NCBI GenBank assembly: GCA_017439675.1
Contig: JAFSIQ010000048.1
Span: 1 to 50,137, forward strand
Source of the DNA: Lachnospiraceae bacterium
Lineage (GTDB): Bacteria > Bacillota > Clostridia > Lachnospirales > Lachnospiraceae
Length of the DNA stretch: 50,137 nucleotides
Direction: 5' to 3'
Made by a program: the position numbers and the translations under genes. The notes beneath the pieces are model-generated. The model did no database searches. It saw nothing but the letters and a program-made list of their open reading frames with translations, and was not told where the DNA came from. How positions within the stretch are numbered: the stretch's first letter is position 1; every line of letters starts with the position of its first letter. This document shows, piece after piece, positions 1-50,137 of this stretch.

Positions 1-565
1 CTTTCCATTTATCTGGTATGGTATACTCCTGTCCTGCGGCCGAGCTATCATCCTCTTCTTCTGAATTATCCTTGTCACCATCTTCTGTAGAATCTCCACC
101 TGCATTCACGCTGTCATCCACAAAAGAAATCTCTGATGGAACTGCTGGCTTTCCATCCTCTCCATATGCCATAAACCCAAAGCTTACTGATTGTCCTGCC
201 GCAATCGTGCTGTTATAGGTCTTAGCTGCGATAATATAATGTCCATTCTCGGATGAAATAATATCTGCATTCCAAATATTATCAATACACCCATCATAAA
301 CCATTTCTATCTTCCACAGACTTTTATCACTGTCTGTATCATTTTTAAGAACGATATCCGCATTGACATAATTCCCCCATGAACTGGTTTCCCTGTAAGT
401 AATGCTGCAACCCTCAGATGCATAGGTCTGCTCCGCCTTCGTAGGTGCCACTCCGGTAGCATAGGCACTACTTGGAATCAGTCCAAGCAGTAACGCTACA
501 ACCAGTACAAAGGACAATAGTTGCTGTCCCCACTGTTTCCTTTTTCTTTTTTTTATCCTTTTCAT
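1..565 (-). CDS. Secreted CBM2-like surface protein, N-terminal part
   Basis: The reading frame is open from an ATG at 565 to the window edge, so only about 188 residues are visible and the C-terminus is missing. It starts with a basic stretch (MKRIKKRKRK) and a hydrophobic signal peptide (about residues 15-37, ending SSAYA). A domain follows with the aromatic and Asn/Gly pattern of cellulose-binding module family 2 (about residues 45-135: WGNYVNADI, WKIEMVYDG, WNADI). An acidic Ser/Asp/Glu linker comes next. Family knowledge suggests an exported carbohydrate-binding or adhesion protein. It is the first gene after agrD on the same strand, so it could be a quorum-sensing target; that is inference from position only. 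A catalytic or anchoring domain may lie beyond the edge. Confidence 0.7.
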   Translation of the reverse strand, partial: MKRIKKRKRKQWGQQLLSFVLVVALLLGLIPSSAYATGVAPTKAEQTYASEGCSITYRETSSWGNYVNADIVLKNDTDSDKSLWKIEMVYDGCIDNIWNADIISSENGHYIIAAKTYNSTIAAGQSVSFGFMAYGEDGKPAVPSEISFVDDSVNAGGDSTEDGDKDNSEEEDDSSAAGQEYTIPDKWK

Positions 566-598
566 AATTTCCTCTCTTTTTACTTATAATCAATATTT

Positions 599-671
599 AA
601 AAAGCTATTATTTATATAGCCTTCACCCACATATACTGCCGATCAACACACTATATAAAAAATAGCTTTTT
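599..671. repeat. 21-bp inverted repeat between agrD and the surface-protein gene
   Basis: The arms at 599-619 and 651-671 are complementary at 20 of 21 positions and enclose a 31-nt loop. The stem is AT-rich and its outer edge ends in five T on either strand. A second, perfect 7-bp hairpin (682-688 with 692-698, loop TCT) sits just after the agrD stop codon. Together they could end the agrD transcript or act as a leader structure for the surface-protein gene. Confidence 0.5.
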
Positions 672-718
672 AAATATCTTCAGAATACTCTGTATTCTTA
701 AACACTTCAAGAAATCTA

Positions 719-865
719 CTAGTCACGATACTTCTTTAAAGCATCTAACTGTGGATCCATCTTCTCCTGATGAAATCTACAAAAACATGTAGAATTCACG
801 GCTACTCCTGCCATTACAAGAGCTAAGCTGTATAACATTTTTGTAACTTTTGGACTCAACTTCAT
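719..865 (-). CDS. agrD: AgrD-type cyclic peptide pheromone precursor
   Basis: This 48-residue ORF starts at an ATG at 865, preceded by a strong GGAGGTG site; the ATG five bases upstream (870) meets a stop after two codons. The N-terminus is an amphipathic, hydrophobic leader (MKLSPKVTKMLYSLALVMAG). The core NSTCFCRF-HQEKMDP follows, then a charged tail ending LDALKKYRD. This is the three-part plan of clostridial AgrD proteins. The core aligns with C. perfringens-type CLWFT-HQPEEP, so the expected thiolactone ring is five residues, Cys27 to Phe31 (CFCRF); a second Cys at 29 leaves the ring Cys uncertain. The gene follows the GHKL kinase gene and has its own operator and promoter at 889-952. 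No agrB, the usual processing protease, is in the window. Confidence 0.85.
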   Translation of the reverse strand: MKLSPKVTKMLYSLALVMAGVAVNSTCFCRFHQEKMDPQLDALKKYRD

Positions 866-888
866 ACCATTTTCACCTCCCGATTGGT

Positions 889-952
889 AAGATAGCACAT
901 TTTTTATGCAAAAAATCGAATGTGGTAAAAATATGTCGATACTTGGAAAAAT
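889..952 (-). promoter_or_regulatory. agrD promoter with LytTR-type operator (operator 2)
   Basis: On the minus strand two 9-mers, ATTTTTCCA (944-952) and TTTTTACCA (923-931), are separated by a 12-bp spacer containing ATCGAC. That is the 9-12-9 spacing used by LytTR regulators of the AgrA/ComE class. An extended -10 (TGC TATCTT, hexamer 889-894) lies 28 bp downstream, without a good -35, as expected of an activator-dependent promoter. The operator shares pattern and geometry with the one at 3108-3137. Confidence 0.65.
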
Positions 953-970
953 TTAAAGATTTTACTTTTA

Positions 971-1006
971 GATATAAAAGAAACAGTACATTTACTCCTG
1001 TACTGC
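971..1006 (-). terminator. Terminator overlapping the stop codon of the sensor kinase gene
   Basis: CAGTACA (984-990) pairs with TGTACTG (999-1005) over an 8-nt loop that contains the kinase stop codon (992-994). On the minus strand a T-rich run follows (TTTCTTTT). The stem is formed by the last codons (Ala-Val-Gln). It would separate the regulator/kinase transcript from agrD, which has its own promoter. Confidence 0.55.
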
Positions 1007-2266
1007 TTCTACATAAAGAATTATTGATATTTTAAACATATTGGATGTGGTTTCAATCTGCTTTTCGCCATTATATTTCTCTATAATTTCACTAACATTT
1101 TGTAATCCTAATCCGTGACTTTCTGTATCTTGTTTTCGAGTAATATATTTCTCGCCGCGCTTTATGAGTGTTCCATCGTAGGAATTACTGATTTTAACCA
1201 CAAATATACCCTTTTTATATTTCATATTTACAGATAGTTGTCTCTCCTCTGTTTGCCCTAATGCCTCTAACGCATTGTCTAATAAATTTCCTAGAATGAT
1301 ATTCAAATCCATTTTATCCATAAAAGCTATATTGGGCACCTCAATGTGGGTTTCGATTTTGCAATCCATTCTTATTGCACGGTCAAACATATAATTCATG
1401 ATAGCATCTATCTCTTGATTTCCTGTATGAATATGCTGACTGGGAATAACCATATGTTCATTAATATTGTCTATGTATTGTTGTGCCTTATCTGTTTCAT
1501 TATCATCAAGATACGATTGAATCAAATACAAATGCTTCTTCATATCATGACGTAATGCTTTAATGTTCTTATGAGATTGTTCCATCAAATCCAATTGATG
1601 TTCATACATCTCAACTCTCTGTTTGATTGCTTCTCGTTCTAATCTCTGTAAATACGCTTCATTAATTTTGTCATAAATGTAATATGTACTCACATCTATT
1701 ATACATATAATACTCAAACCAACCATTACTAAGCTTTGGTCATTGCCACCCAATTCCACTAGAATTTCTCCCAACACAATACTTCCTACAATAATAATAA
1801 CAATATTCAGATAGCTTTTTGATGATACATGTTCTACCTTTTTAATCTGCATGCATTTTTCTAGCAATAGTATGATAAACATATTGAGAAATGATGAAAA
1901 CAAACTCCCTAAAGCCATATTTATTAGAAGCACATCCAAGCCACCAAAAAGTATCCATATTATATTTTCTGACACTACACCTAGTGCAAGAGCGGATATG
2001 ACCGAAAGCAATTTTTTAACCACAGTTCCTTCATATAAAATAATAGTAGCAAGTAACATTCCTAATGCCAAAGAACCCATCGTTAATATCACATTGTTGA
2101 AAAAGTAAAATATTAACCAGTTAATTGACCACACGCAAAAATATACTACCACTGGTGGAACAACCGCTTCATCTTTGCATGTCAATATTAGCTTCACCAT
2201 TCTGAATGCAACATATATACTTAATATGTTGAACACCGCACTAAACACAGCTTCTGTTATCAGCAT
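992..2266 (-). CDS. AgrC-like GHKL sensor histidine kinase
   Basis: This 424-residue membrane kinase has about six hydrophobic segments in its first 190 residues, then a linker and a GHKL-type kinase core. The phospho-acceptor His is in KALRHDMKKH, the N box is NIILGNLLDNALEA, and the glycine box is SHGLGLQNV. It lacks the usual DXGXG-rich HATPase pattern, as is normal for AgrC/ComD-type kinases. The start is supported by AGAGGTG seven bases upstream. It begins 14 bp after the LytTR regulator gene, so the two form an operon. An AgrD-type peptide gene follows 126 bp later, which makes peptide sensing the likely role. The ligand is inferred from neighbourhood, not shown by the sequence. Confidence 0.85.
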   Translation of the reverse strand: MLITEAVFSAVFNILSIYVAFRMVKLILTCKDEAVVPPVVVYFCVWSINWLIFYFFNNVILTMGSLALGMLLATIILYEGTVVKKLLSVISALALGVVSENIIWILFGGLDVLLINMALGSLFSSFLNMFIILLLEKCMQIKKVEHVSSKSYLNIVIIIVGSIVLGEILVELGGNDQSLVMVGLSIICIIDVSTYYIYDKINEAYLQRLEREAIKQRVEMYEHQLDLMEQSHKNIKALRHDMKKHLYLIQSYLDDNETDKAQQYIDNINEHMVIPSQHIHTGNQEIDAIMNYMFDRAIRMDCKIETHIEVPNIAFMDKMDLNIILGNLLDNALEALGQTEERQLSVNMKYKKGIFVVKISNSYDGTLIKRGEKYITRKQDTESHGLGLQNVSEIIEKYNGEKQIETTSNMFKISIILYVEAVQE

Positions 2267-2280
2267 ATCACACCTCTTAT

Positions 2281-2991
2281 CTAAAGAATATCTCCCAAAA
2301 GTTTTTCTTTTACATTCTGTTTCATTGATTGGCTAATTGGAATTTCCACCTTGTTCGCCATTATAACACTATCACTTTTATGCTGAATTACATAGTGTAA
2401 GTTCACAACAAAGGATTTATGTACAACACAAAATACTTGTTCATTTAACTGTAATACAACATCGGAAAGCTTCCCATAAAATTCTTCCGTTCCATCTTGC
2501 GTAACCATCTGTACTTTCTTACCTTGACTTTGAAAATATAGAATACAATTAAAACTAATCCTACATTTTTTCTTTCTTATATTGTATGTAAAGTACCTAT
2601 TAGATGCCGGAAATAATCTGTCATACTCATCCATAATAAATGAAACCTTGTCATAAGTGATAGGTTTTACCAAGAAATTCATTGGACGTATATTGAACAA
2701 CTGTAGTGCATACTCGTCGTTTGCAGATATAAACACAATCTGCATTATTTCATTTTTCAAATCTGAACGCAACCTATTTCCGACATCAATACCTGTTATA
2801 TCATCCAATTCAATATCTAAAAATAAAATATCAAACAAACCATCTTCATCAATACTAGAAAACAATTTGTCTGAATTTAAAAACGTCTGTGTTTCAACAG
2901 TAACACCCTTCTTCTTGGCATACTCCAACACATGTCTTTCCAATTGTATTGTAAATTGTTCATCGTCATCACATATGCCAATTCTCAACAT
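2281..2991 (-). CDS. LytTR-family response regulator, AgrA-like
   Basis: The N-terminal receiver domain (about residues 1-120) has the acidic cluster CDDDE, the phospho-acceptor Asp59 in LFLDIEL and a Lys in FLVKPI. The C-terminal LytTR DNA-binding domain (about residues 130-236) carries FYGKLSDVVLQL and VHKSFVVNLHYV. I start it at the ATG at 2991 (MLRIGICDDD) because GGGGAGG lies about eight bases upstream; ATG codons at 3006 and 3021 have no such site. Its likely targets are the paired 9-bp repeats at 3108-3137, before its own gene, and at 923-952, before agrD. It would therefore activate its own operon and the peptide gene, as in other Agr systems. Confidence 0.88.
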   Translation of the reverse strand: MLRIGICDDDEQFTIQLERHVLEYAKKKGVTVETQTFLNSDKLFSSIDEDGLFDILFLDIELDDITGIDVGNRLRSDLKNEIMQIVFISANDEYALQLFNIRPMNFLVKPITYDKVSFIMDEYDRLFPASNRYFTYNIRKKKCRISFNCILYFQSQGKKVQMVTQDGTEEFYGKLSDVVLQLNEQVFCVVHKSFVVNLHYVIQHKSDSVIMANKVEIPISQSMKQNVKEKLLGDIL

Positions 2992-3072
2992 ACCCATCCT
3001 CCCCATAAAAACGCATTCCATATAATTTGTTAATATTTTGCATTAGGTTGTGTTGTTTTCTCTTTTGTTTAG

Positions 3073-3137
3073 ATTTTACTTATTTTTTGTCCGTATGCAA
3101 CCCATTCTGCGCAAACGTAGTCGATTTTTGCGCAAAT
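3073..3137 (-). promoter_or_regulatory. Promoter of regulator/kinase operon with LytTR-type operator (operator 1)
   Basis: On the minus strand ATTTGCGCA (3129-3137) and GTTTGCGCA (3108-3116) are separated by 12 bp containing ATCGAC. A -10-like TAAAAT (3073-3078) lies 29 bp downstream of the proximal repeat, almost the same distance as at the agrD operator. The shared pattern between the two operators is nTTTnnnCA-N12-nTTTnnnCA with ATCGAC at the same place in the spacer. Confidence 0.65.
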
Positions 3138-3189
3138 GCACAAATCAAACACACCCAATGGCAGTTGATGGTAAAATGGATTTAAAAAA

Positions 3190-3255
3190 GCAGTACATTT
3201 AATCCTGTACTGCCTCTACATAAAAAATGGTTCTAATTCTAACCACAACACTGCA
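3190..3255 (-). pseudogene. Remnant of a second agrC 3' end with its terminator
   Basis: In the minus frame ending at a TAA (3199-3201) the sequence reads VVVRIRTIFYVEAVQD, against MFKISIILYVEAVQE at the end of the intact kinase. Homology continues about 10 nt past the stop. Like the intact gene, the stop lies inside a hairpin (GCAGTACA 3190-3197 with TGTACTGC 3206-3213) followed by six T. Upstream of the remnant the frame is closed by a stop. The rest of 3022-3365 holds operator 1 and, at 3256-3365, GC-richer sequence in which I recognise nothing. Confidence 0.6.
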
Positions 3256-3365
3256 ACTATATCACGCCCTCCGTGGTTCGCTGCTTCCGCTCTGCCTTCG
3301 TGTTTCACATTCGTCAACCGCAGACAGCCATCACATGGTCAGCGCTAATTGCTTCTTCAGTCATT

Positions 3366-4970
3366 TCACTCCTTCACAAGCAAAGAAACGCACTCAACAT
3401 GCCCACTATGCCCAAATTGGTCCACAGCGCAAACCTTCTTCACCTCATATCCCGCTGCCACCAATATCTTCACATCCCTTGCAAGAGTCGCTGGGTCACA
3501 GCTTACATAGACTATCTTCTTCGGTTGCATTCTAACCATGGTTGAAATTGCCACCTCGTCACAACCTTTTCTCGGCGGGTCTACCACAATGACATCTGCG
3601 TAGACACCATGCTTTTCGTACTGTTCTGGCAACACGACTTCCGCTTTTCCCACGAAAAATTCTACGTTATTAAAACCATTCATCTTAGCATTCTTTCTCG
3701 CATCATCAATGGCTTCTGGAATAATCTCCACACCCATAACCTTCTTTGCCTTCCGGGCTAAGAACAAGGAAATGGTTCCAATTCCACAGTACAAATCCCA
3801 CACGGTTTCATCGCCATGTAAGTCCGCATATTCCAAAGCCTTTCCATAAAGCTTTTCTGTCTGCTCTGGATTCACCTGATAAAATGAAAGTGGATTAATC
3901 TGATACTTTACATTGCCGATATAATCGGAAATCGTATCGCTCCCCCAAATTGTCCGACACTTGTCACCGAGAATTCGATTGGTCTTTTCTCGATTCACAT
4001 TTACAGAAACACTAGTAATGCCTGGAATATCTTCCATACATTTCACCAGTTCCCGTTCAACGTTCATATATTTCTGCTTTGTTTTTGAACTTCCACCAGC
4101 ATGTTGTATCTTCTCGCCTTTATTTTTATCCAACCCGATACTCTGTACATCGCGTTGCTTGGCTGCTCCATTACCATCCGGCACCACACCAACCAACTCC
4201 GTACCGTTAATAATCACGCAAATCATTACTTCGCCCGTCTCTCTTCCCACGCGAGTCAAAATGTGACGCACTAAACCAGTATGACTTTCCTCATCATAAG
4301 GCTCCACGCCATATTTCTCTAAAAAACCACGAAATCTTCTAATAATCTCATCATTTACTGCATCCTGCAAATAACACACATCCGTATCAATGACAGAATG
4401 TGTCCTTCCCGCATAGAATCCAATTACAATGTTACCATCCTTATCCCGACGGACAGGAAATTGCGCCTTGTTGCGATAACGAATAGCTGGAAAATCCTCA
4501 CTGATATACTTTGCTTCTGTCGACTGACCATCAACATTAGTGATACTCATGTCATTCGTAACCGAACCACTTACAACCGAACTATCCCTTGCACTATTCC
4601 TCATCCCTATAATAGTTTCCATCAATTGTTCCACATTAGAGATTCCGCCAATACGTTTCAGACAATTCATCACCTTGTCCTGTTTCCACTCAAGCTGCTT
4701 AGCATAATCCACCTGCATGATGCTACAGCCACCACATCGTCTGGCATGCGGACAAATTGGTTCCACACGGTACTGCGAAGGCGTAATCAGCTCCGTCAAT
4801 CTACCATAGGCATAATTCTTCTTTGCCTTGATAATCTTAATACGTGCCACATCCCCTACAACAGCATCCTTAACAAATACTGCCATTCCATTGATGTGAC
4901 CAATACCTTCCCCTTCATTGCCCATATCTTCAATTGTAATCTCGTATTCCTGATTCTTCTCTAATGTCAT
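3366..4970 (-). CDS. rlmD: 23S rRNA (uracil-5-)-methyltransferase, RlmD/RumA family
   Basis: This 534-residue SAM-dependent methyltransferase has an N-terminal TRAM domain (MTLEKNQEYEITIEDMGNEG). A 4Fe-4S Cys cluster follows (CPHARRCGGC), then a Rossmann SAM fold (DLYCGIGTISLFLA) and DPPRKGC. The catalytic Cys is in YVSCDPATLARD. The family makes 5-methyluridine in 23S rRNA. The start at 4970 is chosen because AGGAAGG lies eight bases upstream; the ATG at 4994 has no usable site. Two low-complexity inserts, one after IIGMRN and one after GNGAAKQ, make it longer than the roughly 450-residue norm. It stands alone, convergent to nothing, with 116 bp before the rubredoxin gene's end. Confidence 0.88.
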   Translation of the reverse strand: MTLEKNQEYEITIEDMGNEGEGIGHINGMAVFVKDAVVGDVARIKIIKAKKNYAYGRLTELITPSQYRVEPICPHARRCGGCSIMQVDYAKQLEWKQDKVMNCLKRIGGISNVEQLMETIIGMRNSARDSSVVSGSVTNDMSITNVDGQSTEAKYISEDFPAIRYRNKAQFPVRRDKDGNIVIGFYAGRTHSVIDTDVCYLQDAVNDEIIRRFRGFLEKYGVEPYDEESHTGLVRHILTRVGRETGEVMICVIINGTELVGVVPDGNGAAKQRDVQSIGLDKNKGEKIQHAGGSSKTKQKYMNVERELVKCMEDIPGITSVSVNVNREKTNRILGDKCRTIWGSDTISDYIGNVKYQINPLSFYQVNPEQTEKLYGKALEYADLHGDETVWDLYCGIGTISLFLARKAKKVMGVEIIPEAIDDARKNAKMNGFNNVEFFVGKAEVVLPEQYEKHGVYADVIVVDPPRKGCDEVAISTMVRMQPKKIVYVSCDPATLARDVKILVAAGYEVKKVCAVDQFGHSGHVECVSLLVKE

Positions 4971-5110
4971 TTCATTAACCTTCCTGTGTTCCATTCCGTC
5001 AATTTCTTATAGCAAATCTATTTGTCATCCATTCATTCAATTCATAAATTACTGTCACCAATCTCTGCTTCTATATCAAAAAAGGGCTCCTCATTTTCTT
5101 CCTTTCTTAA

Positions 5111-5734
5111 TCACTTCACAATCTTCTCAAAATCTGACTTTGGATGCTTGCAAAGCGGACAGATGAAATCATCTGGTAACTCCTCACCTACATACTCATA
5201 ACCACAAATCATGCATCTCCAAACCACTTGCCCATTTTCCCTCTTTCCAGTATCCACTGGCTGTGGCTTTATATGTGCATGATAATAGCTATAGGTTGCG
5301 GAAGGCACATCACTTAACACCTCCGAATAAGTAACCTGTGCGATAAACAAGGTATGTGTTCCCAAGTCTACTGCATTCTTCACCCAAGCAGAAAGGTATG
5401 CATTCGTTCCCTTGGTGACATACTTAAGTCCATTCCCTGACGTCTTGCAATCTGCAAATTCTGCAAACTTATCCACATCACGCCCTGATTGAAAACCAAA
5501 GTGCTTAAACAATTCAAAATCCGCACCTTCGCTAATTACAGACACATTAAATTTATTAGTCTCCAAAATCATATCATGTGTTAAGTTGCCCTTATTCACC
5601 GCAATTGCAATACAATTAGGTTCTACCGTCACTTGCTGAACTGTGTTAATAATACATCCATTATCAAAACCATCCTTCTGTGCCGTCAATACGAACAAGC
5701 CATAACTCAAATTATTCATTGCATTCTTTTCCAT
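5111..5734 (-). CDS. High-molecular-weight rubredoxin (flavin reductase-rubredoxin fusion)
   Basis: The 207-residue protein joins an FMN-binding flavoredoxin-like domain (about residues 1-150, start MNNLSYGLFVLTAQ) to a C-terminal rubredoxin. The rubredoxin has both metal-binding pairs, CMICGYEY and CPLCKHPKSDF. In Clostridia and acetogens such proteins pass electrons to flavodiiron oxidases for oxygen or NO detoxification; that role is family knowledge. The start is supported by AAAGGAG. A 13-bp perfect palindromic operator at 5771-5816 overlaps the predicted promoter, which fits stress or redox control. It is monocistronic. Confidence 0.9.
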   Translation of the reverse strand: MEKNAMNNLSYGLFVLTAQKDGFDNGCIINTVQQVTVEPNCIAIAVNKGNLTHDMILETNKFNVSVISEGADFELFKHFGFQSGRDVDKFAEFADCKTSGNGLKYVTKGTNAYLSAWVKNAVDLGTHTLFIAQVTYSEVLSDVPSATYSYYHAHIKPQPVDTGKRENGQVVWRCMICGYEYVGEELPDDFICPLCKHPKSDFEKIVK

Positions 5735-5770
5735 AATCTTTCTCCTTTCAAATTACATCGCTTAGCCGGC

Positions 5771-5816
5771 AATTACGAAACTCTAATTTATATCCGTTTT
5801 TGTGAGTTTCGTAATT
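5771..5816 (-). promoter_or_regulatory. Rubredoxin-gene promoter inside a perfect 13-bp inverted repeat
   Basis: AATTACGAAACTC (5771-5783) is repeated inverted at 5804-5816 with a 20-bp gap. On the minus strand a -35-like TTACGA (5809-5814), 16-bp spacer and TATAAA (5787-5792) fall across it. One arm covers the -35 and the other lies just past the -10, the layout of a repressor operator. It does not match the Rex, PerR or Fur consensus known to me. Confidence 0.6.
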
Positions 5817-5888
5817 TCCATGTTCTATCTCAATACTTATTATATCCAATATTTTTATATAACCACACATCACATTTGCCTTATCCTA

Positions 5889-6731
5889 TTATTCCTCTAT
5901 ATTATCAACAATCTCCAACTCCACAACCGACTTTGATTTTTCATATAATGTCACCCTAACCATTGGATGGGTATCCTCTATTTCATATAACAAAGAACGA
6001 TTACACCCTGTAACAGCCAGGTCGTATAATTTCCCCTCATATTCACCAGATACACAATCCAGATCCGGTAATCCTTTACTCACATCCTCTCTATAATATG
6101 ATGTAGACGTCAAGTAAATGTCTTTGGTTCCGATACAAGTGTCTATTCCGATTAACAACGTATCCATTCCAATGTACATAACCGCTAACGACACTATGAG
6201 AAAAAATATCCGTGTTACCAAAAACTCGAACTTACTGCCCTTTTTATATGTTTTACACCCCAAATATGCAAACCGCAAAAAAAGTCCGCCAACCACTAAC
6301 ATTGATACATCTCGTAGCACCCTAAACAACAAAACAAAATTTCCATACCTCGGAAACCAACCACTCACTGCAAATATTACAACCGCAACAAAATATATTA
6401 CTGGATTACTGTGACGCAACACATTCCTTAATTTCCTCCATACGTACATTCTGTTCTGTTTTTTCTGCTGCACAGATTGATAAATCCTCGTCCATGCGAC
6501 ATTCTCTGGCAATTCCACTGTATCAAATGCATCCTGTTCACTTTCACATTCTAACACTGTAAGAACCTCTAATGTATCACTGAGGAATAGCAAAAATGTA
6601 GCCTGTTCCTGATTTCCTGCCGAAATCGCTAGATAAGTAACTTTTTTCGAAAAAAACGCTCCATAATTACCTGGACCTACATACCACTTAATCTTATACT
6701 GTTCCACTTTATCAGGAAATCCCTTATCCAC
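5889..6731 (-). CDS. Unknown membrane protein
   Basis: I do not recognise this protein (about 280 residues). A soluble N-terminal part of about 110 residues contains YVGPGNYGAFFSKK and an acidic stretch. It is followed by about three hydrophobic segments (YFVAVVIFAVSGWF, VSMLVVGGLFLRFAYLG, FFLIVSLAVMYIGM) and a C-terminal outside or periplasm-like tail of about 85 residues. The GTG at 6731 is preferred because AGGAG lies ten bases upstream; the ATG at 6776 in the same frame has no clear site and would add 15 residues. It is transcribed away from the ydjI-like operon, so the two share the 6732-7073 gap. The function is open. Confidence 0.6.
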   Translation of the reverse strand: MDKGFPDKVEQYKIKWYVGPGNYGAFFSKKVTYLAISAGNQEQATFLLFLSDTLEVLTVLECESEQDAFDTVELPENVAWTRIYQSVQQKKQNRMYVWRKLRNVLRHSNPVIYFVAVVIFAVSGWFPRYGNFVLLFRVLRDVSMLVVGGLFLRFAYLGCKTYKKGSKFEFLVTRIFFLIVSLAVMYIGMDTLLIGIDTCIGTKDIYLTSTSYYREDVSKGLPDLDCVSGEYEGKLYDLAVTGCNRSLLYEIEDTHPMVRVTLYEKSKSVVELEIVDNIEE

Positions 6732-6952
6732 AACACAAATACTCCTTCTTGCGCAAACTCTTGTATATTGTATCATTTATTACCATCACTGTCATCCAAG
6801 TTTTCATAACCATCTTATTTTTCTGCTACCGTAGGTTGCGAAAACCCGAAACCCTATTTAGCATTTTCACCTTAATAAAAACTTCATACGATTTTCTCGC
6901 AATTTCAAGGTTGCAATTTACAATATTGATAGACTTTTTCCGACAAAAAATG

Positions 6953-7041
6953 TATAATTATGGTGTGTGCAAGTTTTCTCATTTTTATCATATACATAAG
7001 TAACACAAACTTGTACACCATTACATTTATTGAAATGTAAG
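6953..7041 (+). promoter_or_regulatory. Promoter and structured leader of the ydjI-like operon
   Basis: A consensus -10, TATAAT, is at 6953-6958; no good -35 is at the right distance. The leader then holds two hairpins: GGTGT(GTG)CAAGTTT (6962-6976) with AAACTTGTACACC (7007-7019), and TTACATTT ATTG AAATGTAA (7022-7041). The ribosome binding site AAAGGAG follows at about 7061. The rest of the gap 6732-7073 shows nothing recognisable. Confidence 0.45.
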
Positions 7042-7073
7042 CAATACAAAAAATATATATAAAGGAGAATGTT

Positions 7074-8435
7074 ATGGGATTAATTAAAGCAGTTGGTGGT
7101 GCAATCCAGGGTACTATGGCCGACCAGTGGAAAGAGTATTTCTACTGTGATTCTTTAGAACAAGATGTACTTGTTACGAAAGGCCGCAAGCGTGTTTCAA
7201 GCAAATTTGGTACAAAGAACGATGGTCACGAGAATATTATTTCGAATGGCTCTGTCATCGCAGTTAACGAAGGGCAATGTATGATTATCGTTGACCAAGG
7301 TGCTGTAGTAGAGTTTTGTGCGGAAGCAGGTGAATTCTTATACGATACCTCTTCTGAGCCAAGTTTACTTCATGGTGATTTAGGTAGCAACATTGTCAAC
7401 ACATTTAAGCAAATCGGTAAACGTTTCACTTTCGGTGGAGATACCGGAAAAGACCAGAGAGTCTATTTCTTTAACACAAAGGAAATCATGGACAACAAGT
7501 ATGGCACTGCACAGGCAGTTCCATTCCGTGTAGTAGATAACAAAATCGGATTAGATATGGACGTTGATGTTCGTTGCAATGGTACATATTCATATGAGAT
7601 TTTTGATCCTATTTTGTTCTACACAAACGTATGCGGTAACGTTGCAGATGAGTACACAAGAGACAAGCTCGACAACCAGTTAAAGGCTGAGATTATTACA
7701 GCTCTACAGCCTGCTCTTGCTAAGATTTCTGCATTGGGTATCCGCTATAGCGAGATTCCTGCTCATACAATGGAGTTAGTGGACACGATGAACAGTGTCT
7801 TATCTGAGAAATGGGGACAGTTGAGAGGTATTCGCATTGCCTCCTTCAACATCAGCCCACTTAAGCTTTCTCCAGAAGACGAAGCTGCTATCAGAGAGTT
7901 ACAAAGAACCGCTGTTCTTCGCGACCCAACCATGGCGGCTGCTACATTAACCGGTGCTCAGGCAGAGGCTATGAAGGCTGCTGCTTCTAATACCGCAACC
8001 GGTCCGATGATGGCATTTGCAGGTATGAACATGGCAAATATGGCCGGTGGTATGAATGCAAGTAACCTTTATGCAATGGGAGCTCAGCAACAACAGCAGA
8101 CTCCTCCACCGACACCTACCTCCCCAAGTCCTGCACCAGCGGCAGCTCCTGCTGCACCGGCTGCTGATTCTTGGAAGTGTACATGTGGTGCTACTAACAC
8201 TGGTAAATTCTGTATGGAATGTGGCGCTGGAAAGCCTGCACCAGCAGAAGGATGGACTTGTAGCTGTGGAGCAGTGAATCTTGGAAAGTTCTGCCAAGAA
8301 TGTGGTTCTAAGAAGCCAGCAGGTGCTCCATTATATCGTTGTGACAAGTGTGGATGGCAGCCAGAGGATCCTCAGAATCCACCAAAGTTCTGTCCTGAGT
8401 GTGGCGACGTATTTGATGACAACGATATTCAGTAA
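7074..8435 (+). CDS. SPFH-domain protein with zinc ribbons, YdjI-like
   Basis: This 453-residue protein opens with MGLIKAVGGAIQGTMADQWKEYFYCDSL and has an SPFH/band-7-like domain (about residues 20-280; the type once called virion-core-like). A Met/Ala-rich segment, a Gln run and a Pro/Ala linker (about residues 280-362) follow. Three zinc-ribbon units with CxCG/CxxC pairs end the protein (WKCTCGATNTGKFCMECG, a second copy starting WTCSCG, and YRCDKCGW with CPECGD). Bacillus YdjI works with YdjG and YdjH at the membrane and recruits the PspA paralogue YdjF. The next two genes match YdjG and YdjH, so the module is probably a membrane-stress scaffold. No PspA is in the window. Confidence 0.82.
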   Translation: MGLIKAVGGAIQGTMADQWKEYFYCDSLEQDVLVTKGRKRVSSKFGTKNDGHENIISNGSVIAVNEGQCMIIVDQGAVVEFCAEAGEFLYDTSSEPSLLHGDLGSNIVNTFKQIGKRFTFGGDTGKDQRVYFFNTKEIMDNKYGTAQAVPFRVVDNKIGLDMDVDVRCNGTYSYEIFDPILFYTNVCGNVADEYTRDKLDNQLKAEIITALQPALAKISALGIRYSEIPAHTMELVDTMNSVLSEKWGQLRGIRIASFNISPLKLSPEDEAAIRELQRTAVLRDPTMAAATLTGAQAEAMKAAASNTATGPMMAFAGMNMANMAGGMNASNLYAMGAQQQQQTPPPTPTSPSPAPAAAPAAPAADSWKCTCGATNTGKFCMECGAGKPAPAEGWTCSCGAVNLGKFCQECGSKKPAGAPLYRCDKCGWQPEDPQNPPKFCPECGDVFDDNDIQ

Positions 8436-8475
8436 TATTGACAATGACTCACTATGCATTTGTGAGACAACTGAT

Positions 8476-8514
8476 AAAAAGGTGTGCGTAGTTCACGCTA
8501 CGCACACCTTTTTT
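8476..8514 (+). terminator. Strong terminator after the ydjI-like gene
   Basis: GGTGTGCGTAG (8481-8491) pairs perfectly with CTACGCACACC (8498-8508) over a 6-nt loop, flanked by five A and six T. It separates ydjI-like from ydjG-like, so downstream genes depend on read-through or an unseen promoter. Confidence 0.9.
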
Positions 8515-8574
8515 AAGACATAACAACCTAACAGGTAATTGAAAAAATTTCAGTTTACAATTCAGGAGGCTATT

Positions 8575-9672
8575 ATGGACGAATTGGAAATGAACATTGT
8601 AAAAACCAAAGATGAAACGGATAAGAAATGTCCCCAGTGTGGCGGTGTAATGGACTTTAACCCAGGAACCGGCATGCTCTTATGTCCATACTGTGACTAT
8701 CAAGAGGAGATTCCACAGGATGAGGAACTTCCTACTGAAGCAGAAGAATTGGACTTTGCTTCTGCTGAACACACCGCAAACAAGGATTGGGGTGTAAAGA
8801 CCAAAACCGTCCTCTGTGAGGCTTGTGGTGCTGAATCTATCTATGATGAACTCCAAACCTCTGGTGTATGCCCATTCTGTGGTTCCAATCAGGTTATGGA
8901 CGCCAACGCTCAGGATACAATCGCTCCCGGCGGTGTTGTTCCATTTAAAATCAGCGACAAGCAGGCATCTGAACTCTTCCAAAAATGGATTAAGAAGAAA
9001 TTCTTCTGTCCTAAGCTCGCCAAAGAAAGTGCTAAGCCAAAGAGCTTCAAGGGAATTTACCTTCCTTATTGGACATTTGATAGTAACACCGTTTCCTCTT
9101 ATCGCGGTGAATACGGTATTGATAAGACGAGACGCAACAGCAAAGGTGAAACCTACACGGAAACCACCTGGTACAAAACCACTGGTGTTCACAAAGAATT
9201 TATTGATGACGAGTTAGTCTTTGCCAGCAAGAATCATGATGCTTCTATCTTAAGAGGCTTGGAACCATTTGATACCGCACAGAATAAGACCTACAAACCG
9301 GAATATATCGCAGGTTTTGTGGCAGAGCGTTACTCTTTAGGTATCAAAGATGCTTGGACCAAGGCGCAAACTTCCATCAAGCGGAAACTGACACGTCACA
9401 TTGAAGATGATATTCGTCATGAACACAATGCGGATCGTGTCCGCAACGTAAGCTTAAGTACTAAGTATAACGACATCACATACAAGTACTTATTACTACC
9501 GATTTGGATATCCAATTTCAAATACAATGACAAAGTATATCAATTTATGGTGAATGGGCAAACCGGAAAAGTATCTGGAAAGACCCCTATCTCCATCCCA
9601 AAAGTTATCATTACCGTAGTTGCTTTAATTGCATTGGTAGCACTTTTACACTGGCTTGGAGTGATGAATTAA
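8575..9672 (+). CDS. TFIIB-type zinc-ribbon membrane protein, YdjG-like
   Basis: The 365-residue protein has two N-terminal zinc ribbons, CPQCGG with CPYCDY and CEACGA with CPFCGS. A long soluble middle region (about residues 110-330) includes GIYLPYWTFDSNTVSSYRGE. A single C-terminal transmembrane helix (VIITVVALIALVALLHWLGV) ends it. The start is the ATG at 8575, directly after CAGGAGG; the upstream in-frame TTG at 8539 has no site. It matches the B. subtilis YdjG type, thought to anchor YdjI at the membrane with YdjH. It is preceded by a strong terminator and followed by a weaker one and the ydjH-like gene. Confidence 0.8.
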   Translation: MDELEMNIVKTKDETDKKCPQCGGVMDFNPGTGMLLCPYCDYQEEIPQDEELPTEAEELDFASAEHTANKDWGVKTKTVLCEACGAESIYDELQTSGVCPFCGSNQVMDANAQDTIAPGGVVPFKISDKQASELFQKWIKKKFFCPKLAKESAKPKSFKGIYLPYWTFDSNTVSSYRGEYGIDKTRRNSKGETYTETTWYKTTGVHKEFIDDELVFASKNHDASILRGLEPFDTAQNKTYKPEYIAGFVAERYSLGIKDAWTKAQTSIKRKLTRHIEDDIRHEHNADRVRNVSLSTKYNDITYKYLLLPIWISNFKYNDKVYQFMVNGQTGKVSGKTPISIPKVIITVVALIALVALLHWLGVMN

Positions 9673-9677
9673 TAACG

Positions 9678-9709
9678 AAAGGGAAATCGGCATCTGCCGG
9701 TTTCCTTTT
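9678..9709 (+). terminator. Hairpin between ydjG-like and ydjH-like genes
   Basis: CGGC ATCT GCCG (9688-9699) extends outward through GGGAAA and TTTCC and ends in four T. Either a terminator or an attenuator lowering expression of the last gene. Confidence 0.6.
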
Positions 9710-9731
9710 GTGATTTGACTTAGGAGGCATT

Positions 9732-10523
9732 ATGGATTTCTTACAATTCTTACCACTTATAATCGTTTTAGTTTTAATATTGGCAATTATCATCGCCATC
9801 TTTTGTGCAGTCCGTGCTGTCCAAAGAAAAATACGTCGCATCAAAAGCGACATACGACATTTCTCACAGGCGGCATTTGGTACAACGGACATTACAAAAG
9901 GTGCCGAAAAAATGCGAGAAGAAATGGCATCCACACCAAAATCGGTGTCCGGCATGACTAGTCTGCTATTACCGAAAATCAACAGCGATTTCCCAGATTT
10001 CAATTATAACGAAATGAAAGAGCGCGCCAACAATGTGTTGACTAGCTATTTAAGAGCAGTAAACGACAATAATACAGGACTATTGACCGACGGTAGCGAA
10101 GAATTACAACAGCAATTGGAAAACCAGATTCAAATGAATTCTTCTAGACGCGTGCGTGAGCATTATGAACAGATTCGCATTCACAAAACGGAAATCAATC
10201 AATACCGCAAGACAGAAGGGCGTTGTATCATCACCTTCCAATCTGCTGTAGAATGCTATCACTATACAACAGATGAATCCAATGCTGTGAAAGCTGGTTC
10301 TAGAGATTATAAACTCCAGACCAAATTCAACACTGATTTAATCTATGTACAGGACCGTAATCTTATCGAAAACGAATTGGACAACGCTTTGGGTGTCAAC
10401 TGTCCAAACTGCGGTGCTCCAATTTCTGCATTAGGAGCAAAATTCTGTGAGTACTGTGGCTCTGGCATTGTGGAATTGAATATTAAGGCATGGACCTTTA
10501 ACAATATTGAGGAGAAGAACTAA
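9732..10523 (+). CDS. Membrane-anchored protein with C-terminal zinc ribbon, YdjH-like
   Basis: The 263-residue protein starts with a transmembrane helix (about residues 8-30, LIIVLVLILAIIIAIFCAV). A charged helical stretch follows, then a globular middle part (about residues 90-225) of Tim44-like character by length and pattern (YLRAVNDNNTGLLTDGSEEL). A zinc ribbon (CPNCGAPISALGAKFCEYCG) is near the C-terminus. The start is supported by AGGAGG. Position and architecture match B. subtilis YdjH, the partner of YdjG in a membrane-stress complex. The Tim44 assignment is weak; the zinc ribbon and helix are clear. Confidence 0.75.
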   Translation: MDFLQFLPLIIVLVLILAIIIAIFCAVRAVQRKIRRIKSDIRHFSQAAFGTTDITKGAEKMREEMASTPKSVSGMTSLLLPKINSDFPDFNYNEMKERANNVLTSYLRAVNDNNTGLLTDGSEELQQQLENQIQMNSSRRVREHYEQIRIHKTEINQYRKTEGRCIITFQSAVECYHYTTDESNAVKAGSRDYKLQTKFNTDLIYVQDRNLIENELDNALGVNCPNCGAPISALGAKFCEYCGSGIVELNIKAWTFNNIEEKN

Positions 10524-10541
10524 TCCCCTAATATTACATGA

Positions 10542-10615
10542 CTACGCCCGATGCCATATTGACATCATCACTTTTGCCAGAGTCAAACTATATAAAAGGC
10601 TTCGGGTGTGGCGAG
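10542..10615. repeat. Inverted GC-rich motif CGCCCGATGCC beside a foldback element
   Basis: CTACGCCCGATGCC (10542-10555) is an imperfect inverted copy of GGCTTCGGGTGTGG (10598-10611), with a nested TTGAC/GTCAA pair between them. The motif recurs in CTCGCCACGCCCGATGCC beside the second foldback element (30161-30178). It seems to be the outer part of the element on one side. Confidence 0.55.
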
Positions 10616-10927
10616 ACTTTCAACAAACGAAAAAATCCTACTGTTTATGTGAACCAACACATCATAGAAGTAATTATAATATTGCGACCTCTCGAAGGAT
10701 ATTAGTGTTTCTTACAGTTCCGTCAGAGGTACTAGGGATATGCCAACAAGGATGTTGGCATAAGGCTGAGTGGAGTCCACGGATGGCGACTCTCAGCCGA
10801 CCCGAACGTTTCCAACATGAAAATGGAACTGCTTAGAAACTCTTATATACGTAGAGTCTAGCAAATATTATAATTATTTCTATATGTGTTCAACACAAAC
10901 AGTAGGATTTTTATTTCTGTGAAAGTC
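10615..10927. mobile_element. MITE-like foldback element 1, about 313 bp
   Basis: The two ends are long imperfect inverted repeats. A perfect 16-bp core (AAAAATCCTACTGTTT at 10631-10646, inverted at 10897-10912) sits inside an outer GACTTTCA pair. The inner parts share a small hairpin (TGTG...CACA), then TAATTATAATATT. The similarity covers roughly 60-70 bp per end. There is no transposase gene. The interior (10681-10855) holds an RNA-like structured segment. A shorter relative with the same ends is at 29998-30159. The right end lies next to the yhaM stop codon. Together with the flanking inverted motif it fills the whole gap 10524-10934. Confidence 0.7.
10715..10831 (+). ncRNA. Candidate structured RNA inside foldback element 1
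   Basis: CAGTTCC (10715-10721) and GGAACTG (10825-10831) form an outer stem. Inside are a perfect 10-bp hairpin (TATGCCAACA AGGA TGTTGGCATA, 10739-10762) and a stem GGCTGAG (10764-10770) with CTCAGCC (10792-10798). It is much GC-richer than its surroundings. The end (GACCCGAACG, TGGAACTGCTTAGAAAC) reminds me of guide-RNA ends of TnpB/IscB transposons, but that is an impression only. The strand is assumed. Confidence 0.4.
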
Positions 10928-10934
10928 AGGGAAT

Positions 10935-11879
10935 TTATCTACTAGTCGCTCGCACATTACTGTCGAACATCCTACTAAAGCCAAACCACTCTTCTCCCTT
11001 GTCATGATTTGCATCCAACATTTCAATAAAACCTTCGAGTTTTGCATCTGTGTTATCTGCGAAAGCAAGTGCAACGGCTTCAATCAAAGCCGGTTTCTTC
11101 GGCGAACCAAACTCTAACTCACCGTGGTGAGACAAGATACAGTGCTTTAGCTCATTCCTAAGCTTTACAGGAAATCCGTCTATTTGTTTCATTTTCTCAT
11201 CCAACATAATCGTTCCCGTCACAATGTGACCAATCAACTGCCCCTCATCTGTGTAATCATTTTCCGGAAAAGCGGAAATTTCATTCATCTTTCCAATGTC
11301 ATGACAAAGTGCAGCGGTTATCAACAAATCTCTGTTAATTACTGGATACATCTTGGCGTAGAAATCACACATCTTAGCTACAGATAAGCTGTGTTCTAAC
11401 AAACCACCAGCAAAATTGTGATGCATCGTTTTTGCCGCAGAATGCATTTTAAACTTCTTCACGAAATCTCCATCCTCTGTAAATACCATCTGCAATAATT
11501 TCAACAAATGCTCTTCCTTGACCGTATGTATTAAGGTCACTAATTCATCATACATTTCATCAATATTGCGCTTTGAACAAGGCATATAATCAGTAGGGTC
11601 ATACTCTCCCTCCTGTGCCCTGCGCACACGTCGCACGTTCATCTGTAAAGCACCCTGAAAGCTTGTCACCTGTGCGTCCACATAGATATAATCCATAGAT
11701 TCAAAATGATCAATTCCATTGGACAAATCCCATACCTTGGCATCGACGGAACCTGTCTTATCATGTAACTGCATGGAATAATAATTCTTTCCTGCTTTTG
11801 TCTGTAACGTTCTCTTCTCCTTACACAGATAGATTGACGAAATCATATCTCCTTCTCTCAACTCTGCAACAAATCTCAT
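10935..11879 (-). CDS. yhaM: 3'-5' exoribonuclease YhaM family
   Basis: This 314-residue protein has an N-terminal OB-fold nucleic-acid binding domain (about residues 1-95; TGSVDAKVWDLSNG) and a C-terminal HD domain (about residues 150-290). The metal ligands are visible in GGLLEHSLSV, LCHDIGKM and LSHHGELEFGSP. It matches YhaM, a 3'-5' exonuclease acting on RNA and single-stranded DNA, in length and order. The start has GGAAGGAG upstream. It is the last gene of a minus-strand run after mutS2 and the two-component pair. Its stop codon abuts foldback element 1. Confidence 0.9.
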   Translation of the reverse strand: MRFVAELREGDMISSIYLCKEKRTLQTKAGKNYYSMQLHDKTGSVDAKVWDLSNGIDHFESMDYIYVDAQVTSFQGALQMNVRRVRRAQEGEYDPTDYMPCSKRNIDEMYDELVTLIHTVKEEHLLKLLQMVFTEDGDFVKKFKMHSAAKTMHHNFAGGLLEHSLSVAKMCDFYAKMYPVINRDLLITAALCHDIGKMNEISAFPENDYTDEGQLIGHIVTGTIMLDEKMKQIDGFPVKLRNELKHCILSHHGELEFGSPKKPALIEAVALAFADNTDAKLEGFIEMLDANHDKGEEWFGFSRMFDSNVRATSR

Positions 11880-11908
11880 ATCCTTAATACTCCTTCCAAT
11901 ATATGTTT

Positions 11909-13345
11909 CTATCCTATCTGTCCACCTTCACGGCTACTATCTCTGGTAAGGGAAAATACAAACTCGCTTCCCACACCCTCCGTACTAATCAAGTTGATAT
12001 TCTCACCGTGGGCTTTCACAATCTCTTTGGTAATGGCAAGTCCCAGACCAGTTCCTTGCTTATCCTTTCCTCTGGAAGAATCTGTCTTATAAAAACGATC
12101 CCAAACTCGTTTTTGCTTATCCTTCTCAATACCTGGTCCCTGGTCCTTTACAGACACAAAAACCTTCCCGTTCTTATCATAAACTGTAACAATAATCTTT
12201 CCTCTTTTCGGGCTGAACTTAATGGCATTATCAATCAGGTTGTGAACCACCTGACCGATTTTCATTTTGTCCGCATAGACAATGGTGTCCTCAGCCGGGC
12301 ATTTTATCTGGAAGTCAATCTGCTTCTTCTCATAGACACCTTCCACCGTATTACGAGTTTCCCGAATCACATCCACAATATCAAAGCTTTGCTTCTTAAG
12401 AATCGGACCGTAAGTATCAAAATCATTTAGTTCCAAAAGACCAGAAGTTAACTTTGTCAGTCGTTTGGACTCATTTAACACAATGTTTATGTAACGTTCA
12501 TAACGTTCCGGCGGAATAGTTCCATCCAACATAGCTTCCAAATAGCCCTTGATTGAAGTCAGTGGCGAGCGGAAATCGTGAGAAATATTGGCAATGAAAT
12601 TCTTTCTATACTCATCTAATTTACTCAGTTCCCCAGCCATATATTCCAAAGAATCCGAAAGTTCTCCCAACTCATCCTTACGTTTCACACCGGTTTTTGT
12701 CTCAAAGTTTCCCTTTGCGTACTCTCTCGCCGCAGTATTTAGCTTGGCAATTGGGCGGATAATGGACCGTGACAGATATGCAAAAATCACCACAAGTACT
12801 AAAATCACAACAAAAAACGGCATATACATAATACTTAACATATCCTGCTGCATGCTATCGACTTCCTTCATAGATGCATGCAAAATGATATAGCCCTGTT
12901 GCTCCTCCCCAGCATATATCGGTATTCCGATACTAATCATAGTACCATCAAAAATACTGTAGAAATCACCTGTTCTGGTAAATCCTTTTTGCAGATTGAT
13001 ATCCGGAGCCAGCATCAAAATATTAGCAGGAATATCATTTAATCCACCGCTATCAGATGCCACAATCAGTTCTCCATCCGGCGCATAAAACCATGCATAG
13101 GTCTGTAGCATATCCTGAAATTCGTCAAAACGAATCTGCAGATACTCAATGGACGTAATCCCCTGAATGTATGGCGAAATGGTCTGCTCTGCCAACAGGT
13201 TTGCACCATTTATTAAATTGCTCTGTTTTTCCTCAATCAAGGCCTTCTGGGTTGCATAGGTCGTATAGCTACTCAGCACAAAGAACAAACCAAACAGCAA
13301 TACAATAATCACCAGCACTACCTTGTCCAAAAACGTTCGCTTCAA
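11909..13345 (-). CDS. Sensor histidine kinase (HAMP, HisKA, HATPase)
   Basis: The 478-residue kinase has a transmembrane helix at about 8-28, an extracytoplasmic sensor region of about 140 residues and a second helix at about 170-192. HAMP follows, then the H box ISHDFRSPLTSIKG, the N box LIDNAIKFSP and the G boxes VKDQGPGI and GTGLGLAI. It starts with TTG at 13345 behind GGGGTG; no ATG is near. It lies 15 bp after its OmpR-type regulator. The signal is unknown; the architecture is like PhoR/ResE kinases. Confidence 0.88.
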   Translation of the reverse strand: MKRTFLDKVVLVIIVLLFGLFFVLSSYTTYATQKALIEEKQSNLINGANLLAEQTISPYIQGITSIEYLQIRFDEFQDMLQTYAWFYAPDGELIVASDSGGLNDIPANILMLAPDINLQKGFTRTGDFYSIFDGTMISIGIPIYAGEEQQGYIILHASMKEVDSMQQDMLSIMYMPFFVVILVLVVIFAYLSRSIIRPIAKLNTAAREYAKGNFETKTGVKRKDELGELSDSLEYMAGELSKLDEYRKNFIANISHDFRSPLTSIKGYLEAMLDGTIPPERYERYINIVLNESKRLTKLTSGLLELNDFDTYGPILKKQSFDIVDVIRETRNTVEGVYEKKQIDFQIKCPAEDTIVYADKMKIGQVVHNLIDNAIKFSPKRGKIIVTVYDKNGKVFVSVKDQGPGIEKDKQKRVWDRFYKTDSSRGKDKQGTGLGLAITKEIVKAHGENINLISTEGVGSEFVFSLTRDSSREGGQIG

Positions 13346-13360
13346 ATCACGTCACCCCAA

Positions 13361-14065
13361 CTATCTCACTTCAAACTTGTAACCAATTCCCCAAACAGTG
13401 GCAATAGACCAATTGGTGCCATCCTTAATCTTTTCACGGATTCGCTTTACATGCACATCCACTGTTCTCGTATCACCAATATAATCATATCCCCATATTT
13501 TATCCAAAAGCTGCTCACGCGTAAATACTTGATTCGGACTATTTGCAAGGAAGAATAAAAGTTCCATTTCCTTCGGCGGCATATCCACCTGCACTCCATC
13601 ATAAATAACCGTATAGCTGGTAAGATTCACAACCAATCCATCGTATTTTACCACTTCACCCTCTTCCTCAGGTAAAGCATTCTGTGGCGCTTCCGTCTGT
13701 GCCACTCTTCGCAATATCGCTTGAACTCTGGCAACCAACTCATTGGAATCAAATGGTTTCACCATGTAATCATCTGCGCCAATTTTCAGTCCTAACACCT
13801 TATCAAACACCTCTCCTTTGGCGGAAAGCATTACAATCGGCACATTACTCGTTTTACGGATTTCACGGCACACATCATAACCATCCATGCCTGGTAACAT
13901 AATGTCTAAAAGGATTAAATGTGGATGATAAGTTTTAAATGCTTCCAGCGCATCTTCTCCGTTAAATACAATTTCCGTATCGAAACATTCCTTCAACAAA
14001 TAAAGGGAAATCAACTCTGCAATATTCTCGTCATCATCTACAATTAAAATTCTTTTTTTATCCAT
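13361..14065 (-). CDS. OmpR/PhoB-family response regulator
   Basis: The 234-residue protein has a receiver domain (acidic pair VDDDE, phospho-Asp in LILLDIMLPG, Lys in DYMVKPFD). A C-terminal winged helix follows, with the family signature VFTREQLLDKIWGYDYIGDTRTVDVHVKRIR. A Glu/Pro-rich linker joins them. It starts behind AGGAGG. It lies between mutS2 (17 bp upstream) and its cognate kinase (15 bp downstream), so it is probably co-transcribed with both. The target genes cannot be read from the window. Confidence 0.93.
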   Translation of the reverse strand: MDKKRILIVDDDENIAELISLYLLKECFDTEIVFNGEDALEAFKTYHPHLILLDIMLPGMDGYDVCREIRKTSNVPIVMLSAKGEVFDKVLGLKIGADDYMVKPFDSNELVARVQAILRRVAQTEAPQNALPEEEGEVVKYDGLVVNLTSYTVIYDGVQVDMPPKEMELLFFLANSPNQVFTREQLLDKIWGYDYIGDTRTVDVHVKRIREKIKDGTNWSIATVWGIGYKFEVR

Positions 14066-14082
14066 AGTAACCTCCTCTTCCT

Positions 14083-16470
14083 CTACAACTCCACAATTGT
14101 CACGCCAGCATCTCCTTCGCCAAACTCTCCTAACCGGAAGGATTTCACATAGGATTGACGCTTCAAGTATTCGTGGATTCCCTTTCGCAATGCGCCAGTC
14201 CCCTTACCGTGTACTACTCTTACAGAGTTCAAATGGGACAGACAAGCGTCATCTAAATATTTGTCCAATTCCATAATTGCATCATCCACTGTCAATCCCA
14301 AGAGATTAATCTCTGGCTTAATATGCATGGATTTATTCACAGAAGCGCGATACTGATTCGTCTTTTCTTGCTTCGACTGCTTCTTCTCTTCTATAATCTC
14401 CACATCGGTAATCTTAACTGTACTCTGTAAAATGCCCATCTGTACTGTAATCTCGCCCTTTTGATTAGGCAGTGAGCGCACTGTTCCGTCCAAATTCAGG
14501 CTAATCACATGCACGGAATCTCCAAGCTTAAAGTCACTTGCCTTGTGCTTCGACTTGCGATTGGTATTCTTTACGGCCAACTTATCATTGACTGCATTCA
14601 GCTTACCACGGATTTCATCTCGTGCTTTTTCCATATCTTTGTTGCTCGCATTTTGCTTCTTATCCCAGTTGTTATATTTGCGAATAGACTCATCGGCAAA
14701 GGCTTTCGCCTCTTCCAAAATTTCCCTTGCTTCCTCACGCGCATTTCTTAGGATATCCTGTTTCCTCTGTTCTATATGCTCATTTTTCGAAGCAAGCCTC
14801 TCCTTTAACTTCTGAATCTCTGCCTTATTGGCAGCAATCTCAGCCTGTTCTTGTTCAATGGTTCGCTTTGACTTTTCCAAATCTGCAAGTAATCCTTCCA
14901 TGTCAATGGCACTGCTATCTATCTGTGACTTGGCACTTTCAATCACTTGTTGCTCAAGCCCTAGTTTTTGTGCAATTGCAAAAGCATTGGACTTACCCGG
15001 TATTCCAATCATCAATCGATAGGTTGGACTTAGCGTTTCCACATCAAATTCGCAGGAAGCATTTTCAATTCTCTCTGTTGTCATGGCAAAGGTTTTCAGC
15101 TCACTATAGTGGGTTGTCGCCATGCAACGAATATCTCGGTTATGCAAATCATTTAAAATAGCAATGGCTAGAGCAGAACCTTCCACTGGGTCTGTTCCAC
15201 CACCAAGCTCGTCAAACAACACCAAGGTATCCTTATCTGCATGCTTCATAATATATACAATATTGGACATATGAGATGAGAAGGTACTAAGACTTTGTTC
15301 AATACTCTGCTCATCACCAATATCTGCAAATACATCCTTGAAAATCGCAAGCTTTGACCCCTGAAATGCAGGAATATGCAGTCCTGACTGTCCCATGAGG
15401 GTGAATAATCCCAATGTTTTCAGAGAAACCGTTTTACCACCAGTATTCGGCCCGGTAATAATCAACATAGTGAAATCCTCTCCTAGGCGAACATCTACTG
15501 GAACCACCTTATGCTTATCCAAAAGTGGGTGTCTACCCTGCTTAATTGCAACAATACCTTTATCATTCAATTCTGGCTCTGTACCATCATAGGACTTAGC
15601 AAAACTAGCCTTCGCAAAAATGAAATCTAACTTTGTCAGTATCTCCACATTCATCTCAATGCTCTCTTTGAAAAGAGCCACTTGTTCACTAAGAGTCGCC
15701 AGAATCTTCTCAATCTCCATAGATTCCCTTGCCGCTAATTCCTTCAATTCATTATTCAAATTTACAACCGCCATAGGCTCAATAAAGAATGTAGAACCCT
15801 TGGAGGACTGGTCGTGCACCATTCCCGAAAACTGACTCTTATATTCTGACTTGACCGGAATACAATAACGTCCGTTACGCATAGTCACAATGGAATCCTG
15901 TAGCATTGCCTGATTGGTCTGCTTTGCCACAATTCCATTCAACACGTCATGTACCTTTGCATTAATTTGTTTTATATCACGGCGTATTTCTTTGAGTGTA
16001 GAAGACGCGTCATCTGCAATCTCATCCTCCGATAAGATGCAGCGGTTAATCTCTCTTGCTAAATGATTAAGTGGCATAAGACTTTCAAAATATCCGGTTA
16101 GGGAGTCCTGTCTCACCGCCATTCCCTCATCATCCTTGTCCGTCTCCTGCTCACCATATTGCCTCGCAAGCTCAGCCACCTTCAAAAGCTTTGCAATATC
16201 AAGAAGTTCCACCACAGAAAGTGATGCACCGACTGCCACACGCTTCATAGCTTCACCAATTGGATACACTCCAGAAAAGGAGAGTCCTCCATGCTGGTAT
16301 ACTCTGGCAAGTGCATCCCTTGTCTCTTCTTGATTCTTCTGAATTTCCATTATATCCGTGGAAGGCTTTAACTGCCCACACATACGCTTTCCCGCCGGAC
16401 ATGTGGCAAAACTAGTAAGCTGTTCTATTATTTTATAATATTCCAAAATTCGTAATGTTCGTTTATTCAT
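14083..16470 (-). CDS. mutS2: Endonuclease MutS2
   Basis: The 795-residue protein has the MutS-like core with Walker A GPNTGGKT, Walker B LVLFDELGGGTDP and STFSSHMSNI. A coiled-coil stretch (about residues 520-620) and a C-terminal Smr nuclease domain (about residues 720-795; LLGLTVDDAIMELDKYL, RVVHGKGTGALRKGI) follow. MutS2 proteins suppress homologous recombination and act in ribosome-collision rescue in Firmicutes. The length is typical. It heads the mutS2/two-component/yhaM run; the 16471-16604 gap would hold the promoter. Confidence 0.96.
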   Translation of the reverse strand: MNKRTLRILEYYKIIEQLTSFATCPAGKRMCGQLKPSTDIMEIQKNQEETRDALARVYQHGGLSFSGVYPIGEAMKRVAVGASLSVVELLDIAKLLKVAELARQYGEQETDKDDEGMAVRQDSLTGYFESLMPLNHLAREINRCILSEDEIADDASSTLKEIRRDIKQINAKVHDVLNGIVAKQTNQAMLQDSIVTMRNGRYCIPVKSEYKSQFSGMVHDQSSKGSTFFIEPMAVVNLNNELKELAARESMEIEKILATLSEQVALFKESIEMNVEILTKLDFIFAKASFAKSYDGTEPELNDKGIVAIKQGRHPLLDKHKVVPVDVRLGEDFTMLIITGPNTGGKTVSLKTLGLFTLMGQSGLHIPAFQGSKLAIFKDVFADIGDEQSIEQSLSTFSSHMSNIVYIMKHADKDTLVLFDELGGGTDPVEGSALAIAILNDLHNRDIRCMATTHYSELKTFAMTTERIENASCEFDVETLSPTYRLMIGIPGKSNAFAIAQKLGLEQQVIESAKSQIDSSAIDMEGLLADLEKSKRTIEQEQAEIAANKAEIQKLKERLASKNEHIEQRKQDILRNAREEAREILEEAKAFADESIRKYNNWDKKQNASNKDMEKARDEIRGKLNAVNDKLAVKNTNRKSKHKASDFKLGDSVHVISLNLDGTVRSLPNQKGEITVQMGILQSTVKITDVEIIEEKKQSKQEKTNQYRASVNKSMHIKPEINLLGLTVDDAIMELDKYLDDACLSHLNSVRVVHGKGTGALRKGIHEYLKRQSYVKSFRLGEFGEGDAGVTIVEL

Positions 16471-16604
16471 AATGATGCCTTTCTAAACATATCTATAGCC
16501 AATTTATATTACCTGTTTTACAGATAATCCGCTCAGCAGTTTCACCCTTGCAAGCAAGTGAAACTGTTAATCGCATTGTACCACACACACCTTGAAAATA
16601 AAAG

Positions 16605-16633
16605 TAGCGGCTTCTGCTAATCAGAAGCCGCTA
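16605..16633 (-). terminator. Terminator after trmL
   Basis: TAGCGGCTTCTG (16605-16616) pairs perfectly with CAGAAGCCGCTA (16622-16633) over a 5-nt loop. On the minus strand CTTTTATTTT follows. It ends the VanW-to-trmL operon. Confidence 0.88.
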
Positions 16634-16637
16634 AGAT

Positions 16638-17129
16638 CTACCACTCATACCGATGAAGCTGCCCCTCCAACTGGAAGTTCTCAAAGCCCTGCTGTCTCAA
16701 AGCTTCATACAACACAATCGCAACGGAATTAGACAAATTCAAAGAACGGATCTCATCTAACATCGGAATACGAATACAGGTCTCCTTATTATCCAACAGA
16801 ATCTCTTCGGGAATTCCTGCACTCTCCTTACCAAACATAATATAGCAGTCATCCTCATAGGAAACCTCTGTGTAAGTTTGCTTAGACTTGGTAGTTGCCA
16901 TATAGATTTTCGCCCCAGGATTCTTCTCTAAAAAATCTTCGAAGTTTACATAGGTTTTCACATCTAGCTTGTACCAATAATCCATACCCGCACGCTTTAA
17001 CATCTTGTCGTTAATACGAAATCCCAGTGGCTCAATTAAATGCAATCTTGCACCGGTAGCTACACAGGTTCTACCTATATTTCCAGTGTTCGCCGGCATT
17101 TCCGGCTCATGAAGTACAATGTTTATCAT
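16638..17129 (-). CDS. trmL: tRNA (cytidine/uridine-2'-O-)-methyltransferase TrmL
   Basis: This 163-residue SPOUT-class methyltransferase has EPEMPANTGNIGRTC at the N-terminus. The knot motifs are MFGKESAGIPEEI and IPMLDEIRSLNLSNSVAIVLYEALRQ. The family 2'-O-methylates the wobble base of tRNA-Leu. The length matches TrmL (about 157). It starts 1 bp after the aminotransferase stop and is the last gene of its operon; the terminator follows within 5 bp. Confidence 0.94.
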   Translation of the reverse strand: MINIVLHEPEMPANTGNIGRTCVATGARLHLIEPLGFRINDKMLKRAGMDYWYKLDVKTYVNFEDFLEKNPGAKIYMATTKSKQTYTEVSYEDDCYIMFGKESAGIPEEILLDNKETCIRIPMLDEIRSLNLSNSVAIVLYEALRQQGFENFQLEGQLHRYEW

Positions 17130-17130
17130 G

Positions 17131-18297
17131 TTATTTCTCCTCTAACTCCTGAATGAAGTCTCTAATACGACCGATTGCTTCCTTCAATTCATCTAAAGAA
17201 TAAGCATAGGAAATACGAAGGAATCCCTCTCCACATTCTCCAAATGCATCGCCCGGCACCACCGCTAGCTTCTTAGCATTTAAAAGCCTTGTGGCAAACT
17301 CTTCAGAGGTCATTCCAAATTTCTGAATACACGGAAATACATAGAACGCTCCTTTTGGCTCAAAGCAAGGCAAGCCCATATCTGCAAACTCATTCAGTAG
17401 ATATCTTCTTCTCTGGTCATAGGACTCTCGCATACGCTCTACGTCCTTGTCGCAATCACGCATTGCAGCAACCGCAGCATACTGACTAGTAGTAGGTGCA
17501 CACATAATTGCAAACTGATGAATCTTTGTCATCTGCTCGATAATCAAAGTTGGACCTAACGCGTATCCTAATCTCCAGCCTGTCATAGCAAACGCCTTAG
17601 AAAAACCACTAATTACAATGGTTCTTTCTCTCATTCCCGGAAGAGATGCAATACTGACATGTCCACCATTATATGTAAGTTCTGCGTAGATTTCATCTGA
17701 AATCACAAAAATGTCCTTTTCAATAATCAAATCTATGAGCGCTTCCAAATCCTCTTTCTCCATAATGGCTCCAGTTGGATTATTCGGATAAGAAAGAATT
17801 AAAATCTTTGTCTTGTCTGTAATGGCACTTTCCAATTCCTCTCTTGTCAAACGGAACTCGTTCTTATTTTTTAAGGAAATGGTAACTGGTACACCACCGG
17901 CCAATTCCACACACGGAACGTAAGACACATAACAAGGTTCTGGAATAATAACCTCTTCACCTGGATTCAACATTGCCCGAAGTGCTACATCAATCCCCTC
18001 ACTGCCACCAACTGTAAGCAATGTTTCTGTCTTAGGATCATATTTCACCTTAAAACGTCTATCCATATATTCGCAAATTGCCTGTCTAAGCTCCATCAAA
18101 CCTGCGTTAGAGGTATAGAAGGTTTTACCTCTTTCCAAGGAATAAATACCCTCTTCCCGGACACTCCATGGTGTGTCAAAATCTGGCTCACCCACACCAA
18201 GAGAAATAGCATCTGGCATCTCGCTCACTATATCAAAAAACTTTCGTATTCCAGATGGTTTCATCTGAACCACTTTATCAGATAATGGATTTCTCAT
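17131..18297 (-). CDS. Class I/II PLP-dependent aminotransferase
   Basis: The 388-residue protein is a fold-type I aspartate-family aminotransferase. Visible motifs are LGVGEPDFDTP, YPNNPTGA, SDEIYAELTYNG and the PLP-lysine loop ISGFSKAFAMTGWRLGY. A C-terminal Arg for the carboxylate is in LRISYA. The substrate is not set by the motifs; PatA-like N-acetyl-diaminopimelate or aromatic substrates are possible. The start ATG overlaps the Lrp stop (ATGA), so the two are translationally coupled and the regulator may control it. Confidence 0.9.
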   Translation of the reverse strand: MRNPLSDKVVQMKPSGIRKFFDIVSEMPDAISLGVGEPDFDTPWSVREEGIYSLERGKTFYTSNAGLMELRQAICEYMDRRFKVKYDPKTETLLTVGGSEGIDVALRAMLNPGEEVIIPEPCYVSYVPCVELAGGVPVTISLKNKNEFRLTREELESAITDKTKILILSYPNNPTGAIMEKEDLEALIDLIIEKDIFVISDEIYAELTYNGGHVSIASLPGMRERTIVISGFSKAFAMTGWRLGYALGPTLIIEQMTKIHQFAIMCAPTTSQYAAVAAMRDCDKDVERMRESYDQRRRYLLNEFADMGLPCFEPKGAFYVFPCIQKFGMTSEEFATRLLNAKKLAVVPGDAFGECGEGFLRISYAYSLDELKEAIGRIRDFIQELEEK

Positions 18298-18785
18298 GCT
18301 GTCACCACCTGTCTTTCGTCCTTCTTGCGCTGTTCAATCTTAGTACCATTTTCTTTGTATTTCTTAAGTACAAAATGAGTAGATGTACTTAATACATTCT
18401 CCATCGGTGCAAGCTTTCTGGAAACAAACATAGCAACCTCTTTCATGGTCTTTCCCTCAATAAACACCGTAATATCAAAACCACCAGACATCAAGTACAA
18501 GGAAGCAACCTCTTCATAGTTATAAATGCGTTCTGCAATACGGTCAAATCCTTCTCCTCTTTGTGGTGTTACTTTTACCTCAATCAGTGCTGTCACCTTC
18601 TCAGAATCCGTCTTGTCCCAATTGATAACAGTATTGTAACCACAAATTATCTGCTCCTGCTCCATATCACTGATAATATTGATAACCAAGGACTCATCCA
18701 ATCCAAGTACTGTGGCAATATCCTTAGTGGTCATCTTGGCATTATTCTCTATTAACTTCAAAATTTTTGTTCTTTCAGTATTCAT
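18294..18785 (-). CDS. Lrp/AsnC-family transcriptional regulator
   Basis: The 163-residue protein has an N-terminal helix-turn-helix (ILKLIENNAKMTTKDIATVL) and a C-terminal RAM ligand-binding domain (VTALIEVKVTPQRGEGFDRIAERI, LMSGGFDITVFIEG). The start is the ATG at 18785 (MNTERTKIL), with AAAGGGAAAG upstream; the longer frame to 18848 has no site and would run into the AIR-synthase gene's end. It is followed, with ATGA overlap, by the aminotransferase gene. Family members sense amino acids. Confidence 0.9.
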   Translation of the reverse strand: MNTERTKILKLIENNAKMTTKDIATVLGLDESLVINIISDMEQEQIICGYNTVINWDKTDSEKVTALIEVKVTPQRGEGFDRIAERIYNYEEVASLYLMSGGFDITVFIEGKTMKEVAMFVSRKLAPMENVLSTSTHFVLKKYKENGTKIEQRKKDERQVVTA

Positions 18786-18813
18786 AACTCTTTCCCTTTC
18801 TCTACTACTAATT

Positions 18814-19815
18814 CTACACCGGTATCGGCTGACCATAAAACACTGCATTCAGTGCATCTCCCTTGGGTGGCACTAAAAATCGCTCCTCTTCACCTACTAG
18901 AACCTTTCGCTCCTTAGAGTCAGTGGTAATTCCGATAATTGCCGCTGCCACACCTGCCTGACGAAACGCTTTCACCAATGCTTCACCATCCGATGCCACC
19001 AATAACAAGCTTCCCTGACCATTCATCATATAAGGATTGATATCATAGTATTCCGACACCTCAATAATCTCCTGTTTCACCGGAATCGCTTCTACCGGAA
19101 CCTCTGCCCCACAATTACAAGCGGATAACATTTGCCACAATGCACCAAACACACCACCATTTGAAACATCATGGGCAGCATAAATGCAGCTTGGCATTTG
19201 GGCAACTACCGTTTGTAGTACTGCCAATTCCGGCATCAAAGATGTATATCCCATGTAGCTCGCTGCTGTTTCTATATAACTCTTTGGATAACGGGTAGTA
19301 AGTTCTTCTTCCCTTAAACTGGCAAGAATTGCTCCACCATACAAACCAAGCCACTTGGTCATGACAATATCCAACCCCGGCTTTACGGCCTTGTGTCGAT
19401 TATCCCATAACTTCCTTCCATAGGCCGTAACCATAACCGTAGGTGCATTCACAGAAGCAACCAATTCAGTATGGCCTCCCACAACATCTATCTGATACTC
19501 CTCTGCCTTCTTCGCGATGTTGCCAGTAATGGCTCGAAGGGTAGCCTCCTCACTGTGTTCTGGCAATAATATTGTCACCGAAATGGCAAACGGCATTCCG
19601 CCAGCTGCTATTACATTGTTCAATGCATTGTCCAGTGCATAGATTTCATTTCCTGTATAACAAAAGGCAGTGGTGGCCATGGCCGTAACCATGTCTCCAA
19701 ACACTGCCCCATCATGTCCAACTGCTGCCCGAAGTTCTATATCCTTACTTCGGTATCGAATCGGATTCATTACAGAACGTTTAAATGTATGCTCTGGTAA
19801 TTTACCAGTTCTCAT
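18814..19815 (-). CDS. AIR synthase (PurM)-related protein
   Basis: The 333-residue protein belongs to the PurM/HypE/ThiL/SelD ATP-binding superfamily. The N-terminal domain has GHDGAVFG and DNALNNVIAAGGMPFAISVTILLPE. GGHTELVASVNAPTVMVTAYG and the C-terminal AHDVSNGGVFGALWQML with NGQGSLLLV follow. The substrate is not defined; HypE-like or alpha-ribazole-kinase-like roles are possible, but no partner pathway is present. The start overlaps the VanW end (GGAG in the last codons, 1-nt gap), so it is coupled to it. Confidence 0.82.
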   Translation of the reverse strand: MRTGKLPEHTFKRSVMNPIRYRSKDIELRAAVGHDGAVFGDMVTAMATTAFCYTGNEIYALDNALNNVIAAGGMPFAISVTILLPEHSEEATLRAITGNIAKKAEEYQIDVVGGHTELVASVNAPTVMVTAYGRKLWDNRHKAVKPGLDIVMTKWLGLYGGAILASLREEELTTRYPKSYIETAASYMGYTSLMPELAVLQTVVAQMPSCIYAAHDVSNGGVFGALWQMLSACNCGAEVPVEAIPVKQEIIEVSEYYDINPYMMNGQGSLLLVASDGEALVKAFRQAGVAAAIIGITTDSKERKVLVGEEERFLVPPKGDALNAVFYGQPIPV

Positions 19816-19816
19816 A

Positions 19817-21412
19817 CTATTCTCCTTCAGACTTTTCCTTACGACTTCCCGTTGGTGTCTCTATCGGCAATCCTGCCGGCGCTTCTGTGGAAGTATCTGT
19901 TGGTGCTTCCGTTGGTGTCTCAGAGCCTGTATCCTCTGAGGATGACGGTGTATCTGTCGGTGTATCTCCAGTCTCACCGCCCTCGCCGGTTTCGCCATCC
20001 TGGTTGTCTTTATCCTTATTCTTGTCTTTATCCTTAACCTTCTTTGTACCGATACGAATCTTCGCCGCCTGAGCATTGTACTTGCTACCATCTATCTTAA
20101 CACAATCTACTTCCACACCATCCACATAAATGTGCTTCCATAATTCCACATAATAACCTGTATGCGCTTCCTGTTCTGTCTCTTCTTCACCCTTTTCCAA
20201 TTCTGGGTCCTTAATCTCTTCCGGTTCTCCCGGCTCATAGGTTTCAATTATCTTACTTTCAAAAGAAATGGTACGATTCTCCGGTCTTGTCTCATGACCA
20301 TACACTGCGAAGGAAATGTTACCCCCACCAGCATATCCCTCAATATAGATTGGATACTCTGTACTATTAGTAAACTTAAAATCCATATAATCGCCAGCAA
20401 TCGCTGCATCCATTCCAAGCTTAACATAACTTACTGTCAGGGAATGTGGATATCTCTCATCCACCTGCAACTCTGCCTTTAACACCGCATTATATAATGT
20501 AGTAGAAACCTGACAGATACCTCCACCAAGACCATCTACTAACTCTAATTCTTCACCATTACTTACGTACTGTCCTGCATTTGCATATCCGTTCTCTTCT
20601 GTAAATGGAGCAACGGTATCGTATACAGAAAACTGCTCACCCGGCATCAAAACCGTACCACTAATCTTGCTAGCACCAGTAGAAAGATTCTGACTTCTAG
20701 CAGTATTCCACTGTCCATATGAGGTAACTGCCTGTCCCAACACACTGTCAATGGCATAGAAATCATCCTCTGTAAACTCCGGCTCCTGTTCCTCTACCAC
20801 TGCCTTCAAAGTAATATCCTTCTGTTCCCACTCGCTTTCAAACACATCTTGTAACAACGCAACGGTATCATCCACCTTAATGGTAACACCTGTCTCACCT
20901 GGATGTACAACGAATTCTCCTTCACTTCTCGTGATAGATGCATTCTTAGGTCCCTTTACGATATCCGCTGTCTCATTGGCAAGCTTTTCCTTCAATGCTT
21001 CCACATCAAATTCCTTTGTAGGAATCAAGACTACATTCTCTTCTTCTAATGCCTTAATCTCCTTGTAACGGGATAAAATGTTACCCTGTCTTCCATAGTT
21101 GTACGCTGTATCTACTGCATCCTCCACAGATACGGAAACGCCGATATCCTTAAGAGATGTACTATAAGAGCCCTGAACCGTAGTAAATGTTACATCTAAA
21201 TCTTCAATACCATCAATGTACTTATCATATTCTTCCATCGCTTCTTCTTTGGTAAGTCCACCCACATAAACACCGTCCAAATACACACCGGCGTGGATGG
21301 TTTTCTTGTTGGCATCCTCAGCCATTGCCACACGATACATGGTGGAAACACCGAATCCCACCAACAAAAATAATGCTATTGCACTGGTAAATCTTCTTAT
21401 TCTTTTATTCAT
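19817..21412 (-). CDS. VanW-family exported protein
   Basis: The 531-residue protein has an N-terminal signal or anchor helix (RFTSAIALFLLVGFGVSTMY). Repeat-like peptidoglycan-binding segments follow (about residues 35-220). The VanW domain (about residues 230-370) has MPGEQFSVYDTVAPFTEENGY and GGGICQVSTTLYNAVL. The C-terminus is a long Thr/Pro/Glu/Asp-rich tail (KDKDKNKDKDNQDGE onwards) typical of cell-wall-spanning regions. The start is at 21412 (MNKRIRR) with AAGGA upstream. It heads a five-gene operon ending at trmL. The biochemical role of VanW domains is not established. Confidence 0.9.
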   Translation of the reverse strand: MNKRIRRFTSAIALFLLVGFGVSTMYRVAMAEDANKKTIHAGVYLDGVYVGGLTKEEAMEEYDKYIDGIEDLDVTFTTVQGSYSTSLKDIGVSVSVEDAVDTAYNYGRQGNILSRYKEIKALEEENVVLIPTKEFDVEALKEKLANETADIVKGPKNASITRSEGEFVVHPGETGVTIKVDDTVALLQDVFESEWEQKDITLKAVVEEQEPEFTEDDFYAIDSVLGQAVTSYGQWNTARSQNLSTGASKISGTVLMPGEQFSVYDTVAPFTEENGYANAGQYVSNGEELELVDGLGGGICQVSTTLYNAVLKAELQVDERYPHSLTVSYVKLGMDAAIAGDYMDFKFTNSTEYPIYIEGYAGGGNISFAVYGHETRPENRTISFESKIIETYEPGEPEEIKDPELEKGEEETEQEAHTGYYVELWKHIYVDGVEVDCVKIDGSKYNAQAAKIRIGTKKVKDKDKNKDKDNQDGETGEGGETGDTPTDTPSSSEDTGSETPTEAPTDTSTEAPAGLPIETPTGSRKEKSEGE

Positions 21413-21578
21413 ATCTCTCATTCCTTATCTTTATATACTGTAAAGAACTGTGGACAAAAGCTTCTACTTCTTGTCCGCACATTCCTCTCCTCATTTTACA
21501 CCTATACCTAAATCATTTTATCACAAACAAGCATCTTTGCAAGTACCTAAAATAATACTGTCACAATTTACTAATAAC

Positions 21579-21607
21579 TTGACTTTTATGTTATCATTTT
21601 GTACATT
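21579..21607 (+). promoter_or_regulatory. Candidate plus-strand promoter antisense to the micro-protein gene
   Basis: TTGACT (21579-21584), a 17-bp spacer and TACATT (21602-21607). It would give the 21869 gene a leader of about 255 nt running antisense to the 33-residue ORF. The other parts of 21413-21735 hold a terminator and nothing else recognisable. Confidence 0.35.
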
Positions 21608-21675
21608 TTATGTAATGCTTTGAACTTTTGCTTTATGGAATCATTTCAATGAAATTTCCTATACAGTAAGAAAAA

Positions 21676-21707
21676 GAGGGTACGCCCGTCCAAACGAACA
21701 TACCCCC
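21676..21707 (-). terminator. Terminator after the 33-residue ORF
   Basis: GGGTA...TACCC arms (21678-21682, 21701-21705), with an inner CGT/ACG pairing on the minus strand, are followed on the minus strand by CTCTTTTTCTT. It supports the 21736-21837 ORF as a real short transcript. Confidence 0.65.
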
Positions 21708-21735
21708 ACATATATCATTGTCACTGCAATCCCGA

Positions 21736-21837
21736 CTAAAATACCGAAATACAGCTAATCACCATAACCAAAACTAAGAAGATTGCAATCACAGACGATA
21801 CAATACGCTTGGTTTTCTTGCTGCTAAAGTTAAACAT
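21736..21837 (-). CDS. Single-helix membrane micro-protein (33 aa)
   Basis: ATG at 21837 has GAGGTG upstream. The product is a basic N-terminus (MFNFSSKKTKRIV) and one hydrophobic helix (SSVIAIFLVLVMVISCISVF) reaching the C-terminus. The shape is that of Prli42-type stressosome membrane peptides of Firmicutes (about 30 residues, positive N-terminus, C-terminal helix), but I cannot confirm homology. It has its own terminator at 21676-21707. Its start codon is only 31 bp from the start of a divergent gene, so each gene's leader must overlap the other gene. Confidence 0.6.
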   Translation of the reverse strand: MFNFSSKKTKRIVSSVIAIFLVLVMVISCISVF

Positions 21838-21868
21838 AGAATACACCTCTTTTCTGAAAGGATTTATC

Positions 21869-22492
21869 ATGAAATTTTTATTATTACCTTCTATTACTAT
21901 ACTGGTACTTGTACTAAACCATAACATTCGAAAGAACAAGAGAAACTCCAAACAATCCGTCAAAACTTATCTTTCCCGTGAGGATGCTGCCAATAACACG
22001 AGAAAAAAGGATATTTCCAACCTTCCGTATATTGTAGTTCCTCTTCAAACATTACCCTTAGATATTACCTTAAATGACGAGAAAAAGCAATCAAAGATTT
22101 TACAATATGTCAAAGATATTCACTATCTGTCTGAAAAGAAAATGTTAAATCTAATCGGATTAACCAATACGGATTTAAAGGAACAATACGGTCCTGCCAA
22201 CCTTGAGATTCTTACAGTGTGCGACCAGAACTACTCCCGTTACATTCGCAATCTACACTTATTAGCTGAATGCATCTATGAGGAATATCCAGATAAAGCT
22301 GTGGTGGTTTGGAAGTACTGTCTTTCCATCGGAACCGATATTTCTGGAACCTATGCAAGTCTTGGCCAACACTATGTAAATCACCAACAAAAGGAAGCAT
22401 TTATGGAACTTTACGACTGCATTCCTGACAAGGATAGCATCAGCGGAAAAACAATTCTTCAAAAATTAGACAATTTATTGCAACAGTTTTAA
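21869..22492 (+). CDS. Hypothetical protein with N-terminal helix and helical repeats
   Basis: The 207-residue protein is unrecognised. It starts at 21869 behind AAAGGA with a hydrophobic segment (MKFLLLPSITILVLVLNHNI) then a basic Asn/Lys stretch, consistent with a membrane anchor. The rest looks alpha-helical and TPR-like (LLAECIYEEYPDKAVVVWKYCLSIGTD, LGQHYVNHQQKEAFMELYDCI). The longer frame from 21809 lacks a ribosome site. A hairpin follows at 22497, before the ECF sigma gene. Confidence 0.7.
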   Translation: MKFLLLPSITILVLVLNHNIRKNKRNSKQSVKTYLSREDAANNTRKKDISNLPYIVVPLQTLPLDITLNDEKKQSKILQYVKDIHYLSEKKMLNLIGLTNTDLKEQYGPANLEILTVCDQNYSRYIRNLHLLAECIYEEYPDKAVVVWKYCLSIGTDISGTYASLGQHYVNHQQKEAFMELYDCIPDKDSISGKTILQKLDNLLQQF

Positions 22493-22496
22493 CACC

Positions 22497-22526
22497 AACC
22501 GCCACTACTATTACAGAGTGGCGGTT
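22497..22526 (+). terminator. Hairpin between 21869 gene and sigma factor gene
   Basis: AACCGCCACT (22497-22506) pairs perfectly with AGTGGCGGTT (22517-22526). The tail is only weakly T-rich, so it may be a partial terminator. Confidence 0.6.
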
Positions 22527-22576
22527 CCGTTATGTCAAGAAATCCACAATTAGCAGAAAGCCGAGGTGATTGAAAT

Positions 22577-23110
22577 TTGAACCAAGAAGAACTAATTGCA
22601 CATGTTCTACTTGCAAAAAATGGTGATTCTACTTCATTTTGCAAGCTATATGAACTGTATTACAAAGATATGTACCGCTTCGCATATTACACTTTAGAAA
22701 ACCAGCAGGATGCAGAGGACGTTATCAGTGAAACAGTATTAGACGCCTTCAAAGGAATTAAAAATCTGAAAAAGCCGGAGAAATTCAAGGCTTGGATATT
22801 CCAGATTCTCTCCACGAAATGCAAACGACAGATAGCGGTTTATGTATCCAACAGAGAACATTTAAAAGATGAGCCGTCGGAAAGCGAGTTGACGCAGGAC
22901 GAAAACCCTTACGCCGAGCATCTGGATGTGAGAAAAGCATTCTCCATCTTAAATGAAACCGAAAAAATGATACTTTCCATGATGGTGTTCGCCGGTTACA
23001 ACAGCCGGGAAACTGCCAAAATACTTGACAGTAATGAAGGAACTGTACGCTCTACTAAAAGCCGCGCGCTTACAAAAATGTCCAATTATTTAAAGGAGGA
23101 TTACGCATGA
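22577..23110 (+). CDS. ECF-type RNA polymerase sigma factor
   Basis: The 177-residue protein has sigma region 2 (FCKLYELYYKDMYRFAYYTLENQQDAEDVISETVLDAFKGI) and region 4 (LNETEKMILSMMVFAGYNSRETAKILDSNEGTVRSTKSRALTKM broken over residues 120-165). It starts with TTG at 22577 behind GAGGTGA; no ATG is available. The stop overlaps the start of the membrane-anchored partner by 4 nt (ATGA type), the usual sigma/anti-sigma coupling. One of three such pairs in this window. Confidence 0.9.
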   Translation: MNQEELIAHVLLAKNGDSTSFCKLYELYYKDMYRFAYYTLENQQDAEDVISETVLDAFKGIKNLKKPEKFKAWIFQILSTKCKRQIAVYVSNREHLKDEPSESELTQDENPYAEHLDVRKAFSILNETEKMILSMMVFAGYNSRETAKILDSNEGTVRSTKSRALTKMSNYLKEDYA

Positions 23111-25428
23111 ACGAACAGGAACTCATGAATAAGATAGACGAAACAACGAAGAACATCCCCATTCCTGACAGCATTTCTCCTGAAAACATGAAAAAGATGT
23201 TAGACGAGGAAATGCATGATTGGAATGCATTCGATAGAACCACAGATAAAAACTCAGACAACAGCACATCAACCCAGACAAAGACAGCGAACAATGCAGT
23301 CACAAAACTATCTACAAGCAACCGCAACCGTATCATGCGCCGCTTAACAGTAGCCGCATGTCTTGTGCTCTGTTTTGTAGTTGGTGGCACAGCAATCCAC
23401 TTAGGATCCCGTTCCCAACTCCAATCAGACACCACAGAAAGTGCTGCTTATGAAGAAGCTGCAGAGGAATCTATGGATATAGCAGAATCCGCAGAAGCTG
23501 AGGAGGAAAGCAAAAGTGCGGATACTGCTTCTACAACGGCTGAGGAATTGGTTGTGGCAAGTAGTCTACAATCTCCAAGTAGCTACGAGGATTATTATGA
23601 AACATTGACTACAGCTTATCAAGCCTACTATGACAACATCGCAACTGTTACCACAGATGAGTTAACAGATGGTTTGACGATGGAAGATTCCTTCCAAAGC
23701 TCCACCGAGGCCGGTTTGGCAACAAACGAAGCTGTCGCCGAATCTGCAACAGTAACAGGTAGTGCTGCCGAAAAGGAAATGGCTGCCGATTTGGATTCCA
23801 GTCTTCGGGGCGCAGGCAGTGGCGAGGAGTCCAATGCGGATTTTTCTACCACGAATACACAAGAAAAAGAGGTGGATGAGGGCGATGTTATTAAGACAGA
23901 CGGCAAGTACATCTACAAAATAATTTCTAAGTTTAACGGCGATATCGGATATACAATCCATCAGCTTACCATTACCGAGACAGACAATGGTAACCTAAAA
24001 GTTCTTGGTACCATTGACTTAAGCGAGGGAACGAAACCGGAGGAAGACGTTTACCTTGACTTCAAGGAATTTTACCTCTATGACAATTACCTAGTGGCAT
24101 TGTTTGCCTTTACAGATTACTCAGGCAAACATGAAAACACAACCCGGATTACTCTTTATGATATTTCCGACAAAGAAAACCCAAAACGGGTACGCACCTT
24201 AACCCAGTCCGGCAATTATGAAAGCTCACGCATCAGCGATGGCTATCTATACACTATCAGCAACTTTTACGAGGCAAACTTAGACACCCCAACTCCATAC
24301 AGCAACTACATTCCAAGCATCAATGGAACTACTATGGAGTGCGAGGACATTTATTATCCGGATAACGTTTTGATTGAGACCACCTATGTTGTCACTAGCT
24401 TAAATCTTGACAACCCAGAGGATTTCACTGACACCGCTGCCATTCCGACCAATGGCGGACAAGTCTATGTCAGTGATAGCTCCATTTACTTTTACACTAC
24501 TTTATACGACCATGTAACTAAAACCGAAATTGTAAAAGTGAATTACGATAAAGGAATTCTTACACCGGGAGAAAACGCCATCATCACCGGTTACCTTTAC
24601 GATTCCTTCGCCCTCAGCGAATATGATGGGCATCTTCGAATCGTGGCAACCATTCCTGCCAATAATATATCTTTGTTGCGCACCGACCTGTTCAAGGTTG
24701 GCAGTGCAAATACAGAGGACACCACGGAGAATGTTGTTGTAAAGGAGGATGTAAATGTACTGTACATCTTAGACAAAGATATGAAGCTAACTGGCAAAAT
24801 ATCCGGCATCGCACCGGGCGAACAAATCTATTCTGCTCGTTTCATGGGTGACATTGGCTACTTTGTAACCTTTAAAACGGTAGACCCGTTGTTCTCCGTT
24901 GACTTGTCTGACCCGACCAACCCTAAGATAATCGGTCAGTTGAAAATTCCTGGCTTTTCAAACTACTTACATGCCTACGAAGATGGATTACTTTTGGGGT
25001 TAGGGGAGGAATACGACCCGAACACCATGGACTACCTTGGATTGAAGCTTTCCATGTTTGATATCAGCGACCCTGCAAATGTAACCGAACAGGACAAATA
25101 TATCATCGAGAACTCCACCTATACAGATGCACAGTACAACCACAAAGCTTTGATGATTGACCCTAAAAAGAACCTATTCGGTTTCTTGTACGGAAGTTCT
25201 GATGGTGTCAATTACAAATACACCCATTACTATGCAACCTACACCTATGATGAGGAGAAAGGTTTTATCGAGACTGCTCGATACGAAATAACTGACGGTT
25301 CTGAAAACGAAATAGATGCAGTGCGTGGTGTATACATTGGAAATTATTTCTACCTAGTGACAAACAAGAGTGTTACTAGCTACGAAATCGGATCTACAAC
25401 GCCGATTGCACAGGTTCATTTCCGATAA
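23107..25428 (+). CDS. Membrane-anchored beta-propeller protein, likely anti-sigma partner
   Basis: The 773-residue protein starts with a cytoplasmic segment typical of anti-sigma proteins (IDETTKNIPIPDSISPENMKKML). One transmembrane helix follows (about residues 78-98, LTVAACLVLCFVVGGTAIHL), then an acidic Ala/Glu/Ser-rich linker (about 105-245). A large extracytoplasmic beta-propeller domain fills about 250-773 (VDEGDVIKTDGKYIYKI, VRTLTQSGNYESSRISDGYLY, YSARFMGDIGYFVTFKTVDPLFSVDLSDP). The coupling to the sigma gene argues that the N-terminus holds the sigma factor and the propeller senses something outside. The ligand is unknown. Confidence 0.85.
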   Translation: MNEQELMNKIDETTKNIPIPDSISPENMKKMLDEEMHDWNAFDRTTDKNSDNSTSTQTKTANNAVTKLSTSNRNRIMRRLTVAACLVLCFVVGGTAIHLGSRSQLQSDTTESAAYEEAAEESMDIAESAEAEEESKSADTASTTAEELVVASSLQSPSSYEDYYETLTTAYQAYYDNIATVTTDELTDGLTMEDSFQSSTEAGLATNEAVAESATVTGSAAEKEMAADLDSSLRGAGSGEESNADFSTTNTQEKEVDEGDVIKTDGKYIYKIISKFNGDIGYTIHQLTITETDNGNLKVLGTIDLSEGTKPEEDVYLDFKEFYLYDNYLVALFAFTDYSGKHENTTRITLYDISDKENPKRVRTLTQSGNYESSRISDGYLYTISNFYEANLDTPTPYSNYIPSINGTTMECEDIYYPDNVLIETTYVVTSLNLDNPEDFTDTAAIPTNGGQVYVSDSSIYFYTTLYDHVTKTEIVKVNYDKGILTPGENAIITGYLYDSFALSEYDGHLRIVATIPANNISLLRTDLFKVGSANTEDTTENVVVKEDVNVLYILDKDMKLTGKISGIAPGEQIYSARFMGDIGYFVTFKTVDPLFSVDLSDPTNPKIIGQLKIPGFSNYLHAYEDGLLLGLGEEYDPNTMDYLGLKLSMFDISDPANVTEQDKYIIENSTYTDAQYNHKALMIDPKKNLFGFLYGSSDGVNYKYTHYYATYTYDEEKGFIETARYEITDGSENEIDAVRGVYIGNYFYLVTNKSVTSYEIGSTTPIAQVHFR

Positions 25429-25442
25429 CCAATAACCAAAAC

Positions 25443-25500
25443 AGGTATGGATGAAAACGAATCTCTTAAAAGATATCCGCTTCATTCATACCTATTTTTT
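25443..25500. terminator. Bidirectional terminator between convergent genes
   Basis: AGGTATGGATGAA (25443-25455) pairs with TTCATTCATACCT (25481-25493), one mismatch, followed by A and six T on the plus strand. It ends the beta-propeller transcript and overlaps the end of the ferredoxin-type gene. Confidence 0.75.
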
Positions 25501-26286
25501 CCCAAAAGAAATGGCACACCGGTTGCACACACCTTTACATTCTCCACATTGAATGCACTCCGCATCCCCCACTCTTTTCACATCCATTTTACAGTGGGCA
25601 ACACATGCGTTACAGTGGTTACATTTACTCTCATCCACCTTCATTCCCACAAGAGAAACCTTATGAAACAACCCATAAAATGCTCCTAGTGGACAGATAA
25701 AACGGCAAAAGCCTCGAAAGATAAAAATGGCTGTTCCAATCACTAGAATAAGAACCAACATTTTCCACGAAAATAATCCGCCCAAAAGAGCCTGTAGCCG
25801 CTCATCCATAGAAACCAAGGGAACCCCACCCTCCAAGGTTCCTGCCGGACAAATATACTTACAAAATCCCGGCACTGCCAAGGTCAGCGGAATCACCACA
25901 ACAAACACTACTAGGACAATATACTTTACATAGGACAGTATCTTGGTCACACGATTCTTTTTCAGTTTCTTGGATGGTATCTTGTATAGCAATTCCTGTA
26001 TCAACCCAAATGGGCAAAGATAACCGCAAACAACTCGCCCAAGCAACACGCCAAAGAGAAGCAACATACCTAAAACGTAATATGGAAACTTATACTTAGA
26101 CGACACCAATGCGGTTTGCAAGCTTCCAAGAGGGCACGAGCCAATTGCACCGGGACAAGAATAACAGTTAAGCCCAGGGACACACACACCTTTCAAATCC
26201 CCCTGATAGATGGTTCCATCCGCAAAACCAGTAAAGTTACAGTTATATAAAATTGCGCAGATTATCTGAATCAATTTTCTTCGCAT
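25492..26286 (-). CDS. NapH/CcoG-like membrane 4Fe-4S protein
   Basis: The 264-residue protein has about four to five membrane segments with conserved Cys-rich junctions (VCGYLCPFGLIQELLYKIPS, FCKYICPAGTLEGG, GFCRFICPLGAFYGLF). It ends in two ferredoxin-type clusters (CNHCNACVAHCKMDV and CIQCGECKGVCNRC). Such proteins move electrons across or along the membrane. It starts at 26286, sharing an A with the stop of the 45-residue CXXC gene (TAATG), with AGGAATTGG upstream. A TlpA thioredoxin lipoprotein gene precedes both, so the three probably handle extracytoplasmic thiol redox. Confidence 0.87.
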   Translation of the reverse strand: MRRKLIQIICAILYNCNFTGFADGTIYQGDLKGVCVPGLNCYSCPGAIGSCPLGSLQTALVSSKYKFPYYVLGMLLLFGVLLGRVVCGYLCPFGLIQELLYKIPSKKLKKNRVTKILSYVKYIVLVVFVVVIPLTLAVPGFCKYICPAGTLEGGVPLVSMDERLQALLGGLFSWKMLVLILVIGTAIFIFRGFCRFICPLGAFYGLFHKVSLVGMKVDESKCNHCNACVAHCKMDVKRVGDAECIQCGECKGVCNRCAISFGKK

Positions 26287-26423
26287 TATCCAATTCCTAT
26301 GCACTCATAGCAAATACGAATTGCCTTATTCTTCATATCTTGAAATCCATTATCATGAACACCAAGCAGGATTAGCAAAATCGCCACCACGAGTAATCCT
26401 TTCTGAAATATATGTTTCTTCAC
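26286..26423 (-). CDS. CD1871A-type CXXC micro-protein (45 aa)
   Basis: A GTG start at 26423 with GGGAG about ten bases upstream gives 45 residues. There is a basic N-terminus, one hydrophobic helix (GLLVVAILLILLGVHDNG) and the C-terminus NKAIRICYECIGIG with a CYEC pair. The ending and size match the small CD1871A family known from Clostridia. The stop overlaps the start of the ferredoxin-type gene (TAATG), so the two are coupled. The CXXC sits right after the helix, suited to a membrane-surface thiol or metal role. Confidence 0.8.
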   Translation of the reverse strand: MKKHIFQKGLLVVAILLILLGVHDNGFQDMKNKAIRICYECIGIG

Positions 26424-26500
26424 GATTCTATGCTCCCAATTCCATTTTTCATATCATATAACATGTAGTCACTTGAATAAAAATCGACTTTTAATAACAT

Positions 26501-27124
26501 CTACTCTGCAAGTGCAGCATCAATAGCTGCTTTATAAACCTGATACTGGGTATCTGCATCCGCGGCACCCACATAGATATTCTTCACCACTCCATCTGTT
26601 CCGATTACCAATGTATAAGGAATTCCACTGCTTGGATAAGCCATGGAAACCATTCCCTCCACATCATAAGCAACCGGAAATGTATATCCATTATCCTTCA
26701 CAAACTGGTCAACCGTTTCGCTTTCTTCCATGCAGTTCACTGCAAGTATCACAATTTCCTCATCATATTCTTCATATAACTTCTGAAATGCCGGCATTTC
26801 TCCTACACACGGTCCACACCATGTAGCCCAAAAATTTAACAAAATAACCTTTCCACTATTTTCTGAAAGTGTAAATGTGCTTCCATTCACCAAAGGTGCA
26901 CTAAATTCTGGTGCCACATCACCTTCAAACACCTCTTGTGGTACACTCGGTTCCGCTTCCGCCCCGCCCAACATGGATTCTACATCCACAAACACCTCTG
27001 TAGTGGTCTGTTCCTTTTCAGCGTTCGCTTTATTGTCCGTATTGCCACATCCAGCAAGCATCATCATTGTCATAAACAATGCCATTGCCACTAGCATTTT
27101 ACTCTGCTTTCTCTCTGCTCTCAT
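26501..27124 (-). CDS. TlpA-family thioredoxin-like lipoprotein
   Basis: The 207-residue protein has a lipoprotein signal (MLVAMALFMTMMMLAGC, Cys26 as the lipidation site). A short acidic linker follows, then a TlpA/ResA-type thioredoxin domain (about residues 70-207) with the active site WATWCGPCVGEMPAF and the cis-Pro loop SSGIPYT. It probably reduces or relays electrons to extracytoplasmic thiols. GGGAG precedes the start. It is the first gene of the TlpA/CXXC/NapH-like set. Confidence 0.92.
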   Translation of the reverse strand: MRAERKQSKMLVAMALFMTMMMLAGCGNTDNKANAEKEQTTTEVFVDVESMLGGAEAEPSVPQEVFEGDVAPEFSAPLVNGSTFTLSENSGKVILLNFWATWCGPCVGEMPAFQKLYEEYDEEIVILAVNCMEESETVDQFVKDNGYTFPVAYDVEGMVSMAYPSSGIPYTLVIGTDGVVKNIYVGAADADTQYQVYKAAIDAALAE

Positions 27125-27172
27125 TTTAATCTACTCCCATCTTTCAAAATCATATTTTTGACAACGCCCAAA

Positions 27173-27237
27173 CTATATGCCCATCATACCCCAAAGCGCA
27201 CCTGCAATCAATACAAAAAGGATGCCAATTTTTTCAT
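27173..27237 (-). pseudogene. Decayed start of an EamA/DMT-type transporter gene
   Basis: Four bases after the glycerate kinase stop, an ATG (27235-27237) has AAGGA behind it but runs out after nine codons. Shifting one base gives KIGILFVLIAGALWGMMGI, the first helix of EamA-type permeases, ending at a TAG (27173-27175). A frameshift after the start and loss of the rest are the simplest reading. The gene would have been co-transcribed with glycerate kinase. Confidence 0.55.
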
Positions 27238-27238
27238 G

Positions 27239-28423
27239 TTATATTTCCTTCCGAAAAACTTCTTCCACCTTATTTTCCAAGTTAACGATGGCATTCTCTG
27301 GCTGCATGCATTCCTCTAGTGAAGCACCTTCCTCCCCTATGGAATAATAGGCATCTATCCCTTCCAAGATACACTTCTTGGCTCCAGCGCCAACACACCC
27401 TACAAATGCCAACACATGGCAATCATATTTTTTTGCTCTTTTCGCAACACCAATCGGCGCCTTTCCTCTAGCGGTTTGACCATCCAACCTGCCTTCACCC
27501 GTAATTACAATGTTAGCACATTCTAATTCCTCTTCTATGTGGATTGTATCAAGTATCAAGTCTACTCCAGATGTTAATCGTCCGTTCAAAAACGCTGTAA
27601 ATGCAAACCCAAGTCCTCCTGCAGCGCCCGCACCTGGAGATTCACTATACTTCATAGTTGTATCTATCCAGAATTTCTGAGTGGAGTGCCGTATCCCCAC
27701 TTCTCGCTGCTCCTTACTAAAACATTCTGCTATTGATGCAAAATTTGCCATCCCATCATCTATACTCTGACAAAGTTCTAACGGCAATCCCTTTTGCGGC
27801 CCATATATAAATGTGGCACCATTTGCTCCGCAAAGTGGATTGTCCACATCACATGCTATATGAAATTGACATTCCTCCAACTCCGGTATCACATTATCAT
27901 CCTGAATCGCTACTATCGCTGAAAGCCCGACCGCTCCATCCTTTACCGGTTGCCCCATTTTATCTAAAAACTGATAACCAAGTGCTTGCAACATGCCTAC
28001 ACCACCATCATTGGTAGCACTTCCACCAATACCAATGACAAAACTTCTACAACCACGCCTAATTGCATCCACAATCATTTCCCCTACACCATAAGTAGAA
28101 GTCACAAGCGGATTGCGTTCCGATTCTGTAATCTTTGTAAGTCCTGCCGCCTGTGCCATTTCCATCACAGCAACATTTCCCGGTAAAACACCATAGAAAC
28201 ATGAAGTCGGACGCCTCAAAGGATTCGATACAGTAATCTCAATTCTATCCCCCCGCAGTCCCGCAATCAAAGCCTCCACAGTACCTTCGCCACCATCTGC
28301 CAAGGGCAACACAATTACCTCCGCATTCGGCACAGCCCTTAGCACCCCTGTCTTTGCAGCATTTCCTGCTTCTAGGGATGTCATACTTCCTTTAAATGAA
28401 TCCATTGCAATTACAACCTTCAT
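27239..28423 (-). CDS. Glycerate kinase (GarK/GlxK family)
   Basis: The 394-residue kinase has the family N-terminus MKVVIAMDSFKGSMTSLEAGNAAKTG. The glycine-rich sites are LADGGEGTVEAL, GIGGSATNDGGVGMLQALGY, SPGAGAAGGLGFAF and ITGEGRLDGQTARGKAPIGVA. It phosphorylates D-glycerate, feeding glycerate into lower glycolysis. GAGAGG precedes the start. The transporter remnant directly behind it suggests an earlier uptake-plus-kinase operon. It is not grouped with other glycerate genes. Confidence 0.93.
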   Translation of the reverse strand: MKVVIAMDSFKGSMTSLEAGNAAKTGVLRAVPNAEVIVLPLADGGEGTVEALIAGLRGDRIEITVSNPLRRPTSCFYGVLPGNVAVMEMAQAAGLTKITESERNPLVTSTYGVGEMIVDAIRRGCRSFVIGIGGSATNDGGVGMLQALGYQFLDKMGQPVKDGAVGLSAIVAIQDDNVIPELEECQFHIACDVDNPLCGANGATFIYGPQKGLPLELCQSIDDGMANFASIAECFSKEQREVGIRHSTQKFWIDTTMKYSESPGAGAAGGLGFAFTAFLNGRLTSGVDLILDTIHIEEELECANIVITGEGRLDGQTARGKAPIGVAKRAKKYDCHVLAFVGCVGAGAKKCILEGIDAYYSIGEEGASLEECMQPENAIVNLENKVEEVFRKEI

Positions 28424-28636
28424 GCAACTACCTCTCTTTTATGCCAAATCATATCTTTTCGTCCAAATCCATCTCTTATTTTCTTATGTTTCCAAACGAC
28501 TGTCAAGCACCTACCCATGCATTGTTTCTGTGAATATATGGATTAACTTGTGATTGTATTTCTACATTTTTTAAGATAAAATATAAATAGTAATTTTCTA
28601 AATATTCCAGCATAACAATGAAAAGGAGGAGCAGCT

Positions 28637-29110
28637 ATGAAATCAAAGAAAAACACCTCCCAGAAATCAATTCCTAACTTTGGAACCACCTTAGATTCCG
28701 GTATACCAAGAGAGATACCCGATTCCGTAAAAACAAAGAAAGCTTTGGCTTATAACCAAAACCAGTTGGCAGTTGAAAGAACCGAGTTCTCCAAGTATCG
28801 AACGGACCTCGCCTTTACCAACAGCAAGCTTGCCATAGAGCAGACACATTTGGCTTATCTTAGAACGATTGTGTCGTTAATCGGTAGTGGTGCCACAATT
28901 TTCAAAGCATTACCGTTATTGGGTATATCACAGACATTTACTAATTTTTTAACAGCATTCCTATTTATCTTTGCTGCCTATTTCATCTACAAGGATTTAG
29001 CTACTTATCCGAAAATGAAACGGCACATCGCAGAATTGGAACAGCAAGCAAATGAGCTTGCCACACAGACAGAAAGTCTGGTATTCAAAGTAAAAGACGA
29101 CGTTTTATAA
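28637..29110 (+). CDS. DUF202/YidH-like membrane protein
   Basis: The 157-residue protein has a soluble, charged N-terminal half with a repeat-like helix (NQLAVERTEFSKYRTDLAFTN followed by NSKLAIEQTHLAYLRT). The DUF202-type motif LAYLRTIVSLIGSGATIFKAL leads into two membrane helices, and a C-terminal coiled coil ends it. A strong AAAGGAGG precedes the start. The role of DUF202 is not known. A 213-bp gap separates it from the divergent glycerate kinase gene. An SDR gene follows 81 bp later. Confidence 0.75.
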   Translation: MKSKKNTSQKSIPNFGTTLDSGIPREIPDSVKTKKALAYNQNQLAVERTEFSKYRTDLAFTNSKLAIEQTHLAYLRTIVSLIGSGATIFKALPLLGISQTFTNFLTAFLFIFAAYFIYKDLATYPKMKRHIAELEQQANELATQTESLVFKVKDDVL

Positions 29111-29191
29111 TTCGACAAGCTTCAACATGGAGAATCATTTATGATTGTCATAGAACACTAGCAAATGTTATACATAAGGAGGTATTTTAAC

Positions 29192-29992
29192 ATGGGATTT
29201 TTAACAGGAAAGACAGCGATTATTACAGGTGCCGGACGCGCGGTATTAAGCGACGGACGTTGTGGTTCTATCGGTTACGGAATTGCTACTGCATACGCAA
29301 AAGAAGGTGCTAATCTGGTTATTACAGGACGCAATGTTCAGAAATTAGAGGACGCCAAAGAAGAAATCGAGCGCTTATATGGTGTGAAGGTTTTAGTTGT
29401 CCAAGCAGACGTCAATGCCGGTGCAGACAATGAATCGGTAGTTGCCGAGGTTGTGAAGCAGGCGATTGATACCTTTGGAAGAATTGATGTATTAATTAAC
29501 AACGCACAAGCTTCTGCTTCCGGCGTTACATTAGCAGACCATACAACAGACCAATTTAACCTTGCTATGTACTCCGGCTTATACGCAGCATTTTATTATA
29601 TGAAGGCCTGCTATCCGTATTTGAAGGAAGCTCAAGGCTCCGTTATCAACTTTGCATCTGGTGCTGGACTATTTGGCAACTTCGGACAGTGTGCTTATGC
29701 TGCTGCCAAGGAAGGCATTCGGGGTCTTAGCCGTGTTGCTGCAACCGAATGGGCAAGGGATGGAATCAATGTAAATGTTGTATGTCCTCTTGCTTGGACA
29801 GCACAGTTAGAGCAATTCAAAAATGCATACCCAGATGCATTTGAAAAGAACGTTCATACTCCACCAGCCGGACACTTTGGTGATTCTGAGGAAGAAATTG
29901 GTAGAGTTTGCGTGCAGCTTGCTTCACCCGACTTCAAGTATATGACGGGTGAGACGTTGACGCTTGAGGGTGGACTTGGAATGAGACCATAA
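29192..29992 (+). CDS. SDR-family NAD(P)-dependent oxidoreductase
   Basis: The 266-residue protein is a classical short-chain dehydrogenase. The cofactor loop TGAGRAVLSDGRCGSIGYGIA carries an extra segment within the usual TGxxxGxG. NNAQA, the catalytic Ser in INFASGAG and YAAAKEG (Tyr-xxx-Lys), and a C-terminal MTGETLTLEGGLGM are all present. The start is the ATG at 29192 directly after AAGGAGG. The substrate is not evident; the long cofactor loop marks a subgroup. Foldback element 2 follows the stop codon. Confidence 0.9.
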   Translation: MGFLTGKTAIITGAGRAVLSDGRCGSIGYGIATAYAKEGANLVITGRNVQKLEDAKEEIERLYGVKVLVVQADVNAGADNESVVAEVVKQAIDTFGRIDVLINNAQASASGVTLADHTTDQFNLAMYSGLYAAFYYMKACYPYLKEAQGSVINFASGAGLFGNFGQCAYAAAKEGIRGLSRVAATEWARDGINVNVVCPLAWTAQLEQFKNAYPDAFEKNVHTPPAGHFGDSEEEIGRVCVQLASPDFKYMTGETLTLEGGLGMRP

Positions 29993-29997
29993 TCCCT

Positions 29998-30159
29998 GAT
30001 ATTCATGGGTACGAAAAATCTCGCTGTCTTATGTAGGATACATATAAAATATTATGAAATTTGCTAATGTTCTCCGAGAGGGCGCAAATATTCATAATTG
30101 TTTTATTCATGTGTCTATTTACACAATGATAGCAGGATTTTTCTGTTTTCATGAATATC
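29998..30159. mobile_element. MITE-like foldback element 2, about 162 bp
   Basis: The ends are inverted (GATATTCATG at 29998-30007; ATGAATATC at 30151-30159) with inner cores GAAAAATC and GATTTTTC. Small hairpins (TATGTA/TACATA, TGTGT/ACACA) and an AATTATGAATATTTGC-like inner part follow. All match the ends of element 1. The middle is only a short loop with CTCCGAGAGGGCGC; element 1 has the matching CCTCTCG plus an insert. It lies just behind the SDR stop. The motif CGCCCGATGCC and a CCGTTAT/ATAACGG hairpin follow at 30168-30192. Confidence 0.65.
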
Positions 30160-30225
30160 CTCGCCACGCCCGATGCCGTTATATAAATAACGGACTAGAG
30201 GGAGCGTATTTCAATGTAATAACTT

Positions 30226-31407
30226 TTATCGTGCAACTTGTATGTCTTCGCCACCCATGGTAATATAATCTATCTCATCTACATTTACACTTTGCAAATC
30301 ATCAAAATTCAAAAAGCAATCTGCTTGAAAATTATTCGTTCCTGCCGTCGTGAAACCATTATCCAACATAATTGTAGTTCCATCGGTTAAGGTTATGGAA
30401 TCCACGGATAGATACACTATGTCATCCGATGTTTCAAATCGCTCAAACGGACTCTTCCATGCTACCGCCCACATAGAAACTGGCGAAATTTCAATCTCCG
30501 TAACAAAACAATCCATCGTGTTGCTACTTCTTTCTGATTGCATAGTCACAGTCTTATACGGACGTACTACAACTGTATTCGGTGCATAGCAATTCTCCCA
30601 TTCAAATTCCCATGAACCTGTGCTTACAATATAGCCCTCGTCCTCATCCTCCAAGGTTTCATACGCCCTTATCTCTGAAAGATAAACTTCATTGCGTGCC
30701 CGGTTAATATCCTCATATCCCATAAAATACCATATAAATGATACCTTTCCGTTATTATTGTAGCTATACATCTGATGACCACCTGTTAAAAAGTTCGTCC
30801 CCTTATACCAATGACCATCGGAGACCTCAAATACATAATATCCATCTTCTCCAACATCCCAAGATAAATCTGTATCCAGTTGCACCCACATGGAGTTCTT
30901 GTCACCGATTCCTTGAGTGGCAGTTATCGTAATACCATCCGACTTATCACTAGCTCCTATCTTTACATAACCACCGTCTAACTCTTCCATAACCGCTGAA
31001 AGCCCTAGCATATCTGCCATTTCGATATCCCAGTCACGTTCCTTGGCAAAACCTACCATGCCAAGCACGAGAACAAATGCAGCCACAAGCACTACAGCCT
31101 TATGTTTACCAAACAAACGACATTTCGATACCGGTTTTGTCACCTGCTCTAGCATATCAGAATGCGTTTCTCTTTTTGTGTTCTTTTTGTTGACTTCAGC
31201 CCTTGATGCTTTTATTTCTGTTCTAATTTTATCCATGATCAAATTCTCTTGCCGTTTCCATGTGTTTTCTTCCTCTCTAGATTGAACAGAAGATACACCT
31301 GACATTTCATCCACATGTTCTTTAAGCAGTATCATATCATCTAATAACATGGTTTCCTCTCCTGTCAATTCATCTATATATTCATACAATAACTCATCAT
31401 TCTTCAT
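30226..31407 (-). CDS. Membrane-anchored anti-sigma-like protein (DUF4179 type)
   Basis: The 393-residue protein has a cytoplasmic N-terminus of about 100 residues (MKNDELLYEYIDELTGEETMLLDDM), a single helix (AVVLVAAFVLVLGMVGFA) and an extracytoplasmic beta-rich part of about 270 residues. It has the layout of Clostridial DUF4179 partners of ECF sigma factors. Its start overlaps the sigma gene end by 11 nt, so they are coupled. It probably holds the sigma factor until an outside cue. No protease for its cleavage is adjacent. Confidence 0.75.
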   Translation of the reverse strand: MKNDELLYEYIDELTGEETMLLDDMILLKEHVDEMSGVSSVQSREEENTWKRQENLIMDKIRTEIKASRAEVNKKNTKRETHSDMLEQVTKPVSKCRLFGKHKAVVLVAAFVLVLGMVGFAKERDWDIEMADMLGLSAVMEELDGGYVKIGASDKSDGITITATQGIGDKNSMWVQLDTDLSWDVGEDGYYVFEVSDGHWYKGTNFLTGGHQMYSYNNNGKVSFIWYFMGYEDINRARNEVYLSEIRAYETLEDEDEGYIVSTGSWEFEWENCYAPNTVVVRPYKTVTMQSERSSNTMDCFVTEIEISPVSMWAVAWKSPFERFETSDDIVYLSVDSITLTDGTTIMLDNGFTTAGTNNFQADCFLNFDDLQSVNVDEIDYITMGGEDIQVAR

Positions 31408-31963
31408 AGTAGGTCATCCCCCTTTCCATCAACATATCTTTCAACTTCATTTTCCCACGATACAGGATATTCTCTGTCTTTTTCTCTGATATTTGTAAGC
31501 TATTTGCTATCTCCTTATTCTTCATGCACAAAAAATATTTGTATAGAAACACCTTATTATCCGGTTCACCCAACAAAGCAATCACCTCATGCAAAATCTG
31601 CCTTAATTCTTTTCTTTGCACTTCGTTTTCCAGAGAAATATCCGAAACTAATTCTGGCTCATTTTCATCATTAATGGAAACCATCTGATATCCATTCTTG
31701 CGTCGAATATCGATTGCAGTATTTCTTGCAATGGAATATATCCAACTTTTTAGCGTGGTGCCTTTGTCTATTGAAAACTGGTTACCATTCTTCCACAGCT
31801 TATAGAAGGTTTCCGACACTGCTTCATCCACTAAGCCTTCCTCATATCCCTGTAAAACCCTGCGACAAATGGTATTCACAGCTCTGCCGTACAATTGCAT
31901 CGCCTCATGAATCCCTTTGTCCGGGTTTTGTTCAATTAGTTGTAATAACTTTTCATCATCCAT
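31397..31963 (-). CDS. ECF-type RNA polymerase sigma factor
   Basis: The 188-residue protein has region 2 (DEAVSETFYKLWKNGNQFSIDKGTTLKSWIYSIARNTAIDI split over residues 45-85) and region 4 (LLGEPDNKVFLYKYFLCM, ANSLQISEKKTENILYRGKMKL). The start has AAAAGGAC upstream. A consensus-like promoter at 32010-32038 precedes it. It is coupled to the membrane-anchored partner. The sequence recalls SigW/SigV-like groups but the subgroup cannot be assigned by eye. Confidence 0.88.
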   Translation of the reverse strand: MDDEKLLQLIEQNPDKGIHEAMQLYGRAVNTICRRVLQGYEEGLVDEAVSETFYKLWKNGNQFSIDKGTTLKSWIYSIARNTAIDIRRKNGYQMVSINDENEPELVSDISLENEVQRKELRQILHEVIALLGEPDNKVFLYKYFLCMKNKEIANSLQISEKKTENILYRGKMKLKDMLMERGMTYYEE

Positions 31964-32009
31964 GTTTGTTGTCCTTTTCTAAATGATATGTACATGCAAA
32001 AACGCTTTC

Positions 32010-32038
32010 ATTATAACTATACGTCGAAACACTGTAAA
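32010..32038 (-). promoter_or_regulatory. Promoter of the 31963 sigma-factor operon
   Basis: On the minus strand TTTACA (32033-32038), a 17-bp spacer and TATAAT (32010-32015). It is a near-consensus housekeeping promoter, so basal expression need not depend on the ECF factor itself. Confidence 0.6.
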
Positions 32039-32046
32039 AACACTCA

Positions 32047-32086
32047 AAAAAATAGTAATCTTTTAAAATCAAGATTACTATTTTTT
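32047..32086. terminator. Bidirectional terminator behind the C39-type peptidase gene
   Basis: Perfect 16-bp arms, AAAAAATAGTAATCTT (32047-32062) and its complement (32071-32086), over an 8-nt loop. The stem carries its own A and T runs. Confidence 0.85.
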
Positions 32087-32124
32087 CGCCAAACATACAA
32101 CTGAATGATAAAAAATCTCCAATT

Positions 32125-32991
32125 TTAAGAAAGCGCATATCCCCACAGATTCCGAATCTGTGGCATCAAATCATCTATATGCCATGTTTTTCTACTATTT
32201 GTTTTACTATTCGGATCTCTTACTGTCACATTTCCATTTTCATCTGCACCTACCAACACAATAAAATGTCCTGTAGTTGTAAAATCACCCTGTCCCACCA
32301 CACAAATAATCGGATTTCCGTTGTATAACTCTAACAAAATACTATCAGCATCATAAGAAACTGAATATGCCGTCAGTCCAATTTGAGAAGCCCCAAGTGT
32401 CATCAAATCCCATGAGGAACCTTCTCCTTCTACATAGAAGCCGTTAGCTTCCGCCATTTTTGCCACCTCTAATGGATTCCACTCTGTATCTCCACTAATA
32501 CCACATCGAACCATGGAAAGACAGGTAGGTCCACAGCCCGTCACTGCAATAAAATCATTCCCATATCGTTCATATCCCCAACGTTCATCCCACTGCAAAA
32601 ATAATGGAATTTTCCCACACAACACTTCATCCGACAAATCAATCTCAAACTTTTTATCCTTGTTTTTCTCATAATTTACTACAAACTCTTTTGTTTCCGG
32701 ATGTAATTCTAATAGTTCTATCAAGCTTTCCGGATATCCTTTGCTGTATAGCTTTTCTGTTAAACCAAGCATTTCTTCACCAGATATCATTTCTTCTGTC
32801 TGTATTTCCACTTTATAAGGTTGTGTATCATCCCCACTCTTTGTAATCCATCTGACCAACTTTGCAAACAAGCAGATAACACCTATCAAAGCAAGTAACA
32901 TAAGTAACAACACAATATCTCTGGCTATTCTTCTTAAAATCCTTCTTCTTCGTCTTAATTGTTGTTTTCTCCGTCGTAAATTCCTTTCCAA
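32125..32991 (-). CDS. C39-family cysteine peptidase, membrane-anchored
   Basis: The 288-residue protein begins with a very Arg-rich cytoplasmic segment (MERNLRRRKQQLRRRRR) and one helix (IVLLLMLLALIGVICLFAKL). A linker and a C39-type (BtlCP-like) peptidase domain follow. The oxyanion Gln is in LFLQWDERWG, the nucleophile in GCGPTCLSM, the His in TGHFIVLVG and the Asp in VRDPNS. It starts with TTG at 32991 behind GGAGGTG. With no ABC exporter beside it, a cell-surface role is more likely than bacteriocin leader cleavage. Confidence 0.85.
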   Translation of the reverse strand: MERNLRRRKQQLRRRRRILRRIARDIVLLLMLLALIGVICLFAKLVRWITKSGDDTQPYKVEIQTEEMISGEEMLGLTEKLYSKGYPESLIELLELHPETKEFVVNYEKNKDKKFEIDLSDEVLCGKIPLFLQWDERWGYERYGNDFIAVTGCGPTCLSMVRCGISGDTEWNPLEVAKMAEANGFYVEGEGSSWDLMTLGASQIGLTAYSVSYDADSILLELYNGNPIICVVGQGDFTTTGHFIVLVGADENGNVTVRDPNSKTNSRKTWHIDDLMPQIRNLWGYALS

Positions 32992-33094
32992 AACAAAGCA
33001 CCTCCGTCTCTTTGCAAATTATAACAAAGAAACGAAGGCTCTTTTTTTACATTCAATTAAGAATTTCTTTCTATTTTCTTACACTTATTATCAA

Positions 33095-34237
33095 TCATTT
33101 CAGTTCAACTAGTGTACCATCAATCTCCACACCAACAATCTGTTCTACGTCTAGTGGCACCTTAAACTGAAATTCATCAATTGCATAGCCACTGTCACCA
33201 TCATATCCCGCACGTTCCTCGCATACTCGTGTCATCGCTACTTTATTTCCATCTGACATGACTAATTTGAATTTGTCATAATGATCATTAATTGTACAAT
33301 CTGTAGGTATTTCTTCTTTCATCTCCCATGTAAAATCATGTTGCTTTTCATAAAGAAATCCTATTCCAAACGATGTCACATGTATCTTTTCTATTTGAAA
33401 TTCCCTCTTTCCTATATGAAATCTCTGATTCAACTCAACAACTCTATCACTATAGTCCTGCCGAACACCAACTTTCATAGTCCACTCTGTTTCATTATCA
33501 ATCCATTCAATAACAGATTCTTCTTCATTAGCCGGGTCTTGTTTTATATAAGATACATGTCTCCACGTAAGGTTAGCTTCCTCAACCTGACTCAAATCCA
33601 CATCATCCTCATACTGATATTCATACAATATCAGGACTTGATTCTTCTTTAATCCTAACTCCTGGGCTATTCCTTTCCCGTAAAGCCCACTAGAATCCCA
33701 ATCTATTTTGTTGCCACATCCTCTTTGCCAGTGCGCTTCTTCCATCCCCACAAGCTCCAAATCAAGACCCACATCATAAGAAGTTGCTTTCTCATAAGAT
33801 TCTGGGTGATTCACAGTCACTACTGTGGCAATTGCAATTGTGTGTGTACTCTTTGCAATCTGCAATACTTGAAAATCCAATAAGCCACTCTCATCATCCG
33901 TCTGCACCTCCACCGGCAAATCATATGTCGCATCGAAAAAACTATCATCTACATACTTTTCATCAATTCCATTGAGTCGACTCTCATAGAATTCTCGCAG
34001 ATAGGTTCCATTTGTTGCTAACGCCGTACCCGAGCAAATAATCACCGCTATTGCAGCAGCTGCTACCTTCATCGCTCTCTTCATTTTCTTAGGACTCTTT
34101 TGTTTAAATGCTTCCAACACCACAGCTTTCTTATTCTCATACTTATCCGAAAACTTATGATTCCCTTCTATTGCATCAAATTCTTCTACTGTTATTTCTC
34201 TAATTTGTAAATCTTTATTATATAATTTTGTACTCAT
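33095..34237 (-). CDS. Membrane-anchored anti-sigma-like protein (DUF4179 type)
   Basis: The 380-residue protein has a cytoplasmic N-terminus with RNA-polymerase-sigma partner character (ITVEEFDAIEGNHKFSDKYENKK), one helix (AMKVAAAAIAVIICSGTALA) and an extracytoplasmic domain of about 310 residues (YLREFYESRLNGIDEKYVDD). Start behind GGAGAGG. It overlaps the sigma gene by 20 nt. Sequence detail differs from the neighbour at 30226, so the two pairs are probably independent sensors. Confidence 0.73.
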   Translation of the reverse strand: MSTKLYNKDLQIREITVEEFDAIEGNHKFSDKYENKKAVVLEAFKQKSPKKMKRAMKVAAAAIAVIICSGTALATNGTYLREFYESRLNGIDEKYVDDSFFDATYDLPVEVQTDDESGLLDFQVLQIAKSTHTIAIATVVTVNHPESYEKATSYDVGLDLELVGMEEAHWQRGCGNKIDWDSSGLYGKGIAQELGLKKNQVLILYEYQYEDDVDLSQVEEANLTWRHVSYIKQDPANEEESVIEWIDNETEWTMKVGVRQDYSDRVVELNQRFHIGKREFQIEKIHVTSFGIGFLYEKQHDFTWEMKEEIPTDCTINDHYDKFKLVMSDGNKVAMTRVCEERAGYDGDSGYAIDEFQFKVPLDVEQIVGVEIDGTLVELK

Positions 34238-34763
34238 ACTGATCCTCTCCTAACTCTTTCATCAACAAATTACGCGCTCTCTCATAACGCTTGCGTACCA
34301 GACTATCGCTTATTTCCAAAATAGCCCCGGTTTCCTTTACCGAAAACTCATGCACACTCCGATACAACATAACCTCCCGATATTTTTCTGGAAGCTTGGA
34401 AAGTAAATAATTCAATTGCTGTTTTCCTTCTATTGTCTGTAACATGGTTTCGATTGCATTTTCCCTATCTGCAATCCTCGCCTGATCTTCCTCTGATATG
34501 ACAGTAAATACCGCACCCTCCCTTTGATTGCGCCGATACAGGTCAATCGCTGTATTTTGAATAATACGGATAATGAACTTCTTTGTCTTTTCTGATTCGA
34601 CATCCTTGATTTTATGTAAGTTCTTGATTATCTTAATAAATGCTTCCGACACCGCATCCTCTGCCTGCCATCTATTATTTAATATGGAATAAGCAATTAC
34701 ATACATTTTCTGTTCATAGAGTGTATATAACTGCTCTATCTTTTGGTAACTGTTACTCTGCAT
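34218..34763 (-). CDS. ECF-type RNA polymerase sigma factor
   Basis: The 181-residue protein has region 2 (LYEQKMYVIAYSILNNRWQAEDAVSEAFIKII, residues 14-45) and region 4 (LLSKLPEKYREVMLYRSVHEFSVKETGAILEISDSLVRKR, residues 125-165). I start it at 34763 (MQSNSYQK) because GGAGGTT lies directly upstream. The ATG at 34790 lacks a site. Its 3' end overlaps the partner's start by 20 nt. Confidence 0.88.
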   Translation of the reverse strand: MQSNSYQKIEQLYTLYEQKMYVIAYSILNNRWQAEDAVSEAFIKIIKNLHKIKDVESEKTKKFIIRIIQNTAIDLYRRNQREGAVFTVISEEDQARIADRENAIETMLQTIEGKQQLNYLLSKLPEKYREVMLYRSVHEFSVKETGAILEISDSLVRKRYERARNLLMKELGEDQYEYKII

Positions 34764-34879
34764 GATAACCTCCATTTCCTGCAATTGCATTTTGAACGTT
34801 CTAATAATTATAACGTATTGAGGTTTTTAAATGTGACAAAAAACTCCCGATTGAATGTTGAAAGAAGCATAGTTTACAC

Positions 34880-35014
34880 GCTACAAGCCGGCGAGCTCAC
34901 CACGCTTCGCGCGTTTCGCTCTTGGGCTAGCGCCCAATCAGTCTACACAAATATAGCCAGAGGTAAGCAAGCTCCCCTCTGGCCATACTTGTGCATCCTG
35001 GCTCGGCTTGTAGC
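34880..35014. repeat. Intergenic palindromic element 3
   Basis: GCTACAAGCCG (34880-34890) and its complement (35004-35014) enclose inner hairpins GGGCTAGCGCCC (34924-34935) and GCCAGAGG/CCTCTGGC (34956-34963, 34976-34983). It is clearly GC-richer than the flanks and its right arm touches the stop codon of the ATPase gene. Confidence 0.6.
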
Positions 35015-35016
35015 TT

Positions 35017-36309
35017 TCAGAAGTTCCATAACCCATATAAAGGTATATTCAGAACACCTTTTGTAAAGCTTAAACCATCCAATGATATTCGGATTGCCAT
35101 ATGATTTCTATATTTTTGATTGAATACTTTCATGCTCTGTGCTTTTCTACGAATATGCGATTGTACATCCACAGGTACTACCTGTCCGTCATCTTCAAAG
35201 ACAAAGTCCACTCTTGCAGTTGCTCCAGAAATCCAGAAGTACAATTTGTTCACCGTACTATTCATGGTTAACTCCGAAAGCACCAACTGCTCTAATAATG
35301 CACCGTTGATGTCCTCCATGGTATCCACGTCTCCCTTAATCTGAGTATGTGAAATCCCACACATAACTCGAAGCAATCCATGGTCTAAATGATACAGCTC
35401 AAAGGACTTATCATCCATCTGTAACTCTAGCGGTGCAACTCCATCCTTAATGCGATTCACCTTTCGCACCAAACCGGTTTCCACAAGCCAATTAACAGAT
35501 TTCTCATATTCACGAGCACGGGCTTTCTCGTCCACATACTGGTACATAAACTTGCGGTTATCCTTCTCCATCTGTGCTGGTATACTATTCCATATCTTAT
35601 TCACTTTAAGTTCTAACGCCTTTGGTACATACTTATCAATGTGCTCCTTGCACTTTCCAAGTAATGCCCTAAGAATGGCATCCACACGGTTTAAATCCTG
35701 ATTTTTCACATAGTCAAGCACCACAATCGGCATACCACCGATAATATAATAGGTCTTCAAATATTCTGTTATCTGGTCAATAATCTCCGGTTCCACTGGC
35801 TCCATCTTTTGCTTCTCAATATGCTTGCACAAATCTTGTGCTTTATTAGCTGTCAAAAACTCCTCAAAGGTCATTGGGTACAACACTAACTGATGTAATT
35901 CATTGACAAACTCTGCCTCATGTGGAATGGTTCCCATAGTAGATGAAATCATGCAAAGTGGCAGTTCCGGTTTCTGTGCCTTGAGGCTCATAATCGCCTC
36001 AATTGCCTTTGGGTATAAATGAACCTCATCAAACACAAATAAGGTCTGTCCTTCCTCATACAATCTGTCTGTATACATACAAAGTGCCGCCAATAGCTTC
36101 TCTCCGCGCACGCGAGCTCCTTGCTTAAACAAGGTCTGTACTTCCTGGTCTTTCTCAAAGTCTACATATACCAAATGCTTGTAAAAACCCTGTCCAAAAT
36201 CAATCATTGTCCACGTTTTACCAACACCCTTCGCACCCTTCAACAGGAGAACCTGATCCGTCTTTGTCTCATACCATTCCATCAAATCATTCATTATAAT
36301 TCGGTACAT
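35017..36309 (-). CDS. AAA ATPase with DUF4143 domain
   Basis: The 430-residue protein has an N-terminal AAA domain (Walker A LLKGAKGVGKTWT, Walker B LFVFDEVHLYP, sensor CMISSTM). The C-terminal DUF4143 part (about residues 200-430) has YYIIGGMPIVVLDYV and VDFVFEDDGQVVPVDVQ, the latter recalling a PD-(D/E)XK-like core. Such ATPases are common and of unknown role in Clostridia. The start is the ATG at 36309 behind AGAGGAGGG; the longer frame to 36402 has no site. It stands alone. Confidence 0.87.
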   Translation of the reverse strand: MYRIIMNDLMEWYETKTDQVLLLKGAKGVGKTWTMIDFGQGFYKHLVYVDFEKDQEVQTLFKQGARVRGEKLLAALCMYTDRLYEEGQTLFVFDEVHLYPKAIEAIMSLKAQKPELPLCMISSTMGTIPHEAEFVNELHQLVLYPMTFEEFLTANKAQDLCKHIEKQKMEPVEPEIIDQITEYLKTYYIIGGMPIVVLDYVKNQDLNRVDAILRALLGKCKEHIDKYVPKALELKVNKIWNSIPAQMEKDNRKFMYQYVDEKARAREYEKSVNWLVETGLVRKVNRIKDGVAPLELQMDDKSFELYHLDHGLLRVMCGISHTQIKGDVDTMEDINGALLEQLVLSELTMNSTVNKLYFWISGATARVDFVFEDDGQVVPVDVQSHIRRKAQSMKVFNQKYRNHMAIRISLDGLSFTKGVLNIPLYGLWNF

Positions 36310-36462
36310 CGTAACCCTCCTCTTTCGTATATTAACTATAGCCAATTGTGAAACTCTTGAAAACCGATATCGAATTGTACACATCCAACAAACGTCCATC
36401 ACATAATTCTAATCCAAATATATCATTTTCATCACAAAAAGTAAACATATATTTTACACAAC

Positions 36463-36494
36463 AACAGGGAACATTGTTTCCAATGCTCCCTGTT
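36463..36494 (-). terminator. Hairpin terminator after the TPR/Sel1 protein gene
   Basis: AACAGGGAACATTG (36463-36476) pairs with CAATGCTCCCTGTT (36481-36494), one mismatch. The minus-strand tail is only moderately T-rich. Confidence 0.6.
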
Positions 36495-36541
36495 AAACTT
36501 CATTATCGAAATAACGCTTGTTCTATACCAAATCACAAAGC

Positions 36542-39295
36542 CTAAACAAAGGTAAATCCTTCGTCTTCATCATCCTTACTGATGGAAAGCATGCTGTTGT
36601 CACTACTACCAGACATCAATACAGTAAGACCAATATGCTTGTTTGCCTTATCACCAGTTGCCACATAAATCTCACCGGATTCAACTAAGGTAAGTGCAAT
36701 TTCCATTGCTTGCTCCTTAAAGCGCATCAACTCTCTTCGGTCAATAGAGCTTAACTTGAACAAGTACTGGTTCTTAGAACTAATCAACAAGATACTATAC
36801 TTATTGTTACCAGCCTTTCGAGTAAGCATTCCAGAACCAACCATTCTAGAATTTGCCACCAGAATCTCAGAATTCTCCTCTCCTGCATACTCCTTGTAAA
36901 TCAAGTTAAATACCTTATTATAATCCTCTTCACTCTCAATCTTAACTGGCATCTCTGCCACTGCAAATTCTACCGCAGAATCTGCAAAACGAATGGTACC
37001 ACCTTCATCGTTAATAACAGCCGTGCAACTTCTTGGAACCTGTAAACGGAAGAACTTATTCTGTATCACTTTATTCGAATCACTCTCCACCGGATTCAGC
37101 AACTCTTTAAACTGTTCTTCTACCAAATGCATTGCACTGAGTGCTTCCACATCGCCTTCTCTTACAATATCCTTCAAGCCCTGATATACATCGATTAACT
37201 TCTGATCTAATACCTTTACAATGGAAAGAACCTGCTTCATAGCCGGCACAGAACCCTTCGCTGCCACATCATAGTAAAGTTTTAATTTCTCATCCGCTGA
37301 CACGCCTTGAGATATCTTATGCTCGATAACCTGATACAGATATTCCTTGCTAAACTCCTCATATCCTGCCTCAAACGCTTTATAGAAGTAGTCAAGGCTT
37401 CGAACAGGACCATCATAGCCCTCTTCTCTTTCCCTCGCCTGCCAATACGCACCGTACTCGTATGCCGCCTGTACACTACCAAGCTCAATCGCCTTCACAA
37501 ACGCTTGCTCAATCTCTTCATCAGAAGCCAAGTAGAACACCTGCTCCTTCTTGTTCATAGCAACCTTTAATGCCGTTTCCGCAACACCTTCACCTACTGC
37601 GCGCTCCCACATTTCAATCGTGGACTGTAACTTCGATGCACTTCCCAAATTCTCAATATCACGAATATATGGCTCTGCCTCAAAGATTCCATTTTCCAAA
37701 GCTCTCTTCAAGTATTCTAAAGCCTTCTCGCCATCACGAGCATTGTTTACTAAACCATAGTAATAAAATCTTCCCAAATAGAATGGTACTCGCTTATGAT
37801 GTAAGCGGTCTGCACTCTCATACCATGTTTTCGCCTCATAGTAATTCTTAAGCTGTTGGTCATAAATGTTACCAATCAAGAACGCCAAATCTGGATCCTT
37901 ATTCGAATCAAACAATTCCTTTGCATAGCTCAACGTCTTATCGATATCGCGATATGGACTATCCGCATCAAAGTATAACTCAATTAAGAGGTAGCTTGCC
38001 TGTTCACTACCATTTTGCAATGCTTGTGTTGCAAATTGCATTGCCTTATCATAGTCTTCCATATTGAAGTAGTACACTGCTTCATTGTAATACTGAATTT
38101 CTGTACGATTGGCACTCTTATTACTCAACAAAGTAGGAATCACAAACGCAAAGGAGTTCGCCACTTCAAAAATAATCTCATTGTACTGCTCCATAATATC
38201 CATATTAGAACAGATAAATCTCAAGCACGCCCAACGATTCTTCTGCTTAAATACAAATGTAACAATTCCCTTGTCGTATTCCTTGTGATAGAAACGGGCA
38301 GAGATACCATTAGCATACTCTGTAATATATGGTGTGATGTTCAAATCACAATCATACGCCTCATTCATATAATAGAGATAATCATCTACCTTACGCTCTG
38401 ATTCCTTCGGCACTGTGGTGTAAGATACATAAATGGAGAAATCCTTGTAGGTATGACTCGGTGCATAATATTCCTCATCTGTCTCCACATCAATACTCTT
38501 AACCCAATCCTTTGGAAGCTTATGAATATAACCTTCCACCTGATCATGCACATAGGTATACTGATATTGAAGCTTTGTTGCATCCTGTGCTTTGTAGCGC
38601 GTTTCAATCCCCTTTGCCTTACGCTTCTCAGAAATCTGAGAGTATATCTTATCTTTTTCTTCAAATTCAATACTATCTGCATGAGTAGCGTTATATTCAA
38701 TACGCTCCACAGCAGCCTTCGCCTTGTCATCGCCCTTGTCTGCAAGCTTCTGATACCATGACTTAGCCTTTTCTATATCAATCGGAACAATAAAATCACT
38801 TTTCTGTCCGTTCTCATCAATTCGATTCAAGCCCTTCTCATAAATGTCACCAAGACGCATATACGCTTGTGGCACCTCATAAGAAGCCGCCTTCTCTAGA
38901 TAGGTAATTGCCTTAGAGAAATTCTGTATATCCAGCATCAACAAACCAAGCTTATACAGCATATTACCATCCTCTACAAGCTTAATGTAACGCTCATAGT
39001 ACTTCGCTGCTAATTCCCTGTCTACCTTTGCCTTAATTCTGTCGTACTTACCTGTTTCATAAACCTCACCAAGTATCTTCAATGCCTCACAGCCATAGTG
39101 TTGATACTGAGGTTCCATCATACCGATATCTGCAATCTGATTATATGCTTTGATTGCCTCTTCGGAAATTCCATGTTCTTGCAATTCCTTTGCTTTGTTG
39201 TACTGTTTCTCAACATTGTTCGTCTGTTCCACTTCATGAGTTGCTGTCTGTCTCACAAACGGAATCTTATTGAGAAAATCTGCAAAACGCCCCAT
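36542..39295 (-). CDS. Large TPR/Sel1-repeat protein
   Basis: The 917-residue protein is mostly helical repeats of Sel1/TPR type (YNKAKELQEHGISEEAIKAYNQIADIG, YMRLGDIYEKG, YYYGLVNNARDGEKALEYLKRALENG). Two non-repeat beta-rich segments interrupt it, at about residues 240-400 (KLPKDWVKSIDVETDEEYY) and 770-890 (FFRLQVPRSCTAVINDEGG). These paired globular segments look like a duplicated domain. No signal peptide or membrane helix is seen, so it is probably a cytoplasmic scaffold. I start at 39295 (MGRFADFL) behind AGGTGAG. The function is unknown. Confidence 0.75.
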   Translation of the reverse strand: MGRFADFLNKIPFVRQTATHEVEQTNNVEKQYNKAKELQEHGISEEAIKAYNQIADIGMMEPQYQHYGCEALKILGEVYETGKYDRIKAKVDRELAAKYYERYIKLVEDGNMLYKLGLLMLDIQNFSKAITYLEKAASYEVPQAYMRLGDIYEKGLNRIDENGQKSDFIVPIDIEKAKSWYQKLADKGDDKAKAAVERIEYNATHADSIEFEEKDKIYSQISEKRKAKGIETRYKAQDATKLQYQYTYVHDQVEGYIHKLPKDWVKSIDVETDEEYYAPSHTYKDFSIYVSYTTVPKESERKVDDYLYYMNEAYDCDLNITPYITEYANGISARFYHKEYDKGIVTFVFKQKNRWACLRFICSNMDIMEQYNEIIFEVANSFAFVIPTLLSNKSANRTEIQYYNEAVYYFNMEDYDKAMQFATQALQNGSEQASYLLIELYFDADSPYRDIDKTLSYAKELFDSNKDPDLAFLIGNIYDQQLKNYYEAKTWYESADRLHHKRVPFYLGRFYYYGLVNNARDGEKALEYLKRALENGIFEAEPYIRDIENLGSASKLQSTIEMWERAVGEGVAETALKVAMNKKEQVFYLASDEEIEQAFVKAIELGSVQAAYEYGAYWQAREREEGYDGPVRSLDYFYKAFEAGYEEFSKEYLYQVIEHKISQGVSADEKLKLYYDVAAKGSVPAMKQVLSIVKVLDQKLIDVYQGLKDIVREGDVEALSAMHLVEEQFKELLNPVESDSNKVIQNKFFRLQVPRSCTAVINDEGGTIRFADSAVEFAVAEMPVKIESEEDYNKVFNLIYKEYAGEENSEILVANSRMVGSGMLTRKAGNNKYSILLISSKNQYLFKLSSIDRRELMRFKEQAMEIALTLVESGEIYVATGDKANKHIGLTVLMSGSSDNSMLSISKDDEDEGFTFV

Positions 39296-39450
39296 TCCTC
39301 TCACCTACTCTTTTCTATATTGTATAAAATGGTTTCCCATTGAAACGGTATCTAGCAGCTAATGATGCCGCCGGTCAAACTCCGACCATACCACATAAGT
39401 ACTATAATTTTATCACAGTGCCCCCCAAAGTACAAGGGAAGAAAGGTAAA

Positions 39451-39488
39451 AAAAGAACGTTAAAGCCTAGATTCTTCAACGTTCTTTT
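39451..39488 (-). terminator. Terminator after the FliD-like orphan
   Basis: AAAAGAACGTT (39451-39461) and AACGTTCTTTT (39478-39488) are perfect arms; on the minus strand seven T follow. Confidence 0.8.
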
Positions 39489-39515
39489 GTGAATTTTAAT
39501 TCACTTTACAATTAT

Positions 39516-40280
39516 TTACAATAAACTATCTAAAATGTTACCGGTAGAATAATTTCCCAAGGTTCCAGATGAAGTATAAAAATTACTATCACCAAGAGAA
39601 TTGTTCACACTCATATAAATATTACTAGCAGCTCCTTGAATCTTGCCACCCAAAGATGAATTTCCGTTAAACAGTGTCTTTACGGTATTCATATCTGCTC
39701 CCTTAAATGCTTCCTCATCCACTGTCAGCTTATTATCCGCACCAATCTTAATTCCCACATCAGCCAACAACTCTCCATTAGAGGAAACGGAATTAATCAT
39801 ATGTAATGTTTGTCTCAAGACTGCATTGCTATTACTATCTGTAGACTTCTCTACCAAACCGTTATACGCTTCCACCATAGCGTTCACAGCCTCATAAATC
39901 TTGTCTTTATCATAATCCATGGCGGTATTGCCATTTTCATCCTTTGTTTCCACCTTGGCAAACACAGAATCCTTACCATTGGTCACCAGTGCATTCGCTG
40001 CTTCATACAACTCATTAGCGTTACTCTTCAATGTAGTCTTAGCAATGGTATCACTCTTGCTACCCTTCGAATCAGAAGAATCACTACTGTCATACTTCTC
40101 ATAATAGGCTTTTACTAACTTACTATAAGAACCTCTAGTAATCGACGAATACTCAGCCAAGTCAATTCCTAAAATGTTACTGGTCGCAGAATTACTACTC
40201 GTACTAGCAGACAAATTGTTAAACAAATACGAATAATCATTACTGTAGGACCCCTTCCAAATACTACTTACATCCGACAT
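39516..40280 (-). CDS. FliD-like (flagellar cap related) orphan protein
   Basis: The 254-residue protein is Ser/Asn-rich at its start (IWKGSYSNDYSYLFNNLSAS). Its C-terminal half has the signature of FliD C-termini: AYNGLVEKSTDSNSN, LADVGIKIGADNKLTVDEEAF and VKTLFNG. It lacks the FliD N-terminal domain. No flagellar genes are in the window. I start at 40280 (MSDVSS) with AAAGGAG upstream. It could be an orphan in a flagellated species or a domestic relative with another role. A strong terminator follows. Confidence 0.6.
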   Translation of the reverse strand: MSDVSSIWKGSYSNDYSYLFNNLSASTSSNSATSNILGIDLAEYSSITRGSYSKLVKAYYEKYDSSDSSDSKGSKSDTIAKTTLKSNANELYEAANALVTNGKDSVFAKVETKDENGNTAMDYDKDKIYEAVNAMVEAYNGLVEKSTDSNSNAVLRQTLHMINSVSSNGELLADVGIKIGADNKLTVDEEAFKGADMNTVKTLFNGNSSLGGKIQGAASNIYMSVNNSLGDSNFYTSSGTLGNYSTGNILDSLL

Positions 40281-40417
40281 AAAAATCACACTCCTTTGAA
40301 ATATACTGAACCTCCATGTTCTCTATCCATATTGCTATCATTATTATACCATATATCTCTGCACTCTGAAAAGTCAAACCTATATTTTTATAATTTTTTA
40401 CAAGAATTGCGAACGGA

Positions 40418-40675
40418 CTACTGTGCGTTTTTCAAATATTCTACAATCTCATTGACCGCATCTTGTGCATCTACGCCTTCCGCATAAACTGTAACCTCAG
40501 CATCTTGTGTTAGTCCAAGACTCATCATACCCATAATACTTTTGGCATTTATTTTCTTATCCCCTGCTTGAATATACACCTTACTCTCAAACTGACTTGC
40601 CTTCTGCACCAATACTGCTACTGGTCTCGCCTCTGCATCCGCTACTAAATTCACCTTTACTGTTTCGCTAATCAT
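40418..40675 (-). CDS. crh: Crh-type HPr paralogue with Glu at position 15
   Basis: The 85-residue HPr-fold protein aligns without gaps to HPr/Crh. The usual GLHARP is ADAEARP, so His15, which takes phosphate from enzyme I, is Glu15. The regulatory Ser46 is kept in NAKSIMGMMSLG. Crh of B. subtilis likewise lacks His15 (Gln) but keeps Ser46 and lies next to whiA, as here. It should be a regulatory protein phosphorylated by HprK, not a phosphotransferase carrier. I start it at 40675 (MISETVKVN), with AAGGAGG eleven bases upstream; it overlaps nothing. Confidence 0.85.
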   Translation of the reverse strand: MISETVKVNLVADAEARPVAVLVQKASQFESKVYIQAGDKKINAKSIMGMMSLGLTQDAEVTVYAEGVDAQDAVNEIVEYLKNAQ

Positions 40676-40691
40676 TTTCTTATTTTCCTCC

Positions 40692-41696
40692 TTAAAGTCC
40701 ATTTTCTTCTCTTAATTTATTCGCAATACTGCTTATCTTTCTTAATCTATGATTCACACCGGATTTTGATACCGGTGGATCTATCATTTGTCCTAATTCT
40801 TGCAAATTGGCATCCGGTTCCTCTAATCGTATCTCCGCCAACTGCCTTAATGAGTCATTGAGATATTTCAAGCCCTTTGTCTGTTCAATGTATTCAATAT
40901 CCTCAATCTGCCGTCTAGCAGCATTCACAGTTTTCTTAATATTTGCCGTTTCACAATTAACTCTTCGGTTAATGTCGTTGCGCATGTCCTTTAATATTCT
41001 GACATTTTCCATATCCATGAGACTAATATGGGCTTCCATAACGCTTAAAATATCTACAATCATGGAACCTTCCTTTAGGTATATCACGTAATATTTCTTA
41101 CGCTTTACCACCTTAGAATCCAATGAAAAACTGTTAATTATCTGCTTTATCTCCTCTGCCAACTCCCGGTTGTGCACCACAATTTCAAAATGATACGCTT
41201 TCTGCGGGTCATTTACCGAGCCGGCAGCCAAGAACAGACCTCTCACAAATGCCTTTTTGCAACAATCCTTTTGCACTACCTGCTTTGGAAACTGGCAATT
41301 CTGTAAGGACACTCCATGCAAGGATACATAAGTAATTTCGTTGTCATCTATCACCGACAGTTCATCTTCATCTAACCAGTCCTCTTCCAAATAATCCACG
41401 TAATCGGATAATTTGATAGTCTGCAACAGCTTATCAGTCATTGCGTCCTCCACAATTTCTATGTACTTTGCATGTCGAATACGCTCTATTTTATTATCAA
41501 ACAAATCGTCAATCAATTCACAAATCTTGTCACTGACTCCTTCCGTTTCCGGATGCATAATTAGCTTGGTCTGTCCCTCTTTGAGTTCTACTTCACCAGT
41601 TGCTAGCACAAGTGCCAATAATTCTGCAATCTTACAATGTCGGCTGTGATTGCCATGACGCTGTATCTCTTCCTTCACTTTACTTGAAAATGACAT
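40692..41696 (-). CDS. whiA: WhiA-family DNA-binding protein
   Basis: The 334-residue protein has the LAGLIDADG-derived N-terminal domain (FSSKVKEEIQRHGNHSRHCKIAELLAL; CCKKAFVRGLFLAAGSVNDP) and a C-terminal helix-turn-helix (LAEIRLEEPDANLQELGQMIDPPVSKSGVNHRLRKI). WhiA proteins control cell division or growth in Gram-positive bacteria. MSFSS at 41696 matches the family start; ATG at 41702, overlapping the rapZ stop (TAATG), would add two residues. The order rapZ-whiA-crh is widely kept in Firmicutes. Confidence 0.95.
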   Translation of the reverse strand: MSFSSKVKEEIQRHGNHSRHCKIAELLALVLATGEVELKEGQTKLIMHPETEGVSDKICELIDDLFDNKIERIRHAKYIEIVEDAMTDKLLQTIKLSDYVDYLEEDWLDEDELSVIDDNEITYVSLHGVSLQNCQFPKQVVQKDCCKKAFVRGLFLAAGSVNDPQKAYHFEIVVHNRELAEEIKQIINSFSLDSKVVKRKKYYVIYLKEGSMIVDILSVMEAHISLMDMENVRILKDMRNDINRRVNCETANIKKTVNAARRQIEDIEYIEQTKGLKYLNDSLRQLAEIRLEEPDANLQELGQMIDPPVSKSGVNHRLRKISSIANKLREENGL

Positions 41697-41701
41697 AACC
41701 A

Positions 41702-42574
41702 TTATCCCTTTCTGACTGTGTCTTTTTCAATATCCCTATGTTCTATCTTCACTGTATATGGCAAATCCTGGACTTCCTTAAAAATACCGTTTGCCAGAGT
41801 AACTGACCGATGTTTACCACCAGTACAACCGATTCCAATCACCAAACCATTCTTTCCCTCTTTGATGTAGTTGGGAATGAGAAATTCTAACAAGTCTACT
41901 ATCTTATTCATAAATTCTTTAGCTTCATCAAATTGCATCACAAAATTTTGAATTGGCTCATCATTGCCCGTGAGCGGTCTTAATTCCAAATCATAATACG
42001 GATTTGGTAAAAAGCGCACATCAAATACTAAGTCTGCATCCCGTGGGATTCCGTACTTAAACCCGAAGGACACCACACTTACAATAAAATTGTTGTATTC
42101 TGCATTTTCAATGAATATCTTATCTAGCTCCGCCTTCAACTCTCTAGTAAGCAAGCTAGTGGTGTCTATAATATAGTCCGCCTCTTTTCGCAAGAATGCA
42201 ATGCGGGAGCGTTCTGTCTTAATTCCATCCTCCACACGTCCATTTCTAGCTAATGGATGATTTCTTCGCGTTTCCTTATATCTCTTAATCAACACATCAT
42301 CATTAGAATCTAGAAACAATATTTCATAATCATATTGTGACGACTTCAAAGATGCCAAACACGCAGAAAGCTGTTCCAAATAAACTCCACTTCGTATATC
42401 CACACCAATTGCCACATTGTTGATATCATTTTCTTTGGTATAGGCAATCTCCGCAAAATGCATAATCAACTGAATTGGAAGATTGTCTACACAAAAATAG
42501 CCCATATCCTCTAAGGTTTTTAATGTTGTACTTTTGCCGGCACCACTCATACCAGTTACAATTACAAATCTCAT
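41702..42574 (-). CDS. rapZ: RNase adaptor / nucleotide-binding protein RapZ
   Basis: The 290-residue protein has an N-terminal P-loop (TGMSGAGKSTTLKTLEDMGY) and a Walker B-like YEILFLDSND. The C-terminal domain has FKYGIPRDADLVFDVRFLPNPYY and GIGCTGGKHRSV. In E. coli RapZ guides RNase E to GlmZ; in Firmicutes the homologue YvcJ is a GTPase/ATPase with an unclear role. The start follows the murB end by about 43 bp. Confidence 0.95.
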   Translation of the reverse strand: MRFVIVTGMSGAGKSTTLKTLEDMGYFCVDNLPIQLIMHFAEIAYTKENDINNVAIGVDIRSGVYLEQLSACLASLKSSQYDYEILFLDSNDDVLIKRYKETRRNHPLARNGRVEDGIKTERSRIAFLRKEADYIIDTTSLLTRELKAELDKIFIENAEYNNFIVSVVSFGFKYGIPRDADLVFDVRFLPNPYYDLELRPLTGNDEPIQNFVMQFDEAKEFMNKIVDLLEFLIPNYIKEGKNGLVIGIGCTGGKHRSVTLANGIFKEVQDLPYTVKIEHRDIEKDTVRKG

Positions 42575-42617
42575 GTCTCACTCCACTACATTCAAAGCAT
42601 TCCATTGACAATGCCTG

Positions 42618-43529
42618 TCATTTTTCTCCGACCATTCTGACTTCTGGCTCCAATTGCACCTGAAACTCCTCATATACCTTGCGTTTCACATCCTCCACAA
42701 GCTGCAACACATCCTGTGCGGTCGCTCCGCCCTTGTTAATTACAAAACCGCAGTGCTTTTCCGAAACCTGTGCGCCTCCGACCTGATAACCGCGGAGCCC
42801 TGCATCCATAATCAGTTTGCCAGCAAAATATCCCTCTGGTCGCTTAAATGTGGACCCTGCACTAGGAAATTCCAACGGTTGTTTCGTCCTTCTGGCAATA
42901 GCAAGTTCTTCCATTCTCGCCGCAATCGCTTCCTTGTCACCATGGTCTAACTTCAAGGTCGCTCCAACCACAATCAAATTCTCATCTGCCACAATACTGT
43001 GTCGATATGCAAAATCCATCTCCTCACATGTCTTCTCCAACAAATTGCCATCACAATCCATGAGCTGTACACTTTCTACAATATCCTTCATCTCTCCACC
43101 ATAAGCACCGGCATTCATCATAACAGCTCCGCCTAAGGTTCCAGGAATCCCTGCTGCAAATTCAAAACCGGTAAGCCCTGCTTCTAAAATTGCTTGCCCA
43201 AGCTTACATAGCATAACACCTGCCTGTGCATTCACCCGATTGCCCTCAATCGAAAAACGTTCAAAGTTTTTGTATAGCTGTATTACCACACATCGCATTC
43301 CCTTGTCACTTACCAACAAGTTGCTTCCATGCCCAACCACAAAATACGACACCTTTTCTGCCTTACAAAGCGCCACTACCTGTCCTAATTCCTCCGCACT
43401 TTGTGGCATGACAAAATACTGTGCCGGACCACCAATTCGGAAGGTAGTGTGTTTACACATCGGCTCTTCTATCTTAACATTTTGTTCTCCAACAATTCGA
43501 TATAATTCATTTTTTACATTCTGATTCAT
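42618..43529 (-). CDS. murB: UDP-N-acetylenolpyruvoylglucosamine reductase MurB
   Basis: The 303-residue FAD enzyme has KHTTFRIGGPAQYF, VVGHGSNLLV, the FAD site FAAGIPGTLGGAVMMNAGAYGGE split over residues 115-140, the catalytic Ser in PSAGSTFKRP and the Glu near the end in LEPEVRMVG. It completes UDP-MurNAc synthesis. I use the ATG at 43529 (MNQNVKN), as the upstream ATG at 43553 shows no better site. It starts the murB-rapZ-whiA-crh run. Confidence 0.95.
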   Translation of the reverse strand: MNQNVKNELYRIVGEQNVKIEEPMCKHTTFRIGGPAQYFVMPQSAEELGQVVALCKAEKVSYFVVGHGSNLLVSDKGMRCVVIQLYKNFERFSIEGNRVNAQAGVMLCKLGQAILEAGLTGFEFAAGIPGTLGGAVMMNAGAYGGEMKDIVESVQLMDCDGNLLEKTCEEMDFAYRHSIVADENLIVVGATLKLDHGDKEAIAARMEELAIARRTKQPLEFPSAGSTFKRPEGYFAGKLIMDAGLRGYQVGGAQVSEKHCGFVINKGGATAQDVLQLVEDVKRKVYEEFQVQLEPEVRMVGEK

Positions 43530-43620
43530 TTTCAACCACTCACATTTCCGCATAAAAACCCATTTTCACATATTATATGTCATTCACTCCCATAAAATCA
43601 ATATGAGAAGTCACGAAAAA

Positions 43621-43643
43621 AAAGGGGAGAACCTCTCCCCTTT
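43621..43643 (-). terminator. Terminator after the glucokinase gene
   Basis: AAAGGGGAGA (43621-43630) and TCTCCCCTTT (43634-43643) with a 3-nt loop; on the minus strand eight T follow. It divides hprK-glk from murB onward. Confidence 0.88.
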
Positions 43644-43725
43644 CGTCTTTTTTACCAATGAATAAATCTTCACTTTTGCAAAAAGAACTATGAACGCCAA
43701 ATGTCTATTGGCTATATAAGAAAAC

Positions 43726-44667
43726 TTATTTGGTAAGAATCGCCTGTGCACAACCGTACATACCAGCATCATTTCCCAATGTAGCAAGAACAAATTTTGT
43801 ATTCTTACAAGCATGGAACACATACTGCTGATAATACTTCGCTGTGGTAGTTAACAAAATGTCACCTGCACGGGAAACTCCACCACCGATTACAAACGCC
43901 TCCGGATCACATACACAAGCAACCGTTGCAAGTGCTTTACCCAAAGTCTTGCCGTGAGCTTCTACAAGCTCGATAGCTAAGTCATCGCCTTCCTTTGCCG
44001 CATCAAAAATTTCCTTTGCAGAAATGTACTGCACGCTACGAAGCTTAGATGGACGATCCGTATTATTAAGTGCTCTCTCTGCCATTCTAGTAATACCTGT
44101 TGCAGATGTGTACTGTTCCAGACATCCCTTCTTACCACATCCACAGGTTTCACTCTCTGAATCATCTACGCAAATGTGTCCAATTTCACCGCCTGCACCA
44201 TTGACACCATATAGCATCTTGCCATTGATGATAATACCACCACCAACACCAGTTCCTAATGTTACCATGACGATGGAAGAATATCCTTTTCCACCACCCT
44301 GCCACATCTCGCCAAGAGATGCCATGTTGGCATCATTACCAACCTTTGCAGGAAGTCCAAGTAACTTCTCAACCTCTTCCTCCACGTTAAATACACCCCA
44401 TCCGAGGTTAACACAGCGAAGAACTGTTCCATCATCGCGAACCGGTCCCGGAACACCGATACCTACACCTGCAACCGCATCCTTTGAAATGCCTTTCTCT
44501 TCTAACTTTGCCTCAACAGACGCAGCCACATCCGGCAATATCAAACATCCGCCATCATCCTTACGGGTTGGAATCTCCCACTTATCCAACAATTCTCCTG
44601 CCACGGTAAAGAAACCAATCTTAACGGTTGTTCCTCCAATATCTACGCCAAATACATACTCCTTCAT
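43726..44667 (-). CDS. glcK: ROK-family glucokinase
   Basis: The 313-residue sugar kinase has the phosphate motif FGVDIGGTTVKIG, the ROK Cys cluster ICVDDSESETCGCGKKGCLE and VTLGTGVGGGIIING. The glucose-binding Glu/His are in GGEIGHICV. It phosphorylates glucose at C6. The start is at 44667 (MKEYVFG) behind AAGGAGG. It lies directly after hprK, which is fitting: its product raises the sugar phosphates that HprK reads. The terminator after it is strong. Confidence 0.93.
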   Translation of the reverse strand: MKEYVFGVDIGGTTVKIGFFTVAGELLDKWEIPTRKDDGGCLILPDVAASVEAKLEEKGISKDAVAGVGIGVPGPVRDDGTVLRCVNLGWGVFNVEEEVEKLLGLPAKVGNDANMASLGEMWQGGGKGYSSIVMVTLGTGVGGGIIINGKMLYGVNGAGGEIGHICVDDSESETCGCGKKGCLEQYTSATGITRMAERALNNTDRPSKLRSVQYISAKEIFDAAKEGDDLAIELVEAHGKTLGKALATVACVCDPEAFVIGGGVSRAGDILLTTTAKYYQQYVFHACKNTKFVLATLGNDAGMYGCAQAILTK

Positions 44668-44774
44668 AATATCCTCCTTCATATATCCCTGCGACAAACA
44701 CTCGTGTCACATTATTATTCTATTTGGTAGCTATCTAGAGCTTCATTCCAAAATGCTATGCCTTTATCCAAGAC

Positions 44775-45704
44775 TTACTTACCCTTATTCATGTTACGGG
44801 TAACGCGGTTATACAATTCCTGTGCTGCATTATATCCCATTTCCTTCTGACGGTGATTAACCGCTGCCGACTCTACAATGATGGCAAGATTACGACCAGG
44901 ACGAATTGGAATGTTGTGTACCACGACCTTGTTACCAAGGAATTCGGTATACTGGTCTTCCAAGCCCAAGCGGTCATAGTTGTTCTCCTTATCCCACTCT
45001 TCTAAGTTAATTACCAAGTCAATAGACTGGGTCATCTTAACGCATTCAAAGCCAAACAGTGCCTTTACGTCAATGATACCGATTCCTCGAAGCTCAATAA
45101 AATGTCTGGTCACATCCGGTGCAGTACCAACCAAAGTGTCATCTGACACCTTCTTAATCTCCACCACATCATCGGAAACCAAACGGTGCCCACGTTTAAT
45201 CAACTCTAACGCCGCCTCTGATTTACCGATACCACTTTCACCGGTAATCAAAACACCAACACCATATACATCTACCAATACCGCATGAATGGAAATGCGA
45301 GGTGCAAGTTCCACATGTAACCAACGAACAGTCTCATGCACAAATGCAGAGGTGGTGGCAGGTGAAGTCAACACTGGAACACCATGTTTTCTTGCAGCTT
45401 CTAAAATGAAGTCTTGAGGCTCTAATCCCCTACAAAACACTAAGCACGGAAACTTGTGTTGGAATAACTTATCAAAAATCTTGGCACTTTCATCCTTGTC
45501 ATGCATACTGGTAATATAGGCATGCTCCACATTACCACATATCTGGATACGATTTGCATCAAAGTGCTCAAAAAATCCCGAAAGCTGAACCGCCGGACGG
45601 TTAATATCCGGGTCTGTAATCATAATCTTATCTGTATCAATCTCTGGCAAATGATTCACCAAATTAAGCTTTTCTATAAACTTTGTCAACGTAATTGAGT
45701 ACAT
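44775..45704 (-). CDS. hprK: HPr kinase/phosphorylase HprK
   Basis: The 309-residue protein has the N-terminal MurE/F-like domain (about residues 1-130) and the kinase domain with P-loop LITGESGIGKSEAAL, SDDVVEI and the signature HFIELRGIGIIDVKALFG. It phosphorylates Ser46 of HPr and Crh and removes the phosphate again. The natural Crh-type substrate is encoded 4 kb downstream on the same strand. AAGGAGGAG precedes the start. Confidence 0.96.
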   Translation of the reverse strand: MYSITLTKFIEKLNLVNHLPEIDTDKIMITDPDINRPAVQLSGFFEHFDANRIQICGNVEHAYITSMHDKDESAKIFDKLFQHKFPCLVFCRGLEPQDFILEAARKHGVPVLTSPATTSAFVHETVRWLHVELAPRISIHAVLVDVYGVGVLITGESGIGKSEAALELIKRGHRLVSDDVVEIKKVSDDTLVGTAPDVTRHFIELRGIGIIDVKALFGFECVKMTQSIDLVINLEEWDKENNYDRLGLEDQYTEFLGNKVVVHNIPIRPGRNLAIIVESAAVNHRQKEMGYNAAQELYNRVTRNMNKGK

Positions 45705-45852
45705 TCTTCTCCTCCTTCTAATATGTGCAAAATCTTTGAAGAAACATGTGATTTACAACTGATTTTGTTGGCAACACTTCCCCCTCAGATTCTGCGCCTC
45801 ACTTCTTCTATTGTACCACAGAACATAGGGAAACTCTACAACATTTTACAAA

Positions 45853-45912
45853 CCATGATCACATTTCTTTGCAACCTATGGTCGCATTTGTACAAGCCAT
45901 TATCACGATTAC
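45853..45912. repeat. Three direct repeats upstream of hprK
   Basis: CCATGATCACATTT (45853), CTATGGTCGCATTT (45876) and CCATTATCACGATT (45897) repeat at 23 and 21 bp, about two helical turns. This spacing on one face of the helix suggests tandem binding sites, 150-210 bp upstream of hprK. They are within the gap 45705-46122, which otherwise shows only the leader repeat at 46006-46120. Confidence 0.4.
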
Positions 45913-46005
45913 TAATCTGAAAATATACAAGTACAATGCACAATTATCCCATTATTATTTCTCGATTGTCATTCATAAATTCACAATTTCTTCCGAAATA
46001 CATAT

Positions 46006-46120
46006 TGGTTAGATTGGTACTTTGAACAGGGAGGTTCATCACTTTAGGCGGAGTAGTTAAAATGTGCACTGCATCCGCAGCAAAATGGTTAGACTGGAAT
46101 ACATTTTGAAAGGGTGAGGA
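46006..46120 (+). repeat. Duplicated leader segment before the EF-hand-like protein gene
   Basis: GGTTAGATTGGTAC then TTTGAACAGGGAGG (from about 46009) resembles GGTTAGACTGGAATAC then TTTTGAAAGGGTGAGG (from about 46087). The second copy contains the gene's ribosome binding site. The first has a similar site with no start codon after it. Confidence 0.4.
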
Positions 46121-46122
46121 AC

Positions 46123-47253
46123 ATGAAGATTGATTCAAGTACAATTTACATGGATTCAGGAAGATTCCATGCAAACAGCACACAAACGACACTAGAAACT
46201 ATGGAAACCAACTTAAGCACAGGAATGACCCGCTACTCCGGCACGTCTTTCACCGCTGCTTTTGCAGAATTCAGCGGAAGTTCAAAGAACAACAATGCCG
46301 GCGAGCAATACGACACCTTCTTAAGTTCCCTGAACGGTTCGCATGCATTAGAAGCTTTACCTTCAGAGCTGTATACCAACCAAGCTAATGGGCGGTATAA
46401 TATCGAAGATGTAAAAACCACATACGAAAAGTTTCAGGAAGAATTTATCAAACGGTTAGAAGAACTAATGGACCGCATTCGTGACCGGCTGTTAGGGTTC
46501 AAAAAGCAGGAATCCGATGCAATTTTGGACATCACCAGTGTGAGCAACCAACCGGGAGCAATGTGGGCACGAACAACGCACCAAAGTATTACTGTCAGCG
46601 AAACAGAAACCACCTCATTTACCAGTACCGGACAGGTACAAACCGCAGATGGCCGCACCATTGATTTCAACATCTCGTTGGAAATGAGCCGTTCCTTCAC
46701 GGAGACTGTAGAATCTGTTTCAGAGGAGACACAGTACATCTTAACAGACCCATTAGTGATTCAACTAGATGACGCACCCGAGACCATTAGCGACCAGGTG
46801 TGGAACTTTGACCTTGACTGTGACGGAACCGCAGAGGAGATTTCTGAGCTTGCCAAGGGAAATGGCTTCCTCGCTTTAGACGCCAATGGCAATGGTATTA
46901 TCGATGACGGAAGTGAACTATTCGGCACAAAGTCAGGCAACGGGTTCAAGGACTTATCTGCATATGATGAGGACGGAAACGGTTGGATTGATGAAAATGA
47001 TGCCGTTTATAGCAAGTTGAAGGTATGGGCAAAAGATGCATCCGGCAACGACAAACTTCTCGACCTGCAACAGGCGGATGTGGGAGCTATTTATCTGGGC
47101 TCCGCAAGCACCCAGTTTTCTCATACGCAGCGCGAGACAAACGCATTACAAGCCATGGTACGCCAGACCGGGGTTTATTTAAAGGAATCTACCGGACAGG
47201 CAGGCATTGTACAACAGATTGATTTTGCTATAAAGCAAGATTCTGTGGCATAG
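46123..47253 (+). CDS. EF-hand-like calcium-binding domain protein
   Basis: The 376-residue protein has a low-complexity Ser/Thr-rich N-terminus (MKIDSSTIYMDSGRFHANST) and a helical segment (FQEEFIKRLEELMDRIRDRLLG). A beta-rich middle follows, then Asp/Asn/Gly loops matching EF-hand or hemolysin-type calcium sites (FDLDCDGTAEEI, LDANGNGIIDDGSELFG, YDEDGNGWIDENDAVY) and WAKDASGNDKLLDL. No signal peptide or RTX nonapeptides are seen. Such proteins recur in Lachnospiraceae genomes but their role is not known to me. Start at 46123 (GGTGAGG). Confidence 0.7.
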   Translation: MKIDSSTIYMDSGRFHANSTQTTLETMETNLSTGMTRYSGTSFTAAFAEFSGSSKNNNAGEQYDTFLSSLNGSHALEALPSELYTNQANGRYNIEDVKTTYEKFQEEFIKRLEELMDRIRDRLLGFKKQESDAILDITSVSNQPGAMWARTTHQSITVSETETTSFTSTGQVQTADGRTIDFNISLEMSRSFTETVESVSEETQYILTDPLVIQLDDAPETISDQVWNFDLDCDGTAEEISELAKGNGFLALDANGNGIIDDGSELFGTKSGNGFKDLSAYDEDGNGWIDENDAVYSKLKVWAKDASGNDKLLDLQQADVGAIYLGSASTQFSHTQRETNALQAMVRQTGVYLKESTGQAGIVQQIDFAIKQDSVA

Positions 47254-47284
47254 GTAGACTGGTTAGCGACATATATACATAACG

Positions 47285-47318
47285 AAAGTACCGAGTAGCA
47301 TGCTACCCGGTACTTTTT
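47285..47318 (+). terminator. Terminator after the EF-hand-like gene
   Basis: AAGTACCG-A-GTAGC pairs with GCTAC-C-CGGTACTT, followed by five T. No gene is seen between it and 47483. Confidence 0.85.
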
Positions 47319-47483
47319 CAATTTGTTCTCTTTATTGGTTTTCTATTCATTCCGAATAAGGTTGTCGTTTCAATTAAACTAATTTGTTTAATTTAAGCAT
47401 ATTTTCTTATCCTTTTTATCTCTATTATTTGCATTTTTCTTGGCTTACTGCTTTTTTGTTGCCAAAGTGTTGCCACTACTCTC

Positions 47484-47930
47484 TTACAGCCCAATCTCTT
47501 TTTCAAAATATTGCAAGGTTGAATATTTTACAAGCTTCTGATTAACCACATTATTCATATCTTGTTTTGCCTTCTTATACGATGCTATGTACTTTTCCAT
47601 CTTAATACGAAGCCTATAATCTTTACCTCTTAATGCATCAAATTCTTTTTGCCGTAAATGCGGATCTTTTGTCATATCAATATAACTTTCGTCCTTTATC
47701 ACAACCGCTTTCGAAAAATCCACACCACAATGATTCTCTTTATCCGTCCAGAAGACATGCGGATGATTGATTTCAGATCTAAGAGGAATTGCATATTGAA
47801 CGCCATCAATCTCTACACAAACCTGTATATAAGGTCTGTTCTGTTTTTGTTCCATTTCCGGATATTGACTAGATGGATATGCTCTGTAAAAAGCATCCGA
47901 TAAAAATATAAATCGTTTCTTTTTCGCCAT
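47484..47930 (-). CDS. Type III toxin-antitoxin RNase toxin, ToxN/CptN/TenpN family
   Basis: The 148-residue protein matches the type III toxin fold in length and pattern. It has a basic N-terminus (MAKKKRFIFLSDAFYRAYP), NRPYIQVCVEIDGVQYAIPLRSEINHPH, the conserved GVDFSKAVVI and a helical C-terminus (IKMEKYIASYKKAKQDMNN). These toxins are endoribonucleases held by a repeat RNA. Here the RNA with two ~42-nt repeats and a terminator lies just upstream. AGGAG precedes the ATG. The CptN branch, known from gut Clostridia, is the best guess; the branch was not verified. Confidence 0.78.
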   Translation of the reverse strand: MAKKKRFIFLSDAFYRAYPSSQYPEMEQKQNRPYIQVCVEIDGVQYAIPLRSEINHPHVFWTDKENHCGVDFSKAVVIKDESYIDMTKDPHLRQKEFDALRGKDYRLRIKMEKYIASYKKAKQDMNNVVNQKLVKYSTLQYFEKEIGL

Positions 47931-47948
47931 ATATTTCTCCTATGCAAA

Positions 47949-48069
47949 ACAACTCCCGTTTCCGGGAGTTGTCTTCTCAGTGAACTTTTCTTTTATTTTA
48001 CTTGGTCGCGTCCTACGACCAAATCTTCTATTGAACTTTCTTTAACCTCACGTTCTATGAGGATTATCT
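47949..48069 (-). ncRNA. Type III antitoxin RNA with two repeats and an attenuating terminator
   Basis: On the minus strand the transcript would start at about 48069. Two hairpins, CCTCA-TAGAACG-TGAGG (48046-48062) and TGGTCG-TAGGACG-CGACCA (48003-48021), have near-identical loops 42 nt apart. Each is followed by an A-rich linker containing AGAAA(A)GTTCA and GAAGA. A perfect 10-bp hairpin with GAAA loop (47949-47972) and TTTT ends the RNA before the toxin gene. This is the type III plan: promoter, pseudoknot repeats, leaky terminator, toxin. Confidence 0.75.
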
Positions 48070-48075
48070 ATAAAT

Positions 48076-48104
48076 AATATACTATAGTATACGCAAACAG
48101 TCAA
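48076..48104 (-). promoter_or_regulatory. Promoter of the type III toxin-antitoxin locus
   Basis: On the minus strand TTGACT (48099-48104), 17-bp spacer, TATATT (48076-48081). The spacer and -10 overlap a 14-bp palindrome TATACTATAGTATA, a possible operator. Confidence 0.7.
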
Positions 48105-48194
48105 GAAATATCGAACATTCGAAAAAAAGTTTATTTCTCAGCATCTATTGCTTTTACACATTCACAACGTAGAACTGAAATTTTGCGCGTAGTA

Positions 48195-48327
48195 ATGAGC
48201 CATGCACAGATGAACCGAATTGGCTGATGGGAGCTTGCTCACAGGCAGACACATTCGAGTTCAGATGCATACGGTGAACACCGCGACACTGAGCAAGCTC
48301 TGCTTGCGATGTGTCGGCATGGCTCAT
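48195..48327. repeat. Intergenic palindromic element 4
   Basis: ATGAGCCATGC (48195-48205) and its complement (48317-48327) enclose GAGCTTGCTC with GAGCAAGCTC and GACACAT with ATGTGTC; the two inner pairs cross each other. Higher in GC than the region. It separates the toxin locus from the RhuM cassette and occupies most of the gap 48105-48377. Confidence 0.55.
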
Positions 48328-48332
48328 GCATT

Positions 48333-48379
48333 ACTTCAAATTCATGCGTGCTTCCAATCTCACCGCGAGACTGAAAGTT
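48333..48379. repeat. 47-bp direct repeat, left copy
   Basis: The segment starts ACTTCAAATTC and ends near GACTGAA. It matches 36 of 47 bases of 49956-50002 in the same orientation. The pair brackets the RhuM cassette. The left copy runs into the stop codon of the 48378 gene. Confidence 0.55.
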
Positions 48380-48902
48380 ATACGTCAAAAATGATTTCCA
48401 CGTTATGTTCTTGACACCATGTTGTAACAAATTCCAATTGATGAGCCTTATACGCTTTCCCTATAAACTGATTCCATTCCTCCATACGTCTAAGTTTACC
48501 AAGTTCCTTGTTGAACTTTGTACTTCCAGGAAATGCAGGCAGAATACGATTGCCCAATATGGACTTATACGCTTTGGTTAGGAGTTTCTTTTGTTTCACA
48601 TCCGATATCATCACATCAATATATTTTAATGTTATATCTCGGTTCCAGTCAGGTGTAAAATTGTCTATATCATGTAGGGTAGGCAATTGCAGACACTCAT
48701 TTGATTCCAAAAAAGCCCAAACTTCATCCTCCATAATATACTCATCTGATAAATCTTCTCCATATGTTATTATTTCATTGGTACCCTTTACAACATAATA
48801 TCCATCCGATTCAACATCAGAACAATATACCACCGACTCCAATAGTACAGATAATTTCACTTGATATTTTTCTTCCAGATTAACCCCTCCTAACAACTTC
48901 AA
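48378..48902 (-). CDS. Unknown protein paired with RhuM
   Basis: The product of about 174 residues is unrecognised and acidic-to-neutral, with no membrane helix or signal peptide. It contains ECLQLPTLHDIDNF and FVTTWCQEHNVEIIFD. The start is uncertain: TTG at 48902 overlaps the RhuM stop, but AGGAGGGG precedes a CTG at 48878 (LEEKYQVK) at ideal spacing. Either way the two genes are coupled. The pairing with RhuM suggests a joint function or a toxin-antitoxin-like pair, which is inference. Confidence 0.65.
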   Translation of the reverse strand: MKLLGGVNLEEKYQVKLSVLLESVVYCSDVESDGYYVVKGTNEIITYGEDLSDEYIMEDEVWAFLESNECLQLPTLHDIDNFTPDWNRDITLKYIDVMISDVKQKKLLTKAYKSILGNRILPAFPGSTKFNKELGKLRRMEEWNQFIGKAYKAHQLEFVTTWCQEHNVEIIFDV

Positions 48903-49876
48903 AGTTGATTTTTCATATCTTTCTGTATCTTTTTAATGGTATCCAGATATTCTCTCTCGACAGAACTGATAGTCTTTTGCTTATATTTCTTATACTCCGT
49001 TTCAGCTTTGTTCATAGCTTGTATATGTGATATTGAACCATTTCCTTCTAACAATTGCTCTCCCGTAGAAACTAATATTCTATCAAGATGCTCTGCCCAA
49101 TCTTCCATAGTCATTGATATTTCACGTTCTGCCTGTCTCTCAGCAAAATCCAAATAACCTGAAACGAGTTGTCCCATAGCACGTAATTCTTTCTCATTAA
49201 GATAATTTTTTGCTATCTTCGCTTCCTTTAAAGTCGGGTGTTCTCCTGAAAAACTCATCAATCCCATAAACTCTTTTTCAGCATTAACTCTATGATAAAT
49301 GACCTCTGCGGCTGTTTCACCTGATATAGCATAGTGAATTTTATTCTGTACCTTTTTAAAAAATCGAATAGATTCCTCTGCTGTAGGGTCATAATCAATA
49401 CTGGTAGCATAAATTTCCAGAATTTGACGATAAAAAACTTTTTCGGAAGCACGAATATCTCTAATACGTTCAAGTAACTCTTTAAAGTATCCGCCACCAC
49501 CCAGTTCTTTTAACCGCTGGTCATCCATAGCAAAACCTTTTCGCATATATTCCTTTAGTATTCCGGAGGCCCATATTCGAAATTGCACCCCTCGTTGCGA
49601 CCTAACGCGATATCCTACTGAAATTATCATATCCAAATTATAGTAATTTGTAGGTTTCGTAGAAAATTCGGAATTTCCGAATTTTCTCATAGTACTGTTC
49701 TCATTAAGTTCACCATCTGAATATATATTTTTTATATGTTCGTTAATTGTTGATTTGGATTTTTGAAACAAATCTGCCATTTGCTCCTGCGTCAACCAAA
49801 CCGTTTCGTCTACAAATGTGACATTAACCTTTGTAACACCATCTTCGGTTGTATATAAAATTAATTCTGAATCCAT
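48899..49876 (-). CDS. RhuM-family protein
   Basis: The 325-residue protein matches the RhuM (virulence-associated) family: ILYTTEDGVTKVNVTFVDETVWLTQEQMADLFQKSKSTINEHI, with a helix-turn-helix near residues 25-50, then IISVGYRVRSQRGVQFRIWAS and a helical C-terminus. RhuM homologues occur on islands and prophages and their activity is unknown. I start it at 49876 (MDSELI) behind GAGGTG; an in-frame GTG at 49894 has no site. The motif line is shown in parts only; the whole family pattern is present. Confidence 0.87.
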   Translation of the reverse strand: MDSELILYTTEDGVTKVNVTFVDETVWLTQEQMADLFQKSKSTINEHIKNIYSDGELNENSTMRKFGNSEFSTKPTNYYNLDMIISVGYRVRSQRGVQFRIWASGILKEYMRKGFAMDDQRLKELGGGGYFKELLERIRDIRASEKVFYRQILEIYATSIDYDPTAEESIRFFKKVQNKIHYAISGETAAEVIYHRVNAEKEFMGLMSFSGEHPTLKEAKIAKNYLNEKELRAMGQLVSGYLDFAERQAEREISMTMEDWAEHLDRILVSTGEQLLEGNGSISHIQAMNKAETEYKKYKQKTISSVEREYLDTIKKIQKDMKNQL

Positions 49877-49955
49877 ATCATACACCTCGCTCACGGAACA
49901 TTTGTTCTTTTATGCTATCACATTATTGATAATAATTCAATATAACTCAGGTGAA

Positions 49956-50002
49956 ACTTCAAATTCTTGCATGCTTTCACACTCTCTGTAAGACTGAAGT
50001 TT
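49956..50002. repeat. 47-bp direct repeat, right copy
   Basis: Same orientation as the copy at 48333-48379 (36 of 47 identical). It also sits in a hairpin-like pair, GTGAAACTTCA (49951-49961) and TGAAGTTTCAC. No gene is seen from 49877 to the window end. Confidence 0.5.
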
Positions 50003-50137
50003 CACTCTTATTGTTGTAATGAATGTACAGTATATTTAATCATCATCCGTTACATATACTTATTACTTTTTTAGGTTCAAAATTTGTTTCCATTGTCCAC
50101 ATAACAGCCTCACATTTTCGCATCACAAGAACAGTAA

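Follow-up and report, generated by a model that had tools for sequence, protein, structure and literature searches.

How does an agr pheromone gene come to stand with its kinase and regulator but with no agrB, the maturase gene, and is its peptide still matured? The question is raised by a locus near one end of a 50,137-nucleotide stretch of DNA from a Lachnospiraceae bacterium, here called the window. The window is the entire contig C37, its first base inside a gene, and the host genome was assembled to 1.99 Mb in 50 contigs at 70% completeness and has an agrB elsewhere; none of these points is in the preliminary description of this DNA. The features of the locus, from the contig end inward, are:

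2..565, minus strand: gene for a CBM2 protein whose N-terminus is signal-like, truncated at the contig end and now standing after agrD (PF00553, 1.8e-14)
593..677, no strand: long A/T-rich hairpin between agrD and the CBM2 gene (folding energy -42.9 kcal/mol, z -5.1)
719..865, minus strand: agrD, 48-aa AgrD-type pheromone precursor, MKLSP...NSTCFCRFHQEKMDPQLDALKKYRD (TIGR04223, 21.3 bits, cut-off 19)
874..881, minus strand: ribosome-binding site GGGAGGTG, found in the sequence by eye, 8 nt upstream of the agrD ATG
923..950, minus strand: candidate LytTR operator TTTTCCAAGTATCGACATATTTTTACCA, a direct repeat TTTNMCA with a 21-bp period, located 58 bp ahead of the agrD start codon
992..2266, minus strand: AgrC-like GHKL sensor kinase, 424 aa, with a multi-pass membrane N-terminus (PF14501, 5.3e-22)
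2281..3021, minus strand: AgrA-like LytTR response regulator, 246 aa (PF04397, 6.9e-16; PF00072, 1.7e-10)

The order on the minus strand is LytTR regulator, GHKL kinase, agrD, and the identification of the window as a real, rearranged agr locus is firm. The preliminary description had called the 48-residue frame an AgrD, which was borne out by a score above the curated TIGR04223 cut-off, and the GHKL kinase and LytTR regulator that it placed upstream were confirmed by the PF14501, PF04397 and PF00072 matches. Its statement that no gene of the window fits agrB also held, since the gene that follows agrD encodes the CBM2 protein and tblastn with four AgrB queries, one of them a contig-end fragment, found no agrB or agrB remnant in the window (best E 0.13). 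The regulator and kinase stand beside agrD as in an agrACDB locus, with no adjacent agrB. The agrD frame is intact, with an ATG start and with Cys at the aligned ring position (Cys or Ser in the family), and it has relatives in loci L007 and L008. Eight hydrophobic segments were found in residues 1-197 of the kinase. Two AgrD places in the host genome were over the TIGR04223 cut-off, both in agr contexts; none of 14 named control genomes had one, 10 of the 14 giving sub-cut-off matches at E ≤ 10 and none at E ≤ 0.05. Elsewhere in the window, at 22577-25428, a gene for an ECF sigma factor is followed by one for a beta-propeller protein (PF09826).

A search of 26 genomes of the genus, the host's own included, found a kinase match at E ≤ 1e-30 in 12 of them. 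Named genomes were scanned with an alignment of five kinases; of 390 related stretches the best 80 were taken, with flanks of up to 6 kb around the kinase (shorter where a contig ends), and agrD and agrB were marked in them by profiles built from sequences of this analysis. Among these best 80 of 390 loci, both genes were marked in 31, agrD only in three (L089, L141 and L146, the last of which begins inside the kinase, its upstream side unseen) and neither in 46, a count that includes L112, whose weak AgrD match (E 0.1, opposite strand) was set aside. In a kinase tree of 78 of the 81 rows, those longer than 300 residues, the window paired with L078 at 100/100 support inside a nine-row group that was also supported at 100/100. 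Within this clade agrD is followed by agrB in four loci (L079, L080, L081, whose agrB is truncated at the end of its contig, and L083), agrD is alone in the window, and neither gene is present in L078, L082, L084 and L085. Because clade loci with agrD then agrB exist, the window locus most likely derives from an agrACDB ancestor that agrB has left; the structural part of our reading taken by itself, an agrACD locus derived from agrACDB, is almost certain. The earlier suggestion that the system may be rearranged was thereby upheld. The four loci with agrB, from MAGs named Lachnospiraceae or Eubacteriales, have the order regulator, kinase, agrD, agrB and share the kinase clade and AgrD type of the window; they keep agrB, whereas the window is without it.

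Between L078 and the window, dN was 0.22 for the kinase and 0.21 for the regulator, and pS was 0.71 and 0.72, with synonymous sites near saturation; dating the loss of agrB by dN/dS was therefore dropped. Among the other loci, an agrD-like ORF at L077:4143-4412 (G016:C99) is divergent from a regulator-kinase-agrB set and lies about 2.2 kb from agrB.

The candidate operator sits between the kinase and agrD. LytTR regulators tend to bind direct repeats with such a period. The same repeat layout precedes agrD in G010 and G005, and in G008 (L078) it precedes a C39-peptidase transporter gene; by locus, the candidate operator stands ahead of agrD in the window, L079, L081 and L083, with a weak pattern match only in L080. 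The pattern was written from the window, G008, G010 and G005, and five loci outside its making were then scored against 500 shuffles. L083 fits with one mismatch (0 of 500 shuffles as good) and L084 weakly with three (2 of 500); the pattern does not stand out in L080, L082 or L085, where 39, 296 and 95 of the 500 shuffles, respectively, were as good. The assembled host genome has one perfect site and one more with two mismatches, and since the reversed control pattern also matches once, no regulon is claimed.

The ring of the peptide had been left open in the preliminary description on account of the two Cys in CFCRF. The two Cys are there, and the openness is narrowed: the first Cys of the pair is kept in L079, L080, L081 and L083 (sister cores CCYRF, CTKRF, CAYHF and CWAVF) and the second is not found at its place, which makes CFCRF, closed through the first Cys, probably the ring to be predicted.

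The enzyme that would close it is less plainly placed. The search for agrB and for other agrD genes that had been proposed yielded, in the assembled genome, one agrB and a second agrD, together on contig C27. This agrB (C27:76787-77269, 84.9 bits) is the only one over the cut-off in the assembly, two sub-threshold matches (14.9 and 13.2 bits) having been set aside; its own agrD comes directly after it, and a GHKL kinase and a LytTR regulator lie on the opposite strand. In the stretch GGSHRETMLGC this AgrB retains a His and a Cys that presumably match the AgrB active site. In a tree the AgrBs of L079, L080 and L083 formed a 100/100 group with the C27 AgrB outside, on a very long branch for which the tree program warned that the placing is unsure. 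Identity of the C27 AgrB to the sister AgrBs is 23-30% (local scores 67-102), against 31-39% (294-336) among the sisters themselves, and it seems from these comparisons to belong to an AgrB lineage other than that accompanying this AgrD type. The Pro-x-x-Pro motif, which passages of two papers suggest or state to be a contact with AgrB (PMC3901668, PMC8748961), is present in the C27 AgrD. It is absent from the tail of the window AgrD (QEKMDPQL), where the profile does not require it, and from the four sister AgrDs with adjacent AgrBs. The position of the C27 AgrB outside the sister group, its low identity and the Pro-x-x-Pro difference suggest that the AgrB lost from the locus was probably of a particular kind, for which the C27 AgrB would be an uncertain substitute. 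Maturation of the window AgrD in trans by an agrB elsewhere is possible.

The explanation that we prefer is that an agrACDB-type quorum-sensing locus has lost agrB from its operon and kept regulator, kinase and agrD. An AgrB acting in trans, either that of C27 or one encoded in a part of the genome that the assembly lacks, would cleave AgrD and close it through its first Cys into a CFCRF-type thiolactone; the kinase would sense this peptide, and the phosphorylated regulator would bind the repeat at 923-950 and drive agrD, which would amount to autoinduction. For the explanation as a whole, an agrACDB-type locus minus agrB with a working pheromone matured in trans, the chances appear to us about even. 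It is supported by the TIGR04223, PF14501 and PF04397 matches, by agrD then agrB in four of the nine clade loci, by the candidate operator in the window, L079, L081 and L083 and before the L078 transporter, and by the intact agrD with its ribosome-binding site. The identity of the agrD peptide to its counterparts, set against that of the flanking proteins, also counts in its favor: in G010 agrD is 52%, the kinase 42.5% and the regulator 48% identical to those of the window, and in G005 the values are 40%, 42% and 50%. Further support comes from the presence of an agrB elsewhere in the genome, from the C. autoethanogenum precedent (below) and from recurrence in Pseudobutyrivibrio xylanivorans MZ8, where 13 kb separate the single AgrD from the single AgrB over cut-off and a different regulator stands next to the AgrB. 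Against it, the C27 AgrB has its own agrD and falls outside the sister AgrB group, and its AgrD has the Pro-x-x-Pro that the window AgrD is without, a point tempered by the sisters' lack of the motif. Also against it, both agrD and agrB are missing from four of the nine clade loci, so that agrD may be in the course of being lost.

In another possible course agrB was lost, the peptide is unmade, the kinase and regulator answer the peptides of neighbours or some other ligand, and agrD is a leftover already gone from some sister loci. L078, paired with the window, keeps an intact kinase and regulator, with the gene after the kinase, a C39-peptidase ABC transporter inside which the contig ends, in the place of agrDB; L082, L084 and L085 also have neither gene, and L084 has an ABC transporter and an FtsX-type permease in that place. 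Against this course stand the intact agrD frame with its Cys, the ribosome-binding site and the candidate operator, and we regard the locus as rather unlikely to be a relic or a receiver only.

The replacements are of some interest in themselves. In G008 (L032:1-903, minus strand, of G008:C160) the C39-peptidase ABC transporter after the closest relative of the window kinase has the same operator-like repeat ahead of it, as though the system had switched to another type of peptide. At L084:4218-8391 the ABC ATPase and FtsX-type permease genes follow the clade kinase, replacing agrDB.

The loss could also be one of assembly, with a matching agrB among the 30% of the genome that is missing, or with the contig end misjoined and agrB really after agrD. 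The completeness of 70% and the 50 contigs leave room for this, as does the contig end itself: the contig starts at window base 1, which lies inside the CBM2 gene, 565 bases beyond its start, and less than 720 bases from agrD. The interval between agrD and the CBM2 gene, however, contains the hairpin and an ordinary start of the downstream gene. Moreover, PF04647 gives the sister-type AgrB of L007 99.8 bits (cut-off 23), so an AgrB of that type would probably have been detected had it been assembled. We therefore think an incomplete picture improbable.

The hairpin occupies the interval that holds agrB in the sister loci. No agrB remnant lay between agrD and the CBM2 gene among the 20 best tblastn matches listed. 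The hairpin is an 85-base near-palindrome (593-677) that by eye is TA-flanked. Its sole full-length match in the host genome is its own inverse, the others being of 34 bases or less, and in the other 25 genus genomes only pieces of 22-28 bases were found, in two of them. With no second full-length copy and only short pieces in two relatives, its reading as a mobile repeat that displaced agrB is unsupported.

That some other enzyme matures the 48-aa product, or that this product works in the membrane without being processed, is highly improbable: C. thermocellum makes a mature AgrD-type lactone for which neither an agr operon nor a candidate AgrB was identified by the authors (PMC5322536), but no candidate enzyme is seen beside agrD in the window, and the product retains its AgrB-type core and charged tail.

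The frequency of agrD without adjacent agrB was estimated in a census of 150 genomes of the family, one per genus and drawn evenly, the window's own included. There were 86 AgrD places over cut-off (seven only with neighbours in frame), after 10 AgrD rows and 26 AgrB rows below cut-off were dropped. An over-cut-off AgrB lay within 3 kb of 63 (within 400 bp of 55), and 23 had none: 13 in G103, three at contig ends (G180:C52, G180:C62 and G112:C154), the window, and six others, in four of which an AgrB was 3.9 to 5.1 kb off. Since 23 of the 86 have no nearby AgrB, lost agrD-agrB linkage is a minority state and is not unique to the window. Conversely, 41 AgrB places had no over-cut-off AgrD within 3 kb, which is an over-count because TIGR04223 misses some AgrDs (that of L065 is undetected and that of L080 scores 14.5).

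The 13 G103 loci (L053-L063 and L064) are dispersed, and none is beside agrB. A kinase is in the same-strand cluster in 11 of the 13, with a regulator detected in 10 of those 11. At L061:3468-3590 an AgrD-like frame is over the cut-off with no in-frame ATG, GTG or TTG, and no kinase or regulator matched in its surroundings. Of the two AgrBs of this genome, one has its own AgrD (missed by TIGR04223), kinase and regulator; the other is lone, at L064:3538-4131, directly downstream of a MYG1-family gene (PF03690). [Clostridium] polysaccharolyticum DSM 1801 has five AgrDs, one below cut-off, and two AgrBs, one beside an AgrD. At L160:12-2079 of that genome a MYG1-family gene and a GtrA-family gene precede a lone AgrB, 42% identical to the lone AgrB of G103, and four agrB-less agrD loci, one below cut-off, lie elsewhere.

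For 31 of the 41 AgrB places, about 2 kb on each side was fetched (less at contig ends), and the AgrB profile built here re-found AgrB in 29 of the 31. Six more were both G103 places, G027:C37, G027:C42, G146:C205 and G167:C18, only the G103 pair being scored for MYG1; G033:C39, G032:C47:46652, G168:C7 and G074:C55 were left out. A kinase or regulator matched at 21 of the 31 loci and an AgrD profile, weakly or better, at 10. None of the 31 had a MYG1 neighbour, so the MYG1 link is one of two genomes only. For the genus of the window, a hub AgrB linked to MYG1 was rejected, as none of 26 genomes matched MYG1 in a search run without a positive control; any hub AgrB there would accordingly differ. 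It may tentatively be proposed, as a doubtful generalization at this stage, that some genomes of the family run many dispersed agrD-kinase-regulator modules off one free-standing AgrB, the window being an early or reduced case. A literature search, to which most subscription journals were outside, found no shared free-standing AgrB for many AgrDs beyond the C. autoethanogenum case. Were a shared maturase confirmed, one enzyme would make many signals and a single AgrB would serve many private channels, altering thinking on pheromone specificity and cheating.

The locus indicates that, inside a single clade of gut-type bacteria, an agr pheromone gene can part from the gene for its maturase. The sister loci, some with agrB, some without it and some without agrD, are material for testing what the kinase then listens to.

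Among described systems, C. difficile agr2, whose content is given in PMC3901668 and whose agrACDB order is given in the abstract of PMC3754575, shares with the window the LytTR regulator, GHKL kinase and agrD in that order, and differs in having agrB after agrD. In C. autoethanogenum, Agr system 2 is described as agrD2C2 without agrB (PMC8748961), and the authors assumed AgrB1 to act in trans. With the C. thermocellum lactone, this places agrD without adjacent agrB already in print, and this kind of arrangement is therefore known. System 2 and the window each have an agrD with a kinase, no agrB beside it and one agrB elsewhere, and the window differs in its AgrD without Pro-x-x-Pro and in having a LytTR regulator of its own.
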